Shown here: positions 1 to 64,000 of the stretch, piece by piece
Layout: every line of letters begins with the position of its first letter
How positions within the stretch are numbered: the stretch's first letter is position 1
Assembly: GCA_027491155.1 (NCBI GenBank)
Contig: JAIXWR010000026.1
Span: 1 to 64,000, forward strand
Reading direction: 5' to 3'
DNA length: 64,000 bases
Origin: Verrucomicrobiaceae bacterium
Lineage (GTDB): Bacteria > Verrucomicrobiota > Verrucomicrobiia > Verrucomicrobiales > Akkermansiaceae
Made by a program: the position numbers and the translations under genes
Notes under the pieces: generated by a model
Told to the model about the DNA's origin: nothing
The model's database searches: none
What the model saw: the letters and a program-made list of their open reading frames with translations, nothing else

Positions 1-6
1 CCATCC

Positions 7-149
7 GGACACGAAAAGGGGCCGCGCACTCACGCGGCCCCGATGAATTTCGTCATGAAATTTATTTCATCCCCGGCGACGGATCGCCTTCGGATGAGAG
101 GAACATGCCCGAAACCGCCCGTCCTGTCATGTCCCCAAGATTTGGGACA
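7..149 (-). repeat. 143-nt structured repeat, copy 1
   Basis: One of three copies of exactly 143 nt in the window; the others are at 8848-8990 and 10509-10651. Read on the minus strand it begins with a TGTCCC/GGGACA hairpin. It then has a GGCGA-TCCG-TCGCC hairpin (75-88) with a UNCG-type loop, an ATGAAA/TTTCAT hairpin and a GC-rich hairpin (18-41) followed by TTTT, which looks like an intrinsic terminator. It starts 3 nt after the stop codon of the response-regulator gene, so it would form that transcript's 3' end. Relative to copies 2 and 3, two stem pairs change in a compensatory way, which argues for conserved RNA structure. Its function beyond termination is unknown. Confidence 0.85.
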
Positions 150-152
150 GGC

Positions 153-869
153 TCAGGACAGGTCCAGAAGCCCCCGGCGGATCGCCTCGCTGACGGCGGC
201 GGGCAGGTTGCGGACGTGGAGCTTGTCGAAGCAGCGCTTGATGTACTCGGTCACCGAGTGGGTGCTGAGCCCCAGCGCGTCGGCCACTTCCTGGCGGGTC
301 AGGCCCTTGGCGGAAAGCTGGAGCACCTCGCATTCGCGGGTCGATAGCGTCTCCGCGCCGGGAATCGGGCTGAGCTGGCGGAAGGTTTGCAGGATCATGC
401 CCGCGATCTTCGGGTCGAGCGGCGTGCCGCCGGCCAGCACCTCTTCCAGCGTGCTGATCAGCCGGGTCGCGCTGCCGGCTTTCACAAGATAGCCGTGGGC
501 CCCGGCCTCCAGCGCGGCGAAGACCTTCGCCTTGTCCGTGAAAGCGGTCAGCACCAGCACCTGCACCAGCGGCAGCAGCTCGCGGATCTTCTTGATACCG
601 TCGATCCCGCTCATCCCCGGCAGCCCGAGGTCGGACAGCACCAGGTCCGCCACCAGCCCGCCGCGGAAGGCTTCGAGCGCGTCCTCCATCGTGGAAAACT
701 CGCCGACGCAGTCGTAGCCGCGCTCGGTGAGGACCATCGACACCGACTCGCGGAAGTCGGCGTGGTCCTCGATCAGGACCAGGCGGATTTTCTTCGGATC
801 CGCATCCGCTTTCGTTGAAGGTTTCGCAGCCACCGCGGGGAGCATGGACCGGACGCGCCGCTTTGGCAA
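153..869 (-). CDS. NarL/FixJ-family response regulator
   Basis: Two-component response regulator of 238 aa. The receiver domain (about residues 27-145) has the acidic pair E34-D35, a phospho-acceptor Asp near residue 80 in VLSDLGLPG, and the conserved Lys in VKAG. A C-terminal LuxR-type helix-turn-helix (about 170-232) carries STRECEVLQLSAKGLTRQEV. It should bind DNA when phosphorylated by the kinase just upstream, whose gene stops 18 nt before this start. An alternative start is Met9. The promoters it controls cannot be told from the sequence. Confidence 0.93.
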   Translation of the reverse strand: MPKRRVRSMLPAVAAKPSTKADADPKKIRLVLIEDHADFRESVSMVLTERGYDCVGEFSTMEDALEAFRGGLVADLVLSDLGLPGMSGIDGIKKIRELLPLVQVLVLTAFTDKAKVFAALEAGAHGYLVKAGSATRLISTLEEVLAGGTPLDPKIAGMILQTFRQLSPIPGAETLSTRECEVLQLSAKGLTRQEVADALGLSTHSVTEYIKRCFDKLHVRNLPAAVSEAIRRGLLDLS

Positions 870-887
870 AGCCCGGGTTCGGGGGAA

Positions 888-2918
888 CTACTTCCCGCGC
901 CGCTTGCCGCGCTTGCGGTCCAGGGGGATCGCGAGTTCGAGGCGGGTGCCTTTGCCCGGCGCGCTCTCGACCCGGAACTCGGCGCCCAGGGCCTCCACCC
1001 GCTGGCGCAGGGCGCGCAGGGTGGACGGGCGCTCCATTTTCTCCGGCGGGATTCCGCTGCCGTCGTCGGCGATGACCAGACGGAACCTGCCCGCCTCCTC
1101 GGCGGCGCGGATTTCCACCCGGGCCGCGCCCGAGTGGCGCAGGATGTTGTGCAGGGCCTCCCGGTAGTAGAGGAAAAGGTGGCGGTTGGCCTCGTCGCTC
1201 AGCTCGGTCTGCCACGCGGCCTCGTTGGCGTGGAATTCCCAGTCGAGCGCCTCCAGCATGATCGATCCGGTCTCGCGCAGGTGCTCCGCGGTGCCGATGC
1301 GGTGGTCGCCTTGCGGCCGCAGCAGCCAGACGATGTCGCGCACGGCGCTGACGGTCTCCGCGGCGATCCGCTGGATGCGCTTGAGCTCTTTCGAAGGCCC
1401 GGCATGGCTTTCGGCCAGGTCGGCGAACATCTGGATGCTGCCGAGGTTGCTGCCCACCTCGTCGTGCAGGTCGCCGGCGATCCGTTCGCGGACCCGGGCG
1501 AGCTCGCGTTTCTCCCGCATCCGGTAGCGGATCGGCAGCGCGATCAAGACCAGCGCCCCGGCCCCGCCCAGCAGCGCGAAGACCCACAGGCCGGCGCGGC
1601 GGGTGCGGTCGACGATCGCCGCGGCTTCCAACTCCAGCGCGTGCCGCCTCTGTTCGAGCTTCAGCCGCCGGTCGAGCAGTGCGAGCCATTCGCGGCGCGA
1701 CACCAGCCGGCCGTCGGGACCGTGGCCGTCGCACAGGCTCGCGGCGTTCCAGTATTGCAAGCCCGAGCCGATCACGTTGCCCATCCCGTCGGGCGAGCGG
1801 ACCACCGCGCCGGTGCTGCGCTTTTCCTCGCCTTCCAGCACCTCGATCTCGCTCAAGGCGAGGAAGGCCGGGTAGTCCTCGTAGACCTTCCAGAGCTCCC
1901 CGACGTCGATCCGCACCTTGCGCCCGCGTTGCGGACCCAGCGGGACGTCGACCGGATTGTGGCCCGGATTGCCCATCTCGACGGCGGTCTCCGCGCCCTT
2001 GTTCCCGGCCTCGTCGGGCACGGAAATGGCAAAGCGCCGCGGAAAGCCGAAGCCGCTCGGCAGGTCGGAGGTCGGCCGCTTGGCGGGGAAGAGCCGGATC
2101 GTGTCGAACGCGCGCTCCTCGCCCAGGTCGATCTCCAGCCAGACGGCCTCCGTCGCCTTCGCCCGGCCTTCGGAAATCCAGCCGACGTTCCGGTGCTCGC
2201 CCCCGGGAATCTCGGGCAGCCCGAGCGGCGTCTGCCCGTCGACCAGGAAAGCGTCTTTCCACAGCCACGGCGCCGACGGAGGCTGGCCGCCGCTCGATCG
2301 CACTTCGGCGCCGCGCGCCAGGTTACGCTCGCCCTGGAAGGCGAAGGCTTCCGCCCAGGCGTAAACGAAGCTTTCCGAAACATCGGAATCCAGCCGCAGC
2401 CGCCCGGCCGAGATCCTCAAGCCGGCGGCTTCCACCGGCGGGGAGACCGGATAGACGAAGGGATGACCGGCGCGCACCGGGTCGGACCACAAGTCCCGTT
2501 CGTCGGCGATCCGGGCGATCGCCTTGCCATCCCCGTCCAGCAAATCCACCGTGAAGGCGTCCGGCATGCCGAACTGCGATTCCAGCCCGCCGACGCCGTA
2601 GCGGCGCGAGGGCACCAGCGCCACGAGGTCGATCTTGCCGGCTTCGGGCAAGCGCAGCTCCACCGCGATCCCGCCCTCCTTTTCCGGGCGCTCTTGCAGC
2701 GGCAGGATGGCAAATCCGCCGGTGCCGCCCTGGTCGCCCACCGGCACGGCCGGCAGCGCGGGCAATTGCTTCCCGATGTCCTCCAGCTCCCGCTCCACTT
2801 CGGCCAGCCGGCCGGAAATCGCGTGCGCCAGCCGCTCGTCCCAGCCCGCGTCCTGGCCCCGCAGTCCGGCCGGGATCAGGCAACAAAGCAGCGGCAGCAG
2901 GGAGCGCGGGCGGGTCAT
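888..2918 (-). CDS. Membrane sensor histidine kinase, HisKA_3 type, with discoidin-like sensor region
   Basis: 676 aa. A signal sequence (1-21) is followed by a long exported region (about 22-440). Residues 195-365 contain NLARGAEV and VWLEIDLG stretches typical of F5/8 type C (discoidin-like) carbohydrate-binding folds. A membrane segment lies near 442-463. The HisKA_3 phospho-acceptor is His485 in IAGDLHDEVGSNLG. The ATPase domain follows, with the N box EALHNILRHSG and G boxes ADDGSGIPP and GKGTRLEL. It is NarX/DesK-like in its cytoplasmic half and is co-transcribed with the response regulator. A discoidin-like sensor would suit detection of a glycan, but the ligand is inference. Confidence 0.9.
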   Translation of the reverse strand: MTRPRSLLPLLCCLIPAGLRGQDAGWDERLAHAISGRLAEVERELEDIGKQLPALPAVPVGDQGGTGGFAILPLQERPEKEGGIAVELRLPEAGKIDLVALVPSRRYGVGGLESQFGMPDAFTVDLLDGDGKAIARIADERDLWSDPVRAGHPFVYPVSPPVEAAGLRISAGRLRLDSDVSESFVYAWAEAFAFQGERNLARGAEVRSSGGQPPSAPWLWKDAFLVDGQTPLGLPEIPGGEHRNVGWISEGRAKATEAVWLEIDLGEERAFDTIRLFPAKRPTSDLPSGFGFPRRFAISVPDEAGNKGAETAVEMGNPGHNPVDVPLGPQRGRKVRIDVGELWKVYEDYPAFLALSEIEVLEGEEKRSTGAVVRSPDGMGNVIGSGLQYWNAASLCDGHGPDGRLVSRREWLALLDRRLKLEQRRHALELEAAAIVDRTRRAGLWVFALLGGAGALVLIALPIRYRMREKRELARVRERIAGDLHDEVGSNLGSIQMFADLAESHAGPSKELKRIQRIAAETVSAVRDIVWLLRPQGDHRIGTAEHLRETGSIMLEALDWEFHANEAAWQTELSDEANRHLFLYYREALHNILRHSGAARVEIRAAEEAGRFRLVIADDGSGIPPEKMERPSTLRALRQRVEALGAEFRVESAPGKGTRLELAIPLDRKRGKRRGK

Positions 2919-3018
2919 CTCCGGCAGACCCTAGCGACCTCCGCGCCCGCTTGCCAGCCCGAGTCCGTCATTTGGGGCTGCGCCCGCTCCGTCGGCCGTG
3001 CTTAGAAAGGGCGCGCCC

Positions 3019-3786
3019 ATGCCGAAGTTCAAACTCACCCTGGCCTACGACGGCACCGCCTACCACGGCTGGCAGTCGCAGAAGAGCGGCCGCGGCGTGG
3101 CGGACCGGGTGGAGGCGGCGCTCGCCCGGCTCTTCGCCAGCGCGCCGAAGCTGGTCAGCTCCAGCCGCACCGACACCGGCGTCCACGCCCGCGGCCTGGT
3201 GGCGCATTTTGAAGTCCCGCCCGGGGAAGTCCGGATGCCCGCCCGGCAGCTCGCGCTGGCGATCAATGCCGGCCTGCCCGATGACATCCGCGTGGTCGCC
3301 GCCGCCCGCGCGCCCGCCGCGTTCGACGCCCGCTTCGACGCCGTGTCCAAGCAGTACCGCTACACCGTCTGGAACCACCCGGCGCTGGACCCGCTGCTCC
3401 GCCACCGGGCCTGGCATGTGCCGCAGCCGCTCGATCTCGCGGCGATGAAAGCGGCCGCCGCGCATTTCGTCGGCCGCCACGACTTCCGCTCCTTCACCGC
3501 CCGGCGCGCCGGGGTGCTGGGCGATTCCGTCCGCACGCTGACCCGCTGCGAGGTGAGCCGCCGCGGGCCGGAAATCACCGTCCTCCTCGAAGGCGAAGGG
3601 TTCCTCTACAAGATGTGCCGCGCCATCGCCGGCACCCTGGTACAGGCGGGGCAGGGGAAGTTCCCGCCGTCTGAAATCGCGGCCATGCTCCACCGGCGGG
3701 ACCGGACCGCCGCCGGAGTGAACGCCCCGGCCCGCGGGCTGGTGCTGTGGAAAGTGAGCTACCCGCGGCAAACGCATCGCGCCTGA
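3019..3786 (+). CDS. truA: tRNA pseudouridine(38-40) synthase TruA
   Basis: Isomerises uridines 38-40 in the anticodon arm of tRNAs. The 255-aa product opens with KLTLAYDGTAYHGWQ and has the family's SSRTDTGVHA motif with the catalytic Asp. It ends with the usual GEGFLYKMCR and AGTLVQAGQGK segments. The ATG at 3019 was chosen over an upstream in-frame GTG at 2998 because a purine-rich GAAAGG stretch lies about 8 nt before it and homologues begin at this point. It is divergent from the sensor kinase and probably monocistronic. Confidence 0.95.
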   Translation: MPKFKLTLAYDGTAYHGWQSQKSGRGVADRVEAALARLFASAPKLVSSSRTDTGVHARGLVAHFEVPPGEVRMPARQLALAINAGLPDDIRVVAAARAPAAFDARFDAVSKQYRYTVWNHPALDPLLRHRAWHVPQPLDLAAMKAAAAHFVGRHDFRSFTARRAGVLGDSVRTLTRCEVSRRGPEITVLLEGEGFLYKMCRAIAGTLVQAGQGKFPPSEIAAMLHRRDRTAAGVNAPARGLVLWKVSYPRQTHRA

Positions 3787-3899
3787 AGCACCGCTCCGGG
3801 TCCGGCTTTGCAGTCGACCCGGGGCACGGGATGTGCTTTTTTCCCGCCGATCCGCGCTTCCCGCGTGTTCCCCAGCCGGTCCCCCCGACCTCTCCGGTG

Positions 3900-5753
3900 A
3901 TGTGCTTGTACCCCGTCAGATCGAGCCGAAGGATCGCGACCGCCGCGAGGGTCGGGTGCCTGCTTGCCGCGCTTGCTTCGGGCCTGTCGGCCACCGATCA
4001 CTGGGTCACCACCCAGTCCGGGTTCAACCAGCTCAACGCCCTGGATTTCGGGCCCGGCGACCGGATCTTCCTCGCGGGCGGCATGACCTTCACCGGCACC
4101 TTGAGATTCGATGCGGCGGACTCGGGCACCGACTCCTCCGGCCAGCTGGTTGCCCCCATCGTCGTCACCAGTTTCGGCAGCGGCCGCGCCACCATCGCCT
4201 CCGGCGATGAACCGGCGATCCTCGCCTACAACTGCGGCGGCTTCGAGATCAGCCGGCTCAACCTGACCGGCTCCGGAGTCGCGCCGGACGGCACCACCAC
4301 CAGCGACAGTTCCGGTCTCGTTTTCTACAACGACCTCCCGGGGAACGTGAAGTTCCAGCACCTCCGCCTCGATGAGATCGAAGCCAGCGGCTTCGGCGAG
4401 CGCGGCGTGGTGATCGGCGGCTTCAACGGAAGCTCCGGTTACCACGACGTCCGCCTCACCCGCATCGTCGCGCGCGACAACCGGCACACCGGGATCGAAA
4501 CCTTCGGCTTCACCGGCGTCACCAACGCGCTCACCCAGGTGCTGGTCGCCGATTGCCACGCCTTCAACCAGCGGGGCGACCCGGACCGCACCACCAACAC
4601 CGGCAGCGGGATCGTGCTCGGCGGGGTCGACGGCGGGGTGATCGAACGCTGCCTCGCCCACGACAACGGGTGGAACAACAGCGCCTCGGAAGGTCCCGTC
4701 GGCATCTGGGCCTACCATTCGGCCAACATCGTCATCCAGCACTGCGAGTCCCACCACAACCGCACCAGCGGCGGCGACGGCGGCGGCTTCGACCTCGACA
4801 TCCAGGTCAGCAATTCGGTGATGCAGTACAATTTCAGCCACGACAACGCGGGCGCGGGCTTCCTCGTTTACGGCACTTCCGGCAGCAACATCAACCAGGG
4901 CAACACGGTCCGCTACAACCTCTCCGAAAACGACGGCCGCGACACCGGCTCCCCGGCCGCCAGCGGGATCTTCGTCGCCAACCACGTCCGCGACCTGAAC
5001 ATCCACGGCAATACGGTGCGCCTCGCCGCACCTCCCTTCGGCACCAACATTCCGGCCATCAAGATCCGCTCCCAGGGCTTCAACCCCGACGAAGTCATCA
5101 TCGCCAACAACCTCTTCACGACCAGCGGCGGCTCCCGGCTGGTCGATACCGACAGCGATGGCGACGTGCTCTTCGCCGGGAACCACTACTGGTCCGGCGG
5201 CGCCTCCTTCGTGATCCGCGACAACGGCCAGAACTTCAGTTCGCTCTCGTCCTGGCGCAGCTCGCGCGGCCAGGAAAGGCTCGGCGGCCAGGCGGTGGGT
5301 GGCAGCGGCGACCCGCGCTTCAAGGTCCCTCCCGCCGGCGGGAATCCGGCCTTGAACCGCCTCATCGCGCTCCAGCTCCGCGGCGATTCCCCGCTGGTCG
5401 ACCGCGGGCTGGACCTCGCCGCCCGCTTCGGCATCAACCCCGGCCCCCGGGACTATTTCAACATCCTCACCCCGCAAGGCGGCGGGTCCGATGTCGGTGC
5501 GCACGAAACCGGCACCGGGGCGCCGAAGATCCTCTCCGTCCGCCACGATCCCGCCGCGTCGTCCTTCACCATCCGCTACCAGTCGGAGTTCGGCGTGGCC
5601 TTCGGCCTGCGGCGCTCGCCCGACCTCCAGGGCGACCCCGAAGCCAGCTGGACGGTCTTGCCGGACACTCCGCCGGGCGATGGCGGCGTGATGGAAGTCA
5701 CCGATTTCGCGCCGCCCGGACGCGCCCACTTCTACGTGCTGGTGCGCCCTTGA
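3900..5753 (+). CDS. Secreted right-handed parallel beta-helix protein
   Basis: About 617 aa. The chosen ATG gives a positively charged n-region and a hydrophobic signal peptide (RVGCLLAALASGLSA). The body holds repeated helix coils rich in Asn/Asp/Gly, such as NIVIQHCESHHNRTSGGDGGG and RDLNIHGNTVRL, as in pectate-lyase-like and Beta_helix proteins. The last 70 residues (RLRRSPDL...FYVLVRP style) resemble a C-terminal module common on verrucomicrobial exported proteins. It may be a polysaccharide lyase or a structural surface protein. No catalytic residues can be assigned. It lies 113 nt after truA in the same direction. Confidence 0.8.
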   Translation: MCLYPVRSSRRIATAARVGCLLAALASGLSATDHWVTTQSGFNQLNALDFGPGDRIFLAGGMTFTGTLRFDAADSGTDSSGQLVAPIVVTSFGSGRATIASGDEPAILAYNCGGFEISRLNLTGSGVAPDGTTTSDSSGLVFYNDLPGNVKFQHLRLDEIEASGFGERGVVIGGFNGSSGYHDVRLTRIVARDNRHTGIETFGFTGVTNALTQVLVADCHAFNQRGDPDRTTNTGSGIVLGGVDGGVIERCLAHDNGWNNSASEGPVGIWAYHSANIVIQHCESHHNRTSGGDGGGFDLDIQVSNSVMQYNFSHDNAGAGFLVYGTSGSNINQGNTVRYNLSENDGRDTGSPAASGIFVANHVRDLNIHGNTVRLAAPPFGTNIPAIKIRSQGFNPDEVIIANNLFTTSGGSRLVDTDSDGDVLFAGNHYWSGGASFVIRDNGQNFSSLSSWRSSRGQERLGGQAVGGSGDPRFKVPPAGGNPALNRLIALQLRGDSPLVDRGLDLAARFGINPGPRDYFNILTPQGGGSDVGAHETGTGAPKILSVRHDPAASSFTIRYQSEFGVAFGLRRSPDLQGDPEASWTVLPDTPPGDGGVMEVTDFAPPGRAHFYVLVRP

Positions 5754-5832
5754 TCGACGATCCGGGGACAGGATGGCACCCCGCCGGGAGTAGAACGGGA
5801 GCCCCTCGCATCCTCTCCATCCGCTTCCGCCT

Positions 5833-7305
5833 TTGATGAAACTCCCGCTGTTCCTCGCCGCCGCCCTTTTCGCCGGACCGCTCGCCACCGGCGCGGAAAA
5901 GCCGAACTTCATCATCATCAACATCGACGACCTCGGCTACCGTGACATCGGCCCCTTCGGCTCGAACAACCGCACGCCGAACCTCGACCGGATGGCGAAG
6001 GAAGGCCGCAAGCTCGCCAGCCACTACGCCGCGCCGGTCTGCACGCCGTCGCGCACCGCCCTGCTGACCGGCTGCTACCCGAAGCGCGCGCTGCCGCTTC
6101 CCCACGTGCTCTTCCCCGCCGCCGCGCTCGGCTTGCATCCGGACGAGATCACCCTGGCCGAGGTCCTCAAGGAGGCCGGCTACGCCACCGCCTGCATCGG
6201 CAAGTGGCACCTCGGCGACCAGCCGGATTTCCTGCCGACCAAGCAGGGCTTCGACAGCTACTACGGCATCCCCTACTCGAACGACATGGGGCCCGCCGCC
6301 GATGGCTCGAAGAGCAACCCCGGCAAGCCCCTGCCCGTGCCGCCGAAGTCCGCGCCTCCCCCGGGCGACGACACCGGCCTCAAGGGCCACAACCAGCCGC
6401 CGCTGCCCTTGATGGAAAACGACAAGGTCATCGGCCGCGTGAAGGTCGACGGCCAGTTCGCGATCACCCGCGATTGCACCGACCGCGCTGTGAAATTCAT
6501 CCGCGATTCGAAGGACCGGCCCTTCTTCCTCTACCTGCCCCACGTCGCCGTCCACTTCCCGCTCTACCCGTCCGACAAGTTCCGCGGCAAGTCGCCCAAC
6601 GGCTTGCTCGGCGACTGGGTCGAGGAAGTCGACTGGAGCGTCGGCCGGATCCTCGACACCCTGCGCGAGACCGGTCTCGCCGAAAGGACGCTGGTCCTCT
6701 TCACCAGCGACAACGGCGGCTCCCTCCCCCACGGCTCCGACAACACCCCGCTGCGCGGCACCAAGGGCCAGACCCTCGAAGGCGGCATCCGGGTGCCCAC
6801 CCTCGCCTGGTGGCTGGGGAAAATCCCCGCCGGCACCCGCACCGACAGCATCACCTCGAACATGGACGTGCTGCCCACCTTCGCCCGCCTGGCCGGAGCG
6901 AAAGTCCCCGCCGACCGGAAGATCGACGGCGTCGACCTCTGGCCCGCGCTCGGCGGCGACAGCAGCGCCAAGCCGCCGCGCGACCACTTCTTCTACTTCC
7001 GCGGCCTCGACCTGGAAGCCGTCCGCTCCGGCCCGTGGAAACTCCATCTCGCGAAGGCCGGGCAAGCCCCGCAGCTCTACCACCTCGGCGACGACATCGG
7101 CGAGTCGAAGGACCTCGCGAAGGAGCACCCGGACGAAGTACGACGTTTGCAGGAGTTGGCCGCCACGATGAAGGGCGACCTCGGCCTCGCCGGCAAGGGC
7201 CCCGGCTGCCGGCCGCCCGGCCGCGTGGCAAACCCGCAACCGCTGATGAGCGCCGACGGCACCGTCCGCGCCGACGCCGCGGGCGAGGTGAAGCGGTTCC
7301 CCTGA
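5833..7305 (+). CDS. Secreted arylsulfatase-family sulfatase
   Basis: 490-aa type I sulfatase (alkaline-phosphatase superfamily). A signal peptide (1-20) precedes NFIIINIDDLGYRDIGPFG, which supplies the metal-binding Asp pair. VCTPSRTALLTG carries the C-x-P-S-R motif whose Cys69 would be converted to formylglycine. GKWHLG and TSDNGG are also present. The full length suggests an active exported enzyme that removes sulfate esters, probably from sulfated glycans. It lies 79 nt after the beta-helix gene and may belong to the same glycan-use region. A formylglycine-generating enzyme is not encoded in this window. Confidence 0.93.
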   Translation: MMKLPLFLAAALFAGPLATGAEKPNFIIINIDDLGYRDIGPFGSNNRTPNLDRMAKEGRKLASHYAAPVCTPSRTALLTGCYPKRALPLPHVLFPAAALGLHPDEITLAEVLKEAGYATACIGKWHLGDQPDFLPTKQGFDSYYGIPYSNDMGPAADGSKSNPGKPLPVPPKSAPPPGDDTGLKGHNQPPLPLMENDKVIGRVKVDGQFAITRDCTDRAVKFIRDSKDRPFFLYLPHVAVHFPLYPSDKFRGKSPNGLLGDWVEEVDWSVGRILDTLRETGLAERTLVLFTSDNGGSLPHGSDNTPLRGTKGQTLEGGIRVPTLAWWLGKIPAGTRTDSITSNMDVLPTFARLAGAKVPADRKIDGVDLWPALGGDSSAKPPRDHFFYFRGLDLEAVRSGPWKLHLAKAGQAPQLYHLGDDIGESKDLAKEHPDEVRRLQELAATMKGDLGLAGKGPGCRPPGRVANPQPLMSADGTVRADAAGEVKRFP

Positions 7306-7466
7306 CCCCGGGCGCGCCTGCCCGCTCGATCTCGCTTGGTTCGTCCCATCACGACCGTCATTCAACCCTCCCGGTTTTCCCCTTGGATCGCCATCATGAA
7401 GGCGCTAGCGTCCCGACCATGAACGACACTCCTGGGAATCCGTAATTCCGGGTCGGCTTTGTCCTT

Positions 7467-7511
7467 GTTCTCCGACCGGTCGGAGAACAGGGGGCATTTC
7501 CGACCGGTCGG
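7467..7511. promoter_or_regulatory. Paired palindromes (CCGACCGGTCGG) beside the integron cassette
   Basis: The 12-bp palindrome CCGACCGGTCGG occurs twice, at 7472-7483 and 7500-7511, with starts 28 bp apart. Each is followed by (A/T)GAACA, giving an 18-bp direct repeat. The first copy extends to a perfect 22-bp palindrome (7467-7488). The pair lies outside the cassette, 12 nt before its left boundary, in a 218-nt stretch (7306-7523) where I see no gene. It could be a dimeric repressor operator acting on the cassette gene or a remnant of the original insertion locus. Confidence 0.6.
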
Positions 7512-7523
7512 TGAACAAAACTG

Positions 7524-8034
7524 TTGGCCTAACTTAAAATGACCGAGTGGCCTTTACTCTATTTGATCGCTGCGGCAACACTTGTCGGCGTGTGTGCAGT
7601 GTTTCACTGGCGAAGCCAAGCAGGACTCGTGGTTCGGGCACGACACATGGCACCGTATGCAGCCGCTTTTGCAGTGTTTGCCATCGTGGGGGTAGCTGTC
7701 AGTAACTACCCATACCTTAAGCTCTGGCTTGAGGGGGAAGAGCTCAGTTACGGGGGCAGCACTCCGTTTGGGATGCCTTGGCAAGTGTACTACCTTGGCT
7801 CTCTTGCCGTCCTTGTGATCCCGGTCACCTCACTCGCCCCCCCAATACTCCGACGGCCTTGGCTCGTCGCTTGCATAGCCCTGATTGCCTCAGTGCCGAT
7901 TACCTATGTCAGGCTCAAAGGTGGTTGCTAATCGCAAGACGAGATCGACAAGGCCAACAAGTCGCTCCATCCAACGGCGGGCAACGCTCCTGTTTGAATT
8001 CGGGCTTCCCTCCCCGCCGTGGATGAGCTAGACG
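7524..8034 (+). mobile_element. Solo integron gene cassette (511 bp)
   Basis: The left boundary is G7523|TT in GTTGGCC (7523-7529). This is the exact reverse complement of the R'' box GGCCAAC (7952-7958) near the right end, as expected because a circular cassette's attC is split on integration. The right boundary is the G of the GTT at 8034-8036. The cassette carries one plus-strand ORF starting 15 nt inside the left edge and an attC site at the right. Base composition is visibly lower in GC than its neighbours. No integron integrase or second attC is present in the window, so it is a lone or CALIN-type insertion. It lies inside a minus-strand secreted-protein gene. Confidence 0.82.
7539..7931 (+). 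CDS. Cassette-encoded small membrane protein, unknown function
   Basis: 130 aa with about four hydrophobic segments (residues 5-20, 36-56, 84-103, 107-122), so an inner-membrane protein. No family recognised. Its codon use is clearly less GC-rich than the flanking genes, which fits arrival by an integron. The ATG lies 15 nt after the cassette edge with no strong ribosome-binding site, which is common for cassette genes. Expression would depend on a promoter outside the cassette. The stop codon lies 20 nt before the attC site. Confidence 0.75.
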   Translation: MTEWPLLYLIAAATLVGVCAVFHWRSQAGLVVRARHMAPYAAAFAVFAIVGVAVSNYPYLKLWLEGEELSYGGSTPFGMPWQVYYLGSLAVLVIPVTSLAPPILRRPWLVACIALIASVPITYVRLKGGC

Positions 8035-8040
8035 TTGCCG
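7952..8040 (+). repeat. attC recombination site
   Basis: R'' box GGCCAAC (7952-7958) is followed by a 6-nt unpaired spacer and then the L stem. CTC (7965-7967) pairs GAG (8025-8027), C7968 is extrahelical, ATCCA pairs TGGAT, A7974 is a second extrahelical base, and CGGCGGG pairs CCCGCCG (8013-8019). A 31-nt terminal loop closes the stem. The matching 6-nt spacer and the GTT of R' (8034-8036) follow. Box spacing, bulged bases on one arm only and the variable loop are the defining structural features of attC sites folded as single strands. Confidence 0.85.
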
Positions 8041-8245
8041 GCTTTTGAGCCTTCTTCGCCAGCGCGTTGGTTTCGGAAGAAGGATAGGTCCAGTGGAGGA
8101 ACGGCCGCTGCGGGTGCTTGCCGTCGTGATACCAGCAGTAGTGCGCCGCGAACACCATGGGCTGCGCCGGCTTCGCCGCTTCCGCCGCGGCAAGACGCAG
8201 CCACGGCGCGAGCAGCAGCGCGAGGGCGAGGAGACGAGGAAACAT
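8035..8245 (-). pseudogene. 5' fragment of a secreted protein gene cut by the cassette
   Basis: An intact start, a signal peptide (MFPRLLALALLLAPWLRLAAA) and about 50 mature residues including FAAHYCWYHDGKHPQRPF and HWTYPSSE are preserved. The reading frame then runs into the attC site and stops at 7928. The HYCWYHDGKHP stretch is reminiscent of secreted glycoside-hydrolase-like (GH71/GH99-type) N-termini, but this is a weak guess. No continuation of the protein is recognisable left of the cassette, so the 3' part seems lost. It starts 45 nt after the 8291-8791 gene ends, so it was probably the second gene of that unit. Confidence 0.65.
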
Positions 8246-8290
8246 GAGCTCCCGATACCGTGAAATGCCGCACGACTTCCATTCCTCGGC

Positions 8291-8791
8291 TCAACCGGCG
8301 CCCTGGACGGAGCCGTCGGATTCAAGGACCGCGTCGACCGTCCTGCCGTCCTTTCCCGTCACCCGCACCACGACCTGCACGCGGCCCTGCGGCCACTTGC
8401 GGATTTCGACCGGGCCATGGAAGGAGCGGTAGCCGTGCCGGCGGACGAAGTCGACCAGCTCGCGGCCGTTGAGCACCATCACGTAGTCGGTCAGCGCCAG
8501 CTTGCCATCGGCCTTGCCGGTCGCCCGGTCCAGCTCGTCCAGCCGGTTCGCGAGCCGGTCGTCGAGACGGGCTTCCACGATGATGTCGCGGGCACCGGGC
8601 GGGCGGTCGCGAAGCCGCAGCGAGGAAACCTTCTCCTCGTCGGGAATGTCTTTGCCGGAGATCACCCGCGGCTGCACCTCGGGCGGAGGCATCAGACTGT
8701 CGATCTCCGGCGGCAGGCCCGCCGCGCAAAACACCAGCGGCAGGGCGCAAAGGGCGGCGAGACGGGACGGTTTCAGCGCGATCCGGTGCAT
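8291..8791 (-). CDS. Exported protein of unknown function
   Basis: 166 aa from the chosen ATG; Met codons at 8842 and 8803 are alternatives. The chosen start gives a clean signal peptide (MHRIALKPSRLAALCALPLVFCAAG) with GGAA and GGAGG stretches upstream. The mature part is charged, with a segment DRLANRLDELDRATG and a C-terminal region suggesting beta strands (GRVQVVVRVTGKDG). No family recognised. The upstream region holds copy 2 of the 143-nt repeat, whose terminator-like hairpin would separate this gene from the riboswitch operon. Confidence 0.6.
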   Translation of the reverse strand: MHRIALKPSRLAALCALPLVFCAAGLPPEIDSLMPPPEVQPRVISGKDIPDEEKVSSLRLRDRPPGARDIIVEARLDDRLANRLDELDRATGKADGKLALTDYVMVLNGRELVDFVRRHGYRSFHGPVEIRKWPQGRVQVVVRVTGKDGRTVDAVLESDGSVQGAG

Positions 8792-8847
8792 GTCGGATTC
8801 CATGCCTCCGGAGCGGGGGACAAGGAAAGCCGGAAGTGGCACCGCAT

Positions 8848-8990
8848 GGACACGAAAAGGGGCCGCACACCCATGCGGCCCCGATGAATTTCGTCATGAA
8901 ATTTCTTTCATCCCCGGCGGTCGCCCGCCTTCGGATGTTAAGAACATGCCCTGTTTCCGGCGATCTGTCTTGTCCCCATGATTTGGGACA
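8848..8990 (-). repeat. 143-nt structured repeat, copy 2
   Basis: Same length as the other copies; I count 8 differences from copy 3. On the minus strand the internal hairpin is GGCGG-GCGA-CCGCC (8916-8929), a GNRA loop where copy 1 has UNCG. A second hairpin, ATGAAA-GAAA-TTTCAT, also has a GNRA loop. The terminator-like hairpin is at 8859-8882, then TTTT. It begins 3 nt after the stop codon of the 8994-9410 gene, the same spacing as copy 1 after its gene. Confidence 0.87.
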
Positions 8991-8993
8991 CCG

Positions 8994-9410
8994 CTAAGGG
9001 AACTCCGGCTGCCATGGTTTCGGCGCGGACGCGGCCGGAGCCCTGCCGGCGACGACTTCGCCGAGCTGCCGCGACAGGGTCGTCCGGCAGGCCTCCGGGG
9101 TGATTTCCAGCAAATGGCCCCCGAAGGTCAGGCCGATCGCGTCCAGGCCGAGTCCGTTGCACAGCCGGTGGGCGAAGTCGACCACCCCGGCCGGCGTGCC
9201 GGTGGCGAGGCCGACGCGGACCGCTTGTTCCGGCACGCCGCGGTAGCCGCTTTCGATCCGCTCGAGGGCGAAGGTTTCGTAGCGCTTTTCAATCAGCCGG
9301 CGGATGCGTTCGCAGGCGGCATCGGGACCGCCCGGGTCCGGCGGCAGTGCGATGTGGAGGTGATAGAGCGGGACGGGTTCGAGAGGCAGGTGGAAGGGAT
9401 CGCGGTTCAT
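8994..9410 (-). CDS. Conserved-looking protein of unknown function in riboswitch operon
   Basis: 138 aa, no signal peptide or membrane segment, mixed alpha/beta character. No family recognised. Visible stretches are YHLHIALPPDP near the N-terminus and GLDAIGLTFGGHLLEI in the second half, followed by a Pro/Ala-rich tail. It is the second gene of a two-gene unit, 21 nt after the 250-aa protein, and would share its SAM riboswitch. The 143-nt repeat starts 3 nt after its stop codon. Confidence 0.65.
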   Translation of the reverse strand: MNRDPFHLPLEPVPLYHLHIALPPDPGGPDAACERIRRLIEKRYETFALERIESGYRGVPEQAVRVGLATGTPAGVVDFAHRLCNGLGLDAIGLTFGGHLLEITPEACRTTLSRQLGEVVAGRAPAASAPKPWQPEFP

Positions 9411-9431
9411 CGGTCGTGGAGGGTGGAAGGT

Positions 9432-10184
9432 TCAGGCTGCGGCGAAATGGCGGTGGAAGATCCGCGTGAAGTGCTCGTCCGGGGAATGCTCGCCGAGGTT
9501 CCGGAGGAAGCCCGTGAAGGCCCGGTGGATCTGCCTTTTTCCCGCAACGAAGGGTGCCTGGCCGATCCATTCGCCGCGGTGGCGGAGCACCACCGGGCCG
9601 GTGGGCTCCTGGCCGTTCCCCGCCTCGAAGCCCAGCGTGTAGCCGCCGAACTCCCGCTGCCAGATCCGGCCTTCGGGCCGGAGGCCGAGCAACTGGTAGA
9701 GCGCCCGGATGCCCCGCGGCGACTCGAATGCATCGTTCCACGGGACCGCCACGTGCCCGGGAGCGCCGGGAGGGACGAAGACGTGGTCGAGGATATGGCG
9801 GGATTCGAGGCCGGCTTGCGGGTCGTATCCGGCGATGCCGAGTCCGAAGGGGTGCCCGCCGCGCCGGATCCCGGCGGTGTGATGGAGGAGCTGCCCGATC
9901 GCGTCGGCATACAGGCTTTCCACGTGGGTGGAAAAGGTCAGGCCGCCCCAGCGGACTTCCAGTTCGTGGTGGTCGGCGTCGACGATCTCGAAGCAGGCGT
10001 AAGCCGTGCCTTCGGCACCGCCGGCAACCTCGAGGTGGGGGAGCCGGGGGTCGATGGAATGGCAGGCTTGCCGGTCGAGCCGGTAGGCGGCGGATTCGCC
10101 GAAGACGAGGACCGGCAGCTTGCAGCCGGCGGCGGATGGTGGGGAATCTTGGTTCATGGGATCGGGTTCGCGGTTGGATGACAT
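9432..10184 (-). CDS. Protein of unknown function controlled by a likely SAM riboswitch
   Basis: 250 aa (241 aa if the ATG at 10157 is used). Soluble, no signal peptide. It contains several His-rich patches (DADHHELEV, QLLHHTAG, FHRHFAAA) and a GIAGYDPQAGLESRHILDHVF stretch. No family recognised. Its leader holds the riboswitch-like RNA (10283-10367) about 100 nt before the start. With the 138-aa partner it may act in methionine, SAM or one-carbon metabolism. That role is inferred only from the regulator. Confidence 0.65.
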   Translation of the reverse strand: MSSNREPDPMNQDSPPSAAGCKLPVLVFGESAAYRLDRQACHSIDPRLPHLEVAGGAEGTAYACFEIVDADHHELEVRWGGLTFSTHVESLYADAIGQLLHHTAGIRRGGHPFGLGIAGYDPQAGLESRHILDHVFVPPGAPGHVAVPWNDAFESPRGIRALYQLLGLRPEGRIWQREFGGYTLGFEAGNGQEPTGPVVLRHRGEWIGQAPFVAGKRQIHRAFTGFLRNLGEHSPDEHFTRIFHRHFAAA

Positions 10185-10282
10185 CGCGAGGCCCCGGGCG
10201 GGGGCATGCGGTGGCCGGGCGAGGCCGGGTCGCAGGCGGAAGATCCGCGGAGACTGTTTTGGGCAGGTTTGTCCGGTCCTGC

Positions 10283-10367
10283 TCCCTCATCCCGTCGTCG
10301 ACGGTAGCACCTTGGCGTCTCGGCTAGGTTGCTGGCCCGGCGTTGCCGCCGGAGCACTCATGATGTC
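10283..10367 (-). promoter_or_regulatory. SAM-I/IV-clan riboswitch (candidate)
   Basis: On the minus strand, in order: TCATGAGTG (10355-10363), a perfect CCGGCG-GCAA-CGCCGG hairpin (10337-10352), GCAACC (10327-10332), AAGGTGCTA (10305-10313), a perfect CCGTC-GAC-GACGG hairpin (10292-10304) and GATGA (10287-10291). This order of conserved blocks matches the SAM-I/SAM-IV family, especially its TCATGAGTG...GGTGCTACC variants. The closing P1 helix is weak by eye, which lowers confidence. It lies in the leader of the 9432-10184 gene and on the same strand. A covariance-model search would decide. Confidence 0.6.
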
Positions 10368-10508
10368 GGCGTCAGCCTGCCACGGGCCGGGGCCCGCCGC
10401 AATCCGGATCGGGCCCGGCGGTTGTCATGAACCGCCGTCGCGCCGGAAACGGCCGGCCCGCATGACCGGGTCTACGGGTTGGGCCGGCAGGGAAAGGCCG
10501 CCGGATCC

Positions 10509-10651
10509 GGACACGAAAAGGGGCCGCACACTCGTGCGGCCCCGATGAATTTCGTCATGAAATTTCTTTCATCCCCGGCGGTCGCCCGCCTTCGGATGTC
10601 AGGAAGATGCCCTTTTTCCCCCGATCTGTCTTGTCCCCATGATTTGGGACA
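10509..10651 (-). repeat. 143-nt structured repeat, copy 3
   Basis: Third copy. The terminator-like hairpin is extended to 10 bp (10520-10529 with 10534-10543) and the GCGA-loop hairpin is at 10577-10590. Unlike copies 1 and 2 it does not follow a stop codon. It lies upstream of the riboswitch on the same strand, so the riboswitch operon has a direct repeat on each side. The rest of this intergenic stretch (10185-10777) holds only the riboswitch and no gene. Confidence 0.87.
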
Positions 10652-10777
10652 AGGCCGCGCCGCCCGTCGCGCCGGCGGAAATCGTCAATCCGGTGGAAAC
10701 TCCCGGCGGCGGATCTTGCTGAAGGAGGTCGAGCCCGTCCCGCGACATGCCGTCCGGACCGCGCTCCCCACCCAGAC

Positions 10778-11239
10778 ATGAAAACCACCCGTCCGATCCT
10801 CGCCGCCGCCCTCGCCCTCGCCCTTTCCGCCTGCAAGAAGCCGGAATCCGGAACGGGCGATGCCGCGGCACCCGCCGCTGCCGCCCCGAGCCTCGAGGAA
10901 AAGGTCGCCCAAGGGCCGGAAGCCGCCGCCGCCGAAGCCGTCAAGATCCAGGAGGAACTCGCCGCGGTCATGGAGACCGTGACCGATGCCGCCAGCGCCG
11001 AAGCGGCCATCGCCAAACTCGGCCCGATCGCCGAGAAGTTCGCGATCGTGGCCAAGGCCGCCGAGGGCATGGACAAGCAGCTTTCCCCGGAGGCCGATGC
11101 CAAGCTGAAGGAGCAGCTCAAGCCGTCCCAGGACCGCCTTTCCGCGGCGATGGAAAAGGCGATGCCGGTCATCTCGCAGAACCCGGAGATCGCGCAGAAG
11201 ATGCAGGACGCGATGTCGAAGATGGCCCCCAAGCCCTGA
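10778..11239 (+). CDS. Ala/Glu-rich lipoprotein
   Basis: 153 aa. Signal peptide with lipobox LSAC, so probably a lipid-anchored envelope protein. After a short Ala/Pro linker, residues 40-150 are almost wholly predicted helix with high Ala, Glu and Lys. EKAMPVISQNPEIAQKMQDAM near the end may form a coiled coil. No family recognised. It stands alone, divergent from the riboswitch operon and convergent with the next minus-strand gene. Confidence 0.75.
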   Translation: MKTTRPILAAALALALSACKKPESGTGDAAAPAAAAPSLEEKVAQGPEAAAAEAVKIQEELAAVMETVTDAASAEAAIAKLGPIAEKFAIVAKAAEGMDKQLSPEADAKLKEQLKPSQDRLSAAMEKAMPVISQNPEIAQKMQDAMSKMAPKP

Positions 11240-11322
11240 GGGGCTTCACGACGGATTTCCCAACGCCATGGCACCACCGCTTTCCCGGGCAAGCCTCCCG
11301 GGAAGCGGTGAAACCTCGCCGC

Positions 11323-12105
11323 TCAGGGCATGTTGTAGCGGTGCGTGGTGGTCACGCTGCCGCCTTCGACCAGGCAGCCGTTCGCGATCATGGCCCGCAG
11401 GCCCACCGGCGCGCTGCTGCCGTTCACGAAGATCTCGCAGTCCCTCACCAGCTTCGCGGAGATGCCGGTGCCGGTGACCTGCTGGACCGTGCAGCCGCTC
11501 ACGCTGCCTTCGATGCCCCCGGGCGTCGGTCCGATGAGGATCCCGCCACCACCGTCGCGCACCGTGCAATCGCGCACCACGATGGTGGACTGCGGCCAGT
11601 AGAAGACGATGCCGTAGCGGCAGCCGGTGATCTGCAAGTCCTCGACGGTCACGTTGAAGCCTTCGCCCGGCACATTGAAGCCGCCCTCCACGCCGGCTTC
11701 GAAGCCCCCGCCTGCCAGGTTCGCGGCGTCGTTGTAGAAGCCGCTCTTGATGCGGCCGTTGCGGATGACGATGTTTTTCCCCAGCACGAAGATGCCGCGG
11801 AACGGTCCGCTGCCGGAAAGGGCGGTGCTGGAAATCGTGAAGCCGCCGAGGTCGAGCGTGACGTCGTCGGCCTCGATGCGGATGCCGTCGACCGCGCCGA
11901 CCGTGATGTCGCCGCCGAGGACGTAGTTGCCCGGCTGGTTGATCACCAGCGTGGTGGTCCGCGCGGCGATGACGGTGCGCGGCTCGATCTGCTCGAGGGT
12001 TTTCATCACCGGTGCCGGCGGGCCGGGCGGCGTGAGCGGGCCTTGCGCCAGCACGGGCTGCAGCAGGAGGGGAAGGAAGGCCGGGAGGAGGAGTTTGGGG
12101 TTCAT
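11323..12105 (-). CDS. Secreted beta-helix protein
   Basis: 260 aa from the ATG at 12105, which gives a signal peptide (MNPKLLLPAFLPLLLQPVLA). A Pro-rich linker is followed by PGNYVLGGDITV and IEADDVTLDLGGFTI, then helix coils with KNIVIRNGRI, FNVTVEDLQI and STIVVRDCTVRDGGGG. This is the right-handed parallel beta-helix pattern. No catalytic residues are evident. It starts 7 nt after the stop of the preceding exported protein, so the two are probably co-transcribed. Confidence 0.8.
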   Translation of the reverse strand: MNPKLLLPAFLPLLLQPVLAQGPLTPPGPPAPVMKTLEQIEPRTVIAARTTTLVINQPGNYVLGGDITVGAVDGIRIEADDVTLDLGGFTISSTALSGSGPFRGIFVLGKNIVIRNGRIKSGFYNDAANLAGGGFEAGVEGGFNVPGEGFNVTVEDLQITGCRYGIVFYWPQSTIVVRDCTVRDGGGGILIGPTPGGIEGSVSGCTVQQVTGTGISAKLVRDCEIFVNGSSAPVGLRAMIANGCLVEGGSVTTTHRYNMP

Positions 12106-12112
12106 GATCGGG

Positions 12113-13006
12113 TCAGGGTTCGAGAGGGCGGATGGCAAGGACGCGGAAGAAGCGACGCGGGCCGGCGGCGAACTTCACCAGCCGTGCGGTGCTGGCACCG
12201 GCATCCGGCGGGAAGACGCCGTGGTCGGAGTCCAGCCACGGCGGCTGCAAGCCGGTGGAATGCTCGATCCGGTAAAGGCGCGAGGGCCGCGAGGTGAAGG
12301 TCAGCGTGACTTTCGTGAAGGCATCGGCGTAGGCGTGATCGATGATCCGCAGCCGGTCGCCCGCATCGTTCGGGTCGGTGTCGGCCACCGATTCCTCGAG
12401 GTCGCCGATGCCGTCGCCATCGTGATCGGTGGTGCCGTCGGCGAAGGTCAGCTTGGTGAAATGCAGCAGCTCCCAAGCGTCGGGGATGCCGTCCGCGTCG
12501 CTGTCGGGCCGGGCGATGGCGGTGGTGGCCAGCGGCGACGTTTCGTCTTCGAAGCTCAGCCAGCCGAGGTTCGGTGCCCAGGCATGGCCGCGGATCCGGC
12601 CGGTAACGTAGTCGAGGCGGGGCATGCCGTGGGTTTGCTCGAAGACGATCCAGCCGACGTTCGGTGCCCACGCCTGGCCGGCCAGCGAGCCGTCCGGAGC
12701 CACGTTCACGCCGCAGTCGTTTGCGCTCGCGTTGGAGTAGCTGTGGCCGTTGTTCGGCGACCCGTCGCCGAAGGCAACCCAGCCGAAGTTCCCGGCCCAC
12801 GCGTGGCCTGCGAGATACGTTTCGGTCACCACCACCCCGTCCGCCGGCGAAGGCCGGAAGTCGAGCCAGCCGGCATTGGCGGCGTAGGCGTGACGGTTCA
12901 CGCTGGAAATCGTGCTCTGCGCGAAGGCACCTCCGCACGAAACGATCGCCGCCGCGGAGACGGGAAGCAGGAACGGCCGTAGGAAACCGGGTGGGGAAAA
13001 CATCAC
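12113..13006 (-). CDS. Exported protein with GWxxF repeats and Ca-binding type 3-like repeats
   Basis: 297 aa with signal peptide. Residues about 38-160 contain four copies of a motif close to (H/Q)A(Y/W)AxNxGWxxF: HAYAANAGWLDF, HAWAGNFGWVAF, QAWAPNVGWIVF and HAWAPNLGWLSF. Next come Asp-rich segments (DSDADGIPDAWE, DHDGDGIGDLEE) like thrombospondin type 3 calcium-binding repeats. A C-terminal module (RLYRIEHST...FFRVLAI) resembles the one on the 3900-5753 protein and probably serves sorting or surface attachment. Role unknown. Upstream partner of the beta-helix protein. Confidence 0.8.
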   Translation of the reverse strand: MMFSPPGFLRPFLLPVSAAAIVSCGGAFAQSTISSVNRHAYAANAGWLDFRPSPADGVVVTETYLAGHAWAGNFGWVAFGDGSPNNGHSYSNASANDCGVNVAPDGSLAGQAWAPNVGWIVFEQTHGMPRLDYVTGRIRGHAWAPNLGWLSFEDETSPLATTAIARPDSDADGIPDAWELLHFTKLTFADGTTDHDGDGIGDLEESVADTDPNDAGDRLRIIDHAYADAFTKVTLTFTSRPSRLYRIEHSTGLQPPWLDSDHGVFPPDAGASTARLVKFAAGPRRFFRVLAIRPLEP

Positions 13007-13105
13007 CGGGAGGGTGGATTATCAAAATCCATGAACAAACGGGCCGCTTTTGCCAAGCCGCAATCCGTAACGGGAAGACCCGTTCTTCCGCCTGGCCGGC
13101 GACCG

Positions 13106-13633
13106 CTACTTCAGGGGCGGAAAGCGGAAGGGATAGGCCTCGTCGTGCTCCTTGCGCTCCTTGGCGCTCATCTGCTTGCGCAGGTAGTTCACCGTGAAGG
13201 CGCCCTTCGCCACGCCCTTTTCGACGAAGAGCCAGTCGCTCAGCCGCTCCAGCGGGAACGAGACCTTTTCGCCCAGCTTGACCGACTTGAGGTCCGCCGG
13301 CTCGCTGGCCACCACGCCGGAGATCATTTTGCCGTCGTAGGAGACCTCGTCGATCCACAGGTGCTCGGCGCCGTCTTCCCGCCCTTTGTCGCTGAACGAT
13401 GCCTTGACCATCGCCGGCACCAGTTCCGGCTCCTTTTTCCTGCGGTCCTCCGAGACGGCTTTCCAAAAGGCCGGGAACTCCTTGCGCGCCTGCGCCATCG
13501 CCTCGTTCATGCCCTTGTCGTCATCCTCCACGTCGATGATCCTGCCGGTGCTGGTCTCGCGGTCCTTCTTCTCCTCCGCGGCCTGGCAGGGGAGCATGGC
13601 GAAGACGAGGGCGGGGAGAAGGCGGCGGATCAT
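13106..13633 (-). CDS. DUF2314 (YegJ-like) exported protein
   Basis: 175 aa. Signal peptide (1-18), then the DUF2314 pattern: MNEAMAQARKEFPAFWKAV, VKASFSD, EHLWIDEVSYDGKMISGVV and a Trp in RLSDWLFV followed by GAFTVNYLRKQM. The family is widespread and of unknown biochemical function. It appears monocistronic and divergent from the next gene. Confidence 0.85.
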   Translation of the reverse strand: MIRRLLPALVFAMLPCQAAEEKKDRETSTGRIIDVEDDDKGMNEAMAQARKEFPAFWKAVSEDRRKKEPELVPAMVKASFSDKGREDGAEHLWIDEVSYDGKMISGVVASEPADLKSVKLGEKVSFPLERLSDWLFVEKGVAKGAFTVNYLRKQMSAKERKEHDEAYPFRFPPLK

Positions 13634-13760
13634 CCTCCCTGCCTATCTTCCCGGACGTCCCGGGGCAAGCGGCAAGCCCGGCGGGATTCCCGGGTTTCCG
13701 CTAAGGATCTTCCGCCGGCCGTGTTACAAGGAGAGCCTTCTGATTACCCCTTCACCGCTC

Positions 13761-14420
13761 ATGACGATCCTCCGCAATCATCCGGCCTCCCCCGCGGACG
13801 CCGATCCCGTCAGGCGCCTTCTCGCCTTTGCCTCGCTTTGGCTGGCACTCGCCGCCCTGTTGCCGGCCGCGATGCTCCCGGGCAGCCGGCCGAAGAAATG
13901 GCCGGCCAATCCGGCCAAGCACACGATCACGATCGATCGCGCGGCGAAGGACCCGAAGGAATCCGCGCTGATCGCGGCCGCGGAAGCGGCGGTCCCGGAT
14001 GCCGAGGCGCTGAAGAAGGCGATCGGCGATGGACCGGCTCCTGAAAACGCCTCGCAATGGTGGTGCGGCGAGACCCTGGGGATCCGCCTGCCCTTCGCGC
14101 TCACCGGCGACGCCGTCCGCTATTACTCGGCGCTGGTGGAGGGCTACCGGAAGCAGGAACTGGAGCGCTACTCGGAGCCGTCCAGCCGCGTCGACTACCA
14201 CGCGATGGTGGAGCGTCATGCGGAGTTCGAACTCGACGGAAAGACTTACAAGGACGTGCAGGTGGTGACCCTCAAGCTCGCCTTTTCCCAGCACTTCGCC
14301 GCCACGGTCACCGAGGGGATGGATTTCCAGAAGCAGCGCACCGTCGTGTTCGACGGAGCCGGCAAGCTCCTCGCGCTCTCCGGCGATGGCGCGACCCAGG
14401 CCGCCGTGATGGCGCAGTGA
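13761..14420 (+). CDS. Membrane-anchored or exported protein of unknown function
   Basis: 219 aa from the ATG at 13761. The reading frame extends upstream but only antisense to the DUF2314 gene. A hydrophobic N-terminal segment (LLAFASLWLALAALLPAAML) is an uncleaved anchor or a signal peptide. The mature part has a WWCGE motif near residue 100 and an alpha/beta pattern ending in VVFDGAGKLLALSG. No family recognised. Confidence 0.65.
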   Translation: MTILRNHPASPADADPVRRLLAFASLWLALAALLPAAMLPGSRPKKWPANPAKHTITIDRAAKDPKESALIAAAEAAVPDAEALKKAIGDGPAPENASQWWCGETLGIRLPFALTGDAVRYYSALVEGYRKQELERYSEPSSRVDYHAMVERHAEFELDGKTYKDVQVVTLKLAFSQHFAATVTEGMDFQKQRTVVFDGAGKLLALSGDGATQAAVMAQ

Positions 14421-14545
14421 GGCATGCCTCAAACGGCCCGGCATTCGGACCGCGGCCATTTCCACCTGCCACCGTGGACTTGCGGCACCGGGGCTGGATT
14501 TCCGTTGATATGTCGCGGCCGTCTTCGGCGTTGGGAGGGAAACCC

Positions 14546-15448
14546 ATGCGAAGATTCCTCCTTGTCATGCTCGCCCTTCCCGCCCTCGCCGCCGGGGCGG
14601 ACCCCGCTCCAGTCCGCGTGCTGGTGTGGGACGAACGCCAGCCGGAACAGAAGAAGACCTACGCGGGGGAGTTCCTCGGCGACACCCTCGCCGCCTGGTT
14701 GTCGAAACAACCGGGTGTCTTCGTGAAGTCGGCGGGCCTCGACTCGCCGGAACAGGGACTCGACGCGGCAACGCTCGACGCCGCGGATGTCATCGTCTGG
14801 TGGGGTCATCAAAAGCACATGAACGTCGCCGAAGCCCGCGCGGAAGAGGTCGTCAAGCGCGTCATGGACGGCAAGCTCGGGTTCGTCCCGCTGCACTCGG
14901 CCCACTGGTCGCGGCCCTTCGTGCGCCTGATGCAGGAGCGGGCCAAAGCCGATGCGCTGGCGAAGTTGCCGGAGGCGGAGCGAGCCTCGGCGCGATGGGA
15001 GTTCCTCAACGGGTCGCCGTTCGGCAAGCTGGTGAAGCATTCCGACCCGCTCACGCCGTCGCTGGTCCGCGGGGATGGGGTGTGGAAGCTGACGCTGCCG
15101 CAGTGCGTGTTTCCCGACTATCGGGCGGACGGTGCCCCGAGTCACATGACGACCTTGCTGCCGGATCATCCGGTCGCCGCCGGCCTGCCGCCGAAGTGGA
15201 CCCTGCGGCAGACGGAAATGTACAACGAGCCTTTCCATGTCCCGGCACCCGACGCCGTGGTCCTCGAGGAGCGCTGGGACAAGGGCGAGCGCTTCCGCAG
15301 CGGCTGCGCTTGGCAGGTCGGGCTGGGACGCGTGTTCTATTTCCGGCCCGGGCACGAAACGTATCCCGTGTTCCGGGACGAGAACTGCCTCCGGGTGGTC
15401 CTCAATGCCGCGCGCTGGGCGGCCGCAGGCGGCGGAGAACCGGACTAG
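14546..15448 (+). CDS. ThuA-like domain protein, exported
   Basis: 300 aa. GGGAGG lies about 8 nt before the ATG. Signal peptide, then the ThuA/type-1 glutamine-amidotransferase-like fold: VRVLVWDERQPEQKK, DVIVWWGH, GFVPLHSAHWS and VFYFRPGHETYPVF. The family is tied to trehalose and other sugar use in several bacteria, although its activity is poorly defined. Neighbours are unrelated exported proteins. Confidence 0.87.
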   Translation: MRRFLLVMLALPALAAGADPAPVRVLVWDERQPEQKKTYAGEFLGDTLAAWLSKQPGVFVKSAGLDSPEQGLDAATLDAADVIVWWGHQKHMNVAEARAEEVVKRVMDGKLGFVPLHSAHWSRPFVRLMQERAKADALAKLPEAERASARWEFLNGSPFGKLVKHSDPLTPSLVRGDGVWKLTLPQCVFPDYRADGAPSHMTTLLPDHPVAAGLPPKWTLRQTEMYNEPFHVPAPDAVVLEERWDKGERFRSGCAWQVGLGRVFYFRPGHETYPVFRDENCLRVVLNAARWAAAGGGEPD

Positions 15449-15548
15449 TTGCCGCGAATCGCGCCGCGCACCGCCCACCCCGGGTTCGCCGCTTTTTGGG
15501 TTGATCGGCCGTTTCCTTCGGCTCAGACAAGACCTTAACCCAAAGAAC

Positions 15549-16229
15549 ATGATGAAACCCATCCCCCTTTCCGCCATCGCGGCCTGCGGTCTGAGCCTGA
15601 TCTGTGCCCGGGTCGAAGGAGCGGTGATCGACGGTCTCAACGATTTCCAACCGTCGAGCACCTACGCCACGTCCGGCGGTCCTTCCAACACCGGCTACGC
15701 CTCGCTTTCATCGACCTTCCTGCACTTCGGCTACGACTCGCCGGATGTCAGCAGCGGAGGCAGCCAGCATTTCGCCGTCGCTTACATCGGCACCACCGGA
15801 TCGAGCACCCCGGGCGTCAATTTCAACACCCAGCAACCGACCATCGGTTTCGCGGCGACCCACGCCTTCATCATCCGCCTCGATGCCGGCTACAAGGCCG
15901 TGCTTGCGTGGAACGGGTCCTCCTGGAACACGACCACCATCAGCATGCCCACCGCCGAGTCCGGCAACTTCCTCGAGGCGGCGGTCAGCGTGGCGGACAT
16001 CGGCTCGCCCACCAACCTGCTTTTCACCGGCTACATGCTCTACGAAGGGGCGGGCTTCGAGTCGTCCTTCAACGTCTTTCCCTCCACTTCATTCACCAAC
16101 GGGTCCTATGATCCCAATCTGACGAGCTCGATCTCGCTCGCCGTGCCCGAGCCCGGCTTCGCCTGGCTCGGCATGATGTCGGCGGGAGTGTTCGCCTTCC
16201 GCCGCCTGAGACCCGGCCGGACCGCTTGA
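15549..16229 (+). CDS. PEP-CTERM sorting-signal protein
   Basis: 226 aa with tandem ATG codons (15549 and 15552). Signal peptide, then a Ser/Thr/Gly-rich beta-type body. The C-terminus carries VPEPG, a hydrophobic helix (FAWLGMMSAGVFAF) and a basic end (RRLRPGR). This is the tripartite PEP-CTERM signal that exosortase recognises for export to the cell surface. No exosortase gene lies in the window. Confidence 0.88.
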   Translation: MMKPIPLSAIAACGLSLICARVEGAVIDGLNDFQPSSTYATSGGPSNTGYASLSSTFLHFGYDSPDVSSGGSQHFAVAYIGTTGSSTPGVNFNTQQPTIGFAATHAFIIRLDAGYKAVLAWNGSSWNTTTISMPTAESGNFLEAAVSVADIGSPTNLLFTGYMLYEGAGFESSFNVFPSTSFTNGSYDPNLTSSISLAVPEPGFAWLGMMSAGVFAFRRLRPGRTA

Positions 16230-16387
16230 AGGTGCCTGAGGTTCTTCCACGGGAAAGTCCCGGCTTCGCTTGGCGGCGATCAAGCAGGTCCGGGAACCCG
16301 GCCATCGGGTTTTGCATCGGCCGGAGCGGTCTCGCGCGTCCCGTGATTTCTCGTGCGGAATCCGCCCCGACCGCCTATCCGGCGGCG

Positions 16388-18031
16388 ATGAAATCCCTCG
16401 CCGCGATCCTGCTCGCCGCCCTCGCCCTGCCCGCCGCCGCCGCCCCGGCCTGGGGCGACCAGGGCGACGGGACCTTCCGCAATCCGGTGCTGTGGATGGA
16501 CTACAACAACCCCTGCGTGATCCGCCACGGCGACGACTTCTACCTCACCGCCGCCACCCATCACTTCATGGGCATGCCGATCCTGAAGTCGCGCGACCTG
16601 GTCAACTGGTCCCACGCCGGCCGCATCTACGAACGGCTCGGCGGCTTGAGCGCCGACTTCACCTCGCCCGGCCTGGCCTACTCGGCAGGATCGCAGGACG
16701 GCGAGATCGGCGAGCACGGCGGCCGCTTCTACCTGTTCAACTGGAGCTCGCGCTACCGCGGCTTCTTCTGCACCGCGCCCCATCCGGCAGGCCCGTGGAC
16801 GGAGCCGAAAGCGATCCGCGAAAACATCGGCGGCAGCTGGGAGGACCCCTGCCCCTTCTGGGACGACGACGGCAAGGCCTACCTGCTGATGGTCGGCAAT
16901 CCGGGGCCGCTGAAGATTTTCCGGCTCAATGAAACCTTCGACGCGATCGTCGGCGAAGGCGTCACCCTGATCTCCGACATCCCGCCGAAGGGCCCGCAGC
17001 TGATCAAGCGCGACGGCTACTACCACCTGCTGGTCGCCCGCACCGGCCCCGACAAGGCGCAGTTCGCCTACCGTTCGAAATCGCTCCACGGCCCCTACGA
17101 ATCGAAGCTGATCTACGAGGACCGTAGTACCGATCTCCAGGCCGCGCAGGGCTCGCTGGTGCCGGTGAAGGGCGACGAGTGGGCTTTCCTCCACCACGAC
17201 TACCGGATGGAGTCGCCCTACGGCCGCCGCCTCTACCTCCAGCCCGCCGGCTGGAAGGACGGCTGGCCGTGGATCGGCGCGGACCCGGACGGCGACGGGA
17301 TCGGCCAACCGGTCGGGATCGACCGCCCCGCGAAGAAGCCGGACCTGCCGCCCGCGCCGGTCGATCCGGCGACGCATTCCGACGAGTTCGCGCCCGGCCC
17401 GCTGGGCGGCCAGTGGATGTGGAACCACGACCCCGACGACCGGCATTGGTCGCTCTCCGCCCGTCCCGGCTGGCTGCGCCTCGGCGCGTTGCCGCTGGCG
17501 ACCCGCGGCGGCACATCCCAGTACCCGGCGGTCAAGGTCGCCTTCCACGAGGACCACCTGCTCTTCGCCCGCAACACCGCCGTGCAGCGGATCTGCGGCA
17601 AGGTCTGCACCCTCACCACCAAGCTCGACGCATCGCGCATGGACGACGGCCAGCGCGCCGGGCTGTGCACGCTGAGCGACGGCTACACCTGGATCGGCGT
17701 CGCCCGCGACGGCGGTCGTCGGCGCATCGTCTTCGGCAAGGGCGACGCCGCCAATGGACCGTCACCGCAGGTCGAAGGTCCCGCGCTCGACCAGGACGAA
17801 CTGTGGCTGCGGCTCGACTACCGCGACGCGAAAGGCACGCTTTCCTACAGCCTCGACGGCCGCGATTTCATCCCGCTCGGCCCGCGCGACCACGCCTACC
17901 GCAGCTTCTGGTACGAAGGCACCAAGGTCGGCCTCTTCAGTTACCGTCTCTCCACCGCGAAGGGCGAAGGCGTCGCCGACTTCGACTTCCTGCGCCAGGA
18001 CCACGACGGACCCAAGCCCGCCGCGCGCTGA
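16388..18031 (+). CDS. Glycoside hydrolase family 43 protein with C-terminal beta-sandwich
   Basis: 547 aa from the ATG that yields a signal peptide. Residues about 25-320 match the GH43 five-bladed propeller: RNPVLWMDYNNPCVIRHGDDF, ILKSRDLVNW, GSWEDPCPFWDDDGKAYL. A beta-xylosidase-type C-terminal concanavalin-like domain follows (about 340-540). It probably acts on arabinoxylan-like side chains outside the cytoplasm. At the place where many members read EGPH, with the catalytic Glu, this protein reads KGPQ before LIKRDGYYHL. It may belong to a subfamily with a different acid residue or be altered in activity. Confidence 0.85.
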   Translation: MKSLAAILLAALALPAAAAPAWGDQGDGTFRNPVLWMDYNNPCVIRHGDDFYLTAATHHFMGMPILKSRDLVNWSHAGRIYERLGGLSADFTSPGLAYSAGSQDGEIGEHGGRFYLFNWSSRYRGFFCTAPHPAGPWTEPKAIRENIGGSWEDPCPFWDDDGKAYLLMVGNPGPLKIFRLNETFDAIVGEGVTLISDIPPKGPQLIKRDGYYHLLVARTGPDKAQFAYRSKSLHGPYESKLIYEDRSTDLQAAQGSLVPVKGDEWAFLHHDYRMESPYGRRLYLQPAGWKDGWPWIGADPDGDGIGQPVGIDRPAKKPDLPPAPVDPATHSDEFAPGPLGGQWMWNHDPDDRHWSLSARPGWLRLGALPLATRGGTSQYPAVKVAFHEDHLLFARNTAVQRICGKVCTLTTKLDASRMDDGQRAGLCTLSDGYTWIGVARDGGRRRIVFGKGDAANGPSPQVEGPALDQDELWLRLDYRDAKGTLSYSLDGRDFIPLGPRDHAYRSFWYEGTKVGLFSYRLSTAKGEGVADFDFLRQDHDGPKPAAR

Positions 18032-18119
18032 GGGGCGGACGCATTCGCATCGAGCGACCGGCCGTGCTCCGCTTCTCCGGAAGTCGCGGTTCGGAGGAAG
18101 GGATGATTTCCCCGACGCC

Positions 18120-19856
18120 TCAGCGTTGCGGCGGCAGACCGAGGCCGATGCTGCCTTCGACCGGCACCATCACGGTCTTCGGCCGGTCGCGATCCTTTTC
18201 CACCGTCACCACGATCTCCGCCGAAACCGGCAGTTCGTCCAATCCGGGAATATCCCACACGGCCGTGTTCTCCTCACCGGAGCGGCTGCTCATGAAGCGC
18301 CTCGCCTCGTGGGTCCGGTCACCCGCCTTGAGCGCGACCTGCTTGATCCCCCTCAGATCGCTGCGGGTCTTCATCTCGATCTTGCACGGCTGGCGCCGGT
18401 CGCCCTTGCCGGTAGCCTTCGGCTCCGTCACCTCGAAGCGGAACGGACCCGCCTCGAATTTCTTGCCGCGCACGTTCAGGCCGGCCGGCGTGGCCTTGAA
18501 CTCGTCGGTCCCGTCGCTGCAAAGCAGGGCGATGGTGGCGCTGAAATGGACCCGGTCCGCTCCGGCAGCGGGCGCTTGCGGCACCTCGATGACAAGGCCC
18601 GCCGAAACTCCCCCTTCCGCGATCGTTGGATCGCCCCACCCGGGGAGGATCTTGCCGCTGTCCAGCTCCTTATCCACGATCGGGGTGGTCAGGTCCTTTC
18701 CCGTGCTGTCGGTGAACTTGACGATCTTGCTTTGCTCCGGATCGATCCTGACGATGCCCCGGTCCGCACGGACCAGGGTCAAGGCGATCGTCGTGCCATG
18801 CGTCTGGTAGCTGCCGCGGGCCCGCCGGGGAATCGAGGAATCGACGATCTCGAAGCCGGCCACGGTCACCAGCGGATCCTCCGGGCCCACCTTGGCAAGC
18901 GGGGCTTCCCCGTCCTTGCCCGCCGCCAGGCCGATGCCGGCGGTGAGCGCGATCGGGATGCTCATGGACGCGGGCTTGTCGATGTCCTGATAAAACGAGG
19001 CCACCAGATCCACCTTTTCCGGCAGGTCCTGGAGCCCGCAGGTCATGCTGCGGGGGCTGTCCGGCCCGTTGTTCAGCCGCAGGGAAGAAAGGTCGAGCGC
19101 GCGCAGCGTCTTGCCGTTTGCCCGGAGTTCGATCGCCCGCAGCGCCCCGATGTCGTCGCGGGTCTCCAGGCGCACATACTCCTTCCGGCGGCCCTGGTGC
19201 TCGTATGACTTGATCTCTCCCACCTTCAGTTCGACCGCTCCCAGTTGGATCGTGGTCCCCTTGCGCCTGAGATTCGCGCCGGCCGCCTTGAACTCCTCGG
19301 TCTTCGGGCAGTGTTTGAGGGTCACCTCGGCGCGGAGGTCGATGCTTCCGGCCCCGGGTGTCGGCGTCTGCGGGACGAACAGGGAGACCGCCGCGGCCGA
19401 ACCGTCGTCCGTGATCCGCACTTCGCGGATGGCCGCCTCCACCGGCCACGCGTTGCCTTCGATCCGGTGGACGCGCGGCGCGGTCAGGTCCTTGCCGCGG
19501 CTGTCCACCGCCTTGAGGATCTTGCCGATTTGCGGCGGCTCTTCCCCGTCGTCCTCCGGCGTGAGGAAGCCGCCCGAGGGGCAGGGGATCAGGACATCGA
19601 TGGTCATGCCCTGGCAGAGCGGCTGGTAGTCGCTGTTGAAGGGCCAGGGCCGGTTGACGGGGTCGTTCTCGTTCAAGAGCGGCTCCGGGGTGAACGCGAC
19701 CACGCGGATCCCGGCGATCTTCGGCACCGGCGCGGCCTCGGCAGCCCCGGCGGCGGCCGGTCCGCCGGCCAGCAGGGCCAGGGCGAAAGCGGGGAAGGCA
19801 AGGACGCGGCGGCGGGAACCGGCGCGAAGCCGGAATGAGGCGGAGGGGAGGGACAT
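18120..19856 (-). CDS. Exported protein with internal duplication, unknown function
   Basis: 578 aa from the ATG at 19856, giving a basic n-region and signal peptide ending near AGAAEA. The mature protein is two related halves (about 45-320 and 325-578). Both contain DSxGKDLTxP, EFKAxxAxLxxxG, an x-Asp-x-Asp-x-Pro segment before a Val/Ile-rich strand, and end in GIGL/SIGLGL. All-beta, probably immunoglobulin-like. No family recognised. It converges on the GH43 gene. The 379-nt stretch upstream (19857-20235) shows no gene or clear motif. Confidence 0.75.
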   Translation of the reverse strand: MSLPSASFRLRAGSRRRVLAFPAFALALLAGGPAAAGAAEAAPVPKIAGIRVVAFTPEPLLNENDPVNRPWPFNSDYQPLCQGMTIDVLIPCPSGGFLTPEDDGEEPPQIGKILKAVDSRGKDLTAPRVHRIEGNAWPVEAAIREVRITDDGSAAAVSLFVPQTPTPGAGSIDLRAEVTLKHCPKTEEFKAAGANLRRKGTTIQLGAVELKVGEIKSYEHQGRRKEYVRLETRDDIGALRAIELRANGKTLRALDLSSLRLNNGPDSPRSMTCGLQDLPEKVDLVASFYQDIDKPASMSIPIALTAGIGLAAGKDGEAPLAKVGPEDPLVTVAGFEIVDSSIPRRARGSYQTHGTTIALTLVRADRGIVRIDPEQSKIVKFTDSTGKDLTTPIVDKELDSGKILPGWGDPTIAEGGVSAGLVIEVPQAPAAGADRVHFSATIALLCSDGTDEFKATPAGLNVRGKKFEAGPFRFEVTEPKATGKGDRRQPCKIEMKTRSDLRGIKQVALKAGDRTHEARRFMSSRSGEENTAVWDIPGLDELPVSAEIVVTVEKDRDRPKTVMVPVEGSIGLGLPPQR

Positions 19857-20235
19857 CGGATTCGGGGTTGGGAGAGGGAAGGGGCCGGGGAGGCATCGGA
19901 GAGCCGGAGCTCCTCTATCCGGCATCCGTGGTCCTCACGCTGTCATGGAAAGAAGCCGGGACGCAAGCCGCGAGGCCCTGCCGGATCATGGCGGGAGGAT
20001 CCAGTTCCGCGATCCTGCTTCAAGGAAGGCCATCCCGGCCGGACGTAAGCTTGCGGATCAAGAGGCAGGCCGCCTCGCTCGGCTTGCGGCGTTTGCAGAG
20101 GGAAAGGCGGTTCTTGTTGGCGAAGGATGCGGACGACGGAACCAAGTCCGTCCGCGGAGCGACGGGGAGGTCGCTTCCACGCTTCCGGCGGAAGCGGAAC
20201 CTCATTTCGGCGCCCGATTCCGGCGTCCTTCCGCT

Positions 20236-21816
20236 TCACCCGCAGCCGCACCCGACCCCGCAGGCCGCGGCGCGTTTGGCGGCGAGCTTTTCCTCGAGTG
20301 CGATCGCGGTCGGGGTGATGGAAAGGCCGCCGAGATTCGTGCAGCGGACCTCCCGCGGCATCTGGGTGGCGACTTGTTTGGCGGTCTCGATCACCTCGTC
20401 GAGCGGGATCACGGGATCGTAGCCGGCCAGCGCCATGTTCGCGCAGGACAAGGCGTTGGCCGCGGCCATGACGTTCTTGCCGAGGCAGGGAACCTCGACG
20501 CGGTTCGCCACCGGGTCGCAGATCAGGCCGATCATGCTCTGCATGGCCATCGAGGCCGCCGCGACCGCCTGGTTCAGCGGGCCGTCGGCCAGCGTGACCA
20601 AAGCCGCCGCCGCCATGCTGGCCGCGGAGCCGCCCTCGGCCTGGCAGCCGCCGACTTCCGCGGCGAAGGTCCAGCGGGTGGCGATGAACACGCCGATCAA
20701 CCCGCTCGCGAGCAAGGCCCGGGCCATCGCTTCCTCGTCGAGGCCCATGCTTTCGGCCATCGCGATCACCGCGCCCGGCAAGGCCGCACAGGCACCGGCG
20801 GTCGGCGCGGCGACGATCACGCCCATCGAGCTCTTCACCTCCATCAGAGAGGTCACGTAGAGGATGATCCGGTTCAAGGCGCCACCGTCGAGCAGGCGGC
20901 CGGCTTTCATGAGTTCGTCGAAGCGCCCGCATTGGTGGCCGAGCACGCGGTCGTCGTATTCGGTGCCGGCGATGCCCTCGGCGATCGAGCGGCGCAGGAT
21001 GCGGACGATCTCCACCATCTTCGCCACCACCTCCGCCTCGCTCAAACCGCCGCGTTCGCATTCATACTGCACGGCCAGCTTCCACAACGGCGTGCCGCGG
21101 CCGGCATCGTGGACCAGCATTTCGGCGCAGGTGCCGAAGGGCACGCGGGTGTCCTTGCTGGACATGACGGGCAGCACCGGGTGCAAGCGCCGGATGGCGG
21201 CGATGCCGGGAATCTCAGCGAGAATGTCATCCGGGACGAAGCGGTCGGCCTTCACCTCGACAAGTTGTCGGCCATCGGCCTCGTGCAGCAGGATCGCATC
21301 GGCGGAGAAGCGGTTCCCGAGCGCGGCGACCACGGCGTTGCCCGTTCCTTTCACCCACAGCAGCGTCTCGAAGCAATCGCCGAACATCGAGACCGCGAAG
21401 CCGTCGAGGTCGATCACTTCCATCATCCCGCCGCCGGTGGAAATCGCGCGCAGGGTGTGGGTTTCCTCCGGGCTGTGAAGGGTCAGCCGGTAGGTGTTCG
21501 GGTGCGGGTCGCCGGCATCGACCGTCTCGATCGCGATCCGCACGCCGGTATCGCGAAGCGCCTGCGGCGAGCCCGGCAGGCGTTCGTCGGCCGCGTCCCA
21601 GCCCATCAACCCGCCGAACAGGCCCATGTCGGAGCCCTGGGTGTCGTGGGTGTTGGGCAGCGAGCCGTTGACGTCGAACTCGACCAGCACGTCGGTGAAA
21701 TTCGAGTCCATCAGCTCGCGCGCCAGCCGGCCGATCCGCAGCGCGGCGGCGCAGTGCGAGCTGGAAGGGCCGCGCATCACCGGGCCGATGACGTCGTTGA
21801 AAATGCTGACTTTCAT
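20236..21816 (-). CDS. sdaA: L-serine ammonia-lyase (iron-sulfur L-serine dehydratase)
   Basis: 526 aa. Deaminates L-serine to pyruvate and ammonia in the cytoplasm. It opens with VSIFNDVIGPVMRGPSSSH, the family's N-terminal motif, and contains GTCAEM, GVIVAAPTAGACAALPGAV, EVGGCQAEGGSAASMAAAAL and GLICDPVANRVEVPC, which supply the conserved Cys residues for the oxygen-sensitive [4Fe-4S] cluster. The single chain covers both the beta and alpha parts that some species split. The tail is Cys-rich (CGVGCGCG), which is unusual. The ATG at 21816 was chosen because it starts this motif directly. Confidence 0.94.
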   Translation of the reverse strand: MKVSIFNDVIGPVMRGPSSSHCAAALRIGRLARELMDSNFTDVLVEFDVNGSLPNTHDTQGSDMGLFGGLMGWDAADERLPGSPQALRDTGVRIAIETVDAGDPHPNTYRLTLHSPEETHTLRAISTGGGMMEVIDLDGFAVSMFGDCFETLLWVKGTGNAVVAALGNRFSADAILLHEADGRQLVEVKADRFVPDDILAEIPGIAAIRRLHPVLPVMSSKDTRVPFGTCAEMLVHDAGRGTPLWKLAVQYECERGGLSEAEVVAKMVEIVRILRRSIAEGIAGTEYDDRVLGHQCGRFDELMKAGRLLDGGALNRIILYVTSLMEVKSSMGVIVAAPTAGACAALPGAVIAMAESMGLDEEAMARALLASGLIGVFIATRWTFAAEVGGCQAEGGSAASMAAAALVTLADGPLNQAVAAASMAMQSMIGLICDPVANRVEVPCLGKNVMAAANALSCANMALAGYDPVIPLDEVIETAKQVATQMPREVRCTNLGGLSITPTAIALEEKLAAKRAAACGVGCGCG

Positions 21817-21970
21817 GAGAAGTGCCGGGTTGATCCGGGGAAAAGCTACCGTCGGGGAGCAGACCATCTTTCCGCCCCAAGTCGACGCGAAACGAAGCAC
21901 GCCCGCGGCCCGGCAGCGGGTCGGCGGCTTTTTCCTCCACCTCACCTGTCCCCGCACCTAGCTTGGCCGG

Positions 21971-22996
21971 ATGAAGGGATTGCTTTGCTTGCTGGTCGGA
22001 CTCATCGGAAGCGCCACGGGGGAAATCACCCGCGGCGAGATCGGCGGCGCGAAGTTCATGATCGCCGCGCCGGAAACGTGGCAGGGCAAGCTGGTGCTGA
22101 TCGCCCACGGCTACCGGCCGGAAGGCAACCCGCTCGATGCGGAATTCGACACGAAGGACGAGTTCGCCGCGCCGCTGTTAGAGAAAGGCTGGGGCATCGC
22201 CTCGACCAGCTACCGCCGAAACGGCTGGATCGTCGAGGACGCCCTGCTCGACCTCAAGGCGCTGCGCGACCACGTCGTCAAGGAACACGGCGAGGTGAAG
22301 CGCTGCCTGATGATCGGCAGCTCGATGGGCGGGCTGATCGGCACCCTGGCCGCGGAAGGCGCGCTGGACCGGGTCGACGGCGTGGTGGCGATCGGCGCCT
22401 ACCTTGGAACGCAGGAGCGGGAGGGCTTTCACCCGGCGCTGACCTGGCAGCCGAAAGCGCCGCTGATTTATCTCACCAACCAGGACGAACTGGAGCACCC
22501 GAAGCACTACCGCACCAAGGCCGGGCCGGAGAAGACCGCGCTGTGGGTGGTCAAGCGCGACGGGCATTGCAACACGTCCGATGCCGAGCGGCTGCAAGCC
22601 TTGCTCGCGGTGGACGCGTGGGTCGATGGGACCGTCCCCGCCAAGGAGAAGGACGGCACCGTTTACCCGCCGGTCCGCGAAAGCACGGCGAAGAAGGTCG
22701 ACGGCGGACTGGAAGGGAAGGTGACGCTCGCCTCGGAGTCCTGGGGGAATCTCTCCACCGGCTTCGTCGCGGCGGATCTCACAGCGCTTGGGTTGAAGAG
22801 CGGCGACCTAGCGGTGGTGTCCGGCAGCAAGGGCAAGCTCGCCGTGAAAGTCGTGGGCTACCGCTCCGACGTCGCGACCGGCGAAGGCGCGCTCTACCTG
22901 ACGCCGAACGGCTGGGTCGCGGTGGTGATCAACGGCGGGAACGCGGCGAAGGCGATCGGGGTGACGACGGGGGATGCGGTGGTGTTGGCGAAGTGA
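21971..22996 (+). CDS. Exported alpha/beta hydrolase fused to a SAM-hydroxide-adenosyltransferase-like C-terminal domain
   Basis: 341 aa. Signal peptide, then an alpha/beta-hydrolase core with LVLIAHGYRPEGN, the nucleophile elbow GSSMGG and a late His in RDGHCNTSD. From about residue 255 the chain changes to a small beta domain with GNLSTGF, GDLAVV, ALYLTPNGWVAVVINGGNAA and GVTTGDAVVL. This closely resembles the C-terminal domain of SAM hydroxide adenosyltransferases (DUF62/SalL family). That domain normally contacts the adenine of SAM within a trimer, so its use on an exported hydrolase is odd. The substrate is unknown. Confidence 0.75.
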   Translation: MKGLLCLLVGLIGSATGEITRGEIGGAKFMIAAPETWQGKLVLIAHGYRPEGNPLDAEFDTKDEFAAPLLEKGWGIASTSYRRNGWIVEDALLDLKALRDHVVKEHGEVKRCLMIGSSMGGLIGTLAAEGALDRVDGVVAIGAYLGTQEREGFHPALTWQPKAPLIYLTNQDELEHPKHYRTKAGPEKTALWVVKRDGHCNTSDAERLQALLAVDAWVDGTVPAKEKDGTVYPPVRESTAKKVDGGLEGKVTLASESWGNLSTGFVAADLTALGLKSGDLAVVSGSKGKLAVKVVGYRSDVATGEGALYLTPNGWVAVVINGGNAAKAIGVTTGDAVVLAK

Positions 22997-23049
22997 GGCT
23001 CTCGCTGAAGCCCGATGCCTTTTGGGATTGGTCCATGGGGGCTAAATCC

Positions 23050-23347
23050 CCGGAGGGGATAAAGCCAGTAGCCGGGGGTCGAGCGCAGCGACTACCCCCG
23101 GGAAACATCAGATAGGAAATGAACCCCGGACGGGGTTCCAGCGAAGCTTGGTCGTTTGATGCCGGCCGGAGTCACCGGAAGATGAACCATTTGCTGCGGC
23201 AGATACTCCGGTTCGAAGGGGGTCTCCCGTCTTTCCCAGCCCGGCTTGAACCCCATCCGGGGTTCCCGGTGACTCGTATCGCCTGACCGGTGGTGTTCGC
23301 GGCGCTCGACCACCGGCTATTTGCTGGAATCCCTTCGGGATATTGCA
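23050..23347. repeat. Inverted pair of a three-hairpin intergenic repeat
   Basis: Each unit has, in order, a TCCC/GGGA hairpin, a long-stem hairpin after TAGCCGG, and AACCCCGGAYGGGGTT. The plus-strand unit runs from about 23047 to 23140 and the minus-strand unit from about 23347 to 23247. The middle stem is CCGGGGGT/ACCCCCGG in one and CCGGTGGT/ACCACCGG in the other, a compensatory change. The surrounding 22997-23472 region contains no gene. REP-like elements of this kind are common in Verrucomicrobiota and Planctomycetota (recollection, not checked). Confidence 0.75.
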
Positions 23348-23408
23348 GCGATCAACATTTGCCGAAGCGATGAAAATGAATCCTCAAAGACATTGTCCCA
23401 AAAACAAG

Positions 23409-23440
23409 AATCCCCCCGCGGTGCGGACCGCGGGGGGATT
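23409..23440 (-). terminator. Intrinsic terminator of the TonB-receptor gene
   Basis: A perfect 14-bp stem (23409-23422 with 23427-23440) closed by a GCGG loop and, on the minus strand, followed by TTCTTGTTTTT. It lies 33 nt after the receptor gene's stop codon. Confidence 0.85.
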
Positions 23441-23472
23441 TGTCTGAGCAATACCGAATAACCCTGGAAAAC

Positions 23473-25698
23473 TCAGAAGGTGATCTCCGCGCCGCCGAAG
23501 ATCATGCGCGGGGCATTCGTGCGCGGGCCTTCGGGGATGCGGCTGACGATGGCCTGCTCGTCGAGGAGGTTCTGCACGCCGCCGAGCAAGCGCACGTTCT
23601 CCGTGAGCTGGTAGTGGCCGGAGAGGTCGAACTGGAGCAGCGCCTGGATCTTGCCGTCGCGGATGGTGGCGATGCCTTCGTTCGCCGGGGTGCCGACGAT
23701 GTCGACGCGCGGGGTGCCGTTCCAACCGGTGCCCCAGGTGCTGCCGCTGTAGCTCATGTCGAGGTTCACGGCCCACTTCTCGCCGCTCAGGCCGATGCCC
23801 GCGGCGAGCTTCCACTCCGGCACGTAGGGGATCTCGTTGCCATCGCGACCGCCGGCATAGACGGCGTCGCCGCCGCCCGCGACCGCCGCGGTGCCGTTCT
23901 TGAACTCGGCGCTGGTCCAGGTGGCGCTGACATACATCGGCAGGCCGAGCGACCAACCCGCGGCCTGGCCGGCGTCGTATTCGACCAGCGATTCGAGGCC
24001 GTAGACCGCGGCCTCGCCGGCGTTCTGGCTCGGTGCGGTGAAGCCGAAGCCGGCGTCGGTGGAGATGAGCTGGTCGAAGTCGGTGTAGAAGCCGACGAGC
24101 TCGGCGTTGAAGGCATCCTTGCGGTGACGGTAGCCGAGCTCGTAGCCGAGACTTTCCTCGTCCTCGGTGCCGGCCGTCAGGTAGGCCTGCGGGCTGGGCG
24201 AGGCGACGCCGCGGTAAATGCCGCCGAACATCGAGTTGGCGTCGTCGAACTCGTAGTTCGCGCCGATGCCGCCGGCGAAGAGGTTCTCGTTGCCGGCGAA
24301 CTGGCGGCTGGCGCCGTTGGTGTAGTCGAGCTCCAGGAACTCGTAGCGGACGCCGGGGCGCAAGGTCAGCTTGCCGACCTTGATCTCGTCCTCGGCGTAG
24401 AGCGCGGTGGCGAAGGTCTCGTTGATCCCGTTGTTGGTGATCTTGCCGGGCTGGCCGGGGTTCAGGGTGAAGTTGCCATTGCCGACGCCGGTGTAGGTCG
24501 TGCGCTGCTGGAGGGCATCGACCCGGTCGTAGTGGAAGCGCGCGCCGAGGGCCAGGTCGTGTTCCAGCGAGCCGGTGGCGAAGCGGATGTTCGCCTGGTT
24601 TTGCCAGCCGTAGGCCTGGTGGTCGCGGAGGTTTGCGGTGGTGCGGATGGTCCCGGCAGCGCTGCCGTTGAGGACGTTGACCAGCGCGGGATTGAGCAGC
24701 GCCTGATGGAGGGCGGTGCCGTTGACCTGGTCGAGCTTGTCCCAGTTGCGCCGGAACTCGTTGAAATAGACGGCGGACTCGATGCGCAGCGCGTCGGAGG
24801 GCTCGGCGATCCATTTCAAATAGCTGCGCCACTGGCTCGACTCGAACTGGTCGAACTTGGTCGCGGCGTAGCGGCGGTCGGGCGTGGCGCGGACGTCGAA
24901 CTCGCTGAGGCCGGTGTAGGTCTCGTTGGCATCGAAGTCGGTGTAGCCCGCCTTCACCTCGATCCGCTGCTTGAGCGCGGTGTTCGGCTCCCAGAAGAAC
25001 TTCAGCATCGGCTCGATCAGGTCGAAGCCGCTGTCGCCGCCGAAGTCGATGTCACGGTAGCCGTCGCTGGTCTGCGAGTGGAGCTCGAGCAGGTAGCCGA
25101 AGGTTCCGGCGTCGGTCGTCACGGTGTCGCCATACCAGGTGTGGTTGAAGAAGGTGTTCTCGCTGCCGTAGGTGGTGCGGGAGTAGAACTTCGAGTCCTC
25201 CGGGATCTCGGTGGAGAGGAAATTGATCACGCCCCCGGTGGTCTGCGGGCCGTAGCGGACCTGCGACGAGCCTTTCAGCACCTCGATGCCCGACATGCGC
25301 GCGGGCTTCGGCGAGTAGTAGGCGGCCGGGGCGGAGTAGGGCGAGGGCGCGGTGAGGATGCCGTCTTCCATCACGGTGACCTTTTCACTGCGGGTGCCGT
25401 CGGCGCCGCGGAGCGAGACGTTGGGGAAATTGCCGAAGCCGTCCTCCTCGCGGACATAGACGCCGGGGACCTTGGCGAGGATCTGGGTGAGGTTGGTGTA
25501 GCCGCGCTCGGTGAATTCCTGCGCATCCACGTAAGCGGCGGAGCCGGGGAGCGTCCACACCGCCTCGGCACTGCCGACCACGGTCATCGCTTCAAGAGAG
25601 TCCACATCACGCGCGGCATCCTGGGCCCGGGCGGCGGTCGTCACGGCCATCAGCGCGGCACAGGCCGCCAGTTCCATCCTTCGGTTCGTTCGGTTCAT
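23473..25698 (-). CDS. TonB-dependent outer-membrane receptor, FecA-like, probably iron siderophore uptake
   Basis: 741 aa from the ATG at 25698. Signal peptide ending ARAQ, a TonB-box-like EAMTVVGS, then the plug (about 60-170: YVDAQEFTERGYTNLTQILAKVPG, NVSLRGADGTRSEKV, IEVLKGSSQVRYGPQTTGGVINF). The 22-strand barrel follows and ends RMIFGGAEITF with a terminal Phe. A Fur box sits upstream, so expression should rise when iron is scarce. No periplasmic binding protein or permease is adjacent. Confidence 0.93.
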   Translation of the reverse strand: MNRTNRRMELAACAALMAVTTAARAQDAARDVDSLEAMTVVGSAEAVWTLPGSAAYVDAQEFTERGYTNLTQILAKVPGVYVREEDGFGNFPNVSLRGADGTRSEKVTVMEDGILTAPSPYSAPAAYYSPKPARMSGIEVLKGSSQVRYGPQTTGGVINFLSTEIPEDSKFYSRTTYGSENTFFNHTWYGDTVTTDAGTFGYLLELHSQTSDGYRDIDFGGDSGFDLIEPMLKFFWEPNTALKQRIEVKAGYTDFDANETYTGLSEFDVRATPDRRYAATKFDQFESSQWRSYLKWIAEPSDALRIESAVYFNEFRRNWDKLDQVNGTALHQALLNPALVNVLNGSAAGTIRTTANLRDHQAYGWQNQANIRFATGSLEHDLALGARFHYDRVDALQQRTTYTGVGNGNFTLNPGQPGKITNNGINETFATALYAEDEIKVGKLTLRPGVRYEFLELDYTNGASRQFAGNENLFAGGIGANYEFDDANSMFGGIYRGVASPSPQAYLTAGTEDEESLGYELGYRHRKDAFNAELVGFYTDFDQLISTDAGFGFTAPSQNAGEAAVYGLESLVEYDAGQAAGWSLGLPMYVSATWTSAEFKNGTAAVAGGGDAVYAGGRDGNEIPYVPEWKLAAGIGLSGEKWAVNLDMSYSGSTWGTGWNGTPRVDIVGTPANEGIATIRDGKIQALLQFDLSGHYQLTENVRLLGGVQNLLDEQAIVSRIPEGPRTNAPRMIFGGAEITF

Positions 25699-25726
25699 GA
25701 TCGGGTGGGTGTGAAGCAAATCGTTA

Positions 25727-25743
25727 TTGAGAATCAATCGCAA
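25727..25743 (-). promoter_or_regulatory. Fur box upstream of the TonB receptor
   Basis: The plus strand reads TTGAGAATCAATCGCAA, which matches the Fur inverted repeat TTGAGAATNATTCTCAA at all but two defined positions. It lies 29 nt before the chosen start codon, in an AT-rich patch that stands out from the GC-rich surroundings and probably holds the promoter. Confidence 0.75.
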
Positions 25744-25845
25744 CAAGGGGAGGTTGGCAGGGACCCGCCTTGGCGGTCAAACGAAATTTTCGACCGGCGG
25801 GTTTTCTCATGAATGGACCGGGCCTTCTTCCGTCCACAACCCACC

Positions 25846-26343
25846 ATGAACCCCATGAAGCTGTCCGCCGTCCTTTGCCCGCTCCTCGCTTTCGCCCTGC
25901 CGGCTGCCGGCCAGCAATCCACCGGAGGACCGCCGCGCCCGCGGATGGTCCCGCCGCCAGCAGCGGCACAGCAAGCGGCGCCGGCCCGAGAATCCGATCT
26001 TCCGCACAACGTGGAGCTCACCCTGGAAGGATCCTTGTTCGGAACCGTCCCCACCGATTTCTCGGTGACCACCGGCGGAAGGACCGTGAACACCGACATG
26101 CCCTTGGAAGCCGATGGCCCTGTCCCGACCGTCGGAAGCTTCCAGGCGAACCTCACGCCGGGAGAGCCCTGGCAGGTAATGGTAAGCCTGGGCGTCCAGA
26201 TGCCCGTCAAGAACGGCAGTCACATCGAGTATCGCAACCTCACCCTGAACACCACCGTCCGCATCGCCCCCGGCAAGAAGGTGGTGCTGTGGCAAAAGGG
26301 CGAACAGAAGCTCACCCTGTCGATGGAGAAGGCGGAGGAGTAA
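25846..26343 (+). CDS. Exported protein of unknown function
   Basis: 165 aa. Signal peptide (MNPMKLSAVLCPLLAFALPAAG), a Pro/Gln/Ala-rich linker to about residue 50, then a compact beta-type domain with FGTVPTDFSVTTGG and HIEYRNLTLNTTVRI. No family recognised. It is divergent from the TonB receptor, with 147 nt between their starts, so it could share the iron-responsive promoter region. Confidence 0.7.
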   Translation: MNPMKLSAVLCPLLAFALPAAGQQSTGGPPRPRMVPPPAAAQQAAPARESDLPHNVELTLEGSLFGTVPTDFSVTTGGRTVNTDMPLEADGPVPTVGSFQANLTPGEPWQVMVSLGVQMPVKNGSHIEYRNLTLNTTVRIAPGKKVVLWQKGEQKLTLSMEKAEE

Positions 26344-26359
26344 GCGGCCGGCATTTTCT

Positions 26360-26514
26360 GGAGTACTGCGGCACGACGCAGCTTTGGCTTGGGGTGCGGC
26401 CTCCTTGCTCTGCCGGCCACGGATTGCCCTGGCGGCCGATCCGCGGCCGATCCGCGGCCGATGGTGTAGCGCGCTTCACCCCGATCCAAAGCGACGTCGT
26501 GCCGTCGCACTCCC
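26360..26514. repeat. Palindromic MITE/REPIN-like repeat, family C, copy 1
   Basis: Long imperfect inverted repeat. The left arm is TGCGGCACGACGCAGCTTTG (26366-26385), and the right arm (26479-26514) reads as its near reverse complement. The centre has three tandem CCGATCCGCGG-like units. A second copy lies at 57280-57424 in the opposite orientation. It fills most of the 301-nt gap before the alpha-2-macroglobulin gene. Confidence 0.8.
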
Positions 26515-26644
26515 AACCGAATCGCCCGCGAAGTTAAAACTTCCCGTCGCGATTTGAAGACGGTCATTGCAAATTTTCCTGCAAGGGATGACATGACTGC
26601 CGGCACGGATTTCGTATCTGTGCCGGTAATCCCATCCCACTCCC

Positions 26645-29600
26645 ATGCGCCCCATTGCCGTCTTGTTGGCGGGCCTCTTGATCCACGGTGCCACCGCCGC
26701 ACCTCGTCTCCACGTCTCGACGGAGTCTTTGGCTCCCGAAAGCACGATTGAACTGGTCCTCGACCATCCCGTCGCAGGTCCGGACCTGATTGGAAAAGAA
26801 GCCAAGAACGATTGGCTCGAGATCCAGCCCGCCTGGACCGGCACCTTGTTCTGGAAGGAGGCCAACGTCGCGGAATTCCGTCCCGCCACGGCCCCGCTGC
26901 TCGCCACGAACTATGCCTTCAAGTTGAAGGCGGGGCGCAAGCACCTCGACGGCACCGCGGTCCCCGCCGGGCCGGTGCGGACGATCGCCAGCCAGCCCTT
27001 CCAGGTCGACTACGCGAGCCTGCTCGAACGCTACGAGGACGACTGGACCCCGCGCACCGCGGCTTATTTCCTGCGCTTCAACGGCGACGTCTCGCCGCAG
27101 CAGGCCGCTTCCTTCCTCTTCTACGAGGCCGACGGCGGCCTGCGCGTCGCCGCGAAAACCGAGCGCGCGACCTTCGGCCGGCTGAAGCAGCCCGGCTACC
27201 TCGGCGCCTCGTGGAGCGAACGCTTCGCCCGCCGCGGCCAGCCCGCCGCCACGCCGGAGCTGAAGCCCGAACTCGAACTGCCGAACGGCCTGATCGTCAC
27301 CCCGCTCCAGCCGCTGCCCACCGGCAAGAACTGGCGCCTTTCGATGCTCGCCGGCCTGCCCGATGCCGGCGGCAAGGCGAAGTTCGCCGCCGACTCGACG
27401 CGCCATATCGGCGACATCGATCCGCTGAAGGTCGAAAGCCTCGCCGCCCGCGTGACCGCCGACGCCCCGCGCCGGATCGTGGCCGATTTCAATGCCAAGC
27501 TGCCGGTGGACCTCGCGCCCGCGCTGGTCAAGGTGGAGCCCGAACCGAAGGACTTCCGCATCGAGGTCCGCGAGGATGAGATCCACTTGCTCGGCGACTT
27601 TTCGACCGGCGACCAGTGGAATGTCACGCTGGCTGCCGAGATCGCCTCGAAGGACGGCCGCGCGCTCGGCCAGCCGCTTTCGAAGGTGCTCGTCTTCAAA
27701 CCGCTCCAGCCCGAACTCGCGATCGCCAGCCAGGATGAAAGCCAGCTCGCCTCCGGCAACCGCAGCTACCGCATCCAGACGGTCAACCTGGAGCGCGTGA
27801 AAGTCCGCGTGAAGCGGCTCGACGGCACCCAGCTCATCCGCGCCCAGCAAGGCTACCGCCACTACACCGGCGTCGGCCCCGACGGCAAGGAGCTGAAACC
27901 GACCCAGCTCATTCCCTACGAAATGATGGGCGGCGAGACGGTCGCCGAATTCGAGGTCCCGATGACCAATGCCCTCGATACCACCCAGCCGCTGGTGCTC
28001 GACTGGGACAAGGTGCTCGCCGGTCAGGCGCAGCCCTACACGCTGGGCTTCCCGAAAGAAGCGACGCCCGCCGTGCCCGCCGCGAAAGCTCCCGCCGCCT
28101 TCTTCCTGGAAATCGCCGGCACTCCGAAACCCGGCACCAAGGTCGAGGACGACAATCCGAACAACGACGACTACGAAACGCCGAAGTTCCCGGTCGCCCA
28201 GGCGCTCGTCCAGCTCACCGACCTCGGCCTCGCGTGGAAGATCATCGACGGCGAAGCCCGCGTGTTCGCCTTCTCGCTGCTGACCGGCAAGCCGCTCGCC
28301 GGCGTCGAACTCACGACCTTCGGCGAGGACGCGAAAGCCCTGCCGCACGCCGCGAAGACCGGCCCGGACGGCATGGCGAGCCTGCCCCGCGACGCCGCGG
28401 CGCGCCACCTCCAGGCCACTCTCGGCGACGACCGCTACACCGTGGCCTACGACAGCACCTTGCCGACCGTCGGCCTCTGGCGCTTCCCGGTCCGCTACTC
28501 GTGGGAACCGACCCCGCTCGAACAACGCCGCGTCTTCCTTTTCACCGACCGCTCGCTCTACCGCCCCGGCGAGACGGTGCACCTGAAAGGCATCGTCCGC
28601 CGCCAGGATGGCAACGCGATCACCGCCCAGCCCGCCGCCCCGTCGCGCATTGTCGTGACCGACCCGACCAACCGCGAGATCCTCGCCAAGGAGATCACGG
28701 TCGCCCCGTCCGGCGGCTTCGACCTCAGCTTCGAGCTGCCCGCGGAGAAGACCGGCTACCACCGCATCCGCTTTGAGTATCCCGAGGAGCTCGCCAAGCT
28801 CGAAGGCCTCGAGGACTGGTCGGAGCGCGCCTTGATCGAGAACAACGCCGTCTTCGAAACCGGCCTGCGGGTCGAGGAGTTCCGCCGCAATGCCTTCGAA
28901 CTCGCCCACACCCTGACCCCGCCGGCCATCGGCGCCAAGGAAGTCGCGCTCGACCTCAAGGCCGGCTATTATCAGGGCCAGCCGGTCGCCAAGGGCGAGG
29001 TGCAGGTCTACACCCACGTCAACGAGACCAACTTCTACCCGGAACGCTTCCGCGATTTCCTCTTCGGCGACCACCGCACGCAGGACTTCGGCTACTGGTA
29101 TCACTACTTCGGATATCGTTGGGAGGACGACCACGGCTCGCGCCGCTCCGACAGCGAGGCTTCCAAGACCGTGCTCGCCGACGATGGCACCGCGCGCATC
29201 GTCGCCAAGCTGCCCGATGCCGAATTCCCGATGGCCCGCGAGGTGAGCATCTCGACCGAGGTGACCGATGCGAACCGGCAGACGCTCAATCACAGCACCG
29301 AAGCCGTCGTTCACCCCGCCTCGGTCTATGTCGGTATTTCCCGCCTCGACCGCCTGGTCCGTGCCGGCGACCGGCTGCCGCTGGGCATCGTCGCGGTGAA
29401 GCCGGACGGCACCGCCTTCGATGGCGAGCTGAAATTCGAGGCCAAGCTGTCCCGCGAGGTCAACGAACAGGTCCGCATCGAAGGCGAGAACGGTCAGACC
29501 GCCCTGCGCAATGAAACGCGCCGCGAGGAGCTCTCCACCACCGCGCTGACGCTTTCCGGCGGCGAGGGCACCCAGTTCCTCTTCGCCCCGGCCCAGGCGG

Positions 29601-32422
29601 GGCTCCACCAGATCGAGCTCCGCGGCAGCGACCCCGAGGGCCGGCCTTTCGCCACCGCGATGACGATCCACGTTTACGGTGGCGACGAATATCCGTGGGC
29701 CTACGAGGACGGCGTGCGGATCAAGCTGGTGCCCGAGAAGAAGCTCCACCGCCCCGGCGACACCGCCCGCGTGCTGGTGCTTTCGCCGATCGAAGGCACC
29801 GCGCTGGTCACCGTCGAGCGCGAGAAGGTGCTGCGCTCCTTCATGGTCGAGCTCAAGGCCGACAAGCCGGTGATCGAGATCCCGCTCAGCGACGAAGACG
29901 CGCCGAACGCCTTCGTCTCGGTGCTGGTCATCAAGGGCGCCCAGGACAGCGCGCGGCAGTTCAAGGAGCCGCAGCTCCGGCTCGGCTACTGCGAGCTGAT
30001 GGTCGAGAACGTCCGCGACAAGCTGGCGGTGAAGCTCGACGTCCCCGCCGAAAGCGTGCTGCCCGGCCAGGAGGTCGCGCTTACGGGAACCATCGTACTT
30101 CCCGGCGGCCAGCCCGCCGCCAACGCCGAAGTCACCCTCTACGCCGAGGACGAAGGCACCCTCGCGGTGATGGGCTATGAAACGCCCGACCCGATGGCCC
30201 ACTTCTACGATCCCCGCGAGCTGCGGGTGAACTGCGGCACCACGCTGGACGACTTCATCCCCGAATCCCCCGACGAGCAGACCTTCTACAACAAGGGCTT
30301 CTTCATCGGCGGCGGCGACGGCGAGCTGGGCGGCATGCCCCCGGCGATGCGGCGCGACTTCAATCCCTGCGCCGGCTGGCAGCCCGCCCTCGTCACGGAC
30401 GCCGCGGGCAAGTTCACCTCCACCTTCAAGATGCCCGACACGCTGACCCGCTACCGGGTGATTGCCGTCGCGCACCACGGCGAAAGCCGCTTCGGCCACG
30501 CCGAGGCCGCGCTGGTGGTCAACAAGCCGCTGATGATCGAACCGCAGGCCCCGCGCTTCGCCAACGAAGGCGACACGCTCGATGTCCGCGCGCTGGTTCA
30601 GAACGCCTCGGAGTTCTCCGGCACCTGGAAGATCACCTTCACCGCCAACCCGCCCGCCTCGGAACCGGTCGCCGTCATCGCCGGTGCGGAGAGCGAGAAA
30701 ACCCTGACCATCGCCGCCGGCGGATCCGCCCCGGTGATCTTCCCGGTCGCGTTCAAGAACACCGGCGAGGCCGTCATTTCCTGGAAGGCCGTGCCGGTCT
30801 CGCTCGAGGGCGCGGAACTCACGCCGGTGCTCTCCACCAAGCTGGCCGACCAGGTCGAGTCGCGCTTCACCGTCCAATACCCGGTCCCGCTGCTCCACCA
30901 GGTGAAGCTCCACAACATCACCGCCGGCAAGACCAACCTGCTCGACGGGCTCGATCCCGCCCTGCTGAATGGCCGCGGCCGCCTCGAGCTGGAATTCTCC
31001 CGCTCGCTGCTCTCGGAGGCCGCCGGCTCGGTCGACTACCTGCTGAGCTACCCCTACGGCTGCGTGGAACAGACGACCTCGTCGATGATGCCCTGGCTCG
31101 CCGTCGACCAGCTCCGCGAGGTGGTGCCTTCCTTCGCGAAATACCCGGAAGCCAAGGTGAAGGACGCGCTGCAGAAGGGCGTCGACCGCCTGCTCTCGAT
31201 GCAGCTTGCCGACGGCGGCTTCAGCTACTGGCCGGGCAGCCGCGAGACCGTCCCCTGGGCCAGCGCCTACGCCGGGCTCGGGCTGGTGCTCGCCGCGGAC
31301 AACGGGGCGATCGTCCCTGAAGCCGCCATCGCCGCGCTCGGCAACCACCTCGAAGCCTCGCTGCGCGGAATCGGCACGTCCAACTCGGCCTACGACCTCG
31401 AGAACGTCTGCCGCGCCGTGTGGGTGCTCGCCATCATCGACCGCGAGGTCGCCGCCTACATCAACACGCTGAAGGACCGCATGGCCGACCTCAGCCCGCG
31501 CGCCCGCTGCCTGCTCGCCCTTGCCGCGAAGTCCGCCGGAGCCGGCGACCCCGCCGCGATCCTGCGCGACAAGACGAAGTTCCGCCTCAAGGAAGACGGC
31601 TGGATGCCCTGGCAGAACGACAGCGCGATGACCCTGCTCGCCTGGTCCGCCGTCGATGCCGGCGGCAAGGAAGCCACCGCCGCCATGGAGAAGCTCATCC
31701 GCGACCGCAATCCGTACGGCCATTGGAACACCACCTGGGTCAACGCCTGGTCCTTGCTCGCCCTGGCCACCTATGCGGAGAACCACGACGAGACCCAACC
31801 CGCCACCGTGACGCTGACCACCGCCGACGGCCCGAAGACGATCACGCTGGAAGCCGGCAAGCCCGCCGCGGCGCTCGATTTCCCGCTCGGCGCGGATCTC
31901 GCCCTTTCCGCCACCTCGGACCAAAGCGCCTACATCCGCGTGAAGCTCGCCTCAAAGCCCGAACTCGTGCCGCAGAAGCCGGTCGCGAGGAACGGCCTGC
32001 AGATCACCCGCTTCTACGAACGCGTGAAGCCCGACGGCAGCACCGAACCGCTGGAAGCGGCCAAGCTCGGCGACCTGGTACGCATCACCCTGCGCGTCGA
32101 TCTTCCTGTCGACGACTCGCGCTATCTGATCGTCGAAGACCGCCTGCCCGCGATCTTCGAGGCCGTGAACAACGACTTCGCCAGCCAGGCCGCCCCCGGC
32201 AACGCCGGCGCGACCAGCGAGAAAAGCTGGAGCGTTTCCCACCGCGAGCTCCGCTCCGACCGCGCGATGTTCTTCTTCGACCGGGTCTGGCAGCGCGGCC
32301 GCCAGGAAGTCGTCTACCTCGCCCGCTGCACCATGGAAGGCAAGGCCGTCGCCCCGCCCGCGAAGGTGGAGTCGATGTACGACCCCGATAACACCGCGCT
32401 CTCCGCATCGAGGGAGTTCTAA
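26645..32422 (+). CDS. Bacterial alpha-2-macroglobulin with thioester
   Basis: 1925 aa, a usual length for the family. Signal peptide without a lipobox Cys. MG-type beta domains follow, including RVFLFTDRSLYRPGETVHLKGI (about 630), and a bait-like region before TLDDFIPESPDEQTFYNKG. The thioester motif YPYGCVEQTTS has Cys near residue 1473, followed by the alpha-alpha toroid (WPGSRETVPWASAYAGLGL) and a receptor-like C-terminal domain. It traps attacking proteases in the periplasm. It is followed by pbpC, the classic partner thought to repair peptidoglycan after breach. Confidence 0.93.
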   Translation: MRPIAVLLAGLLIHGATAAPRLHVSTESLAPESTIELVLDHPVAGPDLIGKEAKNDWLEIQPAWTGTLFWKEANVAEFRPATAPLLATNYAFKLKAGRKHLDGTAVPAGPVRTIASQPFQVDYASLLERYEDDWTPRTAAYFLRFNGDVSPQQAASFLFYEADGGLRVAAKTERATFGRLKQPGYLGASWSERFARRGQPAATPELKPELELPNGLIVTPLQPLPTGKNWRLSMLAGLPDAGGKAKFAADSTRHIGDIDPLKVESLAARVTADAPRRIVADFNAKLPVDLAPALVKVEPEPKDFRIEVREDEIHLLGDFSTGDQWNVTLAAEIASKDGRALGQPLSKVLVFKPLQPELAIASQDESQLASGNRSYRIQTVNLERVKVRVKRLDGTQLIRAQQGYRHYTGVGPDGKELKPTQLIPYEMMGGETVAEFEVPMTNALDTTQPLVLDWDKVLAGQAQPYTLGFPKEATPAVPAAKAPAAFFLEIAGTPKPGTKVEDDNPNNDDYETPKFPVAQALVQLTDLGLAWKIIDGEARVFAFSLLTGKPLAGVELTTFGEDAKALPHAAKTGPDGMASLPRDAAARHLQATLGDDRYTVAYDSTLPTVGLWRFPVRYSWEPTPLEQRRVFLFTDRSLYRPGETVHLKGIVRRQDGNAITAQPAAPSRIVVTDPTNREILAKEITVAPSGGFDLSFELPAEKTGYHRIRFEYPEELAKLEGLEDWSERALIENNAVFETGLRVEEFRRNAFELAHTLTPPAIGAKEVALDLKAGYYQGQPVAKGEVQVYTHVNETNFYPERFRDFLFGDHRTQDFGYWYHYFGYRWEDDHGSRRSDSEASKTVLADDGTARIVAKLPDAEFPMAREVSISTEVTDANRQTLNHSTEAVVHPASVYVGISRLDRLVRAGDRLPLGIVAVKPDGTAFDGELKFEAKLSREVNEQVRIEGENGQTALRNETRREELSTTALTLSGGEGTQFLFAPAQAGLHQIELRGSDPEGRPFATAMTIHVYGGDEYPWAYEDGVRIKLVPEKKLHRPGDTARVLVLSPIEGTALVTVEREKVLRSFMVELKADKPVIEIPLSDEDAPNAFVSVLVIKGAQDSARQFKEPQLRLGYCELMVENVRDKLAVKLDVPAESVLPGQEVALTGTIVLPGGQPAANAEVTLYAEDEGTLAVMGYETPDPMAHFYDPRELRVNCGTTLDDFIPESPDEQTFYNKGFFIGGGDGELGGMPPAMRRDFNPCAGWQPALVTDAAGKFTSTFKMPDTLTRYRVIAVAHHGESRFGHAEAALVVNKPLMIEPQAPRFANEGDTLDVRALVQNASEFSGTWKITFTANPPASEPVAVIAGAESEKTLTIAAGGSAPVIFPVAFKNTGEAVISWKAVPVSLEGAELTPVLSTKLADQVESRFTVQYPVPLLHQVKLHNITAGKTNLLDGLDPALLNGRGRLELEFSRSLLSEAAGSVDYLLSYPYGCVEQTTSSMMPWLAVDQLREVVPSFAKYPEAKVKDALQKGVDRLLSMQLADGGFSYWPGSRETVPWASAYAGLGLVLAADNGAIVPEAAIAALGNHLEASLRGIGTSNSAYDLENVCRAVWVLAIIDREVAAYINTLKDRMADLSPRARCLLALAAKSAGAGDPAAILRDKTKFRLKEDGWMPWQNDSAMTLLAWSAVDAGGKEATAAMEKLIRDRNPYGHWNTTWVNAWSLLALATYAENHDETQPATVTLTTADGPKTITLEAGKPAAALDFPLGADLALSATSDQSAYIRVKLASKPELVPQKPVARNGLQITRFYERVKPDGSTEPLEAAKLGDLVRITLRVDLPVDDSRYLIVEDRLPAIFEAVNNDFASQAAPGNAGATSEKSWSVSHRELRSDRAMFFFDRVWQRGRQEVVYLARCTMEGKAVAPPAKVESMYDPDNTALSASREF

Positions 32423-32435
32423 CAAAACGGGACGT

Positions 32436-32581
32436 GTACTGGACCGCAGCCGAAGCGCAGCGGAGACGGACTCCGAAGATTCAATCCCATTTTCCGCAGT
32501 CAAACTTTAGTCCGCTCGAAGCCTCCCCGAATGCCGGCCTCATCCTCATCCGGGCGGACTGAAGTCCGCGGTCCCGGTCAC
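32436..32581. repeat. Palindromic repeat, family B, copy 1 (interrupted)
   Basis: Starts GTACTGGACCGC and ends GCGGACTGAAGTCCGCGGTCC-like, as in the 42536-42611 copy read in reverse complement. About 55 extra nt sit in the left arm before CTTTAGTCCGCTCG. It occupies the leader between the alpha-2-macroglobulin stop and the pbpC GTG start, ending about 5 nt before the start codon, so it may influence pbpC expression. Confidence 0.75.
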
Positions 32582-32586
32582 TGCCC

Positions 32587-34854
32587 GTGAAACCCCGCAA
32601 GCTTCTCCGCCGCAAGCGCATCCTCCTCCCGGGGACCGCGCTTGCGGCGGCCTTGTTCGGCTGGCTCCTCCTCCCGCTCTGCTTCCCGCTTCCCGCCGCT
32701 CTAACAGAAAATCCGTCGGCGTCCCCCGTCCTGCTCGACCGCCACGGCAAGCCGCTCCGCCACCTTGTCCTGCCCGACTTCACCCGCAGCAGCCCGGTTC
32801 CCCTCGACCAGGTCCCCGCCGACCTCGTCGCCTGCACCCTGGCCGCGGAAGACAAGCGATTCCGCTCCCACGGCGGGATCGACCTGCTCGCCACCGCCCG
32901 CGCCGCCAAGGACGCCGTGCTCCACCGCCGCAGCGTTTCCGGCGCATCCACCATCACCCAGCAACTCGTCAAACTCTCCTCCCCGCCCGCCCCGCGCACC
33001 CTCCGCACCAAGCTCCGCGAGGCACTGGTCGCCCGGCATCTGGAAATGAAGTGGTCGAAGGACGAGATCCTTTCCGCCTACCTCAACCGGCTGCCCTACG
33101 GCAACCATCGTACCGGACCGGCCGAAGCCGCCCGCTTCTACTTCCAGAAGCCCCTCGCCGACCTCTCCCTCGGCGAAAGCGCCCTGCTCGCCGGGCTGCC
33201 GCAGGCGCCCAGCCGGCTCAATCCGGTCAAACACCCCGCCCGGGCCCTGGCCCGCCGCGGCGTCGTGCTCGACCGCCTCGCCGCCACCTACGATGCCTCC
33301 CGTATTTCCTCCGCCCGCGCCGAAGGCATCAACCTCCGCCCGCTTCCGGAGAAGACGCTCGCCCCCTGGCTGCCCGCATCCTTCGACGCCGCGTCCGGCG
33401 ACACCCGGCTGACCCTCGACGCCGCCCTCCAGCAGGACGTCGAGGCCATCGTCCGCGAGGAACTCGACAAGCTGTCCGCCTCCAACCTCAAGCATGCCGC
33501 CGTGGTCGTCCTCGACAACGAAACGCGCGAGATCCTCGCCCTCGTTTCCTCCGGCGACTGGCGCGACCCCGACGGCGGCCAGATCAATGGCGCGCTGGTC
33601 CCGCGCTCCCCAGGCTCCGCGCTCAAGCCCTTCACCTGGCTGCTCGCCTTCGAGAAGGGAGGACTGCATCCGGGCTCGATCGTCGCCGACATCCCGACCC
33701 GCTTCCGCACGAAGGAGGGCCTCGATGCTCCTGAAAACTACGACCGCACCTTCCGCGGCCCCGTCACCGTCCGCGAGGCCCTCGCTTGCTCGCTGAACGT
33801 CCCCGCAATGCGCGCCCTCAACGACCTCGGCGGCCCGCGCCCACTGCACAAGCTTCTGTTAGATCTCGGCCTCGACAGCATCGGCCCCGACCCCGCGCCC
33901 TACGGCCTCGGCCTCACCCTCGGCAACGCCCCGGTGCGCCTGCTGGATCTCACCAACGCGTATGCCACCCTGGCGGAGGGCGGAGCCTACCGTGGCTGCG
34001 GCATCCTGCCGCAAGCCTCACCTGTTCCGGCAACTTCCCACTTCAGCAACACCTCCGCCTACCTCATCGCCGACATCCTCGCCGACCCCGTGGCCCGCGC
34101 CCCGTCCTTCGGCCGACGCGGGCCGCTCGAGCTGCCTTTCCCCTGCGCGGCGAAAACCGGTACCTCGTCCGACTTCCGCGACAACTGGTGCCTCGGCTTC
34201 ACGGGAAAGTTCACCGTCGGCGTCTGGGCGGGCAATTTCGACAACTCACCGATGAAGGGCCTCTCCGGCGTCGCCGGCGCCGGGCCCGTCTTCCACCGCA
34301 CCATGCTCCGCCTCCACCGCGACGTGAAAGCGGAGTGGCTGGCGCGTCCCGCCGGCCTGGTCGAGGTGGTGCTCGATCCCTTGACGGGGAAGAGGATGAC
34401 AGATCTGTCCTTGGTAGCTTCAGCGAAGAAGGATGGCAGACCTGTCCTTCTCCCCAGCGATCGCCTCCCGCTCGCTTCCTCCCCCTCCGACCGCGACGCG
34501 GAAGGCCGCGTGCTACTGGATTCATCGTACGCCGAATGGTTCGCCTCGGAGCACAACCGCCGCCGCTCCGAGTTCGCGCTGGCCGTGGACCGTCCCGCCG
34601 AGCTGCCGCTCCGCGTCCTGGCCCCGCGCGACGGCACGACCTACCTGCTCGATCCCGAACTGCCGAACGGCGGCGTGCTCCACCTCGCCACCAACCTTCC
34701 GGCCGAAGCCGCCTGGTCCAGCGAAACGCTGCAAGTCACGCCCGGCGGGGTCGAGGCCCTCGCCCACCTGAAGCCCGGCCGCCACGTGCTGACGGTGACC
34801 GACAAGCGCAACGGCTCGAAGCGCGAGGTGACCATCCACGTGGAGCAGCGCTGA
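32587..34854 (+). CDS. pbpC: Penicillin-binding protein 1C
   Basis: 755 aa, GTG start. Membrane anchor (11-34), then the GT51 glycosyltransferase domain with catalytic Glu88 in AAEDKRFRSHGGID and GASTITQQLVK. The transpeptidase domain has SxxK as S344-A-L-K in SPGSALKP, SxN as SLN, and KTGT. A BiPBP_C-like C-terminal beta domain completes it. It polymerises peptidoglycan at the inner membrane. Pairing with the upstream alpha-2-macroglobulin is the well-known yfhM-pbpC arrangement. Confidence 0.95.
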   Translation: MKPRKLLRRKRILLPGTALAAALFGWLLLPLCFPLPAALTENPSASPVLLDRHGKPLRHLVLPDFTRSSPVPLDQVPADLVACTLAAEDKRFRSHGGIDLLATARAAKDAVLHRRSVSGASTITQQLVKLSSPPAPRTLRTKLREALVARHLEMKWSKDEILSAYLNRLPYGNHRTGPAEAARFYFQKPLADLSLGESALLAGLPQAPSRLNPVKHPARALARRGVVLDRLAATYDASRISSARAEGINLRPLPEKTLAPWLPASFDAASGDTRLTLDAALQQDVEAIVREELDKLSASNLKHAAVVVLDNETREILALVSSGDWRDPDGGQINGALVPRSPGSALKPFTWLLAFEKGGLHPGSIVADIPTRFRTKEGLDAPENYDRTFRGPVTVREALACSLNVPAMRALNDLGGPRPLHKLLLDLGLDSIGPDPAPYGLGLTLGNAPVRLLDLTNAYATLAEGGAYRGCGILPQASPVPATSHFSNTSAYLIADILADPVARAPSFGRRGPLELPFPCAAKTGTSSDFRDNWCLGFTGKFTVGVWAGNFDNSPMKGLSGVAGAGPVFHRTMLRLHRDVKAEWLARPAGLVEVVLDPLTGKRMTDLSLVASAKKDGRPVLLPSDRLPLASSPSDRDAEGRVLLDSSYAEWFASEHNRRRSEFALAVDRPAELPLRVLAPRDGTTYLLDPELPNGGVLHLATNLPAEAAWSSETLQVTPGGVEALAHLKPGRHVLTVTDKRNGSKREVTIHVEQR

Positions 34855-34871
34855 ACGCCGCGCCTCCCCGT

Positions 34872-35276
34872 TCACCCGTCCCGCCGGCTGTTTTCCTTCA
34901 ACTGCCGCAACAGCTTGGTCTCCCGGTCGGTCATCGGGTAGGGCCCCGCGAAGTCGATCAGCGTGCCGGGGCTGCGGCGGGTCCGGCAGGCGAAGGCGCG
35001 GCGGGTGTCGAGGTAGTAGAGGATCAGGTACTGCCGGTCGTCGCTGGAAGTCTCCGCGATGAAGTCCGGCATGCCTTTTCCCTTGAGGAAGTTCCCGAGG
35101 TCCGGATGCGCCGCGGATTGATAGACCAGCCGCCGGTGGCCCAGCGTCTCGGGTGACTCCCGCACCAGCATGATCCGGTCCTTGGCCGCCCGTTCCGACC
35201 ACCCCGCGTCCCAGCCGCGGCGCACCGGGGCGCAGGCGGGGATGAAGAGCAGGGTCAGCAGCAGCGCAATTCTCAT
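34872..35276 (-). CDS. Small lipoprotein of unknown function
   Basis: 134 aa. Lipobox FIPAC near residue 15 predicts a lipid-anchored envelope protein. The mature part includes RQYLILYYLDTRRAFACR, like SmpA/BamE-type small outer-membrane lipoproteins, but the match is too loose to name it. It overlaps the protease gene by 4 nt (ATGA), so translation is coupled. Confidence 0.7.
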   Translation of the reverse strand: MRIALLLTLLFIPACAPVRRGWDAGWSERAAKDRIMLVRESPETLGHRRLVYQSAAHPDLGNFLKGKGMPDFIAETSSDDRQYLILYYLDTRRAFACRTRRSPGTLIDFAGPYPMTDRETKLLRQLKENSRRDG

Positions 35277-36085
35277 GGGACCATCGATACGGCGGGCATC
35301 AGGTGCTTGTTGCGGCGGCGATCGCGGTCGATCACCCCCTCAAGCGCCCGCACGTTCGGACGGTTCGCTTCGGATTCAATGAAAAACGCGGTGTCCAGCG
35401 GCACCAGGAACTCGACCGCCGAGTTCACCCCGACCAGACGGCCGCGGGCATCGATCACCGCGCCGCCGCTGTCTCCCGGCTCCAGCGGGATGTCGTGCTT
35501 GAAGCGCGCGCCCTTGCCCGGCGGGATGGCGGTCACCAGCTTGCCCGGCTCGCTGCGGAAGCCGGTGGCGATGCCGGAATGGACCACCGGCGTGCCGGCG
35601 GGCAGCCAGCGGTCGGACGGCGTCCAGTCGTAGTGGCGCGGGGTCGCGATCGGGATGTGAAGCAGCGCGAGGTCGGTGGACCCGGAGCGCCAGACGATGC
35701 GCGCCTTGGTCGCCCGCAGCCGTCCCTGCTGGCCGTGGATGATGAAGATGTTCTTGCCCGCGGATCGTGAAAGCACGTGGTCCGCGGTGAGGAAATAGCC
35801 GTCCGGCGAGATCGGGATGCCGGATCCGCCGTCCGCGTCCTCGGGCCCGCGGCCTTCGGTGAAGCGGCTCTCGATCCAGGGATCCAGCTCGTTCTTCGAG
35901 GAGATCACCACCGCGGTCAGCCGGACCGCCGCCTGCCGCATCACCTCGCGCCCGGGACGGGTCGGGTCCGGCGGGGGAACGGGCGGGGAAAACGAGCACG
36001 CCGGCAAGCAGGCCGCCGCCAGCGCGGCCAAGGTCAAACGTGCGAGGAAAATCATCCGCGGAAAGTAGAGCAAATCCTTCCCCAT
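35273..36085 (-). CDS. Trypsin-like serine protease, periplasmic
   Basis: 270 aa; the ATG at 36055 is an alternative start with a tidier signal peptide. A possible lipobox is LPAC. The trypsin/DegP-like core has catalytic His in YFLTADHVL, Asp in STDLALLHI and Ser in EPGDSGGAVID. There is no PDZ domain, so it is not a full HtrA. It would act in the periplasm or envelope. It begins 4 nt after the mutY stop and overlaps the small lipoprotein, making a three-gene unit. Confidence 0.85.
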   Translation of the reverse strand: MGKDLLYFPRMIFLARLTLAALAAACLPACSFSPPVPPPDPTRPGREVMRQAAVRLTAVVISSKNELDPWIESRFTEGRGPEDADGGSGIPISPDGYFLTADHVLSRSAGKNIFIIHGQQGRLRATKARIVWRSGSTDLALLHIPIATPRHYDWTPSDRWLPAGTPVVHSGIATGFRSEPGKLVTAIPPGKGARFKHDIPLEPGDSGGAVIDARGRLVGVNSAVEFLVPLDTAFFIESEANRPNVRALEGVIDRDRRRNKHLMPAVSMVP

Positions 36086-36088
36086 GGC

Positions 36089-37120
36089 TCACGCGATTTC
36101 TTCCGGATCGCCCTGAACCGCCGCCAGCGCCGCCCGGTCGGCCGGCGGCATGACCAGCGATTCCAGCGTTCCGGGGTCGATCCACGCCTCCCCCTCCGCG
36201 GCAACGGCCGCGGGGCATCGGTAGACATGCAGCCGCACCCGGTAGCGGGTGATGCCGTATTTCCGCACGTGCAGCAGCGGCAGGCCCGCCAGCTCGGCAG
36301 GGGACCGCAGCGGCAGCCGCCACATCCCTTCCCGCCGACCCTTGCCCTGCAGGGAAAGCAGGATCTTCCCGTCGCGCAGGGCATGGATCGCGTGCTCGTC
36401 GATCTCCTCGATCGCCTGCCGCTTGGCCTTCACCGGCAAGCCCGCCGGCTCCCTGGCCCGGCAGAACGCCGCCACCGGGCAGGACAGGCAATCCGGCACG
36501 CCCGGCCGGCAGTGCGTCTGGCCCAGCTCCATCAGCGCCGAATTGTAAACGCGGGGGTGATCTGGATCGAGCAGCTGTTCCGCGGTCTCCCAAAGCCACT
36601 TCAGCACCGGCCCGGAATCGACCGGATCCGCGCGGTCGAACAAGCGCGTCAGCACCCGCGCCACGTTGCCGTCGACCAGCGGCGCCGGCTTGCCGAAGGC
36701 GAAAGAAAGCAGCGCCCCCGCCGTGTAGCGGCCGATCCCCGGCAGCGCGAGCAGCGCCCCGGGCTCGTCCGGAAACGCCCCGCCGTGCCGCGCGATCACC
36801 GCCCTCGCCGACTCCCGCAACATCCGTGCCCGCCGGTAGTAGCCGAGCCCTTCCCACGCTTTCAAAAGCACGTCGTCCTCCGCCGCCGCGAGCGATCCGA
36901 TGTCGGGAAAGCGCTCGAGAAACCGCGTGTAGAAGCTCCGCCCGAGGACCGTGGCGATCTGCGTCTGCTGGAGCATCACCTCCGACACCAGCACCGCATA
37001 CGGGTCGCGGGTCCGCCGCCACGGGTAGTCCCTGCCGTTCTTGTCGAACCAGGCGCGGAGGGCGGCGCGGAACTCGGCCGGGGCTTCCAAGGCGGACTGG
37101 CGGGCGACGGGCTTCAGCAC
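36089..37120 (-). CDS. mutY: A/G-specific adenine DNA glycosylase MutY
   Basis: 343 aa. Removes adenine mispaired with 8-oxoguanine. Catalytic Glu47 lies in SEVMLQQTQIATV. The helix-hairpin-helix is LPGIGRYTAGALLSFAFG, with the essential Asp in LVDGNVARV. Four Cys in the C-x6-C-x2-C-x5-C pattern (CRPGVPDCLSCPVAAFC) bind the [4Fe-4S] cluster. The C-terminal Nudix-like domain recognises oxoG. It is first of the unit with the protease and lipoprotein. Confidence 0.95.
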   Translation of the reverse strand: MLKPVARQSALEAPAEFRAALRAWFDKNGRDYPWRRTRDPYAVLVSEVMLQQTQIATVLGRSFYTRFLERFPDIGSLAAAEDDVLLKAWEGLGYYRRARMLRESARAVIARHGGAFPDEPGALLALPGIGRYTAGALLSFAFGKPAPLVDGNVARVLTRLFDRADPVDSGPVLKWLWETAEQLLDPDHPRVYNSALMELGQTHCRPGVPDCLSCPVAAFCRAREPAGLPVKAKRQAIEEIDEHAIHALRDGKILLSLQGKGRREGMWRLPLRSPAELAGLPLLHVRKYGITRYRVRLHVYRCPAAVAAEGEAWIDPGTLESLVMPPADRAALAAVQGDPEEIA

Positions 37121-37234
37121 GCGCGCAAGATGGTGGCCCCGTGGGAAAACGCCAACCTTCGACTGCGCGAACCCGGATCCGAAATTCCTTGGCGCTCCAG
37201 GCGACTTGGCGGTTCACTTTTCCTGCTCCCCGCC

Positions 37235-38176
37235 ATGGCCCTCACCTCCCACACCGCGCCGCTCACCCCCGACCAGGCCAAACGCCTGCGCGAGGTGCTG
37301 GAAGAGCGCGGCTACGAGTTCGAGGAGAAGCCCCACACCCTCTACGCGGCCAAAAAGGGCAAACTGAACGTCGCCGTTTACGCCAAGGGCCCCAAGGTGC
37401 TGATCCAGGGCAAGGACACCGAGGATTTCATCACCTTCCTCCTCGAACCCGAGGTCCTCGGCGAGGCCCGGCTCGGCTACGAGGAAGAGCTCGATCCCGA
37501 GATGTTCGCCCCGCACTTCGGCATCGATGAAAGCGGCAAGGGCGATTACTTCGGCCCCCTCGTCATCGCCGGCACCTACACCGATGCCCCGGTCGCCCGC
37601 GCGCTCCAGGCGGCCGGCGTGATGGATTCCAAACGCATCTCCAGCGCCAGACGGATCCGCGAGCTGGCGGAGAAAATCCGCGCCGTGCCCGGCATCGCCA
37701 CCGCCGTGGTCGCCATCGGCCCGGAACGCTACAACGAGATGTTCGCCTCCTTCGGCAACCTCAACCGCCTCCTCGCCTGGGGCCACGCCAAGGTGATCGC
37801 CAACCTCGCCGCCCAGCGCCCGCAGTGCCCGCGCGCCCTCAGCGACCAGTTCGCACGGCCCGAAGTGCTCGCCCGCGCCCTGAAACAGCAGGGAATCCCC
37901 ATCCAGCTCGACCAGCGGACCAAGGGCGAGTCCGACATCGCCGTCGCCGCCGCCTCCATCCTCGCCCGCGAGCGCTTCATCGACTGGATGGACAAGACCT
38001 CCGCCGCCGGGGGCATCCCCCTGCCGCTGGGCGCCTCCGCCGCGGTCATCGATGCCGCCCGGGAAATCGTGTCGCGCCATGGCGCCGAGGCGCTTGCCAA
38101 GGTTGCCAAGCTCCATTTCAAGACCACCGCGGCCGTCACCGGGAATTCAAACACCCCTGGCATGGATTCAGCATGA
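37235..38176 (+). CDS. rnhC: Ribonuclease HIII
   Basis: 313 aa. Degrades RNA in RNA-DNA hybrids. The N-terminal TBP-like substrate-binding domain (1-90) is the mark of type HIII. The catalytic core starts GIDESGKGDYFGPLVIA with Asp98 and Glu99, then MDSKR. A later acidic residue lies in KGESDIAVAAASILARERF. The chosen ATG is the first that keeps the N-terminal domain. It is divergent from mutY. Confidence 0.93.
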   Translation: MALTSHTAPLTPDQAKRLREVLEERGYEFEEKPHTLYAAKKGKLNVAVYAKGPKVLIQGKDTEDFITFLLEPEVLGEARLGYEEELDPEMFAPHFGIDESGKGDYFGPLVIAGTYTDAPVARALQAAGVMDSKRISSARRIRELAEKIRAVPGIATAVVAIGPERYNEMFASFGNLNRLLAWGHAKVIANLAAQRPQCPRALSDQFARPEVLARALKQQGIPIQLDQRTKGESDIAVAAASILARERFIDWMDKTSAAGGIPLPLGASAAVIDAAREIVSRHGAEALAKVAKLHFKTTAAVTGNSNTPGMDSA

Positions 38177-38261
38177 TTTTCGATTTTTCGCGGGACAAAG
38201 TCCGCCCGCTGTGGTGTCCAATCCCCGCGTTCACCACACCTTTCACCTTATCCTCAACGCC

Positions 38262-38579
38262 ATGGCCACCATCACGAAACGCGAACTCGTCATCAAAATC
38301 TCCAACGAGACCGGCCTCACCCAGCAACAGGTCTTCGACGTCATCCAACGCACCCTCGACTCGATCACCGATTCCCTTTCCAACGGCGACACCGTCGTGA
38401 TGCGCAATTTCGGCGCCTTCCAGGTCAAGGAAACCAAGGCTAAGATCGGCCGCAACCCCAAGGATCCGGACAAGGACGTGCCGATCCCCGCCCGCGCCGT
38501 GGTGAAGTTCAAGCCCGGCAAGGAAATGAAGGAGCAGGTGGCCCGCACCCTGCCCCTGATCCGCGAGCGCGACAAGTGA
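38262..38579 (+). CDS. HU/IHF-family DNA-binding protein
   Basis: 105 aa. Dimeric DNA-bending nucleoid protein: TKRELVIKISNETGL opens the helical body, RNFGAFQVKETKAKIGRNP forms the strands leading into the beta arm, and VKFKPGKEM closes. The length and IGRNP motif fit the IHF-like branch, but alpha and beta subunits cannot be told apart here. A perfect CCGCGGCG/CGCCGCGG hairpin (38581-38598) follows the stop codon. Confidence 0.92.
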   Translation: MATITKRELVIKISNETGLTQQQVFDVIQRTLDSITDSLSNGDTVVMRNFGAFQVKETKAKIGRNPKDPDKDVPIPARAVVKFKPGKEMKEQVARTLPLIRERDK

Positions 38580-38610
38580 GCCGCGGCGTCCGCCGCGGAT
38601 CGCTCCCGCC

Positions 38611-39111
38611 ATGAAAGCCCTCGCCGTCGTCCCCTTCGCGCTTGTCGCCTCCTGCGCTTACCCGGGCGGCGACCACGAGGGCTACATGGACAGCCCCTAC
38701 ACCGTCCGCGGCAGCCGCTATCACCCGATGGACGTCGATCAGGCGATCCACCACGTCGAAAGCGGCACCGCGTCCTGGTACGACGAATCCAGTTTTTTCG
38801 GCCTCAAGCGCGGCCAGACCTCGCTGGGCGAAAAGGTGATGCCCTGGCATCTCATCGCCGCCCACAAGACCCTGCCGCTGCCCTGCATGGTCAAGATCAC
38901 CAACCTCGAGAACGGCAAGTCGGTGAAGTGCCGCGTCAACGACCGCGGCCCCTTCATCGGCGACCGCATCATCGACCTCTCGCCCCGCGCGGCCGGCAAG
39001 ATCGGCATGAAGGACCAGGGACTGGCGCAGGTGGAGGTGAAGGTCCTTTCCGTCGGCGACGGCGACTACAAGCGCAGCGCGCGGCGGAAGTGGTTCTTCG
39101 GGCTGTTCTGA
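38611..39111 (+). CDS. rlpA: RlpA-like septal lipoprotein
   Basis: 166 aa. Lipobox VASC gives a lipid-anchored protein. The double-psi beta-barrel domain has GTASWYDE, TSLGEKVMPWHLIAAHKTLPLP, VKITNLENGKSVKCRVNDRGPF and RIIDLSPRAAGKIGM. RlpA proteins bind or cleave denuded septal glycan. There is no SPOR domain, so this is the short form. It follows the HU gene by 31 nt. Confidence 0.88.
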   Translation: MKALAVVPFALVASCAYPGGDHEGYMDSPYTVRGSRYHPMDVDQAIHHVESGTASWYDESSFFGLKRGQTSLGEKVMPWHLIAAHKTLPLPCMVKITNLENGKSVKCRVNDRGPFIGDRIIDLSPRAAGKIGMKDQGLAQVEVKVLSVGDGDYKRSARRKWFFGLF

Positions 39112-39115
39112 GACT

Positions 39116-39589
39116 TCAGTAAGCCACCCGTCCCGGCAGCGCGCGGTATTCCTCTAACAGGGACTTCGCTCCCGCCGGATCGAGCTGGAAACTCGGCACC
39201 CGCCGCTCCGCCGCCGGCAGCGAAAACTGCCGGTGGAACTCCCGGTCGTCGAAGCCGATCGCCGCGGCGTCCTCAATACTAAATCCGTAGTAGATCCGCG
39301 AAATCCGCGACCACAGGATCGCCCCCAGGCACATCGGGCAAGGCTCGCCGCTGGTATGGATCTCGCAGCCCTCCAGGCTGAAGCTCCCGAGCCGCGCGCA
39401 GGCGTCTCGGATCGCCACCACCTCGCCGTGGGCGGTCGGGTCGTTCGTGGCGAGCACCCGGTTGTAGCCTTCGCCGACGATCTCGCCGTCCTTCACCACC
39501 ACCGCGCCGAAAGGGCCGCCCGCCCCCGAGTTCATCCCGGTCCGGGCGAGCTCGATGGCACGGCGCATGAAGCGGGGATCGGCGGTCAT
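39116..39589 (-). CDS. Nucleobase deaminase, probably guanine deaminase
   Basis: 157 aa, cytidine-deaminase superfamily. Zinc site HGEVVAIRDAC with the catalytic Glu, and GEPCPMCLGAILWSRI with the two Cys ligands. The segment YYGFSIEDAAAIGFDDREF resembles the C-terminal part of bacterial guanine deaminases more than TadA. Cytosolic purine salvage is the likely role. Its stop lies 4 nt from the rlpA stop on the other strand. Confidence 0.82.
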   Translation of the reverse strand: MTADPRFMRRAIELARTGMNSGAGGPFGAVVVKDGEIVGEGYNRVLATNDPTAHGEVVAIRDACARLGSFSLEGCEIHTSGEPCPMCLGAILWSRISRIYYGFSIEDAAAIGFDDREFHRQFSLPAAERRVPSFQLDPAGAKSLLEEYRALPGRVAY

Positions 39590-39719
39590 GCGGGGTTTCT
39601 AGCAGCCCGCGCGCCGGGAGTCGATGGCGGGCTTATGGCGGACATCGAACCTTCCCCCGTGGGATGCCCTCTCAAATCCCGGGATTGCACCGGCTCCCGA
39701 TACGCCCTAGCTTGGGAGC

Positions 39720-39932
39720 ATGGTCCGTTACGAAACCATCGAGGCGCAGGCGATGCTATTGCCGCAGGATCAACGTGCGGCCCTTGCGGCTCATTTGCTG
39801 GGTTCGCTGCCCGGTATTCTCCATGACGACGACAACGGCATCGCTGAAGCCATGCGACGCGACGAGGAGCTTGACCGGAATCCTGCCGCGGGAATGACAC
39901 TGGATCAGTTCCGAAGCGCTCTCGGACGGTGA
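39720..39932 (+). CDS. Addiction-module antitoxin (unstable-antitoxin family)
   Basis: 70 aa. It has the pattern of the putative addiction-module component family (PF09720): an N-terminal IEAQAMLLPQDQRAALAAHLLGSL helix and a second segment EAMRRDEELDRNPAAGMTLDQFRSAL. It should bind and silence the toxin encoded next. The stop codon and the toxin ATG share one base (TGATG), so expression is coupled. Confidence 0.85.
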   Translation: MVRYETIEAQAMLLPQDQRAALAAHLLGSLPGILHDDDNGIAEAMRRDEELDRNPAAGMTLDQFRSALGR

Positions 39933-40231
39933 TGGAACCGACCCTGGTTTTCCAACATCTGGTCCAACGCGACATGGACGAAGTGCTGCGCTACTACCAG
40001 AGCGAGGCGGGGGATCTGGTGGCCGACCGCTTCTTTGAATCGTTTCTCGAAATCGTGGACCGCGCGCGACGCAGTCCGGAACATTTTCATCCTGTCTCCG
40101 GCCGATTGAGGCGCGCTGACATCCCCGGATTTCCCTACCACTTCCTTTATCGGCAAACCGAACACGGGATCCGGGTGTTGGTTTTGCGCCACGACCGGAG
40201 ACATCCTTCGTTCGGGCTCAAGCGGAGGTGA
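39932..40231 (+). CDS. RelE/ParE-family toxin
   Basis: 99 aa from the ATG overlapping the antitoxin stop; an in-frame GTG lies one codon earlier. ParE/RelE fold pattern: RDMDEVLRYYQSEAGDLVADRFF, HPVSGRLRRADIPGFPYHFLYRQ and the C-terminal VLVLRHDRRHPSFGL. ParE members poison gyrase and RelE members cut mRNA. The sequence alone does not say which applies. Confidence 0.88.
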   Translation: MEPTLVFQHLVQRDMDEVLRYYQSEAGDLVADRFFESFLEIVDRARRSPEHFHPVSGRLRRADIPGFPYHFLYRQTEHGIRVLVLRHDRRHPSFGLKRR

Positions 40232-40246
40232 AAAGCAAAGCCAAGC

Positions 40247-41014
40247 TCACTTCCCCGCCGCCATCGCCTTGTCGATCCACGCATCGACGTCCTCGGCCGG
40301 GATCTGAACGATCTCGCTGCCCACGGTCAGCACCTGTCGCACCCGCTTTCCGCCTTCCCGGTGGGCCGGCGAGATCAGCAGCGGCAGATCGGCATCGGAT
40401 TTCCAAGTCACCCAGCGGCCGAGGTAAATCGGGGTTTCCAGCGGGTTGCCATTCTCGCGAGCGGCGAGGACCAGGGCATCCCAATGCTCCCGCTCCTCCG
40501 GCTTGAAATCCGCCGGCCAGTCGGGGAACGGGTCTTCGGAATCGTCCGCAGCGCCTGGTATGATCGCCATCTGCAGCTGTCTCATGTGATGGACGACCAG
40601 CGTCTTCCCGCGCTCCCGGTCGAACCAGCGCATGTCTCCCAGCAACTCGACCTGCAGCAGCACCCCGGGCACCAGGAACGAGATCGCGAACAGCAGCGGC
40701 AGCACCAGCCCGGCACACAGAGTGGAGCCAGCCGTCCAGGGCCTGTTCCGCTTTTCCGCCCAGCCGCGGAGGAAGAAATGCCCCACCACCAGCGCCAGCC
40801 CGAAGGCCGCAAGCCCGGGCCCCCAGGTGCCGGCATCGGAGGAAATCCGCGGCAGGTTCACCCCGAGGAAAGAGGTGAAGCCGGTCAAAAGCCGCCAGAT
40901 GACTTCGAGGTAGCCGAATCCACCGGCCATCGCGATCATGAAGGACAGCACCAGCAACACCCCCGCCACGGCGATGAAGCCGAGGAACCAGATCCCGATG
41001 CGGCGATCAGTCAT
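40247..41014 (-). CDS. Membrane protein of unknown function (third gene of operon)
   Basis: 255 aa with four or so hydrophobic segments in the first 125 residues, then a soluble C-terminal half containing VVHHMRQLQMAIIPGAADDSEDPFPDWPADF and an acidic end. No family recognised. The soluble part resembles its operon neighbours in having a helix then a FPDWP/RYPES-like patch, as in pseudopilin-like proteins, so the three may be distant paralogues. Overlaps the upstream gene by 8 nt. Confidence 0.7.
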   Translation of the reverse strand: MTDRRIGIWFLGFIAVAGVLLVLSFMIAMAGGFGYLEVIWRLLTGFTSFLGVNLPRISSDAGTWGPGLAAFGLALVVGHFFLRGWAEKRNRPWTAGSTLCAGLVLPLLFAISFLVPGVLLQVELLGDMRWFDRERGKTLVVHHMRQLQMAIIPGAADDSEDPFPDWPADFKPEEREHWDALVLAARENGNPLETPIYLGRWVTWKSDADLPLLISPAHREGGKRVRQVLTVGSEIVQIPAEDVDAWIDKAMAAGK

Positions 41015-41777
41015 GGTCCGTGGAACGAGGTTGAGTCAGGAGGGCGGGAAGTTGTTCGGGTTGGATCGCGGTGGTGGTGCCCGACAGATAACCGACGACC
41101 ACCCGATCACTATCGGGCAGCAAAGGTGAAACAAGCACCGGCAACTCTTCGCCTGCCGAGGGCGACTCCGTCGGCTTCAGATAGACGAAGGGCTCCTGCA
41201 GGCCCTGCTCGCGGGATGGAACGGCTCGCAGTCCAGCAGGAAGATCCAGATCCGCCAGCGATTCCGGATAGCGGCCGTTCTGTTCTTCGAAATCATGAAT
41301 CCACATGATGATCTGCCGGGTATGGCTCATTGTGACGGTGACTTGGCTCCGGCCGTTTCCCCACCACGGCTCCGCGCCCAGCCACACCGCTTGATGCACG
41401 ATCCCGCTCATCGCGATCGCCGCCGCCGCGCCTAGCAGCACGAGAAAAGTCGCCGACACGGTGTGCCAGCCTTGCCATGAAGGAGGCGCTCCTTTCGCCG
41501 CGAGCGCCCAGCGGATGAAGCGGTCGGTCAGCCACAGCGCGAGCCCCAGCGCGGCCAGCGGGAACAGCAGTTCCTTCCAGCGTGGCAACAGCGGCGGAAG
41601 GGTGACCCAGGCATGCAGGACCCAGCCGAAAACCAGCCGGAACGGGGCTTCGAGCACCGTGATGAGCCCGGTGATCGCGCCGAAGAAGGTCAGCACGAAG
41701 CTCCACAGCGCCAGCCGGATGATCCAGCTCGTGCGCCGAGGCATCTTCACCGGCTCGTCCTGACTCACTTCTTCCAT
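41007..41777 (-). CDS. Membrane protein of unknown function (second gene of operon)
   Basis: 256 aa from the ATG at 41777. Three or four hydrophobic segments are followed by a soluble region with SHTRQIIMWIHDFEEQNGRYPESLADLDLP. That run has the helix-then-RYPxSLADL pattern often found in type II secretion pseudopilins and related exported proteins, but here it follows several membrane spans. Overlaps the upstream gene by 13 nt and the downstream one by 8. Confidence 0.7.
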   Translation of the reverse strand: MEEVSQDEPVKMPRRTSWIIRLALWSFVLTFFGAITGLITVLEAPFRLVFGWVLHAWVTLPPLLPRWKELLFPLAALGLALWLTDRFIRWALAAKGAPPSWQGWHTVSATFLVLLGAAAAIAMSGIVHQAVWLGAEPWWGNGRSQVTVTMSHTRQIIMWIHDFEEQNGRYPESLADLDLPAGLRAVPSREQGLQEPFVYLKPTESPSAGEELPVLVSPLLPDSDRVVVGYLSGTTTAIQPEQLPALLTQPRSTDHD

Positions 41778-42442
41778 TGCTCGTCGAGCTGCCGTTTCAG
41801 CGTTCCTTCCGCGCGGTCCTCGATGGTCCCGTCGGCCAGCAGCACGAAGCGCCGGCCACCCGCCGCGCTCGGCTCGTAAACCAGCACCTCGCGCCCGCCG
41901 CCGGGCCGCACGCCGGGCATCAGGCAGTAGAGGCCGCCGCCGGGGAAGCGCCAGAGCTCTGGTTCGATGCCCTCGGCCAAAGCGCCGGGCGGTGCTTTGC
42001 CATCGTGGGCTTTCGCATAAGCCCACAGCGCGTCCTGAAGCTCGCGCAATGAGGACCGCCGCTCTTCTTTCGTCAGCACCGCCATCCCGCCCTCGCGGGT
42101 CCGGTAGCCGATCCCTTGCTTCTCCCAGGCCCCCGGCGTGAGCAATTCGCGCGCTCCGGAAATCATCGTCAGCACCACGTAGAACAGCAGCCCGGTCAGG
42201 AAGACCAGCCCGAGCGCGCGGCGGTAATCGAGCCGCGGCAGCGAGGGGAAGGACTTGCCGAGGTGGTTCCAGAGCCCCTTCACCGCCCAGGCGATGACGA
42301 GGTAGGCGACGAGGAAAAACGACAGCGCGTCCAAGCGCGCCCGAGCCATGTCGGTCAGCGTGATCACCGTCATCCCGGCCTGCGCGGAGCCGAGGGCTGC
42401 AAGCCAGAGGCAAAGGACGAGTCCGGCGGGAAAGCGCTTCAT
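41765..42442 (-). CDS. Membrane protein of unknown function (first gene of operon)
   Basis: 225 aa from the ATG at 42442, which begins a signal-like segment (MKRFPAGLVLCLWLAALGSAQAG). Two more hydrophobic spans follow, then a soluble C-terminal domain (SLRELQDALWAYAKAHDGKAPP, GLYCLMPGVRPGGG, RRFVLLADGTIED). The last part resembles pseudopilin-type C-terminal folds. First gene of a three-gene overlapping unit. Confidence 0.7.
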   Translation of the reverse strand: MKRFPAGLVLCLWLAALGSAQAGMTVITLTDMARARLDALSFFLVAYLVIAWAVKGLWNHLGKSFPSLPRLDYRRALGLVFLTGLLFYVVLTMISGARELLTPGAWEKQGIGYRTREGGMAVLTKEERRSSLRELQDALWAYAKAHDGKAPPGALAEGIEPELWRFPGGGLYCLMPGVRPGGGREVLVYEPSAAGGRRFVLLADGTIEDRAEGTLKRQLDEQWKK

Positions 42443-42535
42443 GGGGTGCTGCGATATTGAGAAGACCACGGGGCCGATGCGTCCGGCAACCATGGAAAAG
42501 CCGGAGCTAACCGATTTGGTCGGAAGAACGGGCGA

Positions 42536-42611
42536 TGTACTGGACCGCGGACTTCAGTCCGCTTGGACGGTTGGGGATTTCGAGCGGACTAAAGATCCGC
42601 GGTCCAGTACA
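42536..42611. repeat. Palindromic repeat, family B, copy 2
   Basis: Inverted repeat with ends TGTACTGGACCGCGGA and TCCGCGGTCCAGTACA. Each arm holds a smaller palindrome such as GCGGACTTCAGTCCGC. It lies between the Nudix stop codon and the membrane operon. The other copy is in the pbpC leader. Confidence 0.85.
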
Positions 42612-42614
42612 CGC

Positions 42615-43001
42615 TTAGGCTTGTTCCAGCCACTCCGCGAGGATCGGCACGTCGGCAGCGGCCCAATCGAGTTGGCCGAGTTCGTCTTTCAGGCACCAGC
42701 GGATCTCCTCGTGCTCGTGCGGATGAAGCTCCCCATCGACGATCCGGCAGACGAAGGGATGCAGCCGGATCGGCCCGCGGCCGTAGTCCCAGACGACCGG
42801 CGTCAGCGCCCGGCCGGTTTCCACGGTGACGCCCAGCTCTTCCTCCAGCTCGCGGACCAACGCCGCGGCCGGGCTTTCCCTGTGCTCGACCTTGCCGCCG
42901 GGAAACTCCCACTTCCCGCCGAGGTGCTTGCCCTGTGGACGACGGCAGGCGAGCAGGCGGCCCGCTTCGTCCAGGATCAGTCCGGCGGCGACCTCGATCA
43001 T
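42615..43001 (-). CDS. Nudix hydrolase, MutT-like
   Basis: 128 aa. Complete Nudix box GGKVEHRESPAAALVRELEEELG, preceded by ACRRPQGKHLGGKWEFPGG as in MutT. It is likely to clear oxidised or other nucleoside triphosphates. The ATG overlaps the phosphoesterase stop by 4 nt, so the two genes are translationally coupled. Confidence 0.9.
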   Translation of the reverse strand: MIEVAAGLILDEAGRLLACRRPQGKHLGGKWEFPGGKVEHRESPAAALVRELEEELGVTVETGRALTPVVWDYGRGPIRLHPFVCRIVDGELHPHEHEEIRWCLKDELGQLDWAAADVPILAEWLEQA

Positions 43002-43720
43002 CGGCCGTCGGCGAGGCGGGCGGCCAGCATCGACGGCAGCTTCGCTTCCTCGATCTTCCGCTGGGTCGTCTCGATGTCGTATTCCACCCGCCGGAAGACG
43101 ATCAGGCGGTGGTCGAGATCGTAGATCGCATAGCAGGCGCGCCAGTCGCCGTCGCGCGGCTGGCCGACGGAGCCGACGTTGATGAAATACTTCGACCCGT
43201 CCTCGACCACCACCGACTCGGCCGGGACTTCCTGGACCTTGTCGGTCTTGACGTAAACCCGGGGCACGTGGGTGTGGCCGTGGAAGCAGACCTGGGTGAA
43301 CTGGTACGAGAAGTTCGACATCGCGTCGAAGCGGTTCGTCACGTAGTTCCAATGCGCCGGCTGGTCCAGGGTGCTGTGGACCACGGTGAAATCCTCGACC
43401 TGCCGGACCATCCGCAGCCGGCGCAGCCAGGTCCGCTGCTCGTCGCTGAGCTGCTCGCGGGTCCACTCCAGGGCGGCGGCGGCCACCGGGTTCATCGACT
43501 CCAGCGAATGGCTGCCGGACGCGTCCTCGTCGTGATTGCCTTTCACCACCGGGCAATCCATCGCGCGGACCCGTTCCAGGCAGGCCACGGGATCGGCATT
43601 GTAGCCGACCACATCGCCCATGCAGACGTAATCGGTGCAGCCTTGCTCGGCGGCATCGGCCAACACGGCCTCGAGGGCTTCGAGGTTGGCGTGGATGTCA
43701 CCAAAGAGAGCGATTCGCAT
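42998..43720 (-). CDS. Calcineurin-like metallophosphoesterase
   Basis: 240 aa. All five metal-site motifs are present: GDIHAN, GDVVGY, GNHDE, FHGHTHVP and the closing GSVGQPRDGD. It resembles bacterial YfcE/Ap4A-type phosphoesterases acting on phosphodiesters or dinucleotides in the cytoplasm. Coupled to the Nudix gene, which fits a shared nucleotide-cleansing role (inference). Confidence 0.9.
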   Translation of the reverse strand: MRIALFGDIHANLEALEAVLADAAEQGCTDYVCMGDVVGYNADPVACLERVRAMDCPVVKGNHDEDASGSHSLESMNPVAAAALEWTREQLSDEQRTWLRRLRMVRQVEDFTVVHSTLDQPAHWNYVTNRFDAMSNFSYQFTQVCFHGHTHVPRVYVKTDKVQEVPAESVVVEDGSKYFINVGSVGQPRDGDWRACYAIYDLDHRLIVFRRVEYDIETTQRKIEEAKLPSMLAARLADGR

Positions 43721-43783
43721 GGGAAAGGAGCGGCGGGAGAGGCTTAGGGGAGGGCCCGGGCGGCTGTCGAGTCAAACCCTGAG

Positions 43784-44743
43784 CTAGCGGTAGAGGTCGG
43801 AGCGGTCCGGGAGTTCCTCCAGTTTGCGGATGAAGCTGTCCGGGTCGCCGGGGCGGATGCCGCGGCGGTATTCGAGCAGCCGCACCGCGAGTTCAACCCC
43901 GTCCATGGGCAAGCGGTCGTGGATGTTGAGGAAGTAACTGCCGAGATTCCGCAGGGCTTTCTCTTCGCTGCCGAAAATTTCCACCGCCCGGGCCACCGGG
44001 TCCTCCGGCGGGTCCGCCCGGGCCTCCAGGACGTAGGCGATGCAAAGCAGGGTCGGCACCCGGTTGCGGGGGTTCTCCAAGAGCTCCCGGACCTTTTCCC
44101 GGGACCCGGCGAGGTCGATGCCGGCCCGGACCCGGGCGAAAAGCAGCGCCCGCTGGACGGAGGGCGGCGCCTGACCGGTGGCCACGGCTGCGGCGTAGGC
44201 TTCCGCCGCGAGGGCGTCGTCGGGATAGCGGAACGGGTCCGAGCAGAGGTTCCCGAGCGCGACCTGCAGCCGCCAGTCGTCCGGGTTGTTGCGGATACCC
44301 CGCTGGAAAAACTCGCGGCCCTTGGCCACCCAGCGCTTCGCCTCCGCCCGGGCCCGCAGCTCGGGCAGGCCGGCTTCCGACCGGTAATAGGTCGAGGCAT
44401 TCGTCCCGAGGTGCCAGCCGCCGATGTCCCAGTAGTAGGTCCCGCGCGGCGCCAGCTGGACCGTGGTGTTCATCGCCTTCTCGAGGTCGAACCACTTCTG
44501 GCGGGAGAAGCAGTCGGTGACTTTCAGGTGGGTGAAGGTCGCCACCAGCGTCCGCAGGCCGGCGAGGGCGACGGCCGAGCTGTTCTGGCCGAGCTTTTCG
44601 CGGACTCCGATCTCCAGCGGCGGCGACAACAGGCCCTGCTCCCGGAAATCCGCGGTCATCGCCTGCTCGACATGCATCCGCACGAACCCGGCCGTCATCA
44701 GGACGGCGGCGGCGATCAGCAGCGGGCGGCGGCGGGATTTCAT
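43784..44743 (-). CDS. Membrane-anchored TPR-like protein of the ABC operon
   Basis: 319 aa. One N-terminal membrane anchor (LLIAAAVLMTAGFVRM), then a helical repeat region: KGREFFQRGIRNNPDDWRLQVALGNL is TPR-like, and VPTLLCIAYVLEARA continues the pattern. It is last in a three-gene unit, starting 1 nt after the permease stop, so it probably assists or docks the transporter's cargo on the outer face. No named family. Confidence 0.7.
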   Translation of the reverse strand: MKSRRRPLLIAAAVLMTAGFVRMHVEQAMTADFREQGLLSPPLEIGVREKLGQNSSAVALAGLRTLVATFTHLKVTDCFSRQKWFDLEKAMNTTVQLAPRGTYYWDIGGWHLGTNASTYYRSEAGLPELRARAEAKRWVAKGREFFQRGIRNNPDDWRLQVALGNLCSDPFRYPDDALAAEAYAAAVATGQAPPSVQRALLFARVRAGIDLAGSREKVRELLENPRNRVPTLLCIAYVLEARADPPEDPVARAVEIFGSEEKALRNLGSYFLNIHDRLPMDGVELAVRLLEYRRGIRPGDPDSFIRKLEELPDRSDLYR

Positions 44744-44744
44744 C

Positions 44745-45656
44745 TCAGAACTCCTTCTCCGCGAACACGATCCACGAGACGAAGAGGTGCAGCACCACGT
44801 AAAAGCCGCTGAGCCCGATCAACATCTCCAGCCGCCCCGGCGGGAAAGCGCCTCCTTCGATCAGGGTGTCCACCACGTTGTAGAGCTGGAAATCGGGGAA
44901 AATCACCGCCACCGCCATGCCCAGCGCTTTTTCCAGCGGGTCGATGCCCTCGCCGAAATACAGGCGGCGCGCCTCCGCCTGGAAGTTCCCGATGAAATAG
45001 ACGAGGAATCCGGTGATCGTCGTGAACAGCGTGCTGGTCGAGAAAGTGGAAATCAGCATCGCGGTGGACGCGATCACCGCGGCGCGCAGGAACACCACCA
45101 GCACCGCGCCGTGGAGCTCCCAGGTCGGCCCCTGGTTCAAGGTGTCCTGCCGCAACGCCTCGACCGCGTCCGGCGGCCAGCCGGAACGCGTCGCCGCCGC
45201 CACCTGCTCGGCCGTCACGAAATGGGTCCGCACCGCCAGCACGCCGGTCATCAGCAGGTCCATCACCGCCAGCGAGATGAAGATCAGCAGCAGCACGCCG
45301 CCCAGCTTGCCGATCAGGTAGTCGAGCCGCGGCACCGGCTTGGCGAGGATGGTGTAGAGCGTGCGGTCCTCGACGTCCCTCGGCAGCAGCAGCGCGGTCG
45401 CCACCACCCCGATCACCACCGAAAACAAGGTCATCGTCCCCAGCGACCAACTCCGGATCGAGCGCAGCACGTCGGTGCCCTCGAGGTCCGGCCGGCCGAG
45501 GTCCTGGATCTCGAACAGGTTGCTGCCCAGCAGGATCAGCGCGAAGGCGCCGAGGAAATAGAACACCTTCATCCGCACCAGTTGCGTGAAGGTGTGCATC
45601 GTGATCACCCCGATGCGGCGGGGGTTCAGCGGGCGGTTTTTCGCGGGGCGGCTCAT
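44745..45656 (-). CDS. ABC-2 type transporter permease
   Basis: 303 aa with six hydrophobic segments in the ABC-2 arrangement and a larger exported loop (about 165-210). VVATALLLPRDVEDRTLYTILAKPVPRLDYLIGK after the second span is typical of the NosY/ABC-2 group. It pairs with the ATPase encoded 12 nt upstream. The cargo is unknown. Confidence 0.87.
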   Translation of the reverse strand: MSRPAKNRPLNPRRIGVITMHTFTQLVRMKVFYFLGAFALILLGSNLFEIQDLGRPDLEGTDVLRSIRSWSLGTMTLFSVVIGVVATALLLPRDVEDRTLYTILAKPVPRLDYLIGKLGGVLLLIFISLAVMDLLMTGVLAVRTHFVTAEQVAAATRSGWPPDAVEALRQDTLNQGPTWELHGAVLVVFLRAAVIASTAMLISTFSTSTLFTTITGFLVYFIGNFQAEARRLYFGEGIDPLEKALGMAVAVIFPDFQLYNVVDTLIEGGAFPPGRLEMLIGLSGFYVVLHLFVSWIVFAEKEF

Positions 45657-45668
45657 CGGCGGGGAAAA

Positions 45669-46523
45669 TCAGGGATTCGGGCGCTCCGATGTCTCCTCGA
45701 GGAAGAGCCGTTCCAGCGTGGTCTTCGGCCGGTCGGCCCGCAGCAGCGTCGCGCCGCCGTCCGCCGCGACCAGCCCGCGGATTTTCTCCAGCAGCTCCGG
45801 CGAGGCGTCCTTCAGGATCAGCTCCGTCTGGTCGCCCAGCGCCAGCAGGTCGTCGAGCGGGCCTTCCTTGACCATCCGGCCGCGGTGGATGATCCCCACC
45901 CGGTCGCAGACCTCCTGTACCTGTTCCAACAAATGCGAGCAGAGGAAGACCGTGATGCCGCGCTCCTTCAGGTTGAAGATCAAATCGCGGATCTGGCGGG
46001 ATCCGATCGGGTCGACGCCGGCGGTCGGCTCGTCCAGGATCACCAGCCGCGGCTCCTGGACCAGCGCCTGGGCGAGCCCGATCCGTTGCAGCATGCCTTT
46101 CGAATAGCCGCCCAGCCGGCGGTCGCCCGCCTCGCTGAGGTCCACCAGGGACAGCAGCTCCTTGACCCGTCCCTCCAGCGCCGTCCCGCGCAGCCCGCAG
46201 AGCTTGCCGTAAAAGCGCAGCGTCTCCGCGCCGCTCAGGTGCTTGTAGAAATACGGGTTCTCCGGCAGGAAGCCGACCTGCTGGCGGGAGTCCACCTTCA
46301 GCGAGTCGTGGCCGAAAATCCGGCAAACCCCGGAGTCCGGCTGCACCAGGCCGAGCAGCGCCTTCATCGTGGTGGACTTGCCGGAGCCGTTCGGCCCGAT
46401 CAGCCCGTAGACCTCGCCCGCGCCGATCGTCAGGGACACATCGTCCACCGCGCGCAGCGGCAGCTTGCGGCCCGCCGGGCGGAACTCCTTCACGAGATGG
46501 CGGATTTCAACGGCGGGCTCCAT
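45669..46523 (-). CDS. ABC transporter ATP-binding protein
   Basis: 284 aa from the ATG at 46523. Walker A GPNGSGKST, Q-loop in VGFLPENPYFYKHLSG, signature GYSKGMLQRIGLAQAL, Walker B RLVILDEPTAGVDP and the switch His in CSHLLEQV. It powers the permease of the same operon, probably for export. The C-terminal extension (210-284) is of the kind seen in CcmA/NatA-like ATPases. Confidence 0.92.
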   Translation of the reverse strand: MEPAVEIRHLVKEFRPAGRKLPLRAVDDVSLTIGAGEVYGLIGPNGSGKSTTMKALLGLVQPDSGVCRIFGHDSLKVDSRQQVGFLPENPYFYKHLSGAETLRFYGKLCGLRGTALEGRVKELLSLVDLSEAGDRRLGGYSKGMLQRIGLAQALVQEPRLVILDEPTAGVDPIGSRQIRDLIFNLKERGITVFLCSHLLEQVQEVCDRVGIIHRGRMVKEGPLDDLLALGDQTELILKDASPELLEKIRGLVAADGGATLLRADRPKTTLERLFLEETSERPNP

Positions 46524-46626
46524 CGGCGGGCCGCAGCTTAGCGGGGCCCGCGGCGCGGCGGCAACGGGATTCGACACACGGGAATCCTTGCCTATTTCAG
46601 CCACTCGTGCAGCCTCGACCCTGCTT

Positions 46627-47439
46627 ATGAAGAAATCCTTAAACCTCCTCGGCGCGGCCCTGCTCGCGCTGTTCACGAGTTCCTGCCTGGAACACTCCTC
46701 CACCATCCGCCTGAACAAGGACGGCAGCGGCACCATCACCGAAGAAACCGTCTTGAGCGCCGAAGCGAGCGCGATGATGGCCGCCCAGGGCGGCGCCGGT
46801 CCGAACTTCGCCGACGCCAAGAAAGCCGACGCCGCCGCCGGCAAGATGGGCGCGGGCGTCACGGTCGAAAAGGTCGAGAAGATCGACAAGGACGGCCGCG
46901 TCGGCGGTCGCGTCGTCTACAAGTTCAAGGACATCAACAGTGTCAAATACACCTTCGGCGGCAACATGACGGACTCCGCCAAGGACATGGGCCCTCCCGG
47001 AGCTCCCGGCGACGCGCCCGACGCACCCGGCGACGCTCCGGAAGCCCCGCCGATGACCTTCAAATACGAAGGCGGTGTCCTCACGCTGACCAACCCGGAC
47101 GCCAAGCCCGCAGGCGGGGAGGAAAAGCCGGCCCCCGCCGGGGAACTCGACCCGCAGGCGCTCGCCATGATGCAGGGCTTCTTCAAGGACATGAAGATGT
47201 CGCTGAAGGTGGAGATCTCCGACGGCATCGCGGAAACCAACGCCACCCACGTCGACGGCAACACGGTGACCCTCGCCGAAATGGCCTTCGGCAAGCTCCT
47301 TGCCGATCCGGAGAACCTGAAGAAGCTCAGCGCCCTGCAAATGCAAGAAGCCAGCCCGGCCGAAGTCGCCGCCGCCTTCAAGGGCGTGGACGGCATCAAG
47401 ATCGAGGCCAAGGACGAAGTCACCGTGAAGGTGAAGTAA
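46627..47439 (+). CDS. Lipoprotein of unknown function
   Basis: 270 aa. Lipobox TSSC near residue 20. RLNKDGSGTITEETVLS opens the mature part. A Pro/Asp/Ala-rich linker near 118-140 has repeated APGDAPDAPGDAPEAP units. The second half is helical and acidic. The start matches lipoproteins that begin with a short beta strand after an Asp/Lys-rich turn. No family recognised. A strong terminator follows. Confidence 0.75.
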   Translation: MKKSLNLLGAALLALFTSSCLEHSSTIRLNKDGSGTITEETVLSAEASAMMAAQGGAGPNFADAKKADAAAGKMGAGVTVEKVEKIDKDGRVGGRVVYKFKDINSVKYTFGGNMTDSAKDMGPPGAPGDAPDAPGDAPEAPPMTFKYEGGVLTLTNPDAKPAGGEEKPAPAGELDPQALAMMQGFFKDMKMSLKVEISDGIAETNATHVDGNTVTLAEMAFGKLLADPENLKKLSALQMQEASPAEVAAAFKGVDGIKIEAKDEVTVKVK

Positions 47440-47456
47440 GCCTTCCCCGCCTTTCG

Positions 47457-47495
47457 AAGCGGCAGGTCCTCGTCCGTGGGGCCTGCCGCTTTTTT
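47457..47495 (+). terminator. Intrinsic terminator after the 46627-47439 lipoprotein gene
   Basis: Perfect stem AAGCGGCAGG/CCTGCCGCTT (47457-47466 with 47482-47491) followed by a run of six T residues to 47495. Confidence 0.92.
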
Positions 47496-47545
47496 CTACC
47501 GGCGGCTCCCGGTCCCGCGGAACCATCGCCTTTTCCGATGATCCC

Positions 47546-50278
<2,733 letters not shown>

Positions 50279-50294
50279 CCGACGGATCCGGCTT

Positions 50295-50699
50295 TCACCC
50301 AAGCCGGCGGACCTCCGGCAGCGCGGCCATCTTGCGGTCATTGGTGACCGTCACCACACCCTCGCGCTGGTAGTCGTCGACGATCAAGCGGTCGAGAAGT
50401 CCGCACCCGGTCTGAACGGTGATTGCCTTGAGCGCCGAGGCCCCGTTCAAGGGTGAGACGAGGCCGCTCGCGAACACTTCGAGCAATGCCGCCCGAGCCT
50501 CCTGCTTCGTGACCCCGTAGTGATGCTGCACCGCGATGTAGGCCTCACCGATCACCTGGTTGGATGCCACGAGCCGCGAGCCCGGCTCGCTGGCCATCAG
50601 CTTCTCCAGCGCGTCCACCGTTTTCCGGTATTCCTTCTCCGGATCGCCCGTCAACAGGCGCACGAGCACCGAGGTATCAATCCCGAAGCGACGGCTCAT
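50295..50699 (-). CDS. vapC: PIN-domain toxin VapC
   Basis: 134 aa from the ATG at 50699. PIN ribonuclease fold with acidic residues in FGIDTSVLVRLL, the conserved Glu in QVIGEAYIAV, and Asp residues in LLDRLIVDDYQ and TNDRKM. VapC toxins cut specific RNAs such as tRNA. It overlaps the antitoxin gene by 23 nt. Confidence 0.9.
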   Translation of the reverse strand: MSRRFGIDTSVLVRLLTGDPEKEYRKTVDALEKLMASEPGSRLVASNQVIGEAYIAVQHHYGVTKQEARAALLEVFASGLVSPLNGASALKAITVQTGCGLLDRLIVDDYQREGVVTVTNDRKMAALPEVRRLG

Positions 50700-50919
50700 G
50701 CGTTTGCTGGCGGAAGGCTTCAAGGTCGAAGGCCGGCGTTCCCGGGCGGATCAGCGGCTTCAAGGGAGCGAGGCGCTTGCGGTCCACCCGGCGCGGACGG
50801 ATCAGGAATCCACCCGGCGACTCCTGGATCTCGAGATGATCCCCGGGACCGACTCCCAACGCGTCGAGCACCGCGGCGGGAAAGGTGACCTGTCGTTTGC
50901 TGGTGATCTTCGCGAGCAT
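50677..50919 (-). CDS. vapB: AbrB/MazE-type antitoxin VapB
   Basis: 80 aa from the ATG at 50919. SpoVT/AbrB swapped-hairpin domain AKITSKRQVTFPAAVLDALGVGPGDHLEI at the N-terminus binds DNA. The C-terminal tail (FDLEAFRQQTHEPSL) should wrap the PIN toxin. It likely represses its own promoter through the palindrome just upstream. Confidence 0.9.
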   Translation of the reverse strand: MLAKITSKRQVTFPAAVLDALGVGPGDHLEIQESPGGFLIRPRRVDRKRLAPLKPLIRPGTPAFDLEAFRQQTHEPSLRD

Positions 50920-50936
50920 GGAGGCACCGTGCCACA

Positions 50937-50963
50937 CCTTACTTGAAGTGTCAAAAAGTAAGG
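50937..50963. promoter_or_regulatory. Operator-like inverted repeat of the vapBC genes
   Basis: Perfect 8-bp arms CCTTACTT (50937-50944) and AAGTAAGG (50956-50963) separated by 11 nt. They lie 17 nt before the antitoxin start in an AT-rich patch. Position and form suit autoregulation by the VapB-VapC complex. Confidence 0.7.
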
Positions 50964-50968
50964 CGACG

Positions 50969-51517
50969 TCAGGACTTCTTCCGCGGCAACAGCCGCCCGA
51001 CCAGCAAACCCGCCAGCGCGCACACGCCGCCGAGGATCCATTTCGTCATCCCCTGCAGCGACCCGATGATCGGATTCCCCACCGGATCGATCGCCGCGTG
51101 GATCCGCACGAGCTTCCACGCATCGCCTTCCTTCCGCGCCACCGCCGTCCACTGCGAGGTGAATTCGAAGCTCTTGCCGCCCCGCGTCACCTGCTCCAGC
51201 GCCCGGCCCTTGGCGATGGCGAGGTTCCCTTCGAAGAGCGTGTCATCGGGATCGAGCGTCACCTTGTAGCTGCCCTTGTCGCCGATGAAGCCTTCCACTT
51301 TCTTCCAGTAGTCGAGGACTCCTTGGAAGCCCTTCACCTCGTCGGCGGTGATCATCACGCCGGTAAAGTCCGCCGCCAGATGGGGCTGCAAGGCCGACAA
51401 GTCGCGCGCGGCGATCGCCTGTTCGTAGATGCCGCGCAGCTTGCGGAGCGCTTCCTTGTCTTCTTCCGAAGCAAGGACGGGGAGGCACAGGGCGATGAGA
51501 ACGAGCAGGGTTTTCAT
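50969..51517 (-). CDS. Exported DUF4440/SnoaL-like protein with C-terminal membrane anchor
   Basis: 182 aa. Signal peptide, then a nuclear-transport-factor-2-like alpha/beta cone: LRGIYEQAIAARDLSALQPHLAADFTGVM, GYKVTLDPDDTLFEGNLAIA-type strands and WTAVARKEGDAWKLVRIHA. A C-terminal hydrophobic helix (ILGGVCALAGLLVGRLL) and basic end anchor it in the membrane. Last gene of the desaturase operon, overlapping the previous one by 4 nt (ATGA). Confidence 0.78.
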   Translation of the reverse strand: MKTLLVLIALCLPVLASEEDKEALRKLRGIYEQAIAARDLSALQPHLAADFTGVMITADEVKGFQGVLDYWKKVEGFIGDKGSYKVTLDPDDTLFEGNLAIAKGRALEQVTRGGKSFEFTSQWTAVARKEGDAWKLVRIHAAIDPVGNPIIGSLQGMTKWILGGVCALAGLLVGRLLPRKKS

Positions 51518-52173
51518 GGGGATTCGCGGAGTCGTTTGCCATCCTTCCACCGGCTGAAGGGCGGGGAAATCAAAAACGCGCGGGTCGCCTCGTCGTCCGC
51601 GATCTCGGTGCCGGCCGTGAGCAGCGAATAGCCGCCGATCAAGGCGCGGTCGCCGATCTTCACCGGGGCCAGCCGCAGCACCGGCAGCTCGTCGCGCTCC
51701 ATCACGTGGGGATTCAGCCGCACCCCGGCACCGATGACCACATGGTCTCCGATGTCCAAAAAGCCGCGGTCGAGGATGATGGTACGAGGAGCCCAGTAGG
51801 TCAGCCGGCCGATCCGCGATCCCCACCCGCGCAGCCACAACGAATACAGCCCCGGCACCATCCGCAGCAGCTCCTCGGCCGCGGGGAAGCGCAGGAACAG
51901 CACCTGGCACTGGAAGCAGGCCCACCAGCGCAGGAAGGCCGGCGAGCCGACCGCGATGTCGCGCGGACATCCCCGCAGCGACTCGCGCAGCAGCCGGCCC
52001 GGCAGCAAAGGGGCGAGGTAGAACACGGCCGACGACAGACCGATCCGCTGCGGCCAGGGTAGCGGCAGGAACAGGCACGCGATCGTCCCCGCGGCGTGCA
52101 ACAGCGGCAGCAGGTTCAAGAGCAGCATCGCGAGCGGCGCCGCCTTCGGGTCAGCGGATGATTTTCCCGGCAT
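51514..52173 (-). CDS. Left-handed beta-helix acyltransferase-like membrane protein
   Basis: 219 aa. Two N-terminal hydrophobic segments, then a hexapeptide-repeat region: LTYWAPRTIILDRGFLDIGDHVVIGAGVRLNPHVM and VKIGDRALIGGYSLLTAGTEI. This resembles bacterial acetyl- or acyltransferases of the LbetaH class. The catalytic His could be His in NPHVMERDE. It overlaps the desaturase gene by 23 nt. It probably modifies a lipid made by its operon partners (inference). Confidence 0.75.
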   Translation of the reverse strand: MPGKSSADPKAAPLAMLLLNLLPLLHAAGTIACLFLPLPWPQRIGLSSAVFYLAPLLPGRLLRESLRGCPRDIAVGSPAFLRWWACFQCQVLFLRFPAAEELLRMVPGLYSLWLRGWGSRIGRLTYWAPRTIILDRGFLDIGDHVVIGAGVRLNPHVMERDELPVLRLAPVKIGDRALIGGYSLLTAGTEIADDEATRAFLISPPFSRWKDGKRLRESP

Positions 52174-53071
52174 GATGGTTTTCCACGCGTTCGTCGGTAT
52201 GGCGCGGCCCGCGCCACATCCGCAGGTAGGCAGCGAGCAGGCGGCCGCGTTCGCCGTCGGCTTCATCGGTGATCTCCGGCAAATGGACCCACGGCACGGT
52301 CGGCCGCGCGTGGTGATTGCGGTGCCAGTTGTGGTTCAGCCACAGCGCGTCGAGCCAGCGCCAGGTCCGCAGATTGCGCGCGCCCTTCAACACGTCGCGC
52401 TCGGTGCCGAAATGATGGACATACTGGAGCGCCGACCACAGCAGGCCGAAGCTGCCTAACAGAATGAAGTAGTGCGACGCCGGCACCCGCCACAGCGCCA
52501 TCCAGCCGCCGTGCAGGACGAAGACCGCCAGCGCTTCCAAGCGGATCAGCCGGAAGTACTTCGGATTGAGGGAATCGAGCAACGCCTTGGTCGGCCGGTC
52601 GAAATCCCCCCACTTCGCTTTCAAGCCGGCCGGATGAACCAGCGCGATCGCGTTTCCCAGCACCACCGCAAGATAGAAAAATCCGGAAAGGATGCCGTAG
52701 AGTTGCAGTGTTTTCCACACCCGGCTTTCGCCGTCGAAATAGAAGTCGAAGGCCTCGTCGTCCGAGCGGTTCCGCAGGTGGTGCCCGATGTGGCCCTGCC
52801 GCAGCAGGTGGAAGGGCGCGGGAAAAAACAGCGCGAGTCCCGCGCCGACGGCATCGTTCACGACGCGGTTCCGGTGCAGCGAACCGTGTTCCGCCTCGTG
52901 CAGCATCGCGTAGGCGGAATTCATCACCAGCGCGTAGCCGATGGCCAATCCCGCGAGTGCCCACGGCGACCCGACGAAGCCCGCCGACGCCAGCAAGGCC
53001 AGCAGCACCGCCGCCTGCCCCGCGGCGATCCAGAGGTTCAAGCGACCGGGAATGGGAAAGTCGTCGTTCAT
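52151..53071 (-). CDS. Membrane fatty-acid desaturase/hydroxylase (B)
   Basis: 306 aa. Integral membrane diiron enzyme with the three His boxes: HEAEHG (about 57), HIGHH (about 94) and HNWHRNHH (about 260), plus HH in YVHHFG. Four to six membrane spans. The family includes acyl desaturases and carotene hydroxylases. No crt genes are near, so an acyl substrate is likelier. Overlaps the diiron oxygenase gene by 4 nt. Confidence 0.85.
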   Translation of the reverse strand: MNDDFPIPGRLNLWIAAGQAAVLLALLASAGFVGSPWALAGLAIGYALVMNSAYAMLHEAEHGSLHRNRVVNDAVGAGLALFFPAPFHLLRQGHIGHHLRNRSDDEAFDFYFDGESRVWKTLQLYGILSGFFYLAVVLGNAIALVHPAGLKAKWGDFDRPTKALLDSLNPKYFRLIRLEALAVFVLHGGWMALWRVPASHYFILLGSFGLLWSALQYVHHFGTERDVLKGARNLRTWRWLDALWLNHNWHRNHHARPTVPWVHLPEITDEADGERGRLLAAYLRMWRGPRHTDERVENHHAGKIIR

Positions 53072-53967
53072 GGCCGTTCGTAGGCAAGCAGGTGGCGGCC
53101 GATGTCGCGGAACTCCGGAAGTTCATCGAACAAGGCGAAGCAGCGCGGCGTCGACTCGCGGCTGTAGTGGCTGGCGTGGTAGTCACGCGACGTCGCGAGC
53201 TCGCGCAACTCGCCGCCGAGTTGCGGGGCGAGGGGATGAAGCTCGGGAAACTCATCGAGCAAGGCTTGCAGCACCCGTATCGCCGAGCGTTTCGGGGCGG
53301 TGAAGAATTCCCCCATCATCGCGCCGAACAGCCGCGCCTGGAGGCGCCGCTTCCATCTCGGCAGCGGCAGCCACACCTGCTCGACCAGCTTGAGGTCCCA
53401 GCGGACGTGATCGATCTCGTCGGCGAGGTGCTTGCGGTGGAGATCGCGGAAGGCCGGCTCGATGCCGGCGTCCGCCTTCAGGCACTCGCGCGCCACCGAG
53501 ATCGAGCGCTCTTCCTGGATCAGCATCAGCCAGATCCACAGCGGAAAGGCGAAGGGCCGCCGGGCGAACCATGCGGCGACGGCCTGCGTCCGCCCGCCCA
53601 CCGGGACGAAAACATGGCGGCCCTGCTCCAAGGAATAGCGCAGCGGATCAACACGGTGGTTGAGCTCGCGGAACCAGCGGGAATGCCGCTTTTCCTCCAC
53701 CTCGAACTGCCGCAGGTCGGCCGCCAGGTCCTCGCCGATCCGGTCCGGCCTCTCGTACAAAGCCGGCAGCAGGGTGCCCGCCAGCAGTTCCTCGAAAAAC
53801 ACCGTCTGCTCGTTCAGATAAAGCGCGTGATGCTGCGAGTGGCGGAGCCGGTGGCGATCGTCCAGCAGTCCCCACGAGGGCACCTGAGCCAGCGTCGTCA
53901 GGTGGAGCGGGAAGAAGGGCAGCGAGAAATCGATGCCCGGGCGGGTGATGGTGGCTTCAGCGGGCAT
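53068..53967 (-). CDS. AurF-like diiron oxygenase
   Basis: 299 aa, soluble, helical. Ferritin-like diiron ligands: Glu in NEQTVFFEELL, EVEEKRHSRWF (E-x2-H), Glu in LIQEERSIS, and HLADEIDHVRW (H-x3-E-x2-H). This set matches the AurF/CmlI group, which oxidises amines to hydroxylamine or nitro groups or inserts oxygen into lipids. Its position between two desaturase genes suggests an oxygenated acyl product. The substrate is not known. Confidence 0.82.
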   Translation of the reverse strand: MPAEATITRPGIDFSLPFFPLHLTTLAQVPSWGLLDDRHRLRHSQHHALYLNEQTVFFEELLAGTLLPALYERPDRIGEDLAADLRQFEVEEKRHSRWFRELNHRVDPLRYSLEQGRHVFVPVGGRTQAVAAWFARRPFAFPLWIWLMLIQEERSISVARECLKADAGIEPAFRDLHRKHLADEIDHVRWDLKLVEQVWLPLPRWKRRLQARLFGAMMGEFFTAPKRSAIRVLQALLDEFPELHPLAPQLGGELRELATSRDYHASHYSRESTPRCFALFDELPEFRDIGRHLLAYERP

Positions 53968-54811
53968 GGTTCACGGCGGGTCGTCGCAGGCGCTCGATCA
54001 GCAGTCCGGAAAAACTCCGGTGGTCCAGAACCGGATTCATTCGCGGCACCACGTGGCGGCGGTGGAACTCGGGCAGCAGGCTCCAGTGCATCGACGGCCT
54101 CAGATGGTGCGCGGTGTGGTAGCCGTTGTTGAGCAGCAGCCAGTTCACCAGCCGGCCGGTGACATTGCGCGAGTGGTCGTATTCGGAATCGGTGACGCAG
54201 TCCTGGTGCTGCAACAGATTCACCCCGACCAACGCGAGCTGCGCGGTGATCCACGGCAACAGCAGGAAGAGCAGCGTCGCCCGCCAATCGAGCACCAGCA
54301 GCAGCACCAGGGCCGGATAGAAGATCGACCGCTCCCACAGCGCCTGCCGGTAGAGATGAGGTCGCGCGCTTTTCCACCGGCGCAGGTCGTCCGGCTTCTC
54401 GCGATACATCGCGGCGATCGAAAGGAAGGGAAACGCGACCAGGTTCAGCGCGTTCCAGCGGAAGCGGGCCAGGCCGGTGCGGACGAAATCCCGATCGCTG
54501 TCCGGCTGGCCGTGGTGGCGCTCGTTGTGCGCCGTCACGATCCCCGTCGGCGGCTGGCCGGAGCCGAACATCAGCAGGATTTGGAAAACCCGGTTCCACC
54601 CGCGGCCGCGGAACAAGGGCAGGTGCATGTGGTTGTGCGCGATGATGCAGCAGACGAAGGCGAACAAGAACGACGCGGCGACCGCCAGCGGATGCCGCCA
54701 CGCGCCGCTCCAGATCCCCGCCAGCAAGCCCAATTCCAGCCCGACGAAGCCGAGCGTCCGCCAATCCGCCCGATGGCGGAGTCGTGGGATGATCGGGACG
54801 CGGGATTTCAT
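53957..54811 (-). CDS. Membrane fatty-acid desaturase (A)
   Basis: 284 aa from the ATG at 54811. His boxes HNHMH, HNERHHG and HTAHH with an extra LQHQD, and four or more membrane spans. Family members insert double bonds into acyl chains at the membrane using a diiron centre. First gene of the minus-strand operon, divergent from the Rieske oxygenase with 129 nt between the two starts. Overlaps the next gene by 11 nt. Confidence 0.87.
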   Translation of the reverse strand: MKSRVPIIPRLRHRADWRTLGFVGLELGLLAGIWSGAWRHPLAVAASFLFAFVCCIIAHNHMHLPLFRGRGWNRVFQILLMFGSGQPPTGIVTAHNERHHGQPDSDRDFVRTGLARFRWNALNLVAFPFLSIAAMYREKPDDLRRWKSARPHLYRQALWERSIFYPALVLLLVLDWRATLLFLLLPWITAQLALVGVNLLQHQDCVTDSEYDHSRNVTGRLVNWLLLNNGYHTAHHLRPSMHWSLLPEFHRRHVVPRMNPVLDHRSFSGLLIERLRRPAVNHAR

Positions 54812-54940
54812 GACTCGGCATTCCACACGATGCGCCGCGCGCTGGCGAATCGTTAATCGGAAAGTCACCATCGGTTCTCCGAATGATGGCGGGGGTGGAA
54901 ACGATTCGCCACGGCCGGGCGGGAGGAGTTAGATCAACCC

Positions 54941-55945
54941 GTGCTCCGGGGTCATTGGTACATCGCCTGCCGCTCGCAACAGCTCGCCAAGGGCCCGCTG
55001 GCCCGGACCATCGCCGGCGAGGCGCTCGCGATCTTCCGCGGTCCGGATGGCAACGCGGCCGCCTTGATCGACCGCTGCGCGCACCGGAATCTCGCGCTGT
55101 CCCGCGGCAAGGTCACCGCAGGCGGGCTGCGCTGCGCCTACCACGGCTGGACCTGGGGTGCGGACGGTCATTGCACGCGGATCCCCTCCGCCTGCGAGCC
55201 CGATGCCTGCCGCGCGATCCGCGTGAAGGCCTATCCGGTGAGAGAGCAACAGGGCTTCGTCTGGGTGTGGATGGCCTCCGCGGAGAAGGCCGAACCCGAC
55301 CGCGAACCGCCGCTCTTCCCCTGGCTCGGCGAGCCGGGCTGGCGCCACTTCGTGATGGAGCGGGTGTTCGAGGCCGATGCCTTCCACTGCGTCGAGAATT
55401 TCCTCGATGTCCCGCACACCGCGCATGTCCACCGCGGGCTGTTCCGCGGCGAGGAAAGCAAGGAGATCGAACTCGAGATCACCGGCGGCGAGGACTGGAT
55501 CGAAGCGGAGTTCATCGGCGAGGAACGGATGGACTCGTGGATCGGCAAGCTGCTGGTGCCGGCGGGCAGCGCGGTGCGGCATGTCGACCGCTTTCAACTG
55601 CCCTACGTCACCCGCGTCGACTACCGGATGAGCGAGAAGCGGCAGTATGTCGTGATGAGCCAGTGCACGCCGGAAAGCCCGGAGCGCACGCGGGTCTTCA
55701 CCTATCTCGGCTTCCGCTTCGAACCGCTCGGCGGGCTGATCAAACTCATCTTCCAGCCCTTTGCCGGGGCCATCCTCAATCAGGACGTCGAGATCCTGCG
55801 GCAACAGACCGAGGATCTCCGCCGCACCGGTGCGGCGCGCTTTCTCTACCACGAAACGGATGCCATCGCGCGCGGCATCCGCGATCTTCTCGACGGCAAA
55901 TCGCTGGCCGGGCGCGCGCCGGAACGCAAACGGCTGAAGGTATGA
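54941..55945 (+). CDS. Rieske non-heme iron oxygenase
   Basis: 334 aa from a GTG with GGGAGGAG about 12 nt upstream. N-terminal Rieske [2Fe-2S] site C-x-H...C-x2-H in CAHRNLALSRGK and LRCAYHGWTW. The catalytic domain has FHCVENFLDVPHTAHVH, holding the two His of the iron site and the bridging Asp. It resembles single-component oxygenases of the VanA/choline-monooxygenase type. No ferredoxin or reductase is adjacent. First gene of the plus-strand operon. Confidence 0.87.
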   Translation: MLRGHWYIACRSQQLAKGPLARTIAGEALAIFRGPDGNAAALIDRCAHRNLALSRGKVTAGGLRCAYHGWTWGADGHCTRIPSACEPDACRAIRVKAYPVREQQGFVWVWMASAEKAEPDREPPLFPWLGEPGWRHFVMERVFEADAFHCVENFLDVPHTAHVHRGLFRGEESKEIELEITGGEDWIEAEFIGEERMDSWIGKLLVPAGSAVRHVDRFQLPYVTRVDYRMSEKRQYVVMSQCTPESPERTRVFTYLGFRFEPLGGLIKLIFQPFAGAILNQDVEILRQQTEDLRRTGAARFLYHETDAIARGIRDLLDGKSLAGRAPERKRLKV

Positions 55946-56520
55946 AGGACGCCTGGCACATCGCGGTCGACCGGATGCCGGTGTGGGCGGCGGCAGTGCT
56001 GCTGGCTTTCCAGCTCGCCGCGCCGCTCTTCCATGCCTGGCAAAACCAGCCGGGAAAACTCGGCGGGCCGATCTCGCGGGCCAAGGCGGCCTGGCTGGTC
56101 CACGCGGCGACGCTGTGGCTGCTGCTGCCCGTCCTGCTGTGGAACCAGCACCCGGCCTACGCGTGGCTGGGGGCCTCGATGGCACTGCGGACGATCATCG
56201 AGCTGCCTCTCTGCGCCTGGCAGAAATGGAGCACCAACCACGGGCTCTCCCACGACGCCGCGCACGCGGCGATCGCGCTGTGGTGGCTGCCGCGGGTGCC
56301 CGGGGACGCCGCGCTGTGGATCGTCCTCACGCTGCTCACGCTCGCGGCGGAGGTGTTCTTCGTGCTGCGTTTCCGCAAGTCCACCGCCGGTCCGGCGAAC
56401 GGCATCTACTTCGTGCCGGACGGCCCGGCGCATGCGAGGCTGAACCTGATCACCGACTTCGTCCGCATGCCCTCGCAGTATCTCATGGTCTCCATCCTGA
56501 TCGCCGCATGCCTGCGCTGA
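55942..56520 (+). CDS. Membrane protein of unknown function
   Basis: 192 aa with about five hydrophobic segments. His/Asp-rich NHGLSHDAAHAA between two spans could bind metal, but it does not follow the desaturase box pattern. No family recognised. Coupled to the Rieske gene by an ATGA overlap and overlapped by the next gene, so it belongs to this pathway. Confidence 0.75.
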   Translation: MKDAWHIAVDRMPVWAAAVLLAFQLAAPLFHAWQNQPGKLGGPISRAKAAWLVHAATLWLLLPVLLWNQHPAYAWLGASMALRTIIELPLCAWQKWSTNHGLSHDAAHAAIALWWLPRVPGDAALWIVLTLLTLAAEVFFVLRFRKSTAGPANGIYFVPDGPAHARLNLITDFVRMPSQYLMVSILIAACLR

Positions 56521-57242
56521 ATGCCATGGTCCTCACCAGTTCCGCGCGCGTCGCCGCCACTCTAACGGCCGCCGAGCGCGACGCGATGCACGCGCTGATG
56601 ACGGAGCACTACGAGGCGGTGCCCCGCGAGCGCTTCGAGGCCGATCTCGCGCGCAAGGACGAGGTGCTGATGCTGCACGACGGGCATGGCACGCTGCGCG
56701 GCTTCACCACCCTCGCATGGAATCCGGCGGGGCTGCTTCCCGAGGGCGACATCCTGTTTTCCGGCGATACCATCATCGACCGGAGCTGCTGGGGCACGCA
56801 GGAACTGGTCCGCGCCTTCTGCCGCCGCGCGGGCGAATGGCGGGCGAACAGCGGCCGCCCGCTGTTCTGGTTCCTGCTGTCCAAGGGCCATCGCACCTAT
56901 CTCTATCTGCCGGTCTTCGCGCGGCGCTTTCATCCTCATCCCGATCACCGCGAGCCGGCTTGGGAAGAACTGGCATCGAAGGTGGCGGAAGCCATGTTCG
57001 GCGAGGCGTGGAAGCCGGACGAAGGAGTGATCCGCTTTCCCGCCAGCCACGGTCACCTGCGGGGGGAGATCGCGGTGACCTCGCAGGAACGCCGCCAGAA
57101 CCCGTGGGTCCGCTTTTTCCTGGAGCGCAATCCCGGCTACGCGGCCGGCGAGGAATTGGTCTGCCTGACCGAGATGCGCGAGGACAATCTCCGCCGCGGG
57201 GCACTCGCGGCATTCCGTGAAGGGAGCGGGGAAGGATCATGA
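56508..57242 (+). CDS. GNAT-like protein of unknown function
   Basis: 244 aa; an ATG at 56526 is an alternative start. AERDAMHALMTEHYEAVPRERFEADLARKDEVLML opens a chain whose later part (GDTIIDRSCWGTQELVRAFCRRAGEW and HRTYLYLPVFARRFHP) has the look of an N-acetyltransferase fold. No canonical acetyl-CoA loop is evident, so the call is tentative. Overlaps the membrane-protein gene by 13 nt. Confidence 0.6.
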   Translation: MPALNAMVLTSSARVAATLTAAERDAMHALMTEHYEAVPRERFEADLARKDEVLMLHDGHGTLRGFTTLAWNPAGLLPEGDILFSGDTIIDRSCWGTQELVRAFCRRAGEWRANSGRPLFWFLLSKGHRTYLYLPVFARRFHPHPDHREPAWEELASKVAEAMFGEAWKPDEGVIRFPASHGHLRGEIAVTSQERRQNPWVRFFLERNPGYAAGEELVCLTEMREDNLRRGALAAFREGSGEGS

Positions 57243-57279
57243 AACGTGCCATTCCGAGCCGGCTACGGCGGCTAACCAT

Positions 57280-57424
57280 GGAATGCGACGGCATGACGTC
57301 GCTTTGGCTCGGGGTGAAGTCCGCCGCACCTCGACGACCGCGGACCTGCCGGGAAGGCAATCCGTGGCCAGCAAAACGAAGCGTCCTCTCCTCAAGCCAA
57401 AGCTGCGTCGTGCCGCAACACTCC
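57280..57424. repeat. Palindromic MITE/REPIN-like repeat, family C, copy 2
   Basis: Inverted orientation relative to 26360-26514. The left arm contains TGCGACGGCATGACGTCGCT and the right arm AAGCTGCGTCGTGCCGCAAC, which pair imperfectly. It ends 5 nt before the GH3-ligase start codon, inside an otherwise tightly packed operon, so it is probably a recent insertion that could affect translation of that gene. Confidence 0.82.
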
Positions 57425-57429
57425 ACGTC

Positions 57430-58845
57430 ATGAACCCCCGCGCCGCCGCTTTGCTCTCCGCGCTGGAGCCCTATGCCATGGCGGCGGGCGACCCGTGGCC
57501 GCGCCTTCGCGACTTGTTAGAACTACATGCCGATACGCAGTTCGGCCGCGCGCACGGCTTCAGCTCGATCCGTTCGCCGGAAGACTTCCGCGAAGCCGTC
57601 CCGCCGATGAACTACGAGGATCATCGGAGTTGGATCGACCGCTGCGCGAACGGCGATCGCGGCGTGCTGGCCTGCGACGAACCCGTGGGCTTCGAGCGGA
57701 CCTCCGGCACCAGCACGCGGCCGAAGTGGATCCCGCTGACCACCGGACTGCAGGAGGAATTCGCCCGCGGGCTGGCATCGTGGTTCGGCGGCTGGCGGAC
57801 GCGGCGGCCGGAGGTCTTCGCGGGTCGGGCTTACTGGGCGCTTTCCCCTGCCGGCATGGCCGCGGAGACCACGCCCAGCGGGCTGCCGGTCGGAATGACG
57901 AGCGACGCCGCCTATTTCCCCGATTCCGTCGGAGCTCGGCTGGCGGACTGGTTGGTCGTGCCGAACCTGAGCGGCGATCTGTCGACGCTGTTCGAAGAGA
58001 CCGCCGGGGCCCTGCTCGTGACGCCGGACCTCGGCCTCGTGTCGGTGTGGAGCCCGACCTTTCTGTTAGGCATCGATGCCGCCGTGCAGCGGCTGCGTCC
58101 CGGCAAGATCTGGAGCGATCTCTGGCCGAAGCTCGCGCTGGCAAGCTGCTGGGCCGACGCGTCGAGCTCGCCTTGGATCCCCTTGCTCCGCGAGCGGCTG
58201 GGTAGGGTGGCCATCGAGCCGAAAGGCCTGCTCGCGACCGAGGGCGTGACCTCGCTGCCGGACGCGATCGACGGCAGCCCGCGGCTGGCTGCCGAATGCC
58301 ATTGGCACGAGTTCCTCGACATGGAAGGGCGTTTCGTCGCCATTCGCGACCTGCAGGCCGGCCGGGATTACGAGGTCCTGCTCACTACCGCCGGCGGCCT
58401 GTTCCGCTACCGCAGCGGCGACCGGGTGCGGGTCACCGCGACCCACGGCGCGCTCCCCCGACTTCGCTTCACCGGCCGCGGCGGAGCGGTTTCGGATCTG
58501 GTCGGGGAAAAGCTCCACGAGAACCAGGTGCTCGCGGCCTTTCTCGCCACGGGGGAGCGCGGTTTTGTCGCCGCCGACCCCCGGCGGCCGGGCTACGATC
58601 TCTGGCTGGAAGATGGATCGCGCGCCGCGGACCTGGTGGCCGTGCTGCGGAAGAATCCCTACTTCGACCAGGCGCTGCGCATGCGCCAGCTCCCGCCGCC
58701 CGCGGTCCGCAGCCTGCCTCCGGGCTGGCCGCTCAAGCTCGCGGCTTCCCTTGCCGCCCTCCGCGGTGCTAGGGTCGGCGACGTGAAGCTGCCGACGCTG
58801 GTCACAATGCAATCCGACGGGGAGGTGGAGGAATGGCTGGCCTGA
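57430..58845 (+). CDS. GH3-family acyl-amide synthetase
   Basis: 471 aa. GH3 adenylating enzymes join carboxylic acids to amino groups through an acyl-AMP. The ATP loop is ERTSGTSTRPKWIPLT. Later come AYWALSPAG, the second nucleotide-site segment LATEGVTS, YEVLLTTAGGLFRYRSGDRV and FTGRGGAVSDLVGEKLHE, all hallmarks of the family. It would supply the ligase step for the cluster. Reading starts at an ATG 5 nt after the family C repeat. Confidence 0.9.
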   Translation: MNPRAAALLSALEPYAMAAGDPWPRLRDLLELHADTQFGRAHGFSSIRSPEDFREAVPPMNYEDHRSWIDRCANGDRGVLACDEPVGFERTSGTSTRPKWIPLTTGLQEEFARGLASWFGGWRTRRPEVFAGRAYWALSPAGMAAETTPSGLPVGMTSDAAYFPDSVGARLADWLVVPNLSGDLSTLFEETAGALLVTPDLGLVSVWSPTFLLGIDAAVQRLRPGKIWSDLWPKLALASCWADASSSPWIPLLRERLGRVAIEPKGLLATEGVTSLPDAIDGSPRLAAECHWHEFLDMEGRFVAIRDLQAGRDYEVLLTTAGGLFRYRSGDRVRVTATHGALPRLRFTGRGGAVSDLVGEKLHENQVLAAFLATGERGFVAADPRRPGYDLWLEDGSRAADLVAVLRKNPYFDQALRMRQLPPPAVRSLPPGWPLKLAASLAALRGARVGDVKLPTLVTMQSDGEVEEWLA

Positions 58846-59900
58846 CCGTCCGTCCCGCCTTGCCCGGGGACCACGCCGCGCTCGAAGAGTTGTTCCGCGC
58901 GACCTCGATGGGCTCGAGCATCCGTCTCTACGTCGAACGCGATCCCGACTACTTCGCCGGGGCCCGGGTGCAAGCCGAAGAGCCCTGCGTGTGGGCGGCC
59001 TTCGACGGAGGCGGCCGCGCCGCCGGCATGCTCTCCGCCGGCAAGCGCCGCGTGTGGCTCGGCGGCGAAAGGGACATGCGCTACCTCTGCGACCTCCGCA
59101 TCCACCGCGACTGGCAGCGCTCGACCCTCTTGGCGCGCGGCTTCCGCCTGCTGAAGCGCGAGATCTTCACTCCCGGCGAATGGGCGCAGACCCTCGTGCT
59201 CGAGGACAATCTCCAGGCGATCGAACTGCTCTCCAGCCATCGCGCCGGACTCCCCGAATACCGCCCGGCGGGCATTTACCTGACCTGGCTGCTGCCGGCC
59301 CAGCTGCTCGATGCCGACCCGTCGATCACGGTCCGCCGGGCGAAAAGATCGGACCTGCCGGAAATGCAGCGCGTGTACGACGACTCCATCCGGCGGCGGA
59401 GCTTCGCGCCCGTGGTCGATTTCAACGAGCTCGGCGGCCCGTCGTGGCCGGACCTCGCGGTGGAGGATTTCCTGGTGGCTGAAAAGGACGGCCAACTCCG
59501 CGGGCTGGCCGGCTTGTGGGACCAGAGCCGCTTCCAACGCCTGAGGATCGCCGGCTACTCGCAGGTCCTGTCGCTGCTCCGGCCGCTGTGGAATGCCGGC
59601 ACCCTCGTCAGCGGCGGCGTCGCGCTGCCCAGGCCCGGCGACGCGCTGCCGCTGAAAAAAGCCACCGCGGTCGCCTGCGACGACGACGATCCCGCCATCC
59701 TTCGCGCCATGCTGGCGCACGCCTTGCAGGACGACGACCGCAAGCTGCTGCTGGTCGGCATGTCCGCCGCCGATCCGCTTGCCGCCGCGCTGCAAGGCCT
59801 GCGCGGACGCCAGGATCGCGGCCGGCATTTCCTCGTCGGCTGGGAAGGGGAGGCACCCGCGTGGCAGGAGCCCTTCGCCTTCGACGTCGCGCGGATTTGA
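58833..59900 (+). CDS. GNAT-family N-acetyltransferase-like protein
   Basis: 355 aa, possibly two GNAT repeats. First: LTVRPALPGDHAALEELFRATSMG and DLRIHRDWQRSTLLARGFRLL, which is the acetyl-CoA region. Second: ITVRRAKRSDLPEMQRVYDDSI. It overlaps the GH3 gene by 13 nt, so the two are co-expressed. It could load an acyl or acetyl group onto the product of the ligase. The imperfect palindrome 59891-59912 overlaps its stop codon. Confidence 0.8.
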   Translation: MAGLTVRPALPGDHAALEELFRATSMGSSIRLYVERDPDYFAGARVQAEEPCVWAAFDGGGRAAGMLSAGKRRVWLGGERDMRYLCDLRIHRDWQRSTLLARGFRLLKREIFTPGEWAQTLVLEDNLQAIELLSSHRAGLPEYRPAGIYLTWLLPAQLLDADPSITVRRAKRSDLPEMQRVYDDSIRRRSFAPVVDFNELGGPSWPDLAVEDFLVAEKDGQLRGLAGLWDQSRFQRLRIAGYSQVLSLLRPLWNAGTLVSGGVALPRPGDALPLKKATAVACDDDDPAILRAMLAHALQDDDRKLLLVGMSAADPLAAALQGLRGRQDRGRHFLVGWEGEAPAWQEPFAFDVARI

Positions 59901-59981
59901 ATTCGAATCCGCCCGGCCCGCGCGGCCTGCGAGCTTTCCGCCTTGCGGAACGCGCCTCCCATGCTTTCACCTCCCCGCGCC

Positions 59982-60770
59982 ATGTCCGACAAGCTCGCCG
60001 AAATCATCGCCACCAAGCACCAGGAAGTGGAGGCGCTGCTGCCGCGTGCCGGCCACCTGCGCGCCGCCGCCCTGCAGCGGAACGATTTCCGCGGCTTCCG
60101 CGCCGCCCTCAACCTCGGGCCGGACCGCCTCGGCGTGATCGCGGAGGTCAAGAAGGCCTCGCCCTCGGTCGGGCTGATCGACCCGAACTTCGACCCCGTC
60201 CGCCAGGCGAAGCGCTACCTCGACGGCGGCGCGTCCTGCCTCTCGATCCTGACCGACGAGAAGTACTTCCAGGGATCGCTGAGCTACCTTTCCAAGATCT
60301 CCGAGTTCTCCGACGCGCCGCTGCTGCGCAAGGACTTCACCGTCCATCCGGTGCAGATCCACGAGGCCATCGTCGCCGGCGCGGACGCCATCCTGCTGAT
60401 CGTCGCCGCGCTCGACGACGACCTGCTCAAGCGCCTTTACCACGAGGCGAGGGAGCTGCAGCTCGACGTGCTGGTGGAAGTCCACAACCTGCCGGAAATG
60501 GAGCGCGCCATCGACCTCGGCGCGGACCTGATCGGCATCAACAACCGCAACCTCAAGACTTTCGAGATCGATCTCGCGACCACCGAAGCCCTGGCCGACG
60601 AGGTTTCCGACGACGTGATCCTCGTTTCCGAATCCGGCCTGCGCACCGTGGAGGACGTCCAGCGCGCCCTCGATGCCGGAGCAAACGCCGTGCTGATCGG
60701 GGAGTCGCTGATGCGCGCCCACAATCCCGCCGAGGAGATCGAAGCCTACCTCGCGCTGCGGGCCCTCTGA
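59982..60770 (+). CDS. trpC: Indole-3-glycerol phosphate synthase
   Basis: 262 aa from the ATG at 59982. TIM barrel with EVKKASPSVGLID, SILTDEKYFQGS, LLRKDFTVHPVQIHEA, DVLVEVHNLPEMERA, IGINNRNLKTFEID, SESGLRT and GESLMRA, carrying the catalytic Glu and Lys residues. Fourth step of tryptophan synthesis. No other trp genes lie nearby, as is usual for scattered trp loci in this phylum. Confidence 0.95.
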   Translation: MSDKLAEIIATKHQEVEALLPRAGHLRAAALQRNDFRGFRAALNLGPDRLGVIAEVKKASPSVGLIDPNFDPVRQAKRYLDGGASCLSILTDEKYFQGSLSYLSKISEFSDAPLLRKDFTVHPVQIHEAIVAGADAILLIVAALDDDLLKRLYHEARELQLDVLVEVHNLPEMERAIDLGADLIGINNRNLKTFEIDLATTEALADEVSDDVILVSESGLRTVEDVQRALDAGANAVLIGESLMRAHNPAEEIEAYLALRAL

Positions 60771-60777
60771 GCGCCGA

Positions 60778-61773
60778 CTATTCCAGAGCCGCCGCGATCT
60801 GCGCGATCGCCGCGGTCTCTTTCTCGCTCACCTTGACCCCGCCGATGCCGAGGAAGCCGCCTTCCTTGCCGGCCGCGGCGACCCGCTGCGCGACCTCGAG
60901 CACCAGCGTGCGGAAGTCCGCCAGCTCGCCGGCCGCCTTCGCTTTGACGATGCCCGCGGCGTCCCGGATCGTCTCGATCAGCTCGCCATCGCCGGAAATC
61001 TCCTGCTGCAGCTCCGCCGCCTCGCTCGAGGTCAGGCCGGCCCCGAACACCGAACCTAACAGGGAAACCGGCTCGACTTCCTTCAGCCGCTCCAGGCCGA
61101 CTTCATGCGCCGCACGGATCTCTGCCACCGAACTGCGGATGCCGGAAATCGACGACCGGGCGACGATCGCGTAAGCCGCCATCGGCGCCATGTGGATGCG
61201 CTCCAGCTCGTCCTTCGTGAAGCGCGACCGCAGCGCCTCCGCCGCTTCCCCGGTCGCCAGCGTCTCGCGGATCATCGCCGCCGCTTCGGCATGCTCCGGC
61301 ACCGCGAAGAATTCCTCGCTGCCGTATTGCAGGAGGTTGGCGAAGCCGGCGGCATCCAGCTCCTGCTCCCGCGCGGTCTTCACCAGTTGCTGGCCGATCA
61401 TCGGGGTCAGCATCGCCGCCAGCGGGCCGAGGTCGAAGCCGAGCTGGCGGCTCAGCGAGGAGACCATCGAGTGGATCCCGGCGCCGAACAGCGCCTGCAT
61501 CCGGTCGGCCGGCGTCTCGGCCGGGACTTTCCCCTTCAAGGCACCCATCAGGCTTGCCAGCAATCCCGGCTCCTCCTGCTGCGGCAGCGATGCCAGCACC
61601 GCCGCCGCTCCCTCCGCCGTCGCCGCACGACGGGCCAGCCCGGCCACGGCCAGGCCGCTCAGGACTTTCACCGCCTTGGAGACCGCGGATGCCTCCGCGT
61701 CGAAATGATGCCCGAGCCGGCCGGCGATTTCCGGCGGGACCTGGGACTCCAGCGATTGGACGAGATTCTCCAT
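60778..61773 (-). CDS. DUF937-containing protein of unknown function
   Basis: 331 aa, soluble, rich in Ala and helical. Residues 1-140 follow the DUF937 pattern (LGHHFDAEASAVSKAVKVL, LFGAGIHSMVSSLSRQLG, LTPMIGQQLVKTAREQ). A second helical region (205-331) has SLLGSVFGAGLTSSEAAELQQEISG and GFLGIGGVKVSEKETAAI. No signal peptide. Role unknown. It precedes the Gfo/Idh gene's end on the same strand by 19 nt and may be co-transcribed. Confidence 0.78.
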   Translation of the reverse strand: MENLVQSLESQVPPEIAGRLGHHFDAEASAVSKAVKVLSGLAVAGLARRAATAEGAAAVLASLPQQEEPGLLASLMGALKGKVPAETPADRMQALFGAGIHSMVSSLSRQLGFDLGPLAAMLTPMIGQQLVKTAREQELDAAGFANLLQYGSEEFFAVPEHAEAAAMIRETLATGEAAEALRSRFTKDELERIHMAPMAAYAIVARSSISGIRSSVAEIRAAHEVGLERLKEVEPVSLLGSVFGAGLTSSEAAELQQEISGDGELIETIRDAAGIVKAKAAGELADFRTLVLEVAQRVAAAGKEGGFLGIGGVKVSEKETAAIAQIAAALE

Positions 61774-61792
61774 GGCAGCGGGCGGCGGGGGG

Positions 61793-63061
61793 TCAGACTT
61801 CGATCTTCCACGGGGCGCGCATCGGCTGCTCGATCAGCGCGTTGGCCGCGGGGTCGTCGAACTTCAGCGTCTTCGGATCGAACTTCAGGCTCTTGTTCAA
61901 GCGGTGCGCGGTGACGCCCATGTTCACCATGGTGCACGACCAGAAGCCGTTCTGCTCGTTCAAGGCGAACTTCTTCCGGCTGCGCACGCTTTCGTGGAAG
62001 TCGGTGATCTGAGGCTCCGGATCGGGCAGGGCCGCGAGCTTCTTCTCGAGGTCCGGGATGTCGGACTGGAAGCCCTTGTTGATCTTGCCCTTCGGCCCCT
62101 GGATGAACGCGGCGTCCTTCAGGCTGTTGTTGCCGTCGAGCACGATCTTGCAGCCGTCGGCATAGGTGAACTCGATGCGGCGCCAGGTGCCGATCGCGTC
62201 GGCGTCCTGCGGATCGGCATCGATCTCCACCGAGATCGGCGCGGTGTCGTCCTTGCCGAGGATGTACTGCGCGGGATCGAGGTAATGCTGGCCCATGTCG
62301 CCGAGGCCGCCGCCGTCGTAGTCCCAGTAGCCGCGGAACGAGCCGTGCGTCCGGTGGGCGCTGTAGGGCTTCTTCGGCGCGGGCCCGAGCCAGAAGTCGT
62401 AGTCGAAGCCCTCCGGCACCGGCTGCACCGGCAGGTTGGTCTTGCCGACCCAGGTGCCGAGCTTCCAGTCGAAGCCGGTGTGCGCGCCCACGGTGATGGT
62501 CAGCGGCCAGCCGAGCACGTCGTTCATCGCCGCCTTCTTGATCTGCTTCACCGGCACGCCCATGCCGTAGAAGTTGTCCTTGAAGCGGAACCAGGTGTTG
62601 AGGCGGAAGACCCGCTCGTGCTTCTCGACCGCCTTCACCATCGCGATGCCCTCGCCGATCGTGCGGCTCATCGGCTTCTCGCACCACACGTCCTTGCCGG
62701 CCTTCGCGGCCTCGATCGACATCAGCGCGTGCCAGTGCGGCGGGGTGGCCACGTGGACGACGTCGATGTCCTTGCGCTCCAGGACCTCGCGGAAATCGTG
62801 GTAGCCCTTGATGCCCTTCGCCTCGCCGCCGGCCTGCTGCATCCGCTGGGCAAGGTGGCCCTTGTCGACATCGCAAAGCGCGAGCAGCTTGCCCGGCATC
62901 GGCAGGTGGGAGGACGAAATGCCGCCGCAGCCGAGGATGGCCTTGGTGATTTCGTTGGACGGGGCGGTCTGCCCGTTGAGCCCGAGCACGCGGCTCGGGA
63001 CGATCTGGATGGTCGCCAGCGCGGCGAGCGACTTGAGCGTTTGGCGTCGGGTCGGATTCAT
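61793..63061 (-). CDS. Exported Gfo/Idh/MocA-family oxidoreductase
   Basis: 422 aa from the ATG at 63061. The N-terminus TRRQTLKSLAALATIQIVPS resembles a twin-arginine signal. The NAD(P)-binding domain follows (KAILGCGGISSSH, ALCDVDKG, DVVHVATPPHWHALMSIEAAKAGKDVWCEKP with the conserved Lys in EKP). The C-terminal domain has WDYDGGGLGDMGQHYLD, which holds the usual catalytic His. Exported members of this type are abundant in Verrucomicrobiota and act in sugar processing. It lies 28 nt downstream of a permease gene. Confidence 0.92.
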   Translation of the reverse strand: MNPTRRQTLKSLAALATIQIVPSRVLGLNGQTAPSNEITKAILGCGGISSSHLPMPGKLLALCDVDKGHLAQRMQQAGGEAKGIKGYHDFREVLERKDIDVVHVATPPHWHALMSIEAAKAGKDVWCEKPMSRTIGEGIAMVKAVEKHERVFRLNTWFRFKDNFYGMGVPVKQIKKAAMNDVLGWPLTITVGAHTGFDWKLGTWVGKTNLPVQPVPEGFDYDFWLGPAPKKPYSAHRTHGSFRGYWDYDGGGLGDMGQHYLDPAQYILGKDDTAPISVEIDADPQDADAIGTWRRIEFTYADGCKIVLDGNNSLKDAAFIQGPKGKINKGFQSDIPDLEKKLAALPDPEPQITDFHESVRSRKKFALNEQNGFWSCTMVNMGVTAHRLNKSLKFDPKTLKFDDPAANALIEQPMRAPWKIEV

Positions 63062-63089
63062 TTGCGGGATCTTTCGGTGGAAGTAGGGT

Positions 63090-64000
63090 TCAATGCTTCG
63101 AATCCGCGCCATCCGCGGACTTGTCCCAGAAGGCGAGGAAGAAGATCACGGCGATGACCGCGGCCATCCCGGCGGGGAAGATCCAGTAGTTCTTCCAGTC
63201 GTTTCCGGCAGCGGTGATGAGGGCGGTGTCGAGTCCTTCGGGGAAGCCCTTGCCGAACATGCCGGTCAGGCTTTCCAGGAACGACGGCGCGGCTTGCCCC
63301 TCGTTCAGGACCTTGATTCCGTCCATCAGCGGCGCATGGCCGGCGGGTGCCACGCCGTACTCGCCGAAGGTGTTCGGCAGCGGCGTTTTCGTGAAGGGCC
63401 AGACGCCGCCGAAGGCCATCCGGAAACCGAAGAACATGCCCAGCCCCTGGGTCAGGAACACCAGCAGCGACTGGGCCTGCCCGCGGATCTCGGCCGGCGC
63501 CTTCTTGTCGGTGTAGATGAATCCGGTGACGAAGAAGAAGTCGTAGCAGATGCCGTGCAGCGCCACGCCCAGCAACAGCATCCAGGCGATCTGGTCCGGC
63601 GCGCCGAAGGCGAACAGGACGTAGCGCGCCACCCAGCACAGCATGCCGATCAGCAGCATCCATTTCACGCCGAGCTTCCGGAAGAAGAACGGGATCAGCA
63701 GCATGAAGACGATCTCCGACATCTGCCCGAGCGTCATCGTCGAGGCCGGCTGCTTGAATCCGGTCGCGCCGAGATAGGCCGATGTCTGGCCGTAATAGTA
63801 AGCGAGCGGGATGCAGATCAGCATCGAGCACGCGGCGAAGACCAGGAACGATCGGTCTTTCAGAAGCTTCAGCGCGTCCACCATCAGCAGCGAACCGACA
63901 TCCAGCGGCTTGCCCTTGGCCGGCGGCGGGGTGTGCGGCAGCGTGAAGCTGTAGGCACCGAGCAGGAGGCTGGAAACCGAGCCCAGCCAGAAAATCGCCA
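63090..64000 (-). CDS. MFS permease, nucleoside:H+ symporter-like (5' end beyond window)
   Basis: At least 303 codons to the stop at 63090; the reading frame runs off the right edge, so the gene is partial. About eight membrane spans are visible. LLLGAYSFTLPHTPPPAKGKPLD near the edge matches the central loop of NupG/XapB-like permeases. LKLLKDRSFLVFAACSMLICIP, FFRKLGVKWMLLIGMLCWVARYVLFA and TDKKAPAEIRGQAQSLLVFLTQGLGMFFG follow. It probably imports a nucleoside or sugar used by the exported oxidoreductase encoded next. Confidence 0.9.
   Translation of the reverse strand, partial: AIFWLGSVSSLLLGAYSFTLPHTPPPAKGKPLDVGSLLMVDALKLLKDRSFLVFAACSMLICIPLAYYYGQTSAYLGATGFKQPASTMTLGQMSEIVFMLLIPFFFRKLGVKWMLLIGMLCWVARYVLFAFGAPDQIAWMLLLGVALHGICYDFFFVTGFIYTDKKAPAEIRGQAQSLLVFLTQGLGMFFGFRMAFGGVWPFTKTPLPNTFGEYGVAPAGHAPLMDGIKVLNEGQAAPSFLESLTGMFGKGFPEGLDTALITAAGNDWKNYWIFPAGMAAVIAVIFFLAFWDKSADGADSKH

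Follow-up and report, generated by a model that had tools for sequence, protein, structure and literature searches.

A two-module gene cluster with a GNAT-GH3-tandem GNAT core and a possible role in modified acyl amide synthesis in a Verrucomicrobiaceae bacterium

Among bacterial ligases of the GH3 family, OlsH of Singulisphaera acidiphila joins fatty acids to ornithine and forms N-acyl amino acids for lipids, and in planctomycetes the genes for OlsH and the alpha/beta-hydrolase OlsI share one operon (PMC12493201). In chlorophyll synthesis, the oxygen-dependent cyclase AcsF and the oxygen-independent cyclase BchE are the model for how a B12-radical SAM enzyme can take the place of one that needs O2 (PMC4500134). 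The locus analyzed here lies in a stretch of 64,000 nucleotides (the window) from a Verrucomicrobiaceae bacterium, and the OlsH/OlsI pathway is its nearest precedent. Both have a bacterial GH3 ligase, the putative amide-forming step of the window locus, with the family motifs I and III. However, the GH3 protein of the window scored 44.6 bits against the OlsH model (NF052613; cut-off 620), and two GNATs and several oxygenases occur in place of the OlsI hydrolase and the OlsG methyltransferase. No OlsI alpha/beta-hydrolase was detected among the eleven cluster genes by Pfam, and no PF13444 (OlsB-type) gene was found in the genome of the window. Ornithine lipid synthesis by OlsH was ruled out by the missed cut-off and the absence of the partner genes and of PF13444.

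An earlier note on this DNA had described ten genes in two divergent, overlapping operons, which was borne out by the ORF check, Pfam, motifs and GNAT-fold models; all ten ORFs are intact and lie approximately where they had been placed. The divergent start codons are 69 bp apart. Adjacent genes overlap by 4-116 bp, with the exception of gnatA and the GH3 gene, which are separated by 187 bp in the window and by no gap in a congener (L007). The minus strand encodes two proteins of the membrane fatty acid desaturase type with three His boxes each, des1 (53957..54871) and des2 (52151..53071), both above the cut-off of Pfam FA_desaturase. Between them lies the gene for an AurF-like diiron oxygenase (53068..53967), which scored 58.5 bits against PF11583 (cut-off 29.6), carries the diiron ExxH motifs EKRH and EIDH, and had no PDB relative by sequence. 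The operon also encodes a hexapeptide-repeat acyltransferase-like protein (51514..52266), above the cut-off of Pfam Hexapep and below that of the NCBIfam Pls/PosA terminal domain, and a DUF4440/SnoaL-like protein (50969..51517; Pfam DUF4440 above cut-off) with a signal-like N-terminus and a C-terminal membrane segment.

The plus strand begins with a VanA/dicamba-monooxygenase-type Rieske oxygenase (54941..55945; Pfam Rieske and VanA_C above cut-off), which matched dicamba O-demethylase in the PDB (E 9e-27) and has intact CxH...CxxH and DxxHxxxxH motifs. It is followed by a polytopic membrane protein (55942..56520), which had no Pfam or NCBIfam match and could be aligned across 12 loci of the window type or related to it. 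The core consists of the single-domain gnatA (56508..57242), a GH3-family acyl-acid amido synthetase-like ligase (57430..58845; Pfam GH3, above cut-off, and GH3_M) and the tandem gnatB (58833..59900). Additionally, the cluster should extend left to 47546, because a fusion of an RnfD/NqrB-like membrane domain, FG-GAP repeats and a UnbV/ASPIC domain (47546..50278, plus strand; Pfam, start codon uncertain) recurs with the set in other loci. This eleventh member, which the ten-gene description had missed, is found beside the Rieske gene in nine further window-type loci (L007, L010/L047, L048, L049, L050, L051, L055 and L107).

These genes form a real pathway, which occurs in many phyla and probably couples an amine with a modified fatty acid. 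We give about an even chance to the reading that the locus is a biosynthetic cluster of two modules whose product is a modified acyl amide, that is, an amino-lipid-like amphiphile. The product is most likely a desaturated or oxygenated acyl amide, either a lipid or an exported amphiphile. Judging from its family, the GH3 protein would convert a carboxylic acid, which is most likely a fatty acid, to the acyl-AMP and then condense it with an amine. Further acylation, or provision of the amine in acylated form, could be the task of gnatB and gnatA. The membrane protein and the RnfD/FG-GAP protein would act as membrane partners of the VanA-type Rieske protein, which may oxygenate or demethylate either a precursor or the product itself. 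The module B enzymes would work on the acyl chain: the two membrane desaturases and the AurF-like diiron oxygenase would desaturate or oxidise it, and the hexapeptide protein would transfer it.

The GH3 protein scored 115 bits against PF03321 (gathering cut-off 23.6), carries the nucleotide-binding motifs I (TSGTSTRPK) and III (GLFRYRSGD), and resembles plant acyl acid amido synthetases (AtGH3.15, E 1e-19). This resemblance argues for acyl amide formation together with OlsH, which is also a precedent for the bacterial GH3 acyl-amide ligase proposed in the earlier note. In the tree, the GH3 proteins of window-type loci fall in more than one clade, and this was counted against the acyl amide.

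No Pfam match above cut-off was obtained for gnatA or gnatB, and AlphaFold2 predicted confident GNAT folds for both (pLDDT 95.0 and 94.6, respectively). The gnatA model aligned with NatD (Z 12.6), LasI (Z 11.8) and FeeM (Z 11.2). Its predicted fold is thus shared with the N-acyl amino acid synthase FeeM and LasI-type acyl-homoserine lactone synthases, although gnatA is no closer to these than to NatD or GCN5 and has no sequence family match. The gnatB model is predicted to be N-myristoyltransferase-like over its whole length (Z 21.7, 299/355 residues, rmsd 3.8), which favors the acyl amide. The identity to the eukaryotic N-myristoyltransferase is only 9-14%, however, and gnatB ties with the bacterial tandem GNAT MAB_4324 (Z 20.9). 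A GNAT fold alone leaves the acyl donor unfixed, and this was likewise counted against the acyl amide.

The earlier note had made its interpretation depend on the conservation of the gene set in relatives. All eleven genes are kept together in the congener L007 and also in L010/L047, from another family of the same order, where they are rearranged onto one strand; this conservation supports the proposed acyl amide pathway. The conserved set stood, and the arrangement in the window proved to be one local version only, in which two modules with separate distributions meet: the ligase/GNAT/Rieske core of the plus operon (the Rieske gene and the window-type membrane protein belonging to module A) and the AurF-desaturase-hexapeptide genes of the minus operon (module B). 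The hexapeptide gene was found in 32 and des2 in 18 of 80 loci, and des1 in window-type loci only. The DUF4440/SnoaL-like gene, also a member of module B, is conserved in L007 and L010/L047 and lies near the cluster in L034.

Using gnatA as a marker, a genome scan recovered 331 related stretches. The core occurs in many phyla, with carriers among cyanobacteria, Burkholderia, Acinetobacter, Verrucomicrobiota, Acidobacteriota, Planctomycetota and others. Among Verrucomicrobiota genomes, GH3 was present in 17 of the 19 gnatA-positive genomes vs 40 of 338 overall (p 7e-16), in favor of the acyl amide. Beside the core we found either a VanA-type Rieske oxygenase (33 loci) or a B12-radical SAM pair (33 loci), and never both (0/66; Fisher p 1e-11), which also supports this product. 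Five radical SAM loci (L090, L099, L117, L119 and L121) have a second, lower-scoring Rieske class, so the exclusivity is limited to the VanA class. Many independent events are made doubtful by the trees, which need few switches, and by a non-significant independent-pairs test; the few switches were counted against the acyl amide as well. A search of the window genome with rsamA of L119 as query, run without a positive control, gave no radical SAM copy.

By analogy, the B12-binding radical SAM pair might replace the Rieske protein at the same GNAT/GH3 core in other lineages, and the pathway may have oxygen-using and oxygen-free versions. The alternation at these loci is purely a genomic pattern, and the radical SAM proteins match BchE with scores that fall far short of its cut-off. 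We tentatively suggest, at a probability clearly short of even, that the core marks a phylum-spanning class of clusters making an acyl amide, in which the Rieske/diiron and cobalamin-radical SAM sets are interchangeable O2-dependent and O2-independent versions. That the two versions share the core and yield different products, with tailoring sets that are not isofunctional, has a chance just under even: the sets differ in number and kind, the switches are few, and the core trio can stand alone (L128), against which stands the strict alternation across the 66 loci.

It is rather unlikely that the product is an exported small metabolite, such as a signal or defence amide, and not a membrane lipid. 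On that reading, the acid that GH3 joins to an amine would be short or aromatic, with acetylation by the GNATs and decoration by the oxygenases. In Acinetobacter baumannii X4-300, gnatA-GH3-gnatB is flanked by EmrA/EmrB-like genes on one side and a gene for outer-membrane efflux on the other (a tripartite efflux system); an amidase is close by and oxidases are absent. This setting would fit an exported metabolite no less than a lipid and was counted against the acyl amide. Carriage on a plasmid in Citrobacter (a near-match search found no E. coli carriers of this cluster) and the patchy distribution fit a secondary metabolite, and small or aromatic compounds are frequent substrates of Rieske and AurF families. 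On the other hand, the recurrent families of the window-type and most other loci include no such transporter, and gnatB is predicted to be N-myristoyltransferase-like. Lipid-type neighbours, namely desaturases, PAP2, sterol-desaturase-like and Mpo1-like domains, recur at the loci, and an AurF-hexapeptide pair adjoins a desaturase-PAP2-DUF3419-GNAT operon in L008/L009; both observations argue for the acyl amide.

The L008/L009 pair lacks the core and several window-type loci lack AurF, as would be expected if the divergent operons were separate pathways and neighbours by chance, but this is improbable, because both modules lie on a single strand in L010/L047 and L048 and are joined in the radical SAM clusters L038 and L120 as well, the latter two also carrying the AurF-like gene; their linkage thus survives rearrangement. 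Chance grouping of unrelated genes was ruled out by the co-conservation of the genes despite rearrangement.

We came across no account of a cluster like this in open-licence literature, in agreement with the earlier note, which knew of no pathway with this gene set; literature searches that combined GH3 with Rieske, radical SAM, Acinetobacter or N-acyl amides gave OlsH, the only related system, or unrelated work, and an already known pathway was ruled out accordingly. If the proposal is true, an acyl amide family would be made across the phyla and genera listed above via a core found nowhere described, and the role of bacterial GH3 ligases would be wider than ornithine lipids. It would also provide functions for two unassigned GNAT families and several unassigned Rieske, AurF-like and radical SAM families, as well as a new test case for the replacement of O2-dependent by O2-independent enzymes. 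Carriers of the core are in culture (Calothrix, Tahibacter and Chitinimonas), which puts the proposal within experimental reach.

The ten open reading frames that an earlier note had listed for the locus (window 50969-59900) were all present and open, at about the coordinates it gave. Pfam matches comprised FA_desaturase (twice, des1 and des2), AurF, Hexapep, DUF4440, Rieske with VanA_C, and GH3 with GH3_M. Metal-binding motifs were intact in the desaturase, AurF, and Rieske proteins, and so were two nucleotide motifs in GH3. The Pfam search returned nothing above cut-off for gnatA and gnatB; their assignment as GNAT proteins in the same note was borne out by GNAT folds in confident AlphaFold2 models. 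The gnatA model (pLDDT 95.0, 52 relatives) matched NatD (Z 12.6, 154 residues, rmsd 3.0), LasI (Z 11.8), and FeeM (Z 11.2), three matches that were not clearly separated. The gnatB model (pLDDT 94.6, 43 relatives) matched N-myristoyltransferase along the whole length (Z 21.7, 299 residues, rmsd 3.8), in a tie with a tandem GNAT from Mycobacterium abscessus (Z 20.9).

The earlier note had made its reading depend on these genes being conserved together in relatives, and they were found together in two. A congener (G118, locus L007) carried all ten genes and the 910-aa RnfD/FG-GAP/UnbV neighbour in unchanged order, with 69-85% identity. The same eleven genes occurred in a genome from another family of the order (G079, locus L010, on a contig shared with L047), on one strand and in a changed order (RnfD/FG-GAP, Rieske, membrane protein, gnatA, GH3, gnatB, des1, AurF, des2, hexapeptide, SnoaL), with 33-60% identity. 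Partial or near-complete versions were identified at loci L048, L049, L050, L051, L055, and L107, and in a cyanobacterial MAG (L097). The window's genome has a listed contamination of 4.56%, but the cluster is present in the congener too. The distribution of gnatA was patchy: the gene was found in 19 of 338 Verrucomicrobiota genomes, and within the window's genus two of seven sampled genomes had it, one of them the window's own.

The most specific marker of the gnatA-GH3-gnatB core is gnatA. GH3 (PF03321) was found in 17 of the 19 gnatA-positive Verrucomicrobiota genomes versus 40 of 338 overall (hypergeometric p 7e-16, a value that ignores the relatedness of genomes), and GH3 and gnatB lay near gnatA wherever the neighbourhood was read. 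GH3 alone is no marker of the system, because of the roughly 20 GH3-positive genomes in family f9 all but one lack gnatA. Among 84,980 species genomes scanned, 331 stretches encoding gnatA were found, and the best 80 of these included Verrucomicrobiota, Elusimicrobiota, Pseudomonadota, Cyanobacteriota, Acidobacteriota, Planctomycetota, Gemmatimonadota, Bacillota, and other phyla. Among 80 loci of 12 kb or more, which are best matches and not a random sample, 65 had GH3 and 45 had gnatB within reach. Genes in the relatives were predicted with a simple script and with HMMs built for the purpose, which short or divergent genes may escape, and co-occurrence is understated where a contig end cuts a locus. 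In the GH3 tree, L047 and L051 were placed apart from the window, L007, and L107 despite a common gene order, and GH3 may possibly have been replaced within clusters of the window type.

Beside the core, a VanA-type Rieske protein was found in 33 of 80 loci, a pair of B12-binding radical SAM enzymes in 33, neither in 14, and both together in none. Rieske matches formed two well-separated score classes (86-187 and 367-474 bits), and the exclusivity holds only for the upper one, as lower-class Rieske proteins occurred in five radical SAM loci. The radical SAM label required three changes on the GH3 tree (two forced by starred branches) and six on the gnatA tree (three forced), and an independent-pairs test on the alternation had too few contrasts for significance. 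The alternation is thus a strong pattern with few evolutionary events behind it, and equivalent catalysis by both sets is only a possibility. The radical SAM proteins were nearest to BchE, HpnJ, PhpK, and a ladderane-type lipid family, all far below cut-off. Further O2-type enzymes were present in cyanobacterial loci and in several from proteobacteria, namely ferritin-like and AurF-like proteins, two additional Rieske proteins, and a ferredoxin-like 2Fe-2S protein, this last one identified by eye from its sequence. A mobilizable IncF plasmid of Citrobacter portucalensis (NZ_CP134684.1, L127 9971-19280) carried the radical SAM version, with gnatA, GH3, two radical SAM genes, gnatB, two radical SAM genes, and PAP2. 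Near the core at another locus, radical SAM and PALP (pyridoxal-phosphate enzyme) domains shared one open frame (L039 9479-11740, minus strand).

The minus-operon genes AurF, des2, hexapeptide, and SnoaL behave as a separate module, which joins the core in two radical SAM clusters (L038 and L120) and partly in L034 and L035, and des1 was found only in window-type loci. The AurF-hexapeptide pair occurred without gnatA in L008 (4337-10237) and L009, where its neighbours are genes for a desaturase, PAP2, DUF3419, and a GNAT with weak similarity to gnatB; this operon is possibly a separate lipid pathway. The DUF3419 family includes BtaA of betaine lipid synthesis. Additionally, a fusion of an amidohydrolase with an Mpo1-like (2-hydroxy fatty acid dioxygenase) domain recurred close to the core, in proteobacterial loci and some others (L073 7244-9358 and relatives, 11 loci).

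We consider the chances about even that the cluster makes an acyl amide lipid. In the scheme that we find most likely, the minus-operon module would desaturate or oxidise an acyl chain, GH3 would activate a carboxylic acid and join it to an amine, gnatA and gnatB would attach acyl groups, and oxidation of the product or a precursor would fall to either the Rieske enzyme or the radical SAM pair. This scheme is supported by the homology of GH3 to amido synthetases, the predicted likeness of gnatB to N-myristoyltransferase, lipid-type neighbours, and the precedent of OlsH, a bacterial GH3 ligase (PMC12493201). The window protein belongs to the GH3 family but is not OlsH by model (44.6 vs 620 bits), and the OlsH pathway partners OlsI and OlsG are absent from the window cluster. 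An exported metabolite instead of a lipid is a real alternative, consistent with the plasmid-borne radical SAM version and with Acinetobacter baumannii X4-300 (NZ_CP064203.1, L128 4989-14784), in which a minimal gnatA-GH3-gnatB trio without oxidases neighbours genes for an amidase, an MFS transporter, an outer-membrane efflux protein, and, judged by eye, an EmrA-like protein. The position of the AurF-hexapeptide pair next to desaturase, PAP2, DUF3419, and GNAT genes in L008 and L009 is a point in favour of lipid chemistry. No published description of the gene set was found in the open-licence literature. We provisionally assign the cluster to N-acyl amide or aminolipid biosynthesis, but it may turn out to form a separate class.

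The RnfD/NqrB-like domain of the neighbouring protein (window 47546-50278), which also has an FG-GAP/UnbV part, had no SGAT flavin-attachment motif and kept a TDPxTSP motif, with a conserved APxYQWG/PPYQWG in the region. Between this gene and the SnoaL gene lies a toxin-antitoxin-like pair (families by eye), namely a PIN-domain (VapC-like) frame (50295-50723, minus strand) preceded by an AbrB/MazE-like frame of 80 aa (50677-50919, minus strand). In the congener the flanking genes abut, which suggests that the pair was inserted in the lineage of the window.
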